A stretch of 38,287 nt of DNA from an uncultured Pirellula sp. Its GTDB lineage: Bacteria; Planctomycetota; Planctomycetia; Pirellulales; Pirellulaceae. The notes under the pieces are model-generated. The model had not been told where the DNA came from. It saw nothing but the letters and a program-made list of their open reading frames with translations, and ran no database searches. Position numbers and translations under genes: made by a program. This document shows, one piece after another, positions 1 through 38,287 of the stretch; within the stretch, counting starts at the first letter, position 1, and every line of letters starts with the position of its first letter. The stretch is from NCBI GenBank assembly GCA_903820735.1, contig CAIJIZ010000174.1:1-38287 (forward strand), in the 5' to 3' direction.

Positions 1-239
1 GCCATCGATTGCATCCCAATTCCCCTCCTAATGCTCTGACTGATTGCCACCAACCGCATCGCCATCTCCGCACGCAAGACGACCCGCTTAGCTTTGTTTA
101 CCTACCGAATACCCACGCACCAAATACTTGTGTACTAACCGATAGTGTACTAAATACACTATATGCAAGCTGCGGAATGAATCCAAGTGATAATCAACCC
201 ATCGAAACGCGGAAAACTGGAAGATTCACCAGAACAAAT

Positions 240-2006
240 TCACCGGCGAAAGTTTACGACATACAAATCGCCGTCCAGATAATATCGCCCCCAGTCCCAC
301 TCGACCACCAAACCCAACTCTCCATCGACTCCCTGCATCTCTCGAATCAAACTTCCACGCCTCCAAGCTGATGAGCCACTCGGCGGTGACCGCTTCGCAC
401 GATCTAATTCCCGCTCTGTCACCATCGGCGCGTTTCCTAAAGTAGCTTCTAACTGCCGATGATATCCCTGCGAAGATAACTCGTGATAACGCAAATCAAT
501 CTTCTTGCGCACCGCCCTTTGCAACTGCAAATCCGCTTTACTCTCCTTGGAACTCAACTGCTGAAGCAACCACAGTTTGCTTAGCCAATCAAGCCTTCCG
601 ACAAGCATCATCGGCAACTCGCTCGACGATTCTTCGCTGCGATGACTGGGCGAGAGGACCAACTGATTCAAGGTGGTCTGCCACTGCTCGATAATCTCCC
701 AAGCCTCCCTCGGTACATCGGCTTGCTGCTCTATCCAACGCTTAACCCCTCTCAAGTAACTTCGCGATATGTCCTTGGCTTTGTATTCATTCCCCGACCG
801 ATCACAAACCGAGCGCACCAACATCCAATCCCGCGCATATTCCCGAATCGCTTCGGTAACTCGCCGAAGCTCTATCGCTTGCTTGGCTTTCGATTGCTCT
901 ACCCAATCTAGCACTAGTGCGGTCGTTCCGAATCGCAACCACTGCGACTGTTGGCACATCCCTGAATCACCGATCGCCAATTCGATCCTCTGCACCGGCC
1001 GAAACAATCTTCCATACGAGCGAAAAGTCCAATCGGAAGAATCTAACAACTCCCGCAACAACGGATCGCATCGAAACATCGGCCGATACTTGTTGTAACT
1101 CCCAAACCCTATCACCCGATCCACCACCGCAGCGCGGAGGCTAATCCAATACCGCGATTCTTCATCCAAATAACCAGCACCATCGAGAATACAGCGTGAG
1201 GCTAAAAAAGCAGACAGCTTTTGCCTGTGCGGACGCAGTGCGACGACCCAAATCAACCCAAAAAAACAGGATACCAGCGGAAGATGCAACCAGCGAACAC
1301 CCCATGCTGCGAGTTGCAACTCCCAAACGCTCAAACGCATTCCCCACAACTGATTCCAACGACCTAAATACTCATGAACACTTAACCGTTGCTCACCATC
1401 ACCAACTTGATTCTCGCTTCCTACCTCATGCCCCCCAGTAGCAAGCCTGGTAACACAACGTGCGGTCCACATCGCGACGTACTTACATCCAACAAGTATT
1501 GCAAACCACCACATCACCGCTGCGCGATAAAAAACAGCGAGTGGAAAGAGCAAAATCAACCCCACCCACCAAGCGATCAACCATCCTCCGCTGGCGATCC
1601 GCATATCATACGATTCATGTTGCCCCATCGTATTCCCAGATGCATCCGCGTTCGCTTTCATCCAAGGACCCCGCCCCCCACCCCTGCTCAATACTGACGC
1701 TTCAGTCATCAACTGCTCGTTTGCAAGCTGATAGGCGACTAACTCCTTGGGACTCGACGTCTCAGGGGTAGCCAGCTCTAAAAGAGCATCGTTCGTATTC
1801 GCTGATGCTCCAAGCTCGAGAGACAAGCTTGATCCGTTGGCTAAGAACCATCGAAGCGGATTCTCACTTCTGGCTATCGGCATCACGCGGCGCAGCGAGA
1901 GTAAGATCGACTCGAACTCTTGAAGCGAATCTCGCTCCACGGTTTCACTCGAATCAGAAGCTCTACGGTAAAATTCCGTCTCAAGACCGATATAGCGTTT
2001 AAGCAA
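240..2006 (-). CDS. PafA/Dop-superfamily (Pup ligase/deamidase-like, carboxylate-amine ligase) protein with internal hydrophobic (predicted TM) insertion; ORF opens at 2084, preferred start is TTG at 2006
   Basis: Translation has LLKRYIGLETEF (PafA/Dop GIETEF), FLANGSSLSLE, LATPETSSPKELV, ADASGNTMGQHESYDM (PafA NNTDSAGNSYGCHENYLI), IGDSGMCQQSQWLRFGTTALVLDWVE, GRLDWLSKLWLL, IDLRYHELSSQGYHRQLE and PPSGSSAWRRGSLI (PafA PPEDTRAYFRGRCL). The ~110 aa between QHESYDMRIASG and LSAFLASR contains about 3 hydrophobic stretches (GWLIAWWVGLILLFPLAVFY, AVMWWFAILVGCKYVAMW, LPLVSCFFGLIWVVAL). Confidence 0.85.
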   Translation of the reverse strand: MLKRYIGLETEFYRRASDSSETVERDSLQEFESILLSLRRVMPIARSENPLRWFLANGSSLSLELGASANTNDALLELATPETSSPKELVAYQLANEQLMTEASVLSRGGGRGPWMKANADASGNTMGQHESYDMRIASGGWLIAWWVGLILLFPLAVFYRAAVMWWFAILVGCKYVAMWTARCVTRLATGGHEVGSENQVGDGEQRLSVHEYLGRWNQLWGMRLSVWELQLAAWGVRWLHLPLVSCFFGLIWVVALRPHRQKLSAFLASRCILDGAGYLDEESRYWISLRAAVVDRVIGFGSYNKYRPMFRCDPLLRELLDSSDWTFRSYGRLFRPVQRIELAIGDSGMCQQSQWLRFGTTALVLDWVEQSKAKQAIELRRVTEAIREYARDWMLVRSVCDRSGNEYKAKDISRSYLRGVKRWIEQQADVPREAWEIIEQWQTTLNQLVLSPSHRSEESSSELPMMLVGRLDWLSKLWLLQQLSSKESKADLQLQRAVRKKIDLRYHELSSQGYHRQLEATLGNAPMVTERELDRAKRSPPSGSSAWRRGSLIREMQGVDGELGLVVEWDWGRYYLDGDLYVVNFRR

Positions 2007-2013
2007 GCCGGGT

Positions 2014-2310
2014 CTATTCGCCGCTCTGCCGAGCGTCGACCTGCTCCAAAAACTCTTGGATTTGCGTCTGAGTATCTTCCGCAACGTACTGAACCCAAGC
2101 TTCTAAACGCCCGAGAGTACTCGATGGATTGCCACCCGTCGGTTTTACCTGATCGGCATCGGCCACAACTGTATTAGGCTTAACAGCGGCAGCCTGCACG
2201 GCCAACGACGGCGAAACATCATGCGCTTCTTCAACGCAATATTCCTCGCCATCGAGACTCATCAAGGATCCTGGTAAAACCAAGGCAATCGGAAAAGAAT
2301 CAGCACTCAT
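2014..2310 (-). CDS. Small Pup/UBact-like protein modifier candidate, C-terminus ...FLEQVDARQSGE
   Basis: 98-aa ORF with ATG at 2310 and TAG at 2016-2014. Low-complexity N-terminal half, predicted helical/acidic C-terminal segment LGRLEAWVQYVAEDTQTQIQEFLEQVDARQSGE ending Gly-Glu. Immediately upstream of the PafA/Dop-like gene, same strand. Confidence 0.65.
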   Translation of the reverse strand: MSADSFPIALVLPGSLMSLDGEEYCVEEAHDVSPSLAVQAAAVKPNTVVADADQVKPTGGNPSSTLGRLEAWVQYVAEDTQTQIQEFLEQVDARQSGE

Positions 2311-2389
2311 AGACTCTCAGTGTATAGAACCACGCGTTGTGATTCCACTCTCGCGGAAGATTTATGAGGAAAGTTTTCCGGGGAAACCC

Positions 2390-3676
2390 TTAGGCACTTT
2401 CTTTGCGTTGTGGCTGAGATTTCTTGGGGGCGATGCGCCCGAGTTTCTCGTCATAATCGATGGTGTACAGGGTTCCTTCTTCCTGCTCCGGCAAGTCAAA
2501 CATGATGTCCATCATGATTTCTTCGACGATTGAGCGAAGTCCCCGAGCCCCAACCTTTTTCGTGTGGGCTTTGTTGGCAATCGACCGCAACGCTTCTTCG
2601 GTAAACTGCAACTGGCAGTTCTCCATCCCAAACAACGCTTGATACTGCTTGATCAACGCATTCTTCGGCTCCGTCAAAACCTTGATCAACCCTTCGACGT
2701 CTAACGGAGTCAGAGACGTCACTACGGGCAATCTGCCGATTAACTCGGGAATCATACCGAATTCGAGAATATCATCGGAGTGAATGTGACCTAGCAGGGT
2801 CGCAACATCTTTCTCCTCTCGAACGGTTGCACCCGGACCAAACCCTAAAGACTTTTTACCAAGTCGCTTGCTGATGATCTCTTCGACACCGACAAAAGTA
2901 CCGCCGCAGATGAACAAGATATTCGTCGTATCCATCTGGATGTATTGCTGCTCAGGATGTTTGCGGCCACCTTGGGGTGGGACGTTCGCAACCGTTCCTT
3001 CAAGCATCTTTAGCAACGCTTGCTGTACACCCTCGCCAGACACGTCGCGAGTGATTGAGACGTTCTGACTCGTCTTGCCAATCTTGTCGATTTCGTCGAT
3101 GTACAAAATCCCCCGCTGGGCTGCTTCGATGTCAAAATCCGCTGCATGCAACAGCTTGAGCAACAGATTCTCTACGTCCTCACCTACATATCCGGCTTCG
3201 GTCAACGTGGTAGCATCACCGATGGCAAACGGGACGTTTAGCATTTTCGCAAGCGTCCGCGCCATGAGGGTCTTGCCGCTACCAGTCGGACCAACCAACA
3301 AGATGTTAGACTTCTCAATTTCAATATCCCCACCTTCCCAACCAGAACTCAATCGCTTGTAGTGATTGTGAACTGCGACCGCCAACGCCCGCTTGGTCTG
3401 AAGCTGTCCAATAACATATTGATCCAAGTGTTGGACGATTTCTCTCGGCGTCGGAATCTCCGAGAACAACTTCTTGCTCGGTCCGCGTCGCTTCTGCTCT
3501 TGCTCAAGAATCGATGAGCACAACTCGATGCACTCGCCGCAGATATACACATCGCCAGGTCCTTCAACCAATGGACCCACATCGCGATAGTTCTTCCTGC
3601 AAAACGAACAGTTCTTTTTCGTGTTGCCACTGCCGGTGTTGCGTCTTCCGGCTACCACGTCTTTACCTGACGACAT
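2390..3676 (-). CDS. clpX: ATP-dependent Clp protease ATP-binding subunit ClpX
   Basis: N-terminal C4 zinc domain (CSFCRKN...CGECIELC), Walker [16 protein letters not shown], Walker [12 protein letters not shown]-terminal [21 protein letters not shown]. Confidence 0.97.
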
Positions 3677-3989
3677 TCTCGACTCCTAAGGGACCAAAAC
3701 TTGTCCTGCGTACGGTGCATTTCAAGTTATGAAGGGTTCACGGTTGTTGGCTCGACTGTTCGTAGCTCAACTGGCTTTGCTCTTCGAACAAAGACACTTC
3801 TGTTGATCTACAAACCGGGCATCCGTGACCTCGGGTTTCGAGCTTGGGTTGGTTTTAACGCCACTGGTTTGTCAACTCGCGACAATCCACCGACGCTGCT
3901 GCGGCCTCCCAGACCAAGTCTACCATATCTTTGGTAGCTGACACTTTTCTCCATCTAAGAATACGATTCTTCAATGGCTTGCCCTGGTG

Positions 3990-4307
3990 TCAATCAGAGC
4001 GACTCGGCTTCGTCGTATCGCTTTCCGATCCGATCGATCGCTGCTTTTCTAGCAACGCCTGAATCTTTCGGAATTCCTGTTCGTCCAAGTCACCCTCGGT
4101 GCGCATTTCTTCGAAATTCTTTCGAACCATCGCGTCTATTTGCAGGTTGTGAGCATTAATCCTACGCAGTCGTAATAACACATACAACGCGAACATACTA
4201 ACAACCACCAAACCTATCGCACCCAAAGTCAACCGAACAAAACTATCCCCAAAAAATTCTTGCCATGACCCCCAAGGAAAAAACGTGTTACTCATCGATC
4301 GAAACAA
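3990..4307 (-). CDS. Small single-TM protein of unknown function
   Basis: 105-aa ORF with one clear TM (LTLGAIGLVVVSMFALYVLL) and a charged cytoplasmic-like tail. Confidence 0.55.
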   Translation of the reverse strand: MFRSMSNTFFPWGSWQEFFGDSFVRLTLGAIGLVVVSMFALYVLLRLRRINAHNLQIDAMVRKNFEEMRTEGDLDEQEFRKIQALLEKQRSIGSESDTTKPSRSD

Positions 4308-4807
4308 TGAAAAGGTGATACGGGATACGGTAAAGCAACCGGCTCATCGTACAGATTGAAATGATGCAATTCAACTGCTGGAATACCTTGGCAGCAACCT
4401 GAACCTCTGCCCGCTTCGAGCTCAACTCTACGGCGTATGACTTCGGCGGTGCATGCAACACCCAACAGATTCTACAGCATCACCCTCCTTGGATGAAAAC
4501 CTCCTTAACTCGCTTTACCAAACTCCCTTAACCGTTCTAACCGGTTCGAACCATGCCACGCTCCTGAAGGCCCCGCAATCTCTCTCCGGAGACCCAAGCG
4601 AGCCTTGTCGGGGCAATCCTATACATGTCCACTACCGGAAGTCTACGAAAAAAGGAAAACAGCTGCGAAAAAAGGGACCAAACCGATGAAAATCGATAGA
4701 TTGGCTAAAGCTGAAAGCTTCTAAAGACAATCATCCTCGAGGGGTTCGAGCGGGAATTGGCAGGACGAGGCAAATAAGTCAAACCAACTCCAGAGTCTTC
4801 GCTATTA

Positions 4808-5728
4808 CTAACTATCGAATCGCTCCCGAGGGTCTCGCAAAGCATTATGCAATCGCTGCAAAGCTTCCGTCTCAATCTGACGGACGCGCTCGCGGGTAAG
4901 CCCCAATTCCAACCCGATCTCCTTAAGCGTATGCGGAGCGTGATTCTCCAATCCAAACCGAAGTTTCAATATCGTCGCTTCGCGTGCATCAAGCGTATCG
5001 AGCAACTCCAAAGCAGTCTTCATCACGTCGTGATCGAGCAACTCCTCATCCGGGCTCTTCAATCGCTCATCCATCACCATCTCGCCAAGCGACCAGCCAG
5101 AATCACTCTGCTCGGTCTGCGGCGTAGCATTGTAAATCTGAATCGCCTTTTTGATGATCGGTAACTTCTTCTTCGGCAACCCAAGCAACCGAGCCGTCTC
5201 CTCTTGGGTCGGCACCCTCCCAAGCTCCTCCGATAGCCTCGACGTCGCCCGTCTCCACTTGCTGAGTAATTCCACCATGTAAGCCGGTATGCGAATCGTC
5301 TTCGATGAGTTGATCAAAGCCCTCTTGATCGATTGCTTGATCCAGTAACTCGCATACGTGCTAAATCGCGTCCCCATATTCGGGTCGAAACCCTCAACCG
5401 CACGCAACAACCCTAAATTACCTTCCTCAATCAAATCCTGTAATGCCAACCCCTTGCCGATATAACTCCGCGAAATGTTCACCACCAACCGAAGATTCGC
5501 TCGGACCATCCGATCCCGCGCCTCGGCATCCCCCTGCCCCACCCTTCGGGCAAGACTTTGCTCATCCTCAGCCGTGAGCAACTTGGTCTCATTGATCTCC
5601 CGCAAATAAGTCTCCAAGGGAGATTGCAACTGATCTCCCTGCGGGCGAGTGCGACGACTCGAAAGCAACTTGACTTCCTCGTCAGCCGAATCCTCTACGT
5701 TTTCAAAGAACGGTCGGGGATGAACCAT
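4808..5728 (-). CDS. RNA polymerase sigma70 family factor (group 2, RpoD/SigA-like)
   Basis: Regions 1.2-4.2 present: DPLETYLREI-like start, NLRLVVNISRSYIGKGLALQDLIEEGNLGLLRAVEGFDPNMGTRFSTYASYWIKQSIKRAL, and LKEIGLELGLTRERVRQIETEALQRL. No region 1.1. Confidence 0.93.
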   Translation of the reverse strand: MVHPRPFFENVEDSADEEVKLLSSRRTRPQGDQLQSPLETYLREINETKLLTAEDEQSLARRVGQGDAEARDRMVRANLRLVVNISRSYIGKGLALQDLIEEGNLGLLRAVEGFDPNMGTRFSTYASYWIKQSIKRALINSSKTIRIPAYMVELLSKWRRATSRLSEELGRVPTQEETARLLGLPKKKLPIIKKAIQIYNATPQTEQSDSGWSLGEMVMDERLKSPDEELLDHDVMKTALELLDTLDAREATILKLRFGLENHAPHTLKEIGLELGLTRERVRQIETEALQRLHNALRDPRERFDS

Positions 5729-5996
5729 CGAAAGGAGTCTTTCTCAATACGGAAAATACGGTCAGATGCGTTAAGGATCGCTAAAAACGATACGCGCAGC
5801 GAGGAACTACCCAGCTATTACGCAGATCGGCGTTGTAGTGAAATATTTCGAAGGAATTCCGACCGTAACCTACGTGTAGCGAATATGACGGGTGCGTAAA
5901 TCCTGCCCAAAATGCTACAATCAACGCATGTGCGGGCTCACCCCGGAACCTCCCAAATGACTTTCAAAACTCTAAATCTCTACATCTCCAGGCACA

Positions 5997-7166
5997 ATGA
6001 ACCTGAACCACTCGATCACCTCCCCAAAAACATCCCAAGACTCCCAGTGGAAACTACTCGCCGAGCGAGTCCTCGATGGCGGATCAATCAGCCGTAGCGA
6101 AGCACTCGCCATCCTTGACTCACACGACGATGAACTCCTCGATCTCGTCGCCGCTGCCTTCAACCTAAGACACAAGTACTTCGGGAAAACCGTCCAACTC
6201 TACTTCTTGATGAACGCCAAAAGCGGCCTGTGCCCCGAAGACTGCCACTACTGCTCGCAATCGAAAATCTCCGACGCTCCCATCCCGAAGTACTCGATCC
6301 TCAATCGTGAGAAACTTCTCGACGGCGCTCGACTCGCCGCCGAACGCCAAAGCAAAACCTATTGCATCGTCATCTCCGGACGAGCCCCGAACGAACGCGA
6401 AATCAAAGCCATCGAAACGATCGTCCCAGAAATCAAACAACAGTACGGCTTGAATATCTGCGCTTGCCTCGGACTACTAACCGAATCCCAAGCCCAACGA
6501 CTTGCCGCTGCCGGGGTCGACAAAGTCAACCACAACCTCAATACGAGCCAAGACTACTACAAAGAAATCTGCACGACCCATACCTTCGAAGACCGACTCG
6601 AAACCCTCAAAAATGTTCGTAAAGCCGGATTGCAACTCTGCAGCGGTGGCATCATCGGCATGGGCGAATCCCGCAAAGATATCGTCGATATGGCTTTCTC
6701 TCTGCGTGAACTCTCCGTGGAATCAATCCCACTGAACTTCCTTCATGCTATCGACGGCACCCCGATGCAACACAAAGAGTACCTGACCCCTAGAGATTGC
6801 ATCCGCGCTCTGGCCATGGTGCGATTCGTAAACCCCTCCAGCGAACTTCGAATCGCAGGCGGTCGCGAACGACACCTTCGATCCCTGCAACCACTCGGCC
6901 TGTATATCGCCAATAGCCTCTTCGTCGGGGACTACTTGACCACCCAAGGACAAGCTCCCTCAGAAGACTACCAAATGATCCAAGATCTCGGATTCGAAAT
7001 TACCGGACAAGCCATCAGCCCAAGTCCGTCCGCCGAAAACCAACCTTGCGGCAACTCCTGCGAAAACTCATGTAACGGCTCCGCCACTTCCACAAGCAAC
7101 CCGAACGCAAACCAATCAGCCGAAAAATCAACGTGCAACTCTTCCACCCCAGGCTGCTGCGGGTAA
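5997..7166 (+). CDS. bioB: Biotin synthase BioB with Cys/Asn/Ser-rich C-terminal extension
   Basis: Radical SAM motif CPEDCHYCSQS, HNLNTS, CSGGIIGMGE, FLHAIDGTPM, RIAGGRE; tail CGNSCENSCNGSATSTSNPNANQSAEKSTCNSSTPGCCG. Confidence 0.95.
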   Translation: MNLNHSITSPKTSQDSQWKLLAERVLDGGSISRSEALAILDSHDDELLDLVAAAFNLRHKYFGKTVQLYFLMNAKSGLCPEDCHYCSQSKISDAPIPKYSILNREKLLDGARLAAERQSKTYCIVISGRAPNEREIKAIETIVPEIKQQYGLNICACLGLLTESQAQRLAAAGVDKVNHNLNTSQDYYKEICTTHTFEDRLETLKNVRKAGLQLCSGGIIGMGESRKDIVDMAFSLRELSVESIPLNFLHAIDGTPMQHKEYLTPRDCIRALAMVRFVNPSSELRIAGGRERHLRSLQPLGLYIANSLFVGDYLTTQGQAPSEDYQMIQDLGFEITGQAISPSPSAENQPCGNSCENSCNGSATSTSNPNANQSAEKSTCNSSTPGCCG

Positions 7167-7238
7167 CGCGTCTCTGTTGATCTCCACTGATGAATCTTAA
7201 ACCCTCTTGAAAACCAACTGCAACTCAAGGAACCTATA

Positions 7239-7595
7239 ATGCCAAAACTAACCGTCGAAGGCCTCGGCGAATTCAACGTCCCACAAGGTAAACGACTTAT
7301 CCTCGCCCTGCGCGAAGAAGCAGGATCAGACCAACTGCACGCTTGCGGCGGAAAAGCACGATGCACCACATGCCGCGTCGAATTCCTCGACGGCGAACCA
7401 ACGCAACAAACCGTGGCCGAGAAAGAAATCCTCAACGCTCGCGGCGTGCATAACGCCCGACTAAGCTGCCAAATCAACTGCGACCACGATATGTCCGTAC
7501 GCATTATCAGCCGCCTCGAAGGCAGCGGCCGAAAAGATTGCGGCTCCCCCTGCTCCACCGAAATCGAACCACAACCCGTCGAGTGGGTGAAATAA
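7239..7595 (+). CDS. 2Fe-2S plant/mammalian-type ferredoxin
   Basis: HACGGKARCTTCRVEFLDG (CX5CX2C) plus a distal Cys in ARLSCQI; 118 aa; 72 bp after bioB. Confidence 0.9.
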   Translation: MPKLTVEGLGEFNVPQGKRLILALREEAGSDQLHACGGKARCTTCRVEFLDGEPTQQTVAEKEILNARGVHNARLSCQINCDHDMSVRIISRLEGSGRKDCGSPCSTEIEPQPVEWVK

Positions 7596-7694
7596 CTCAG
7601 CAAGGGTCAAATAATTCCGTGCGGTAAAACAACTCCGATTGAGTACGTAAACTCCTTCGGATGAACCACCCGGTGTTCCCAAGGAGCTTTCCCC

Positions 7695-9332
7695 ATGCTG
7701 TTCGTAGATAACCCCGTTCTGCAACGCGAACTGCTGACCAACCTCCGCGCACCGAGAGCCTTCGTGCTCCTGTTGGTCTATCAACTCGCGCTCGCCGCCG
7801 TCGTTATCATCGCCTACCCTCGTGATACCCGTATCGACCTCTCTCGCGAATCGGCCTCCGCTCAGCGTCTGGTCGACTTCTTCTTCATCGGTCAATTCGC
7901 GATCGCCTCGCTGATGGCCCCAAGCTTCACCGCGGGTGCAATCACGGGGGAAAAAGAACGCAAAACTTACGAGATGCTTCTCGCAAGCCCCTTGCGGCCT
8001 TGGCGTATCATCACCGGGAAATTGATCGCGGCTCTAACTCACCTAGTCGTCCTGATCATCGCCTCTCTACCGATCATCATGCTCTGCCTCCCACTCGGTG
8101 GCGTTTCCTTTTACGAACTCATCGGCGCCTACGTCGGACTCCTTTTTTCCATCCTTCTCTTTGGCTCGATCAGCATTTTTTGCTCATCTCAATTCAAACG
8201 TACCGCGTCCTCGCTAGTCGTCAGCTACGTTCTGATCCTGCCCATTCTCCTGCTTGGGGTCTTCGCCTGGCTATCCTTAAGCGATCGCGCGGACTTGAGA
8301 CTAGGGCTTTCCCTAACCATCGTTCCGATCGTTTGCTCAATCATCAGCATCGCTCTGCTCGCTATCGCCGCTCATCGTCTCCTCTACCCACCCGATGTGG
8401 GCAGCCAAGGAAACGAAGTGATCGACCTCGAACGAGAACAACGCGAAGCCGTCGGTTTGGTTATCCAAAGTGACCAGTTCCCAGACAACCTCTTCGCACC
8501 GCCGCGCCGCAAATCCCTCATGCACGACGATGCGAACCCAATCTACGACAAAGAAATGCATGCGGAGCTCTTCAGCCAAGGGACCCTCATGCTGCGACTC
8601 GTCATCCAACTTTCGATGATCCTCGCTATCCCCCTGATGACTATCCAACTCTTCTGGCGACCAAACCTAGCTTCCTACTACGTCAGCTACGTCCTGATCT
8701 TCAATATCCTCACCGCTCCCGTTTTCACCGCCGGAGCCATCACCGGCGAACGAGAACGCCAAACGCTCGACTTACTCCTTACGACAACCATCTCCTCCTG
8801 GCAGATCCTCTGGGGAAAACTTATCTCGGGATATCGCGTCTCCGCCGTCCTAACCGCATTCTTGATGTTCCCAATGCTCCTCGGATGCATCAACCCCGAA
8901 TTGGCTCGCAACTGGCCCGCCATGCTTGCCTTCTTTGCCATCTGTTTCGTAGCCTCAGTCTTTAACTCCGTTCTGTCCCTCTTCGTCTCAACCCTCGTCC
9001 GACGCACCAGCACCTCCCTGATGATCTGCTATATCACCCTACTGGTTCTCTACTGTCTACCTATTGCAATCTATTTTCTCATCTGGAGCTCGGCCCCTAT
9101 CGGAACCCGATTCAACTCACTGAAATTCATGGGGCTCACAAGCCCCTTTATGGCCGCCGACAACGTTCCGATGACCGATGTGATCTCCGGGGTCTCGGCC
9201 GCACGCGCTAAAATCGGCTCCTGGCCCCTGGTCGCTTCCTACTTCGGATTTACCATCACATCGATCTTCACTCTCTTCGGCATAACTGTCTGGCTCTTCC
9301 AAGGCCGCTGGCGGTTAACTGGGCGAGGCTAA
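7695..9332 (+). CDS. ABC-2 type transporter permease, duplicated two-half architecture
   Basis: Two related segments, FTAGAITGEKERKTYEMLLASPLRPWRIITGKLI and FTAGAITGERERQTLDLLLTTTISSWQILWGKLI, each followed by several TM helices. Confidence 0.88.
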   Translation: MLFVDNPVLQRELLTNLRAPRAFVLLLVYQLALAAVVIIAYPRDTRIDLSRESASAQRLVDFFFIGQFAIASLMAPSFTAGAITGEKERKTYEMLLASPLRPWRIITGKLIAALTHLVVLIIASLPIIMLCLPLGGVSFYELIGAYVGLLFSILLFGSISIFCSSQFKRTASSLVVSYVLILPILLLGVFAWLSLSDRADLRLGLSLTIVPIVCSIISIALLAIAAHRLLYPPDVGSQGNEVIDLEREQREAVGLVIQSDQFPDNLFAPPRRKSLMHDDANPIYDKEMHAELFSQGTLMLRLVIQLSMILAIPLMTIQLFWRPNLASYYVSYVLIFNILTAPVFTAGAITGERERQTLDLLLTTTISSWQILWGKLISGYRVSAVLTAFLMFPMLLGCINPELARNWPAMLAFFAICFVASVFNSVLSLFVSTLVRRTSTSLMICYITLLVLYCLPIAIYFLIWSSAPIGTRFNSLKFMGLTSPFMAADNVPMTDVISGVSAARAKIGSWPLVASYFGFTITSIFTLFGITVWLFQGRWRLTGRG

Positions 9333-9363
9333 AACACCTCTATCCCACAGGACCCTCCACATC

Positions 9364-10728
9364 ATGCAGTTTCCACAACGCAAAGGCTTCGATCCCTCAG
9401 ACGCCATCAAACAAGTCACTCAGTGGTTTCAAAACCCAGCTTGGAACAACGTCGTTAAAGAAGCCGCACAAAAACTCGGGCTCCAAGAAGCTCCCTCGAT
9501 GTCCAAAGTCCAAGAAGCTCTACGCCAAGCCGGCCAATGGCTCGAACGTGCAGCCGAACCACTTCTGCACCCAACCGGAAACCAACAATCCTCACTTCAA
9601 CTCGGAATCAACGCCACCGGCGAACTTTTTAACGCTCGATGGGTCGCTACCCCTCTTCCAAAGCATGCGGCGCAACTCCAATCCGCACTCCACCAAGGGT
9701 TCGCTCATGATATCGGCTCCGAAGCCGAACTGCTCCGCTTGTGCATCGCTTCAAGCGGTGCTGCCGATGCACTGCTCGTCGCAAACCTGCCGATGGCAAT
9801 CCAAGCAACCGTTGTCGGATTACAACCCAACAGCATCATCCTTCCACGAGCCGCATGCATCCGCATCCCTACTCCTAACCCATCCGTCGCAACCCCAATC
9901 CACTCAATCCTCTCACCCTTTACCCATCACTCATCCCAACAAGCTCTGCATATCCACGAGATCGGTAGCAATGCGGATTGCTTGCACGATGACTACGCAA
10001 AAGCTCTCGCTTCACATCCCGGATCAATCGTGTTTCACGCCAGCCCCACACAAGGCCATCTTGATCGGTTCGCTGCCAGCGAACACGCTCACAAACACCA
10101 AGCGATCGTATGCGAAATACTTCTCGATGCCACGGTACACGATATCCAATGGTCCAACGCCCAAACCGATGCCCTATCGCGCCGCTGGCAGGATGGTACC
10201 GACCTGCTAATTGTCCCCACTCATTTTCTCATCGGTGGCCCGCCAGCTGCACTTATCCTCGGCAAAAAAAATGTGATCGATAAGATCCGGCCAATGGTCG
10301 AATCCCTTGGAGCCGCTGCCGATCGCGTTACCCAAGCCGTCTTGCTGAGCGTCCTGAGCGAGTCCCAGCAACGCGACCAGTGGGAATCCACCCCCGTCGG
10401 TGCAATCCTCTCGACCCCCATCGCAAACCTAGAGAACCGAGCACAACGACTCGCAATCCAGTTGCAAGACTCCCCGGCAATCGAAAAACTAAACATCGTC
10501 TCGCAAACACGTCGGATCGGTGCAGGCCCCTGGCAATCCCAGTCTTTACCGAGCTCCATCCTAGAGATCACCCCGCGTGGAAGATCGGTGGCCATGCTGC
10601 AAGAGACTCTCGCGCAACATCAGCCCCCTATCTGGACCAACGTTTTCTCAGATCACCTGGAAATCGTGCTCCGCACCGTCGAACCTGCCGATGATGCTCA
10701 TATCGTTAACGCTCTATCGAACTCCTAA
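9364..10728 (+). CDS. SelA-like (L-seryl-tRNA selenium transferase-related) PLP-fold protein, PLP lysine apparently lost
   Basis: INATGELFNARWVATPL (SelA LNLTGVPLHTGLGRALL), DLLIVPTHFLIGGPPAALILGKKNVIDKIR (SelA [29 protein letters not shown]), RRIGAGPWQSQSLPSSILEITP (SelA [20 protein letters not shown]). Confidence 0.8.
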   Translation: MQFPQRKGFDPSDAIKQVTQWFQNPAWNNVVKEAAQKLGLQEAPSMSKVQEALRQAGQWLERAAEPLLHPTGNQQSSLQLGINATGELFNARWVATPLPKHAAQLQSALHQGFAHDIGSEAELLRLCIASSGAADALLVANLPMAIQATVVGLQPNSIILPRAACIRIPTPNPSVATPIHSILSPFTHHSSQQALHIHEIGSNADCLHDDYAKALASHPGSIVFHASPTQGHLDRFAASEHAHKHQAIVCEILLDATVHDIQWSNAQTDALSRRWQDGTDLLIVPTHFLIGGPPAALILGKKNVIDKIRPMVESLGAAADRVTQAVLLSVLSESQQRDQWESTPVGAILSTPIANLENRAQRLAIQLQDSPAIEKLNIVSQTRRIGAGPWQSQSLPSSILEITPRGRSVAMLQETLAQHQPPIWTNVFSDHLEIVLRTVEPADDAHIVNALSNS

Positions 10729-10767
10729 CTGAACCCTCCACCCATTTCAGGAACAATCCGCCAAATC

Positions 10768-12345
10768 ATGGCCGCTAATTCCAAACCTTGGATTCAACTC
10801 CACCCCAACGACAACTGTATCGTCGCCCTTCGCAAACTCGCGAAAAATGAGGAGATCATCCTCGGTGGAAACCAACCGAATATCGTTGCTGCTCGAGATA
10901 TCCCTGCCGGTCACAAAATCGCAACCCGTGCAATTGCAATCGGACAACCTATCCACAAATACGGCTGGCCCATCGGTGTCGCATCCGCCCCAGTAGCCCC
11001 CGGCGAACATGTTCATGACCACAATCTAAAGTGTCACCACACCCTCGACTACGAAGGTCTCGCAAGCCAAACGCCAACTCCTCCGAAACCTATCACAGGG
11101 AAAACCTTTCAAGGTTACCAACGCCCATCGGGACGAGTAGGAACTCGCAACTACATCGCTGTAATCTCCACCGTCAATTGCTCGGCTGGCGTTTCTCGCG
11201 CGGTCGCAAGACACTTCGACGAAGAATTACTGAAACGATTTCCAAACGTCGACGGCGTTGTCGCTTTCAAACACGATAGCGGTTGCGGCATGGCTCTCGA
11301 TGGAATCAAACATCGAACCCTCAGCCGCGTTCTCGGCGGGATCGCGAAACACCCAAATATCGCCGCCTACGTCTTGATCGGACTCGGATGCGAACAAAAC
11401 ACCCTTGGGCATCTTCAAAAATCCCAAAAACTAGTCTCGCTACAAGGCGTCCAATGGAAACCTCAACCCGGACAACCCACATCCACCAATGACGTACCGG
11501 TTTTGACCATCCAAGACACCGGTGGCACGCGAGCCACCATTCGACGCGCTGTCGAAATGGTCGAGGAACTCCTTCCCCAAGTCAATGCGATGCAACGCAC
11601 AACCGTTTCCGCAAGCGAAATCGTTCTGGCAACGAAATGTGGAGGCTCAGACGGCTACTCGGGAATCACCGCAAACCCTGCCCTCGGTGTCGTCTCCGAT
11701 CTGCTTGTCGCGCACGGCGGAACTTCGATCCTCTCAGAGACTACCGAACTCTACGGTGCAGAACAACTCTTCACCAAACGTGCACAAAGCGCTCAAGTCG
11801 CTAAGAAGCTTTTAGATAAACTCGCATGGTGGCGAGATTACACCGCACACTACGGCGAAGACATCGATAACAACCCGTCCCTTGGGAATAAAGCCGGCGG
11901 CTTGACGACCATCGTCGAGAAATCTCTTGGTGCCGCAAGCAAAGGTGGCCAGACTGCCCTCCAGGATGTCATCGAATACGCAGAGCAAACCTCGAAACGA
12001 GGATTGGTCATCATGGACGCACCTGGTTTCGACCCAGTGTGCGTCACCGGAATGATCTCCGGCGGCGCAAACGTCGTCGTCTTCACCACCGGTCGCGGAA
12101 GTTGCTTTGGAAGCAAACCCGTACCGAGCATCAAAGTCGCTACGAACAGCGCTTTGTTTGAACGCATGCCCGAAGACATGGATCTGAACATGGGGACAAT
12201 TCTGGAAAACGAATCCATCGAACAAGCCGGTCAGCGGATGTTCGATGAGATCCTCGAAGTCGCTAGCGGCAAAAAAACCAAAAGCGAACTGCTCGGCTAC
12301 GGTGAAGACGAGTTTACCCCATGGGCTATCGGGCCAACACTCTAA
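10768..12345 (+). CDS. uxaA: UxaA-family altronate dehydratase/hydrolase (SAF domain plus catalytic domain)
   Basis: N-terminal SAF-like domain, then GYQRPSGRVGTRNYIAVISTVNCSAGVSRAVA, FKHDSGCGM, GLGCEQN, ATKCGGSDGYSGITANPALG, MDAPGFDPVCVTGMISGGANVVVFTTGRGSCFGSKPVPSIKVATN. Confidence 0.88.
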   Translation: MAANSKPWIQLHPNDNCIVALRKLAKNEEIILGGNQPNIVAARDIPAGHKIATRAIAIGQPIHKYGWPIGVASAPVAPGEHVHDHNLKCHHTLDYEGLASQTPTPPKPITGKTFQGYQRPSGRVGTRNYIAVISTVNCSAGVSRAVARHFDEELLKRFPNVDGVVAFKHDSGCGMALDGIKHRTLSRVLGGIAKHPNIAAYVLIGLGCEQNTLGHLQKSQKLVSLQGVQWKPQPGQPTSTNDVPVLTIQDTGGTRATIRRAVEMVEELLPQVNAMQRTTVSASEIVLATKCGGSDGYSGITANPALGVVSDLLVAHGGTSILSETTELYGAEQLFTKRAQSAQVAKKLLDKLAWWRDYTAHYGEDIDNNPSLGNKAGGLTTIVEKSLGAASKGGQTALQDVIEYAEQTSKRGLVIMDAPGFDPVCVTGMISGGANVVVFTTGRGSCFGSKPVPSIKVATNSALFERMPEDMDLNMGTILENESIEQAGQRMFDEILEVASGKKTKSELLGYGEDEFTPWAIGPTL

Positions 12346-12380
12346 GCGTTAACCCTATCCGTACGTTGCGTTCTGCTTCC

Positions 12381-13838
12381 CTACAACTGACTCTTGATTT
12401 CCTTGACCTTTTCCGCAGTAGGTGTCCCTTTGTAGTATTCATCCAACGGATAGCAACCAGAGGGTAAGCCGTTGCGAGGTGCAGTCGTGCAATCGGAGAA
12501 CGTGCGACAAACAAGCTTTCGCTCGCTGGTCCCTTTCGCAATCGCATCCATCATCGCTCTCGGATAAGACAACACGCTTCGTCCGATCCCCATCATGTCA
12601 GTCCAACCAGCTTTGACGTTGTGCAACGCTGCGGCCGGCATGTACTCTTGCAAATAGGAATACCCGGATCCAATCACGACCATCTCCGGATGCGATTGCT
12701 TGATTCGCCGAGTAACCGCAAAATGCTTGGATACAGATACCAATGGATCTTCATGCGGCTGGTAACCATCCGACGGTGGAAACGCCGCTGGCCGCAATAA
12801 ATGTGGGGTGTAGTACGGACTCCCCGCTGTCACATTTAGCAACTTTACACCCTCAAGCTTCAACCACTGAATCAACTGCATCGGCTCGGTTAAATCCATC
12901 TGCATCGGATCGTTGGCGTTCATACCAAAACCCCATCGATACGGCAGCAAATCTCCGTACTCGCGAGGTCGACCCTGCCCAAGCTTTCCTTCCATAGCCG
13001 TCTGCGGATTCGGTTCGTGTGGAACGGTATCAAAGGCGCTCAAACGCACCCCTATCCCCAACGAAGGAACCGCTTTGCGTATCCCGCGTATAATGTCTAA
13101 CAACAACCGCGATCGATTCTCAAGGCTTCCGCCAAACGCATCGGCTCGCGTGTGCGCGGCCAGAAACTCATGAAGTAAATATCCATGACAACACTTCACA
13201 TCAACAAAATCCGCACCGATCTCATAAGCTAGCTTCGCAGCTTGAACGTAGTCCTCTGTCAACTCTCTTAATTCATCTTCCCGCCACACATTCTCATCCC
13301 CGGAAACGGAGAACTTGGCATCGAGCAAAGGGTGTCGATGCGCTATGCGAGGCTCCCACCGTGGCCCGTTAGGCCTGCAAAATCTTCCCGAATGCGTCAA
13401 CTGAAATCCGACCACCAAATCATCGGTATTACCCCAATGCTGAGCATGCGATTCTCTCAACCCACTGAGCAATTCGCGAATACCTTCTTTATTTCTCTCA
13501 ACAAGAATCAACTGATTCGGATTAGCCCTTCCATCAGGCCGCACTGCCATCGCTTCCCCACCCCAAATCAACTTGGCACCAGACTCTCCAAACCGTCGCC
13601 AACGTCGCTTCATCGGCTCCGTAACACCTCCTTCGACTGTTCCGTCCCACCCCTCCATAGGCTGCACGGCGATCCGATTCCCAATCACCCTCCCTTGCCA
13701 TGGCAGCGGCATCAACAATGGACTCTCGCTCCCTTGATTGACCATCGGTTCGATAGGCAGTTCAATCCCCAACGCTTTCACATGCGATGCAAATTGCTCA
13801 GGGGTCTTCAAAGATGCTAACTTGGTCAACACGTACAT
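12381..13838 (-). CDS. NADH:flavin oxidoreductase (Old Yellow Enzyme family)
   Basis: TIM-barrel OYE motifs: GNRIAVQPMEGWDG, QLTHSGRFCRPNG, DFVDVKCCHGYLLHEFLAAHTRADAFGGSLENRSRLLLDIIRGIRK, VIGSGYSYLQ, MGIGRSVLSYPRAM. Confidence 0.9.
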   Translation of the reverse strand: MYVLTKLASLKTPEQFASHVKALGIELPIEPMVNQGSESPLLMPLPWQGRVIGNRIAVQPMEGWDGTVEGGVTEPMKRRWRRFGESGAKLIWGGEAMAVRPDGRANPNQLILVERNKEGIRELLSGLRESHAQHWGNTDDLVVGFQLTHSGRFCRPNGPRWEPRIAHRHPLLDAKFSVSGDENVWREDELRELTEDYVQAAKLAYEIGADFVDVKCCHGYLLHEFLAAHTRADAFGGSLENRSRLLLDIIRGIRKAVPSLGIGVRLSAFDTVPHEPNPQTAMEGKLGQGRPREYGDLLPYRWGFGMNANDPMQMDLTEPMQLIQWLKLEGVKLLNVTAGSPYYTPHLLRPAAFPPSDGYQPHEDPLVSVSKHFAVTRRIKQSHPEMVVIGSGYSYLQEYMPAAALHNVKAGWTDMMGIGRSVLSYPRAMMDAIAKGTSERKLVCRTFSDCTTAPRNGLPSGCYPLDEYYKGTPTAEKVKEIKSQL

Positions 13839-13929
13839 AGCTTTAACCTTCTATCAAAACTCTTAAGCCAATACTCGAGCAAATAAATGCCGTGTTGTGA
13901 AAAACTCTGGCTCGTGATTGAAAAACAAG

Positions 13930-15309
13930 TTACTGAACCGAGTCCAAAGCACTCGATTTCGAAATCAACGGGGGCCGTAAATACACCCAAGCTAATAAGA
14001 CAGCGCCGAACAAGATCCCTACGATACTTACCCATTGTGCAATGCTAAGACTCGTACCAAATTGCCCAGCCTCATCGACTCGAATGATCTCTTCTATAAA
14101 CCGCAACACTCCATAGACCATCCAACCCGACCCGAACACCAATCCGGGACGCGACGCCCATCCTTTGATGCTCGTACTCCAAAAACATAACAGGAAGCCT
14201 GTAATCGAAGCATAAATCTGAGATGGATGAACCGGCAAACTCTTCGTTGGCAATTCCGATACGACAAAACTTCCTCGCTCCGTTCGAACCACTCCCTCGA
14301 GCGGCGGTGCTCGGTGAGACCGTATCAGTGATGCTTGAGTCTCGACATCCACAGGCACGGCCCCGATACCAATGGCTCGCACGCGATCCCCAACTTGCAT
14401 CCCTTGCTTCTGTGCCCAACTTCCCGGATCAATCGAGGTGATTTCCAAGGTCTCTTCAGTCTCATCCCCTTCGGCTCCCTTACCGGATGACTTACCGGAT
14501 GACTTGGTATGCAATCCGAGCAATCTTCCTGTTTCAAACTGATCGATGTATGCCGGCGATCCTTTGGGAAACGCAATCGAAGGGGTCGCTGTCTCGCAAA
14601 TACCACCAAAGCAACAACCATTGAGCAAACAACCTAATCGGCCAAAAGCCAGTCCGATAAAAAATGCTGGTACGATTGCATCGAGCAGTAAGATAGGCTG
14701 TACTCGCCGCATAATCGCCCAACTGAGGATCCCGACTATCCCGCCGAGCACCGCGCCATAAACTACCAATCCACCTTCGGTGAATTGCAACGCGACCCAG
14801 AGTTTTTGCATAAGCGTCTCTCCATCGAGCTCGCTCCACTTCTGTACAACATAAAACAATCGCGCTCCGAACAACCCACCAATCACGGTGAATAACACCA
14901 AGCTAACAAACGACTCTTTCGGTACACCTAGCTGCAGAACACGACGGTAAGACAACACGGTCGCCGACAACACGCCGATCATCATCATCAATCCATAGCC
15001 GCGAACGGGTAATCCTATGACGATCTCGTCCGCAGTGCCCGCCGCTACCTTGGCTTCCACCATCGGTAAGACAACTCCCAAGATCGCGGCTCCCAACCCC
15101 CAGTTGAATACCTGATCCCACCATGGAGTGGACTCAACTGGCCTCTCGCTGCCCCCCGGGGTTCGCCCCGTCGATGCGAGCCCAAGCCGCGCATGAAGAA
15201 ACCACGTCACAGCGATGTAAACAAGAAGCCCGAGCATCCCCCAGCTTATCCAACCAAAAAGAGGTAATGGCCCAACTTGATGGGGCAGGTAGAACAATGT
15301 TTGACGCAT
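13930..15309 (-). CDS. lgt: Prolipoprotein diacylglyceryl transferase-like (Lgt) with PDZ-like insertion
   Basis: Multi-TM; GARLFYVVQKW, FTEGGLVVYGAVLGGIVG, FGRLGCLLNGCCFGG, LPVHPSQIYASITGFLLCF, GVLRFIEEIIRVDE. Insert EITSIDPGSWAQKQGMQVGDRVRAIGIGAVPVDVETQASLI is PDZ-like. Confidence 0.87.
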   Translation of the reverse strand: MRQTLFYLPHQVGPLPLFGWISWGMLGLLVYIAVTWFLHARLGLASTGRTPGGSERPVESTPWWDQVFNWGLGAAILGVVLPMVEAKVAAGTADEIVIGLPVRGYGLMMMIGVLSATVLSYRRVLQLGVPKESFVSLVLFTVIGGLFGARLFYVVQKWSELDGETLMQKLWVALQFTEGGLVVYGAVLGGIVGILSWAIMRRVQPILLLDAIVPAFFIGLAFGRLGCLLNGCCFGGICETATPSIAFPKGSPAYIDQFETGRLLGLHTKSSGKSSGKGAEGDETEETLEITSIDPGSWAQKQGMQVGDRVRAIGIGAVPVDVETQASLIRSHRAPPLEGVVRTERGSFVVSELPTKSLPVHPSQIYASITGFLLCFWSTSIKGWASRPGLVFGSGWMVYGVLRFIEEIIRVDEAGQFGTSLSIAQWVSIVGILFGAVLLAWVYLRPPLISKSSALDSVQ

Positions 15310-15388
15310 GAGGAACTACCTTGGTTGTTTCCAAAAAACGACTACCACCTAACTCGAATTCGAACCACCAGAACTCAAGAATATAGTT

Positions 15389-16240
15389 TTAGCGGCGAGC
15401 GATGATCGTCGCATTATCGATCAAGCGTGTCGAACCCAATCGCGCCGCGATAATCGCGACGACACTTGATTCAATTTCAGCGATCGGTTCAAGAGTTACA
15501 GGATCGACGATCGCGGCATAGTCAATGCTGTCAACCGGTGCGGCTAACAGTTCCTGCCGCATCGCAGACTCCACTGCTTGCACGTCTCTTTCCCCACGCT
15601 CCACCAATCGCTCGGCGATGCGCAAGGCCCGGATTAATCCCAAAGCCCTATGCCGCTGCTCGTGTGATAAATAACGGTTTCGACTGCTCATCGCTAGACC
15701 ATCGGGTTCACGTATCGTCTCGCAAGCTTCGATGCAGACAGGGATATTCAAATCGCGAACCATTGCGCGAATCACAGCCAACTGCTGGTAGTCTTTCCGG
15801 CCTAAATAAGCGATGTCGGCTGGAATCATCTGAAATAGCTTCAACACAATAGTACATACACCACGGAAATGACCGGGACGTATTTCGCCTTCCCAACGCG
15901 AAGCGACCTGCGGTGGCTCAACGTACGTCGAGTGCCCCTCGCCATACATTTGTAACTCCGCCGGTGTGAATACGTAGTCGCAACCCGCTTGATCTAACTT
16001 CTCTAAATCCTCGTTCAATGTCCGGGGATACTTGGAAAGATCTTCCTTCGGTCCAAACTGCGTAGGATTTACAAAAATAGTCGCTACCGCGCGATCGCAG
16101 ACACTTTTGGCTTGCCGCACAAGCGACACATGCCCTTCATGCAACGCACCCATGGTCGGTACTAAACCGACACGCTTTCCTTCCAAACGCTCACGCAACA
16201 CATGCGTATAAATCTCCGCCGACGTCGAAAAGACCTTCAT
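15389..16240 (-). CDS. panC: Pantothenate synthetase
   Basis: GLVPTMGALHEGHVSLVRQAK, IFVNPTQFGPKEDLSKYPRTL, AYLGRKDYQQLAVIRAMVRDLN, REPDGLAMSSRNRYLS. Confidence 0.97.
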   Translation of the reverse strand: MKVFSTSAEIYTHVLRERLEGKRVGLVPTMGALHEGHVSLVRQAKSVCDRAVATIFVNPTQFGPKEDLSKYPRTLNEDLEKLDQAGCDYVFTPAELQMYGEGHSTYVEPPQVASRWEGEIRPGHFRGVCTIVLKLFQMIPADIAYLGRKDYQQLAVIRAMVRDLNIPVCIEACETIREPDGLAMSSRNRYLSHEQRHRALGLIRALRIAERLVERGERDVQAVESAMRQELLAAPVDSIDYAAIVDPVTLEPIAEIESSVVAIIAARLGSTRLIDNATIIARR

Positions 16241-16243
16241 GAT

Positions 16244-17029
16244 CTATCCAAAGTAAGCTACGGCGTTTTGAAAGATTTTCAACCCATCGCCATGCTTAGC
16301 CAAGCTCTCTTGCCGAGTCCAAGCGGGATGATTCGTCGGATCGAGAAATCGCTCTGGGTGCGGCATCAAACCGAATATACGCCCGGATGGATCGCAGATG
16401 CCGGCAATGTTTCCTTCGGCTCCGTTCGGATTGACGGGAAACGGCAGTACCGATTCTCCCGTATGACCGCCAGCATCGCAGTACCTTACAGCAATTTGCT
16501 TGTTGCGCCCCAAAGCTTCCCGTGCTGCCGCATCTCTGGTCAGCAGCCGACCTTCCGCATGCGCCATGGGTAAATAAATTTGATCGATACCACGAAGGAA
16601 AACGCAATGATCCGACTCAGGCTTGAGATGAACCCACCGAGTCTCAAATCTCGCTTGATTATTCCAAGTCAGCGTCGCTGGTGCTGACTCCTCCGATTCA
16701 TCGAAGAATATCCCCAACCGCATCATAATCTGGAAACCATTGCAGATCCCCAACACCAACCGATCCTTGGACTTGAACGATTCAAGCGTCTCAGAAAGTT
16801 TCGTCTGCCACTGAACCGCCGCAATTCGCCCTGCGGCGATGTCGTCGCCATAGCTAAACCCGCCGGGGAAACAAAGGATTTGGTAAGACTGAGCAATTGC
16901 AGGTTGCTCAATGAGCTGATTCACATGCAACCGAACCGGTTCCGCACCCGCTAATTCGAATGCATAAGCAGTCTCGACATCGCAATTGGTCCCTGGAGCT
17001 CGCACGACGAGCACGCGTGGCTTGGTCAT
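16244..17029 (-). CDS. purQ: Phosphoribosylformylglycinamidine synthase subunit PurQ (glutaminase); likely start MTKPRVLVV at 17029
   Basis: VLVVRAPGTNCDVETAYAFELAGAEPVRLHVNQL, FPGGFSYGDDIAAGRIAA, LGICNGFQIMMRLG, GLMPHPERFLD. Confidence 0.95.
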   Translation of the reverse strand: MTKPRVLVVRAPGTNCDVETAYAFELAGAEPVRLHVNQLIEQPAIAQSYQILCFPGGFSYGDDIAAGRIAAVQWQTKLSETLESFKSKDRLVLGICNGFQIMMRLGIFFDESEESAPATLTWNNQARFETRWVHLKPESDHCVFLRGIDQIYLPMAHAEGRLLTRDAAAREALGRNKQIAVRYCDAGGHTGESVLPFPVNPNGAEGNIAGICDPSGRIFGLMPHPERFLDPTNHPAWTRQESLAKHGDGLKIFQNAVAYFG

Positions 17030-17053
17030 CCTAAGCGGATCCTCTCTCCGTTG

Positions 17054-17113
17054 CCTTAGCAACAATCAGTATCGCCTGAGCAACAACCAGTATCGCCTCA
17101 GCAACAATCAGTC
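17054..17113. repeat. About 2.9 imperfect copies of a 21-bp tandem repeat (ccttagcaacaatcagtatcg)
   Basis: Direct reading; lies just upstream of the purQ start. Confidence 0.9.
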
Positions 17114-17363
17114 GGTTTCAATTCCCAATACTGCAACGAACTCTGCATCGACACATCCATGGTAAGACCCCTTACCTGGAATCGCGAAGCAGAAACGACG
17201 CACTTATCATAACCGTGTCGGGGATTCTTGTGCAGACCGCTTAAAACGACAACACCGCAAACAGTTGACCCGTTTTCCGGATCAACCTCCTTGCGGTGCT
17301 GAAAGTTTCCTAGGGAAGGCCATTATCCACCGAGCAAGCTCATGCATGCTCGAACCAGCAAAA

Positions 17364-18590
17364 TTACTGTGGCAAACGGCCTTCGTTAACGGCCGGCAAT
17401 GGCCCGTTCAAGGCTTTCATGAACTCAACCAAGTCCGCCTTATCTTGCGCGGTTAAATCAAGTTTTTTGATCTTGTCGCTCAAGTACGGATTCGCATGTC
17501 CACCCTTAGCATACCACTCAACCACTTCTTCCAACGTTTTTTGGCTTCCGTCGTGCATGTAAGGCCCGTTATGTTCGATATTTCGCAACGTCGGGGTCTT
17601 GAAGGCACCCTTGTCTTTTTCTTGCTTGGTCTGTTCGTAACGTCCCAAATCAGGCTTTGCTGCATCCATCCCTACGCCGAGGTTGTGGTACAACTCGTCG
17701 GTGAAGTTCGCGCCGACATGGCAAGCTGAGCAGTTGGACTTTGCACTGAAGAACAAGTCACGACCCCGTTTCGCCGACTCGCTCATCGGATTCTCATCGC
17801 TGGCTTTTTTAAGCGAGACGTATTTCTCATAATTCGCCGAATCGTCCTCTTTGAACTCTTCAAGGTCCTCTAACTGCTCTGCGAAAGCTTCCTCGAACTT
17901 CCTCAGCGGCTCATAGTGATCATATGGGCTTGAACCCGTAACAATCGTACGCTCAAAAGCCGCAATCGCTTTGCCTACATTGTCGATGTTCGGCGCCGCT
18001 CCAAAGACTTTCTCAAACTGCAATCGATACCCATCGTTTGCTGCCAAGAATTTCACGACCGCATCGTGCGTGTTTCCCATCTCTATCGGGTTCGCGATCG
18101 GCCCAACCGCCTGGGCTTCGAGACTATCTGCCCGGCCATCCCAAAACTGAGCCTTGCTCAAAATTCGGTTCATCGATGTTGGGGAGTTTCGCCCCCCAAG
18201 CTGACCCTTCACGCCCACGCCGAACTGCGTGTTCGCACCGTAACCTGCCGCAGGATGATGGCAATCCGCACAGCTAACCGTCGCATCTTTCGAAAGACGC
18301 TTGTCGAAATAAAGCTGCCGGCCCAGTTCGATCTTGGCTCGTGTGAGCGGGTTGTTCTCCGGGATGTAAATCGCCCCCTTGCCAGCAGAGAGACCTTCTG
18401 GCAACTCTACCGACAAAGTGTCGTGGTTGGCTGGATTGCTCAAATACTCCCGAATCGCGACTACATCCAGCGCACCGTTACCTGGAATTCCGGACGTCAA
18501 GCTTGCGTCTCCAAGCTTCACATTCTCGTCCGCATAAGCGACTGGGAAAGCACACAGTCCGAGTAAAACACTTCGAATCCAAAGTTTCAT
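17364..18590 (-). CDS. Di-haem cytochrome c peroxidase (CcpA/MauG family), secreted
   Basis: Signal peptide; two CXXCH sites (CADCHH, CSACH); LGRQLYFDKRLSKDATVSCADCHHP, FWDGRADSLEAQAVGPIANPIEMGN, FKTPTLRNIEHNGPYMHDGS. Confidence 0.93.
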   Translation of the reverse strand: MKLWIRSVLLGLCAFPVAYADENVKLGDASLTSGIPGNGALDVVAIREYLSNPANHDTLSVELPEGLSAGKGAIYIPENNPLTRAKIELGRQLYFDKRLSKDATVSCADCHHPAAGYGANTQFGVGVKGQLGGRNSPTSMNRILSKAQFWDGRADSLEAQAVGPIANPIEMGNTHDAVVKFLAANDGYRLQFEKVFGAAPNIDNVGKAIAAFERTIVTGSSPYDHYEPLRKFEEAFAEQLEDLEEFKEDDSANYEKYVSLKKASDENPMSESAKRGRDLFFSAKSNCSACHVGANFTDELYHNLGVGMDAAKPDLGRYEQTKQEKDKGAFKTPTLRNIEHNGPYMHDGSQKTLEEVVEWYAKGGHANPYLSDKIKKLDLTAQDKADLVEFMKALNGPLPAVNEGRLPQ

Positions 18591-18786
18591 CGTTACAACC
18601 TAATAATAGTGTGTGAAATCAAGGACGGACGGCACGTTCCTGCACTGGGCTATCCCCATCGTGCTCGCCTAGGCTACTCACTTTCGGAGAAATCCCGCCG
18701 ATCATCCACTGAACCAACGGAATTATAAAGCGAAGGCAATCGCTCGTGCACGAAACGGACATATTCCGAGTAAACCGCAAAGTTTT

Positions 18787-20034
18787 TCAGATTCGAACAA
18801 AAATTTTCTGCCTGTAAAGCCAATATAAAATCAACCAGAACACCGTCAAAACCAATCCGCCGTAAACCAGCGTTTCCACCGGCTGAGGAATGACTCGTTC
18901 GATCAACCAATCGAAATGTCGGCGGAAAGCGAGTTTCGTCCACTCTTCCATCGTCCAACTCATGGTGTAAGCCACAATCGAATTCGCACCGATCACACGG
19001 AAGAAGAAAGCCCAACGCGTTGCATTCCCGAAATCGCAAATCAGATACAGTAAAAACAACCAAGCGAAGCACAGCCCGCCGCTCCAAAGGGTCCACGTCG
19101 GCGTCCAGATCCGTTTGACGATAGGACACACTCCCAGAGCTTCCAAACCCCATGCAATCGACAAGCAAAAGACCGTTGCAGCGGCAAAGTAAGCGAAACG
19201 TCGCTTAAGGGTCCAATCCGCACGAAGCCACTCTCCGGCCAATAACCCCAACAGCATGGTTGCCAGAGTTGGGATAAAACTTAGGGTGCAGTAACCGCCG
19301 GATGAGTAAGCAAACGGTTCTTCACGAAAGAACAAATTCATCCACCAAACGTCAAATGCCCAAGCTGCATTGCTGTTTTTGTTCCAATGCGCCCCGAACC
19401 CTTCTTCGTGATGGGGCCAATTCGCTGGTACCCCCACCGATGCATAATCGAAGTCGGGTGAAGGGAGAGGACTCAATGCGAAAAACGCCCAATAACCCAC
19501 AAGTATCGCGCCAGCCCCTAAAGCAGACACGTACCATTTGCGACCTGCGAATAAGAACAAAAACGTGTACCCAAGCCCAATCTGGGTCAACGTGTCATCA
19601 AACGTAAAGTTTGTGTACATCTTTCCAAGACTACGCAAGAAAATCCCGAAGAAGACCAGGATTAAACTGCGGCCGATCGCGTGCATCAACATCGCACCAT
19701 ACGATTGGCCTTGCTCACTGCGTTTCGCAAACGAAAACGCTAAGGCCGCACCTACCAAGAACGAAAAGCCAGGTTGGATCAAGTCATGTAACGAGCAACC
19801 TCGCCAAGCCACATGCGATGTGTGAAAGACGATCGTATCGAGCAGGTTTTGCACGGTCGAAGACAATCGCCCGCGGTATCGCACTAAGCCGCTCCAGTGC
19901 AAGACCTCTGCAAGCATCAAAAACATCACCATGCCCCGATACACGTCGATACTCACGCAACGGCGAGAGGGTGGCTTGGTTGCTGCAAGATCGCGCAAGT
20001 CGACCGTCGAGGATTCCGCTGTGGTGCTCGTCAT
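18787..20034 (-). CDS. DUF5009 / heparan-alpha-glucosaminide N-acetyltransferase-like membrane acyltransferase
   Basis: RRCVSIDVYRGMVMFLMLAEVLHW near the N-terminus (SxDxxRG motif), GCSLHDLIQPGFSFLVGAALAFS, about 10 hydrophobic segments. Start placed at MTSTTAESS (20034). Confidence 0.78.
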   Translation of the reverse strand: MTSTTAESSTVDLRDLAATKPPSRRCVSIDVYRGMVMFLMLAEVLHWSGLVRYRGRLSSTVQNLLDTIVFHTSHVAWRGCSLHDLIQPGFSFLVGAALAFSFAKRSEQGQSYGAMLMHAIGRSLILVFFGIFLRSLGKMYTNFTFDDTLTQIGLGYTFLFLFAGRKWYVSALGAGAILVGYWAFFALSPLPSPDFDYASVGVPANWPHHEEGFGAHWNKNSNAAWAFDVWWMNLFFREEPFAYSSGGYCTLSFIPTLATMLLGLLAGEWLRADWTLKRRFAYFAAATVFCLSIAWGLEALGVCPIVKRIWTPTWTLWSGGLCFAWLFLLYLICDFGNATRWAFFFRVIGANSIVAYTMSWTMEEWTKLAFRRHFDWLIERVIPQPVETLVYGGLVLTVFWLILYWLYRQKIFVRI

Positions 20035-20042
20035 GGATAGTT

Positions 20043-20384
20043 TTATCTGTCGCGAAAGGTTGGTGAGATGAAGTCGATCAGCGGGCTGCCCGCCACCAAT
20101 AGAAACCCGAACAACCAAGGGACGTTATCCCAAAGCCCAGGAGGTAACAACAACGCAGCCGATAGTAACCCGAAAGCCGCCATCAAAAAGAATTCTGGTC
20201 GCATCGGACGCTGCCAAGCGGAAAACCAAAGCAATACCACCCAGAACGCCATCACCAAACCCACAGTTCCCATCGCCATCCATGCAAAGAGGATCAACAG
20301 GACTAAGTGGATCAGGTAATAGTACGTCAGTCGGAAGGAGAACCAACTCACGACGAGTTTAAGCAGGTTGTTTAAAGTTTTCAT
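20043..20384 (-). CDS. Small membrane protein of unknown function
   Basis: Hydrophobic ORF, start MKTLNNLLKLVV at 20384; ends 8 nt before the downstream acyltransferase start. Confidence 0.5.
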   Translation of the reverse strand: MKTLNNLLKLVVSWFSFRLTYYYLIHLVLLILFAWMAMGTVGLVMAFWVVLLWFSAWQRPMRPEFFLMAAFGLLSAALLLPPGLWDNVPWLFGFLLVAGSPLIDFISPTFRDR

Positions 20385-20397
20385 GCTGACGAGGATT

Positions 20398-21105
20398 CTA
20401 ACCCAATTTCCCTTGGAGTTCGAGTTCCAACAACAGCTTCTTGACCTCGATACCACCGGCAAAACCGACCATGGAACCATCGCTACCGACCACTCGATGA
20501 CATGGAACAACAATTCCCAAGGGATTTCGATTCAAGGCTCCACCCACCGCCCGAGCCCCCTTCGGCATTCCAAGTCGTTTCGCGAGCCGTCCGTAAGTCG
20601 TTGTTTGGCCGTAGGGTATCTCCATCAAAGCCATCCATACCGAATTTTGAAACTCCGTACCGGTGAATTTCAGGGGCAAATCAAACTCCCGCAATCGGCC
20701 TTGTGAATAAGCCGTCAATTGATCGACTGTCTTCTCAATCAAACGCAGCAACTCGGTATCCCCGGTTGGCACCCCCAGCGTCGGAGCTTCCACACCGACA
20801 AGCGGCCTATCGACTTGAACCCACGCGTTGGAATCCCACGGATGATCCTTCCACTCACCCCGATGCCCTCTTGTTCGACTCCCCAAAACAGCCCCCTTCC
20901 ATCCTCCTACATGAGCAGCCACCTCATGCTCAAGATGGACTTCATGCTCAAGATGGACTTCGACCAAAGCCAACTCCTCTTGGCTGACGACAAACTGAAA
21001 CCGCCCCAATCTCGATCGAAAGGAAACAGCAAAAAAGAACGTATCGATTCCAGCATCGCTGTGCCACTTGCGACCTTGCATTCGTACGCTTTGCGGATCG
21101 ATCAT
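20398..21105 (-). CDS. Methylated-DNA--[protein]-cysteine S-methyltransferase (Ogt/MGMT)
   Basis: FQNSVWMALMEIPYGQTTTYGRLAKRLGMPKGARAVGGALNRNPLGIVVPCHRVVGSDGSMVGFAGGIEVKKLLLELE, active site PCHRVV. Confidence 0.95.
   Translation of the reverse strand: MIDPQSVRMQGRKWHSDAGIDTFFFAVSFRSRLGRFQFVVSQEELALVEVHLEHEVHLEHEVAAHVGGWKGAVLGSRTRGHRGEWKDHPWDSNAWVQVDRPLVGVEAPTLGVPTGDTELLRLIEKTVDQLTAYSQGRLREFDLPLKFTGTEFQNSVWMALMEIPYGQTTTYGRLAKRLGMPKGARAVGGALNRNPLGIVVPCHRVVGSDGSMVGFAGGIEVKKLLLELELQGKLG
20924..20959. repeat. Two perfect copies of 18-bp tcatgctcaagatggact inside the alkyltransferase gene (encodes HLEHEV x2)
   Basis: Direct reading. Confidence 0.97.
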
Positions 21106-21182
21106 GATCTCAACCTCGCCCTATCATTTGCTTGCCTCGAAAGACACTCGTCTCACCGTAATCAACCCGCGGCTACCTCTCT

Positions 21183-21220
21183 AGTACGCTGCTACCACTG
21201 AAGTACGCTGCTACCACTGA
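21183..21220. repeat. Two perfect copies of 19-bp agtacgctgctaccactga (partial third)
   Basis: Direct reading; overlaps the 3' end of the 21211-22248 gene. Confidence 0.97.
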
Positions 21221-22248
21221 GGCACGCTGTACAAAACAACCCAATAAAATGCACCAATGAACGCGATAAGAGTTGCCAACCACCAAACGATTCGAAACGC
21301 GCTCCGGGGATTGGGGGAAACCATCGCAATGAGAAGATCAAGAAGCACATGAACGGTTGGCAAAAAACATAGCAACAGTAAAAACCAAATTGGTAATGGG
21401 CTCCAAGAATACACTTGAGAAACGCTCAAGAACGCTACTGAGGCGAAGCCAAGAGCATGGACGTGACTGATTAGAGGATGACCACTCCTGGAATCTTCCC
21501 GAGCACCTGTCATGGTCGCGATCAACGCTGTGACTCCACCTAAAGAAGCTAACACCAAAGCCCACTCACCCAACGATGCGTAGCCTTGCAATATGCACAC
21601 AGCGATGCAACCGAACTGAACGACAAGCGTCCAAAGAAACCTACCGCCACCGTTCTTGTGCAAGCTACAAGATACAGCAAAGCCATTGATAGACGTTGCA
21701 GCGAGAATCAACCATGGCGACCAAAAAATCATCGATGCTTTGTCTTCGTACCCAGCACCGCGGGGAAAAAGTATGTAAGCCATCGCGTACACAGCCATCG
21801 CGAACACAGCGATCGCTCCAATCGCTGCTAAAATTCCCCCCTGGCCAATTACTTTGCTACCGAGCGACTCGGGCTGTGGGCTGAGGGATTTGAATCGATT
21901 CCGCCAGATTACCCCGAAACACCAAGGGAATAAAAATCTGGACACCAAAAAAACTACTGGAAACACCCAGAGCATCCGCATCCAAGGTTCCTTCGGGGAC
22001 GAAACCAGAATTTCTCGGAGCCATCCGATAGAGCCACTTGCCGAACTGTTGGCGAATTCCGAAATCGCAAGCCCAAAAACAAACAAAGCGCCCCCGAAAA
22101 AGACTCCAACTCCTCGCGTCCTGAGTGTCAGCCATACCGCCAGGACCCCGAGCAGTACTGGTAGCAATACCCGCACGACTCCTACCTTTGCTTCGAATCC
22201 AATATCCATCCTGACACTTTCCCCAGCTACAGTTCCCAAGAACCACAA
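21211..22248 (-). CDS. Multi-pass membrane protein of unknown function (start possibly MDIGFEAK at 22209)
   Basis: Long hydrophobic ORF with about 9-10 predicted TM segments; no motif recognised. Confidence 0.6.
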   Translation of the reverse strand: MWFLGTVAGESVRMDIGFEAKVGVVRVLLPVLLGVLAVWLTLRTRGVGVFFGGALFVFGLAISEFANSSASGSIGWLREILVSSPKEPWMRMLWVFPVVFLVSRFLFPWCFGVIWRNRFKSLSPQPESLGSKVIGQGGILAAIGAIAVFAMAVYAMAYILFPRGAGYEDKASMIFWSPWLILAATSINGFAVSCSLHKNGGGRFLWTLVVQFGCIAVCILQGYASLGEWALVLASLGGVTALIATMTGAREDSRSGHPLISHVHALGFASVAFLSVSQVYSWSPLPIWFLLLLCFLPTVHVLLDLLIAMVSPNPRSAFRIVWWLATLIAFIGAFYWVVLYSVPQW

Positions 22249-22298
22249 TTCATAATCGATTTATAATCGTTTCAAACTCGCACCGACTCTCGGTAGCC

Positions 22299-22940
22299 TT
22301 GCAAGTCATGAGCTTCCCGACTCGCAAGAAGCGAAACATGAGTTATAGTAAGCATACATCAGACGTTAGTATGCAAGGACGAAGCCTTGAAATTGCTTTG
22401 AGAATGAACGAGCCCGACCAAACCGCCGACAATCCGAAACTGGCTCAGCACGAGCCACTTGAAGCGGTTCAAGTGTCGATGACACCCTTAGCACGCTACG
22501 AGGAATTCCTGCAGTCAAAGGGACTGCGAAACACTTCCCAGAAAAAATTCCTGCTCGAACAAGTCTTCAATCGCCACGAGCATTTCGACGCAGATTTGTT
22601 GATCGACCAGCTTCCTCCCAAAGGCTCTCCGAACTACGTTTCGCGACCAACTGTCTACCGAACTCTTAAAGAATTTGTAGACGCCGGATTGCTGCACCGC
22701 TTCGAACTCGAAGGCCGCAGCATGTACGAGCTGAACTACGGTTACCCCGAGCACGATCACCTCTACTGCACGAAATGCAGGAAACTTATCGAATTTACAA
22801 GCGATGAGATCATCCGTATCCGCGACCAAGTAGCCAGGTCCCACCGATTCCGTGTGCGAGATCACAGGTTTATCATCCAAGGAACCTGCGACGAGTGCGC
22901 CAAGAAACGCACCTTCTCTCGACGCCAAGACCGCGTCTGA
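22299..22940 (+). CDS. Fur-family transcriptional regulator (start uncertain; tool start is TTG, internal ATGs available)
   Basis: SRPTVYRTLKEFVDAGLLHRFELEGRSMYEL winged helix; HDHLYCTKCRKLIEF and CDECAKK metal-binding cysteines. Confidence 0.9.
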   Translation: MQVMSFPTRKKRNMSYSKHTSDVSMQGRSLEIALRMNEPDQTADNPKLAQHEPLEAVQVSMTPLARYEEFLQSKGLRNTSQKKFLLEQVFNRHEHFDADLLIDQLPPKGSPNYVSRPTVYRTLKEFVDAGLLHRFELEGRSMYELNYGYPEHDHLYCTKCRKLIEFTSDEIIRIRDQVARSHRFRVRDHRFIIQGTCDECAKKRTFSRRQDRV

Positions 22941-23170
22941 AGATACCCGCTTTGTAACCAAAAGTGGGGCTCCCCCCCCCTCGTTCTTCTCTACGGACGG
23001 GGTTGTATCTGTCTAACCAGCCCCCGCGTATCCAGAAAAAATTACCTTTTCCTAACGTTCCGGATGGTCGTTTTGTAATTTAAAGACCTAGTCCGGTTGA
23101 CGCAAAATCTTAATATTGTTATCTAAAGGCATGTTCTTTTCCCTTTTCACGCGCCCACTGGAGCAAATTC

Positions 23171-24280
23171 ATGCATAAGAAGTTATCGCGTGGTTTCACG
23201 CTTGTCGAACTATTGGTGGTCATCGCCATCATCGGAATTTTAGTTGGATTGCTTTTGCCTGCGGTTCAAGCCGCGCGCGAAGCGGCTCGCCGCATGCAAT
23301 GCGGCAACAATATGCGTCAGCAAGCCCTCGGGGTGCTGAACTACGAGTCCGCCTTCAAAAAACTCCCCTCCATGCAAGCCGGTAACGGCAACGTAGTGCA
23401 AACGCAACAACGTTTCTGCATGAGCGGTTGGTGGGCAATTCTCCCCTACGTCGAAGGCCAATCGCTATTCGACCAAATTAATAGCCTCAACGGCGGATTC
23501 GGACTTGAGCCCTGGAACGGCAATGCAGCATATCGCCGTCGCGTTGCGTGGTTGGAGTGCCCAAGCGACTCTGGCGATGCAGAACCAGTGGATGCAAACC
23601 GAAATCGCGGCCTTACCAGCTACGCATTCTGCGTTGGAGATAACCTTGCACAATCGCAACTTACTCCCCCTGGTGTAGAAGAACGAAACAACCTAGCTCT
23701 CGCCCTGCGAAAACTGCCAATCTACAACCGCGGTATGTTCGGTCGCGCTTCGTATCACCCACTTGGAACCGTACGTGACGGATTGAGCAACACCATTATG
23801 CTCGCCGAACGTCAACGCCCTCGTATCGTCAACTCGAAAGGCTCCGTTGTATTGATCGCCGCTGACCCAGCAACCTATGCTCCACTGAGCTGCAAAGCTC
23901 AATTGATTAACGGCCAATCCTACATCAATCCAGCCCTTATCTTCACCGGGGATACGCTTCCTGGCTATCGCGCTTGGGCCGGCAACGCCTACTTCAACGC
24001 TGTCTCCACCATCCTCCCACCGAACAACGCAGTGTGCATGATCGGAACCGGTTCCGTATCTCCTCACTGGTTCGCTGGAATCTGGACCCCGACAAGCGAA
24101 CACACCGGCGGTGTTCAAGTCGCTTTCGGAGACGGATCGATTCGCTTCCTCAACGACAATATCGACTCCGGAAACCTAGCTTCCGTTGCTCCTACGCTCA
24201 ACAGTAGCGGAAGCCCATACGGCGTTTGGGGTGCACTTGGCTCGAAGAACGGTGGAGAAACTCCTGTCGAATTCGAGTAA
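23171..24280 (+). CDS. DUF1559 domain protein with type IV prepilin-like N-terminus
   Basis: RGFTLVELLVVIAIIGILVGLLLPAVQAAREAARRMQCGNNMRQQALGVLNYES; C-terminal HTGGVQVAFGDGSIRFLND. Confidence 0.95.
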   Translation: MHKKLSRGFTLVELLVVIAIIGILVGLLLPAVQAAREAARRMQCGNNMRQQALGVLNYESAFKKLPSMQAGNGNVVQTQQRFCMSGWWAILPYVEGQSLFDQINSLNGGFGLEPWNGNAAYRRRVAWLECPSDSGDAEPVDANRNRGLTSYAFCVGDNLAQSQLTPPGVEERNNLALALRKLPIYNRGMFGRASYHPLGTVRDGLSNTIMLAERQRPRIVNSKGSVVLIAADPATYAPLSCKAQLINGQSYINPALIFTGDTLPGYRAWAGNAYFNAVSTILPPNNAVCMIGTGSVSPHWFAGIWTPTSEHTGGVQVAFGDGSIRFLNDNIDSGNLASVAPTLNSSGSPYGVWGALGSKNGGETPVEFE

Positions 24281-24310
24281 TTTCAGAACGCAATAGAAAT
24301 GTTCAATCCA

Positions 24311-24343
24311 ACGGGGCGCATGGTCATCATGTGCCCCGTTTTC
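24311..24343 (+). terminator. Intrinsic terminator downstream of DUF1559 gene
   Basis: acggggcgcatg-gtcat-catgtgccccgt followed by TTTT; 12-bp stem with one G.U pair. Confidence 0.75.
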
Positions 24344-24421
24344 CTTCGTCGATGCTAAAAAAAATCAACGCATCGCGAAACGATAACAAACACGAAACCT
24401 AACACACCACCAACCTCATCA

Positions 24422-24877
24422 ATGCAAACCATGAAGAACCGACTCCTTTCCACACTGATCCTCTGCCTTCCACTCCTAGCCATCACAACAACCTCAGGGT
24501 GCGGTGGCAGAAGCCTTCCAAAAACCGTTCCAGCCGAAGGTGTCGTAACACTCGATGGGAATCCAGTGGCCGACGCCACCCTTACCTTCATCTCCGAGTC
24601 ACACATCTACCACTCGACTGGTAACACCAACGCGGAAGGCAAATTCGCAATGCGTGCCTTCCCAGAGAAAACCGGAGCGGTACCAGGAAGCTATAAAGTT
24701 GAGATTTCGAAATCGGTTCAAGGCACCGCATCGAGCACCAACCCAGATGAACCGGTAACTCTCAACCTTCGCAACGAACTTCCTGGCAAATACGCAAGTA
24801 TGGTCACCTCAGGACTCACCGCCAGCGTCTCGGAAGAAGGCTCCAAGGATATGAAATTCGAGCTTAGCTCGAAGTAA
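24422..24877 (+). CDS. Small lipoprotein with carboxypeptidase-regulatory-like/transthyretin-like fold
   Basis: Lipobox-like TTTSGCGG after hydrophobic signal; EGVVTLDGNPVADATLTFISES...GKFAMRAF...PGSYKVEISK. Confidence 0.75.
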   Translation: MQTMKNRLLSTLILCLPLLAITTTSGCGGRSLPKTVPAEGVVTLDGNPVADATLTFISESHIYHSTGNTNAEGKFAMRAFPEKTGAVPGSYKVEISKSVQGTASSTNPDEPVTLNLRNELPGKYASMVTSGLTASVSEEGSKDMKFELSSK

Positions 24878-24965
24878 ATTCGCACCGAGAACTTGCCAAC
24901 TGGTAAAGGTAAGCAAGTTGCTCAAATCGCTGCCGGTTGCACCTCCGGCATTAGGTCTCTGCGTA

Positions 24966-24989
24966 AGATGGGGCTCCGACCCCGTCTTT
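24966..24989 (+). terminator. Candidate intrinsic terminator downstream of lipoprotein gene
   Basis: agatgggg-ctccga-ccccgtct followed by TT. Confidence 0.5.
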
Positions 24990-25070
24990 GGAAATCACCG
25001 TATCCCGCCCCCCTGACCACAGGGCTTGTTGATTTGTCTCAGGCTACCGCCCCAGAAATGCCACAACGCA

Positions 25071-25871
25071 TTAACGGACCACATTTAGGGACCGCTGTCG
25101 GTACGCTTCGTAAAGTATCAATGTACCGGCCATCGCTACATTCAATGACTCTACCCCCCGAACCATCGGAATGGAAATCGCCCTATCGGCTTTCGCAATG
25201 AACTCTCTGCGAACACCACCCCCCTCATTGCCGACCACCAGTAACGTAGGCTTGGTCAAGTCAGCCTTCCAATACGATTCACCTTCCATGCTTGCCACCA
25301 AAACTTGGACTTTTGCCCCCTTCGCCGAATCGATCATTCGCGATAAATCAACACGCCTCGGCGGCCGTCGAAACCACTGACCTGCTGTACTGCGCAGTAG
25401 TTTTGGCTGCATGGGATGAACGGAATCCCCACTCAAGAACAATCCGTCTCCCCCTACCGCCACAATCGAACGCAACAACGTCCCGACATTCCCCGGGTCT
25501 TGGACCGCGTCGGTAGCAACCCCCAAAAACGCAGCCGAATCAAAACTGAAATCCCCAATCGCCGAAGCATCCACGCCGACAATCCCCGCTACACCATCGG
25601 GATGCTCAGTCGTCACCGCCTGTGCTAACCATGACTCCGGAACCATGTAACAAGCGCCAACATTCTCCGAAAGCATTCGGTAATGCCGGCCAAACCAAGC
25701 TTCGGTGCAACAAATTGTTTCAACCGACCAACCACATGCAATCGCTTCGCTTATCGCATGCGTTCCCTCCACGAGAAAGCAATTCTGCTCCTTCGCTACG
25801 CGATGCAATCTCTTGAGTCGCTTCAGCAACGGATGGCTTAAACTATGGATTGCTTGAGGTCTCACCCTCAC
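25071..25871 (-). CDS. SpoU/TrmH-family RNA 2'-O-methyltransferase
   Basis: DAVQDPGNVGTLLRSIVAVGGDGLFL, VVGNEGGGVRREFIAKADRAISIPMVRGVESLNVAMAGTLILYEAYRQR. GTG start at 25871 uncertain. Confidence 0.93.
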   Translation of the reverse strand: MRVRPQAIHSLSHPLLKRLKRLHRVAKEQNCFLVEGTHAISEAIACGWSVETICCTEAWFGRHYRMLSENVGACYMVPESWLAQAVTTEHPDGVAGIVGVDASAIGDFSFDSAAFLGVATDAVQDPGNVGTLLRSIVAVGGDGLFLSGDSVHPMQPKLLRSTAGQWFRRPPRRVDLSRMIDSAKGAKVQVLVASMEGESYWKADLTKPTLLVVGNEGGGVRREFIAKADRAISIPMVRGVESLNVAMAGTLILYEAYRQRSLNVVR

Positions 25872-26670
25872 CCCCGGTCTTGCGCCCCACCGCTAAAAGC
25901 TCTTCTATGTGCTTGACCAACAATTCACGCTCTTCTTCGTCTTGCCAAACATAAGACCCAACTAAATCGCCCTGCGCATCGACCAAACAAAAACGGTCTG
26001 GATGCCCCCTGCGTTCAACCCCTGGCAAGAAGAACATTTCGGTTCCAACTCGGATGATATCATCGAGCTTTCCTGTCAAAAACAACCACTGCTTGGGATC
26101 CGCATTAAAGCTATCTGCATACTTTGCTAAAACTTCCGGCGTATCCACCTCCGGATCCACCGAGATACTCACCAAACGAATCGGCTGTCCTTTGAATTTA
26201 CCTTGAAGCAACCGCATCTCACTACTCTGTCTCTTGCAAGTACCAGGACAGGTAGAGAAAAAGAAACAGACAACATACGGCTGACCCTTGAGCTCCTCGG
26301 ATCGCACCATAGCACCGCTTCGCTCCATCAATTCAAAAGCTCGCGTCCAATTCGGCTCTTGCTTTGCCGCATCTCTAAGCTGCGCTAACTGCCGACGATT
26401 ACCGGGATCTCTCTCCTGGATCACCTCGGATCCTTCCCCCTGCGCATCTTCCTCGTTTCGCGCTACAGCCCCCCCGCTTTGCTCACCTGATCCGTGCCCC
26501 CCAGGTCCGTGCAACAAAATCCCCATCGATTCCTCGGACTGATTCTCCTCGACCGGTTGCTTCCATAAAGACTTACGAATCGAATGCGTTGCCAATGCGG
26601 CAATTGTCCCAAGGACTAACCCCAAGGCGATTCCAAGAAACCGAAAGCCCCTTTGATTTACATTAAGCAT
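25843..26670 (-). CDS. SCO1/SenC family copper chaperone-like protein
   Basis: CFFFSTCPGTCKRQSSEMRLLQ (CXXXC), IRLVSISVDPEVDTPEVLAKYADSF, WLFLTGKLDDI. Start placed at MLNVNQRG. Confidence 0.88.
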   Translation of the reverse strand: MLNVNQRGFRFLGIALGLVLGTIAALATHSIRKSLWKQPVEENQSEESMGILLHGPGGHGSGEQSGGAVARNEEDAQGEGSEVIQERDPGNRRQLAQLRDAAKQEPNWTRAFELMERSGAMVRSEELKGQPYVVCFFFSTCPGTCKRQSSEMRLLQGKFKGQPIRLVSISVDPEVDTPEVLAKYADSFNADPKQWLFLTGKLDDIIRVGTEMFFLPGVERRGHPDRFCLVDAQGDLVGSYVWQDEEERELLVKHIEELLAVGRKTGGEGETSSNP

Positions 26671-27511
26671 ATTCACCCCGCTGCCTTTTATTGACCAACC
26701 AAGTCGAAACAATCAGTGTGAAGAGAGCGAATACGCATGTCCAAAACCAGCATGCTCCAACACTTGGTACCCAATGCCCAACCGCTCCAACCTGCGCTCC
26801 CCCCGATTCACTTACCGCACTCAGATGCCGAATTCCTGCAACCATATAGCTCATCGGATTCCATTGCATCAAGCCTTGTATGACCCGTTGTCCGATAGGC
26901 ATTTGAGAAGTCGAAGCCGGGATCGGAAAAAACGCGCCGCTAAGCATCCACATCGGCAGCATCACCATATTCATCGCCGCATGATAGCCTTGTGTGCTAT
27001 CCATCGGCCAAGCGAAACATACCCCCATGGCTGTGATACCTAAAGCGGCAATCGCAAGGAACCCAAGCAACCCTAACAGATGCCACCCGAAGGGTAACAT
27101 CCCTACCGCCAACGCCAAAAGCACAAATATCAACGCTTGTGCCAACGCAATCGCAGCCCCACCGATGCCCTTCCCGATCGCGATCGCCCAACGTGGAGCT
27201 GGAGCGACTAACACCCCTTGCAAGAATCCTTCACGACGATCCTCAATGATCGAAATTGTCGAAAAGATAGAAGTAAAGAGCAAGATTAGCGCAACGGTAC
27301 CCGCCACGTAATACCCCATAAAACTCTCGCCTGCCCCACCTCCCCGAAACGCTTGATGAAACCCCGTACCGAATAGCAACCAAAACAAAATTGGCTGACC
27401 AAGCGCCGCGATCACCCGAAATGGCTGCCTGAAGAAACGGATCCACTCCCGTTTAGCCAATACCCAAGCTACCCTCAAGCCATCAGCCCCGCCTTCACTA
27501 CGATCGTTCAT
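26663..27511 (-). CDS. ABC-2 type transporter permease
   Basis: VLAKREWIRFFRQPFRVIAALGQPILFWLLFGTGF, EDRREGFLQGVLVAPAPRWAIAIGKGIGG, MLPMWMLSGAFFPI. Confidence 0.9.
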   Translation of the reverse strand: MNDRSEGGADGLRVAWVLAKREWIRFFRQPFRVIAALGQPILFWLLFGTGFHQAFRGGGAGESFMGYYVAGTVALILLFTSIFSTISIIEDRREGFLQGVLVAPAPRWAIAIGKGIGGAAIALAQALIFVLLALAVGMLPFGWHLLGLLGFLAIAALGITAMGVCFAWPMDSTQGYHAAMNMVMLPMWMLSGAFFPIPASTSQMPIGQRVIQGLMQWNPMSYMVAGIRHLSAVSESGGAQVGAVGHWVPSVGACWFWTCVFALFTLIVSTWLVNKRQRGEYA

Positions 27512-27550
27512 GCATTTTCCCTGTTTGTGGATTCTAGATGCGGGACTGGC

Positions 27551-28183
27551 TCAAGCAAACGAACTCATTCCGGAACGGAAAGCTTGCATTTCGACTCGCA
27601 ATCCTTGAAGGCCACGTTTCAGCAATCCCGCTACCGCCATCTCAGACTTTTTCATCCGGTCAGAAATCTCTTTCAGCGACATTCCTTCCAAGTACCTCAT
27701 CCGGATCGCATCTCGCTGCGTTTCGGGTAATTGCTCGAGGCATGCCGCCAAAATAGCCGCAGCCTCACTTCTCATCAGTCGCTGGCTAGGAGTTGAAGCA
27801 TCGGATGGAACCAAATACTCCATTTCCATCGAACTCGCTCCGCTCGCCGCACCTTTACGGATATTCACCTCGCGTTTCGCAGACCTCTTTTGAGTCGCAA
27901 GATGCTCTTGGTGTGCCGTCGCGATGTTATTGCGCAGGATGTTCCGCAACCAAGCTAAAAAAGATTCGATCGACTCACCGCGAAATTGATGAAAGTCTCG
28001 CGATGCTTCTAAGTAAGTCGCTTGCACAACATCGCCAAAGTCCATCCGACCCTGCAAACGTTCGTCAAGCAATCTCTGCGCAATGACATTCAAATACGGT
28101 CGGAATCGATCAAGCAATTCTCCCTTCGATTGCAAGTCTCCCCTCTTGGCTGCATCAAGCTTTAATCGCGAGTCGAACACCAT
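27551..28183 (-). CDS. ECF-type RNA polymerase sigma factor (planctomycete-like)
   Basis: Sigma r2 DFGDVVQATYLEASRDFHQFRGESIESFLAWLRNILRNNI; r4 LEQLPETQRDAIRMRYLEGMSLKEISDRMKKSEMAVAGLLKRGLQGLR. Confidence 0.9.
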   Translation of the reverse strand: MVFDSRLKLDAAKRGDLQSKGELLDRFRPYLNVIAQRLLDERLQGRMDFGDVVQATYLEASRDFHQFRGESIESFLAWLRNILRNNIATAHQEHLATQKRSAKREVNIRKGAASGASSMEMEYLVPSDASTPSQRLMRSEAAAILAACLEQLPETQRDAIRMRYLEGMSLKEISDRMKKSEMAVAGLLKRGLQGLRVEMQAFRSGMSSFA

Positions 28184-28211
28184 GTGGGAACCCTACCATC
28201 AAAGGTACTGT

Positions 28212-29522
28212 TTATAAAGAGCTCACCGTCGGTGAATCTTGGCTACTCGATACAGGTTTCGGTGGAACTTGAGCAATCGACAACACATAGTTGACCAAAT
28301 GCCATAAATCATCTTCCTGAAGCCCCGGCTCATCGCTCGATTGAGCGATCGAAGCTGCCGGCATCGGGCTACCAGCAATCCCATAACGAATCCTTCGATA
28401 GATATCGATCGGATTGCGTCCACCTCGCAAATGCCCTTCGACAATGTTTCTTGGCTTGAGCGTCTGCGGCTTCATACCACCTCGAGCCATAAGCGGAATC
28501 AACGCATCAGTATCTGTCGGCTGCAATCCAATCTTGGTTGTCCACTCCTTCGTCCAGTCATCATAGTCGGGCAACTGACCTCCCTTGCCGTCGGCTTGCA
28601 CCCCATGGCACTTCGAACAAGCTGCCGATTCTTGTGCGAAGAGCTCCTTCCCCTTGGCAATCGATGCGAGCAACTGGTCTTTGTTCTCGTCGGTCTGAGA
28701 TCCAACCAAAGGAAAATCTGGCAATGGAAAATCATCCTTGGCGTCTTCAGCACCAACCCAACGATCCGCAATTTGGGTCAACAATTCCGCTGCGGCGGAT
28801 TGCTGTTCCTCTCGAACCTTGGCGTCACCCGAAACGTCATACAAACGCTCTCCAGGTGCATCAATCGCCGCTGTTTGCAAAAGCTTCCGTTCAAATTCAC
28901 CGCGAATGCTCAAGAAGACCACGTAATCGACCAAAGCCCCGATCTCTTGATCGGAAAGCTTGTCGAAAATTGGCATCTGGCTTCCAGACAACCCCTCTCG
29001 AAGCACCCTTGCCAAATCTTCCTTCAAGGGTTTCGCACCTCTCGAAGTCGACTTGAATTTGAAAATCCCAGCGCGAAAATCACGTGGATACGGGTCCTGG
29101 CTGGCTGCCACCGGCCCGCGTCCCTGCCCACTGAGCCCGTGGCACGATGCACACTGCTGCACCACATACAACCCCGGCTTACCCGCACTCCCGGCCGCTA
29201 ATTGCAGATTCTCTTCCGAAATCAAATCGGAATAATCTCCCTCTTTAAGTGCCGCAGGAAGCATCGGGGCATCGACCGTCCCGAACCACTCAGCGAGAAG
29301 CGCTTTCGTGTCCGATAGCGGTTGAGCCATCTCGGTCTCTTGGCTGATCTCCATCGAATGAGCAAACAAATAATTCGGCTCATGCATGCTTGCAAGAGGA
29401 TTCGGTTCACGACATCCCGCCGCACAACCTATTAACCCGAGCAGGGTTAGACCGGCTGCGAAAGCTCTTCTGCTCATCGATGCAGATACTTTGTTTTCGT
29501 GATTCAATCTTGGATAGCTCAT
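28212..29522 (-). CDS. Di-haem c-type cytochrome lipoprotein
   Basis: Lipobox-like GLIGCAAGC; CASCHGLSGQGRGP and CSKCHGVQADGKGG haem sites. Confidence 0.88.
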   Translation of the reverse strand: MSYPRLNHENKVSASMSRRAFAAGLTLLGLIGCAAGCREPNPLASMHEPNYLFAHSMEISQETEMAQPLSDTKALLAEWFGTVDAPMLPAALKEGDYSDLISEENLQLAAGSAGKPGLYVVQQCASCHGLSGQGRGPVAASQDPYPRDFRAGIFKFKSTSRGAKPLKEDLARVLREGLSGSQMPIFDKLSDQEIGALVDYVVFLSIRGEFERKLLQTAAIDAPGERLYDVSGDAKVREEQQSAAAELLTQIADRWVGAEDAKDDFPLPDFPLVGSQTDENKDQLLASIAKGKELFAQESAACSKCHGVQADGKGGQLPDYDDWTKEWTTKIGLQPTDTDALIPLMARGGMKPQTLKPRNIVEGHLRGGRNPIDIYRRIRYGIAGSPMPAASIAQSSDEPGLQEDDLWHLVNYVLSIAQVPPKPVSSSQDSPTVSSL

Positions 29523-29628
29523 GCGACTTCAATTGGTTAGTGAGTTGGGACAGGAGAAGCAGCCTGCACTTCTCCGGTAGTCTGACAAGTAGTTTGAAAG
29601 TAGCCCAATAGGATACTAAAACGTATTC

Positions 29629-30390
29629 CTACTTCTTCAATTCGCGGATCTCGATGTTTCGCCACCGCACGTCAAAAGGACCTTGATCAGCCCCAATACC
29701 GTGTACTTGCAGTCCAATGAATCCATTCTCATGCGAAAGCTCATCGGTGATATCCTCGATCAACTTCCCATTAATCCACGTTTGTATCTGCTTGCCCTTG
29801 GCTCGAATGTGGTACTGATTCCATTCGTTGTTCTTGAAATTCGAATGCACAGGCTGAGTCGGGGAAATCCAGTTCCTGCCCGTAGCCTCTCCGTAAACAT
29901 AACCAGCCTCACCTGGACCTGCTTCAATCTCGACCTGAGGACCGTGGACACGACCATTGTCCTTCTCCGGAACACTCTTCGAGCGAATCTGAACTCCAGA
30001 GTTCAGATCATTGTGAACCTTCACTTCAAACCTCAGCTCGAAATCCGAATAGTCCTTGGTCGTACAAAGAAACGAGTTTGGACTGAACTTGGAAGTCGTA
30101 CCGTGAATGCTCTCGCCATCGATTCGGTACACTGCCCAACCATTCTTTTGCTGCCAGCCTGAAAGGTCTTTTCCATTGAACAACGACTGCCATCCATCCC
30201 CACTTGGAACAGGTAATCCATCGGGATGCTCGTGCCTTACAACCTTTGCTCCAGCATCCTTCGCATCTTGGGCTCGAAGGCTTTGGTCAATGCAAGTACC
30301 GCCACAAATACCGAACGCTAACCCAGCCGATAGAACACCGGAGAAGAACGAGCGAGTTAAGAACAGTTTAGAAAGTGCCAATCGACGCAT
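29629..30390 (-). CDS. DUF1080 (3-keto-disaccharide hydrolase/LamG-like) secreted protein
   Basis: GWQSLFNGKDLSGWQQKNG, SDFELRFEVKVHNDLNSGVQIRS, EWNQYHIRAKGKQIQTWINGKLIEDITD, GFIGLQVHG, RWRNIEIREL. Confidence 0.93.
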   Translation of the reverse strand: MRRLALSKLFLTRSFFSGVLSAGLAFGICGGTCIDQSLRAQDAKDAGAKVVRHEHPDGLPVPSGDGWQSLFNGKDLSGWQQKNGWAVYRIDGESIHGTTSKFSPNSFLCTTKDYSDFELRFEVKVHNDLNSGVQIRSKSVPEKDNGRVHGPQVEIEAGPGEAGYVYGEATGRNWISPTQPVHSNFKNNEWNQYHIRAKGKQIQTWINGKLIEDITDELSHENGFIGLQVHGIGADQGPFDVRWRNIEIRELKK

Positions 30391-30455
30391 GGGAAATGTC
30401 CTCGGAGAGCAAAACTTGGAAAGGATACCTCGTTGAATTTTAGCCTGATCGCTAG

Positions 30456-31562
<1,107 letters not shown>

Positions 31563-31637
31563 TCGTTACGCACAACCCAAAAACTAGCGCTACACACCGA
31601 AGCAAGAGAAACGTAAAACGAGTCGTCCGGCTTGCAA

Positions 31638-32435
31638 TTACTCTACTGAAGTTTGCAAAACTCGATCGATCAGCCTCGCAGCACCTTCAATGGACTCGTA
31701 GGAAATTGTGTGTGGTCCGTTGAATTCGATGTAATCGACACTCATCGACTCGGATTCGAGAAACCCTCTGAGCGCTCGCCCTGTGGATATCGGCAAGATC
31801 ATGTCTTGCGTTCCGTGACTTTGAAACACATCTAAACCGCCATGACGTCCGGCCAAGGCCGCATGCCAATCCGATTCGCAAATCAAAGCACCAGACCAAA
31901 GGATTAACCCTCGAAGCTTGCTTGAATCGAAAGCGCCCGCAGCCTGCACGGCCAACATCGCCCCTTGAGAAAATCCACCTAGCACCACCGTCGCGCTCTC
32001 CCACTGCTTCTCACTCAAACAATGCGCTATGCAGCTTTGCAACGCAACCGAAGCTTCTGCAATCCCCTCGGGAACCTCATCGCGCATCTCGTCGAAACTC
32101 GCCGCCGCAGTCAGCTCGGCCAGCCGCGCCATGTTGATACGCCACCAAGCCCTCGGCCCCTCGACCCCAAAGTCCTCGGACATATCCAAAAGGCCTTCCG
32201 GAAACAAAAACGCCGGCGCAGAAGCTTCCGCAGGGGACTCGCCCGCAAGAATTGGAACCAATTCTTCAGCAAGATTCACTAAGTCGCTACCAGGTGCTCC
32301 AAACCCATGACAAAGCACTACCAGCGACTTTGGGCTCCCCGCTCGAGGCGAAATCACGATGCAATCAAGCCCGCCGAGCCGGCCCCTCTCGAGCATCCAA
32401 CTCTCCGCATCAAACTTCATCGCGATTCCATCCAA
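31638..32435 (-). CDS. Phospholipase/carboxylesterase-type alpha/beta hydrolase
   Basis: VVLCHGFGAPGSDLVNLAEEL, VVLGGFSQGAMLAVQAA (GXSXG), SHGTQDMILPI, FNGPHTIS. Confidence 0.88.
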   Translation of the reverse strand: MDGIAMKFDAESWMLERGRLGGLDCIVISPRAGSPKSLVVLCHGFGAPGSDLVNLAEELVPILAGESPAEASAPAFLFPEGLLDMSEDFGVEGPRAWWRINMARLAELTAAASFDEMRDEVPEGIAEASVALQSCIAHCLSEKQWESATVVLGGFSQGAMLAVQAAGAFDSSKLRGLILWSGALICESDWHAALAGRHGGLDVFQSHGTQDMILPISTGRALRGFLESESMSVDYIEFNGPHTISYESIEGAARLIDRVLQTSVE

Positions 32436-32507
32436 AAGAATACAAAAGGACTCGGAACTCTCTTAATCAGACATCAGTCCAACTGGGACAATGTTCCGAC
32501 TGAAGCA

Positions 32508-32708
32508 TTACTTGAGATCTTTCAGGGAGACCCAAGCTAAATAGCCCAACAACCCTGCACAAATGATGAACACAATGTCCATCAAAAGACTTGGGTACGA
32601 AAAGATTCCGCCCCCTCCGGTAAAGGACATGATCAAGTCCGCAAGGAACAGCAAAAGTACCAGTCCAGCGACGACGAGTCCAGATAAACACAACAGTCTG
32701 GGCATCAA
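32508..32708 (-). CDS. Small two-TM membrane protein of unknown function
   Basis: 66-aa hydrophobic ORF MMPRLLCLSGLVVAGLVLLLFLADLIMSFTGGGGIFSYPSLLMDIVFIICAGLLGYLAWVSLKDLK. Confidence 0.55.
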   Translation of the reverse strand: MMPRLLCLSGLVVAGLVLLLFLADLIMSFTGGGGIFSYPSLLMDIVFIICAGLLGYLAWVSLKDLK

Positions 32709-32951
32709 ATACCTCGTTGCTCTACGGGGCTCGTTGCTCTACGAGGCCACCATCAAACTCCTAACAATGAAAAACATTCCTTCCATTGAGACCGGCTAGT
32801 ATAGTTGAAGTTTTCCGACTGTCATCTATCCCTTACAACTACAGGGGGTTTTCCCCGAAAACTCTCCGATAAAACAAAGCATCCACACGAAACTTTGTCA
32901 TAACCGGAACCTCTGCACCATCACAATCCACAGCGAACAACCGGAAATTGG

Positions 32952-34256
32952 TTGGCTTTGGCAGCGAACGGACCCCCAAACGTGAACCGAATCCCAGCCA
33001 TCCCACCGACACCCGCTCCTCCCACCTGGCCAACGCAAACCACTAAGCCAACCCAAACTTGGGATTCGTTTCGACAGCAGATGCCCATCTGCCAACGCTG
33101 GGCCTACTTCGATCACGCCGCCGTCGGCCCAATTCCTCAAAAGGCCGCCAACGCCTTAAGCCTCTTCGCACAACAAGCGTCCCTCGAAGGGGACTTCCAC
33201 TGGCCCTCCTGGTCAGCCTCCGCAAATGAAACGCGAAAGTTTGCGGCAGAACTCCTTCACGCTTCCAAAGAAGAAATCGCCCTGGTTTCGAACACAACCC
33301 TCGGAATCCACACCATCGCATTGGCTTATCCGTTCAAACCATCCGATAGCGTCGTCATTTTAAAGAACGAGTTTCCCAGCAACCAAATTCCATGGCTCAA
33401 CCTGCGAACTGCCGGAGTTGACGTTCGCATCGTCGAACCAAATCCCGATGGCTCGATTTGCATCGACCGAGTACTCGATGCCATCGACTCAACAACCCGA
33501 CTCGTTGCTATCAGCTGGGTCGGGTACGCCACCGGCTTTCGAATCGACCTAGCTTCGCTCGTCGAGCAAATCCACCTCCGAGGTGCCGAAGTCTTCCTCG
33601 ACGCGATTCAAGGTCTTGGTGTCTTTCCCCTAAACGTCTCCGATATTCCTGTCGATTATCTTGCTGCCGATGGCCATAAATGGCTGCTCGGCCCCGAAGG
33701 TGCCGGCATCCTCTTCATCCAAAAAAACCACTTGAACAAACTCGGACCTGCTCTCTGCGGGTGGAACTCCTTGCAAGCAAGTCATGAATTTCGAATGGAA
33801 GGAAAAGGTCTCAAAGATTCCGCAGCGCGATACGAAGGTGGCTCACTAAACCACGTCGGTTTCGCCGCCCTCAAGGAAAGCCTGTCCTTGCTCCTAGAAC
33901 ACGGATGCCACGATCCCGCTAGCGGCTTTGCCGAACGCATCCTGCACCTGACGAACTACGCCCGCGAACGCCTGAGGACTGCCGGAGCCTCGTTTCCTTG
34001 GTTTACCCCCCAAGCTCCTGAAAAACTAACAAGCAACGCTAGCGGAATTCTTTCATTCGATTTCCCAGATCAAAATCCTCAACTACTTCGCAAAGCCCTC
34101 ATCGACGCGGGCATCATCCTAAGCGTCCGACATGGAAGCCTACGTATTGCCATCCATGCTTACAATATCGAGCAAGAAATCGACCACTTGGTCGACTCGA
34201 TCGCTTCCATCATCAGGCCAACGAGTATCCACTTCTCACCAAATCCACAACCATGA
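32952..34256 (+). CDS. Class V aminotransferase (cysteine desulfurase/kynureninase-like fold)
   Basis: YFDHAAVGPIPQKAANAL, LVSNTTLGIHTIALAYPF, VFLDAIQGLGVFPLNVSDIPVDYLAADGHKWLLGPEGAGILFI (PLP Lys in DGHKW). Confidence 0.92.
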   Translation: MALAANGPPNVNRIPAIPPTPAPPTWPTQTTKPTQTWDSFRQQMPICQRWAYFDHAAVGPIPQKAANALSLFAQQASLEGDFHWPSWSASANETRKFAAELLHASKEEIALVSNTTLGIHTIALAYPFKPSDSVVILKNEFPSNQIPWLNLRTAGVDVRIVEPNPDGSICIDRVLDAIDSTTRLVAISWVGYATGFRIDLASLVEQIHLRGAEVFLDAIQGLGVFPLNVSDIPVDYLAADGHKWLLGPEGAGILFIQKNHLNKLGPALCGWNSLQASHEFRMEGKGLKDSAARYEGGSLNHVGFAALKESLSLLLEHGCHDPASGFAERILHLTNYARERLRTAGASFPWFTPQAPEKLTSNASGILSFDFPDQNPQLLRKALIDAGIILSVRHGSLRIAIHAYNIEQEIDHLVDSIASIIRPTSIHFSPNPQP

Positions 34257-35179
34257 TTAACAAACTCGTGATCGGTCTAGGTGAAGTGCTCTGGGATGTT
34301 TACCCCGATGTCGCTTTGTTCGGTGGAGCACCCGCGAATTTTGCCCTCCACGCTTCTTACCTCGGTGCCCATGCTCACATCATTAGCGCCGTCGGCAAGG
34401 ACCCATTGGGAACACAAGCCCTCGAATGGCTTGTGTCAAAGAATCAACCCGCAAATCACATCTTCGTAGACCCAAAACACCCCACCGGGAATGTCCAAGT
34501 AACCTTGGATCGATCCGGAACTGCTTCCTATCACTTCGCTACCGATGTCGCTTGGGATTATCTAACTTTCCCCGACAAATCCTTCGACCTCGCGTCAAAG
34601 TCCGACGCGATCTGTTTTGGTACCCTTGCTCAGAGATCAAAGATCAGCGCACAATCCATTGCGAATCTTCTAGACTCCACCCCAAAACAGTGCTTACGCG
34701 TTTTCGACGTGAATCTACGCCAAGACTTCTATTCCGCCGAAGTCCTCAATGCCGGGTTACTACGCGCGAACGTCTTGAAACTCAACCGCGAAGAACTGCC
34801 AATCGTACTGCAATCGTTAAACATACCCCCCGAAGAATCCCCCTCAAACGACCTTCAAGATCAAGTCCAACTCCATCAAAGCAATTGCCAATCTCTAATC
34901 GATCGCTACAACCTCCATACCGTAGCACTTACACTCGGATCCGACGGCTCAATGATTTATCATGATGGCCGATGGGACGTGAAACCCGGATCACCCATCG
35001 ATGCCGCCGAAGTCATCGATACCGTCGGAGCGGGGGACTCATTTTCAGCCGCGCTGATCATGGGCCTACTCCACGGTGAAGACTTACCCAAAATCCATCA
35101 ACGCGCCGCACGAATCGCTGCTTACGTCTGCACTCAACGCGGCGCAGTACCACTTCCACCTGAGGATCTACTCAGATGA
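34253..35179 (+). CDS. PfkB-family carbohydrate kinase (fructokinase-like)
   Basis: GEVLWDVYPDVALFGGAPANFALHASYLGAHAHIISAVGKDPLG; DTVGAGDSFSAALIMGLLHG; 4-bp ATGA overlap with upstream gene. Confidence 0.93.
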   Translation: MINKLVIGLGEVLWDVYPDVALFGGAPANFALHASYLGAHAHIISAVGKDPLGTQALEWLVSKNQPANHIFVDPKHPTGNVQVTLDRSGTASYHFATDVAWDYLTFPDKSFDLASKSDAICFGTLAQRSKISAQSIANLLDSTPKQCLRVFDVNLRQDFYSAEVLNAGLLRANVLKLNREELPIVLQSLNIPPEESPSNDLQDQVQLHQSNCQSLIDRYNLHTVALTLGSDGSMIYHDGRWDVKPGSPIDAAEVIDTVGAGDSFSAALIMGLLHGEDLPKIHQRAARIAAYVCTQRGAVPLPPEDLLR

Positions 35180-37023
35180 TTTCAAACACTTACTCGTATG
35201 ATGTTCTCGTCGTCGGAGCCGGACATGCCGGCACCGAAGCCGCTGCGGCTGCCGCACGCCTGGGCGCCAAAGTCGCCCTTCTTACCGGAAACCTCGACAC
35301 CGTCGGGCAAATGAGCTGCAACCCCGCGATCGGGGGAGTCGCCAAAGGCCAAATCGTTCGCGAAATCGATGCCTTAGGGGGCCTGATGGGACAAACCATC
35401 GACCGAACCGGTATCCAGTTCCGTCTGCTCAATAGCCGCAAAGGGGCGGCCATGCACTCCCCACGCGCTCAAGCAGACAAGAAAGCCTACCAATTCGACA
35501 TCAAACGCCAAATCGAAGAAAACCCCAACATCGACCTTCGACAAGAACTAGTCGAAGATCTCATCGTCGAGACGATCAACGGAAACTCACGCATCCAAGG
35601 TGTCCTCGTCCGGGGAAACGCCCGATACGAAGCACCAGCAGTCGTCTTGACCACCGGCACGTTTCTTCAAGCAATCATGCACACCGGAGAAGCCAAAACG
35701 GCAGGGGGGCGAGCAGGCGAAGGAACAACCTCAGGGATCTCCCAAGCCTTCGAACGACTCGGATTCCGAGTCGAACGCTTCAAAACCGGAACACCAGCTC
35801 GCATCAGTAGCCGTACCATCGACTACTCCAAAACCGAAATCCAACCCGGTGACTCCAACCCTCAACCCTTCTCCTTCCTAACCGACTCCCTCCCCGAACC
35901 GCAACTCCCCTGCTGGATCACCTACACGAACGAACAAGTCCACCAACTCATTCGCTCGAACCTTCACCGCGCTCCGATGTACACCGGACAAATCCAATCC
36001 TCAGGACCTCGATACTGCCCGTCGATCGAAGACAAAGTCGTTCGCTTCGCCGATAAAGATAGACACCAGCTGTTCCTCGAACCCGAAGGTAGACACACTC
36101 AAGAAATCTACGTCAACGGAATATCCACCTCCCTGCCTCGCGATGTCCAAGATCAAATGTTTCGCCTTATCCCAGGCTTGGAAAACGCTCGAATCATGCG
36201 GTATGGTTACGCCGTGGAATACGATTTCTGCCCCCCAGATCAACTCACTCCTTGGCTTGAAACCAAACAAATCGCCGGTCTGTATTTTGCCGGACAACTC
36301 AACGGCACCACTGGGTACGAAGAAGCAGGAGCTCAAGGCTTGGTCGCAGGCGCCAACGCAGCACTGCGCCAAAAAGGAAAAACCGAATGGGTCCTCCAAC
36401 GCGACGATGCCTATATCGGTGTCCTCGTCGATGACCTTGTTACATGCGGCGTCGACGAACCCTACCGAATGTTCACCAGCCGCGCTGAATACCGAATGAT
36501 GCTGCGCCAAGACAACGCAGACCGCCGCCTGACCCCCATCGGCTATCAATTGGGATTGGTTGACCAAACACGATACGACCGATTCTGCGAAAAACTTGAA
36601 CGCATCGACCAAGCAAAACGTGCAGTAGCAAGCCTTCGTATCGGCGACGTCACCGGTGATAAATACCTCAAACGCAACGAGGTGACTTGGGAGTCCCTCC
36701 TCGAAATGTTCCCCGAATCTCTAGCCGCATTTCCAACCGAAATCGGTCTACAAGTCGAATACGATACGAAATACGCCGGGTACGTCGCTCGCCAGCACGT
36801 TCAAGTCGAACGGCAAATGAAAATGATGGACAAAAAAATTCCTCTAGACTTCGACTACACCACCATCATCAGCTTGCGCAACGAAGCGAAACAAAAATTC
36901 TCTCGCATCCGCCCACTAAACCTCGATCAAGCTTCGAGAATCTCAGGCATCACTCCCGCCGATATATCCCTTCTACTCGCCTATCTAGAAAACCCTAGCC
37001 TGCGTGCTCGAAGCACCCACTAA
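35176..37023 (+). CDS. mnmG: tRNA uridine-5-carboxymethylaminomethyl(34) synthesis enzyme MnmG (GidA)
   Basis: VVGAGHAGTEAAAAAARLGAKVALLT, MSCNPAIGGVAKGQIVREIDALGGLMG, GTFLQAIMHTGEAKTAGGRAGE, GLYFAGQLNGTTGYEEAGAQGLVAGANAAL; 4-bp overlap with upstream gene. Confidence 0.97.
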   Translation: MISNTYSYDVLVVGAGHAGTEAAAAAARLGAKVALLTGNLDTVGQMSCNPAIGGVAKGQIVREIDALGGLMGQTIDRTGIQFRLLNSRKGAAMHSPRAQADKKAYQFDIKRQIEENPNIDLRQELVEDLIVETINGNSRIQGVLVRGNARYEAPAVVLTTGTFLQAIMHTGEAKTAGGRAGEGTTSGISQAFERLGFRVERFKTGTPARISSRTIDYSKTEIQPGDSNPQPFSFLTDSLPEPQLPCWITYTNEQVHQLIRSNLHRAPMYTGQIQSSGPRYCPSIEDKVVRFADKDRHQLFLEPEGRHTQEIYVNGISTSLPRDVQDQMFRLIPGLENARIMRYGYAVEYDFCPPDQLTPWLETKQIAGLYFAGQLNGTTGYEEAGAQGLVAGANAALRQKGKTEWVLQRDDAYIGVLVDDLVTCGVDEPYRMFTSRAEYRMMLRQDNADRRLTPIGYQLGLVDQTRYDRFCEKLERIDQAKRAVASLRIGDVTGDKYLKRNEVTWESLLEMFPESLAAFPTEIGLQVEYDTKYAGYVARQHVQVERQMKMMDKKIPLDFDYTTIISLRNEAKQKFSRIRPLNLDQASRISGITPADISLLLAYLENPSLRARSTH

Positions 37024-37070
37024 CCTCGGCGGTGATCAACCACATCGATCTCCGCTCCAATAGCCCCCGC

Positions 37071-37145
37071 TCCAATACACCGTCCTCCAATACACCGTCC
37101 TCCAATACACCGTCCTCCAATACACCGTCCTCCAATACACCGTCC
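37071..37145. repeat. Tandem repeat, 5 perfect copies of 15-bp tccaatacaccgtcc (plus a degenerate copy tccaatagcccccgc at 37056-37070)
   Basis: Direct reading of the sequence; intergenic between mnmG and the FAD oxidoreductase. Confidence 0.98.
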
Positions 37146-37189
37146 TGAAGTATCCGCGCAAGTCCAAACTCAGAGAGTATCCGAACGCG

Positions 37190-38287
37190 ATGAGTAATGC
37201 CGACTCGACACCGAATAACCTTTCCGCCGATGTCTTGATCGTCGGCGGCGGACTCGCCGGACTTACCGCCGCACGTACGTTGCATCGCGCCGGCCGATCG
37301 GTGTTGGTCCTCGAAGCCGATGAGGTTCCTGGAGGTAAACTGAAAACCGATCAACTCAACGGGTTTCTACTCGATCACGGCTTTCAAGTCTACTTGACGG
37401 GTTACGAAATCGCCGGCGAAGAACTCAAGGATGCAAAGCTCTCGTTGCGATCCTTCGACCCAGGAGCCAAGGTTCGCGTTGGCAATCAATGGTACTGCGT
37501 CCAAGATCCCCTGCGATTGGCTTTCAGCCGACGGTTGCAAGCTGCTTGGCAAACCCTCATCGCACCTATCGCGACATGGCAAGACCTCCTTACCCTTTGG
37601 ACATACCGTGAAAAGGTCTTAGCCACTCCCTTGCAAGAAATCTTCAAGCAGACTGGTGTCCCAACCATCGATCACCTCCGTTCTGTTGGTTTCTCAGAAC
37701 GCATCATCGAACGATTCTTTCGCCCATTTCTCGGTGGCATTTTCCTTGCAACATCCCTCGATATGGACTCAGCTCGAATGCAGTTCGTCTTCCGAGAGAT
37801 GTCGCGCGGATTCGCAGCCTTACCCGCAGACGGCATGGCTGCCATTCCAAAAGCACTCTGCGCTGACTTGCCCAAAAACACGATTCGTTGCAACGCGACC
37901 GTCTCCCAAATCAGCCGCGACGAAATTGTACTCTCGGACGGAACTCGCCTTCATGCAAAGCAAACGCTCATCGCCACCGAAATCGGCGCTGCAATGCGCC
38001 TGCTCGGTGAACGATGGCCTATCGAAAACATTCCATCAACTATTCAGACCTCTATTCAAACCTCTACTCAGACTTCGAAGTCAAAGAAGCCGACCGCGCA
38101 AGTACTACCCGAACAATCCACCCACTGCGTGTACTTTAGCCTAGATGCCACAACAGCCCCGACACGAACTCCTATCTTATTCCTCGATGGAAATCCACCC
38201 AGCCGGGATTGGTTCATCAATCACGTGGCTTTCCCAAGCCTGGTACAAAGTAGCTACGCACCGAAGGATAAGGTTCTCGCTAGCGTA
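37190..38287 (+). CDS. FAD-dependent oxidoreductase (amine oxidase/phytoene desaturase-like), truncated at window end
   Basis: ATG at 37190; MSNADSTPNNLSADVLIVGGGLAGLTAARTLHRAGRSVLVLEADEVPGGKLKTDQLNGFLLDHGFQVYLTGY (Rossmann FAD motif); frame open to 38287. Confidence 0.9.
   Translation, partial: MSNADSTPNNLSADVLIVGGGLAGLTAARTLHRAGRSVLVLEADEVPGGKLKTDQLNGFLLDHGFQVYLTGYEIAGEELKDAKLSLRSFDPGAKVRVGNQWYCVQDPLRLAFSRRLQAAWQTLIAPIATWQDLLTLWTYREKVLATPLQEIFKQTGVPTIDHLRSVGFSERIIERFFRPFLGGIFLATSLDMDSARMQFVFREMSRGFAALPADGMAAIPKALCADLPKNTIRCNATVSQISRDEIVLSDGTRLHAKQTLIATEIGAAMRLLGERWPIENIPSTIQTSIQTSTQTSKSKKPTAQVLPEQSTHCVYFSLDATTAPTRTPILFLDGNPPSRDWFINHVAFPSLVQSSYAPKDKVLASV

Follow-up and report, generated by a model that had tools for sequence, protein, structure and literature searches.

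An uncultured Pirellula sp. encodes, directly before a membrane-inserted ligase of the PafA/Dop family, a 98-aa ORF that is real beyond chance and that is very probably, judging by its sequence, a Pup-like protein modifier. The two genes belong to a class predicted in 2008 (PMC2588565). We consider it highly likely that they form a tagging system, in a genus with no detected 20S proteasome, in which Glu98 of the modifier would be ligated to lysines of target proteins in an ATP-dependent reaction. The earlier note had read the small ORF as a Pup/UBact-type modifier beside a PafA-like ligase, and this core reading holds, the neighbour being a Pup_ligase family protein. The window, by which we mean the whole stretch of DNA analysed (38,287 nucleotides), carries the pair as follows:

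2014..2310, minus strand: putative Pup-like modifier ORF, 98 aa, ATG start, with Arg-Gln-Ser-Gly-Glu-stop at its end
2116..2310, minus strand: variable, predicted disordered N-terminal segment of the modifier (residues 1-65), no conserved domain
2014..2115, minus strand: conserved C-terminal segment of the modifier (residues 66-98 and stop), common to all orthologues, with a predicted helix (65-94) and a free GE tail
2014..2084, minus strand: 71-nt overlap between the 3' end of the modifier and the 5' end of the ligase, in different frames
240..2084, minus strand: membrane-type PafA/Dop-family ligase, 614 aa (Pfam Pup_ligase, E=1.4e-59)

The modifier ORF has the C-terminus ...EFLEQVDARQSGE, followed by the stop codon, and its last residues are QVDARQSGE. 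Two checks proposed in the earlier note, an orthologue alignment and a disorder prediction, both agreed with its reading. Conservation is highest at the C-terminus and ends exactly at GE, and the extended or variable C-termini that the note had named as contrary evidence were seen in no orthologue. The C-terminal ~32 residues align across orthologues nearly without gaps under the motif L-x3-[LIV]-x2-[IV]-x2-D-x7-[YF]-[LV]-x7-G-E-stop, with D79 almost invariant and G97-E98 invariant. In the AlphaFold model (mean pLDDT 59.6), residues 1-64 are unstructured, 65-94 form a helix and 95-98 a free tail. The N-terminal part had been suggested to be a new domain or targeting segment, an idea that finds no backing here: its length and sequence differ even between close relatives, and it is predicted to be disordered. 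The protein thus has the features of a Pup modifier in the sense of Iyer et al. 2008, namely small size with a G[EQ] end, adjacency to a pafA homologue (here the 71-nt overlap), and a helical C-terminal half with an extended tail in the AlphaFold model.

The Pfam Pup model (PF05639) matched neither the window ORF nor any of 19 relatives scanned, and its sole match in the modifier's own genome (E=1.36) lies on a different contig. A profile comparison of the modifier with UBact-like proteins of other planctomycetes was not significant. Three other similarities were dismissed: VMAP-M8 (Pfam, E=0.16) and RhlB (NCBIfam, E=0.11) as noise, and a PDB cyclase matched by the modifier profile (E=0.0021), which involves an internal stretch.

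Since the final 71 nt of the ORF lie within pafA, and both frames of the overlap are about equally conserved within the genus, conservation at genus level alone would not prove the ORF. One could suppose that the ORF is an artefact, its end conserved only because it shares its letters with the start of pafA, particularly as constraint outside the overlap is weak (dN/dS among close relatives is 0.17-0.86 outside vs. 0.00-0.22 inside). We regard this as very improbable: the motif and GE end also occur in copies that do not overlap pafA (e.g. L048, L050, L065 and L066) and in ten copies unlinked to it, where no overlap is possible, and the 98-aa ORF is supported by these copies. When the ORFs of 150 aa or more in the loci were counted, only 1 of 436 ended in GE. 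A profile built with the genus excluded did not find the window ORF significantly in a genome-wide search. Within 720 bp around the pafA start, the same profile placed the window ORF at the top of 22 candidate ORFs, marginally (7.3 vs. 7.2 bits), and recovered the intermediates L042 (2.3e-6), L038 (2e-4), L039 (2.4e-4) and L040 (4.7e-4). Given these limits, the ORF is argued for by the series of relatives leading to it, by its place ahead of pafA, and by the copies elsewhere that are unlinked or do not overlap.

The ligase begins at a TTG codon found at the same place in congeners, and the Pfam Pup_ligase match covers residues 73-598. Three of its features bear on the reaction it may catalyse:

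1974..1988, minus strand: ligase GLETE (G33-E37), which fits the GxExE Mg/ATP motif
1815..1817, minus strand: ligase Glu90, at the catalytic Asp position (PafA D64 / Dop D94)
1230..1604, minus strand: hydrophobic membrane insertion (~residues 161-285), directly behind the HESY strand (HxNY)

Membership in the PafA/Dop superfamily is indicated by the Pup_ligase profile, the GxExE motif and the GS fold; the AlphaFold model (pLDDT 86.5) has Dop and PafA as its best PDB matches (E ~1e-21 and 3e-20), and two long hydrophobic helices, not clearly four, are seen in it. Most active-site residues are retained. E35, E37, E103 and H156 align with Dop E8, E10, E99 and H155, and the ligases share GLETE, E103, H156 and, in the C-terminal domain, the motifs KIDLRYHELS and PPxxSPAxRRGxLIRE. 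At the catalytic Asp position all 31 aligned relatives have Glu, and the position of Dop H241 is Glu368 in the window ligase and Gln in most relatives. NCBIfam places the protein about equally near PafA and Dop, far under both equivalog cut-offs (TIGR03686 for PafA, 122.7 bits against 551.3; TIGR03688 for Dop, 118.9 against 492.3). Its own genome holds only one PafA/Dop-family (Pup_ligase) gene. A second Pup_ligase match (G000:C388) turned out not to be a paralogue: it is this gene's own 3' end, placed on another contig.

With Glu in place of the catalytic Asp, Glu368 at the Dop H241 position and near-equal equivalog scores, the sequence is compatible with a ligase or a hydrolase. The pair could then serve peptide processing or signalling, the enzyme acting on the modifier as a Dop-type hydrolase/amidase or coupling a small amine to the modifier's terminal Glu as an amide. 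Such a role would suit the overall resemblance to Dop as much as to PafA, the substituted Asp and the finding of a single PafA/Dop gene, but we think it improbable. Every modifier already carries Glu at its end, which leaves a deamidase without a task, and an amide would be absent unless something ligates the modifier. The enzyme also has no Dop-loop in our alignments, where the PafA alignment is continuous and the Dop alignment interrupted, and the first Glu of GxExE is 55 residues from the catalytic position, compared with 48 in PafA (4b0t) and 86 in Dop.

Our next question was how regularly modifier and membrane-type ligase occur together. Among 398 genomes of the class, 44 had a Pup_ligase match, and 33 of these were counted as membrane-type from alignment A3 or, if outside A3, by a long match span or close kinship (by span only for at least four: G155, G290, G311 and G377). 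A modifier accompanies membrane-type PafA in 31 of the 33 sampled genomes: as a small GE-ending ORF directly upstream in 21, and unlinked, elsewhere in the genome, in ten (G323, G163, G287, G234, G363, G385, G350, G375, G127 and G115). In G267 the motif is divided between two contig ends, and in G273, which has membrane-type PafA, the profile search found no modifier. Twenty relatives without PafA gave partial matches only, none extending to GE. The relatives L034-L036 are Pirellula MAGs. In one genome, G243, the pair is present twice in full (loci L050 and L051), the two GE-ending modifiers beside their membrane-type ligases having different tails, VVVPDGGE and ANTQQQGE.

The unlinked ORFs were found with profile A2, which consists of the C-terminal 32 aa and was built without the unlinked group. 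Individually they are weak under A2 (E 1.4e-4 to 0.94), and we accepted all ten as modifiers because of their mutual similarity, common tail ([RK]SN[TV]xxDGE) and exact stop. In the ligase tree all ten cases fall in one clade (SH-aLRT 96); the modifiers of the nearest ligases outside it are linked, and their tails, RSDVAQAGE and RRANTQQQGE, are similar. The unlinked modifiers have no neighbours common across the clade.

Apart from the pair itself, gene order around it is little conserved: the only conserved partners are a clpX block in one sublineage and a local block in genus g7. Defence-system models gave no match. In the window, clpX adjoins the modifier:

2390..3676, minus strand: clpX, directly upstream of the modifier in the same direction, with 79 nt between

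A 105-aa ORF at 3990-4307, with one hydrophobic stretch and no Pfam match over cut-off, is kept beside clpX in close relatives (cluster c7). Farther along, the window holds an ORF that is BioB-like by sequence (5997-7166), with an unusual Cys-rich C-terminal tail (...CGNSCENSCNGS...STPGCCG), followed by a ferredoxin-like ORF (7239-7595).

The Pfam model for proteasome and HslV subunits (PF00227) matched nothing in the modifier's own genome (G000, 94% complete) or in the congeners G159, G213, G338, G341 and G361, a set that includes draft genomes as well as one single-contig assembly rated 100% complete (G338). Matches to PF00227 do occur in other genomes with membrane-type ligase and may be HslV or proteasome-like proteins. 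The model for the proteasomal ATPase Mpa/ARC (PF16450) was also unmatched; it is insensitive, having missed G216 and G260, which have proteasome-type loci. As no 20S proteasome subunit was found, tagging would have either a non-degradative outcome or one that relies on another ATP-dependent protease.

A fate-specific version of our main explanation holds that tagged proteins are degraded by ClpXP and that clpX, modifier and ligase form one operon. In mycobacterial Pup the disordered N-terminus is the site at which unfolding is initiated, and the disordered N-terminus of the present modifier could act likewise. Six genomes of the window's sublineage have clpX immediately upstream and co-directional, and the genus has no detected proteasome. 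However, the linkage is missing in other congeners (G159, G213, G338 and G361) and in the rest of the family, so that it may be chance gene order. On balance we find this version rather unlikely.

Putting the parts together, tagging by ligation could proceed as follows. The C-terminal helix of the modifier would dock on the membrane-inserted PafA-type ligase encoded directly behind it, ATP would activate the side-chain carboxylate of the terminal Glu98, and the activated residue would be joined to a target lysine. Deamidation is unnecessary, since the modifier is encoded with its terminal Glu already. The target proteins probably reside in or at the cytoplasmic membrane. The tag may alter what becomes of membrane proteins without having them degraded, or may feed them to another ATP-dependent protease, with ClpXP (whose clpX adjoins) and FtsH as candidates. 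The specific form in which a single membrane-embedded ligase and a disordered, Glu-ended modifier carry out pupylation of membrane proteins without a proteasome, with ClpXP (or FtsH) as the unfoldase and bacterial pupylation no longer tied to the 20S particle, is a possibility that we put forward tentatively.

How does this system relate to those already described? Pupylation as studied in actinobacteria is tied to the 20S proteasome. With the actinobacterial Pup-PafA-Dop-proteasome pathway, the Pirellula pair shares a disordered modifier with a C-terminal helix and terminal Glu, and a GS-fold ligase with the same core and C-terminal domain. It differs in having a modifier that Pfam Pup does not recognise, one enzyme instead of two, a membrane insertion, no detected proteasome and an unmatched proteasomal ATPase marker. 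The UBact-like, proteasome-linked Pups of other planctomycetes (L003-L005 and L077) have a comparable C-terminus, ...YLxxxxxxGG[EQ]; unlike the present pair, their loci have two PafA/Dop genes, and no significant profile match connects the modifiers. At UBact-type loci a neighbour (cluster c16) has hits to PF16450, the proteasomal ATPase domain, in L069 and L070.

Further tail types were observed among planctomycetes. Small ORFs in or near the proteasome-type loci L069, L070 and L075 end in RRNRSGQ, RRNGPGQ, RRNEPGQ or RRNQSGQ, which makes a third type. Four loci (L068, L071, L072 and L073) encode shorter PafA-like proteins of 465-501 aa, and in three of them a small ORF precedes the ligase, ending in RRNPSGE (L068), REYSSGE (L071) or RRCLSGE (L073); large WD40-repeat proteins are encoded close by, with Pfam hits in L068 and L072. 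These four loci look like a separate Pup-type system, possibly with a link to conflict systems.

The closest precedent is the computational account of Iyer, Burroughs and Aravind, who described Pup in the planctomycete Rhodopirellula and the myxobacterium Plesiocystis, accompanied by a PafA in which four TM segments follow strand 4. They saw no linkage to proteasome genes, and suggested that membrane proteins are tagged (PMC2588565). Single-copy planctomycete homologues have since served as an outgroup (PMC7947786). A literature search, with most subscription papers beyond its reach, found no experimental test of the membrane-type pair. The Pirellula system resembles the 2008 systems in its GE-ending small protein, the TM insertion after core strand 4 of PafA, and the absence of linkage to proteasome genes. 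What the sequences appear to add is that the modifier gene is unlinked in one ligase clade, that the window's genus has no detected proteasome or HslV subunit, that Glu is invariant at the catalytic Asp position, and that clpX adjoins in one sublineage; the insertion, modelled here as two long helices, also departs from the four TM segments of the earlier description.

Because the modifiers of one clade are unlinked, searches confined to pafA neighbours miss them. The Pfam Pup model recognised 0 of 19 modifiers scanned. Modifier and membrane ligase make up a compact two-gene system for testing proteasome-free tagging. If the proteasome-free pair does tag proteins, protein tagging would serve another purpose in these bacteria than it does in actinobacteria.
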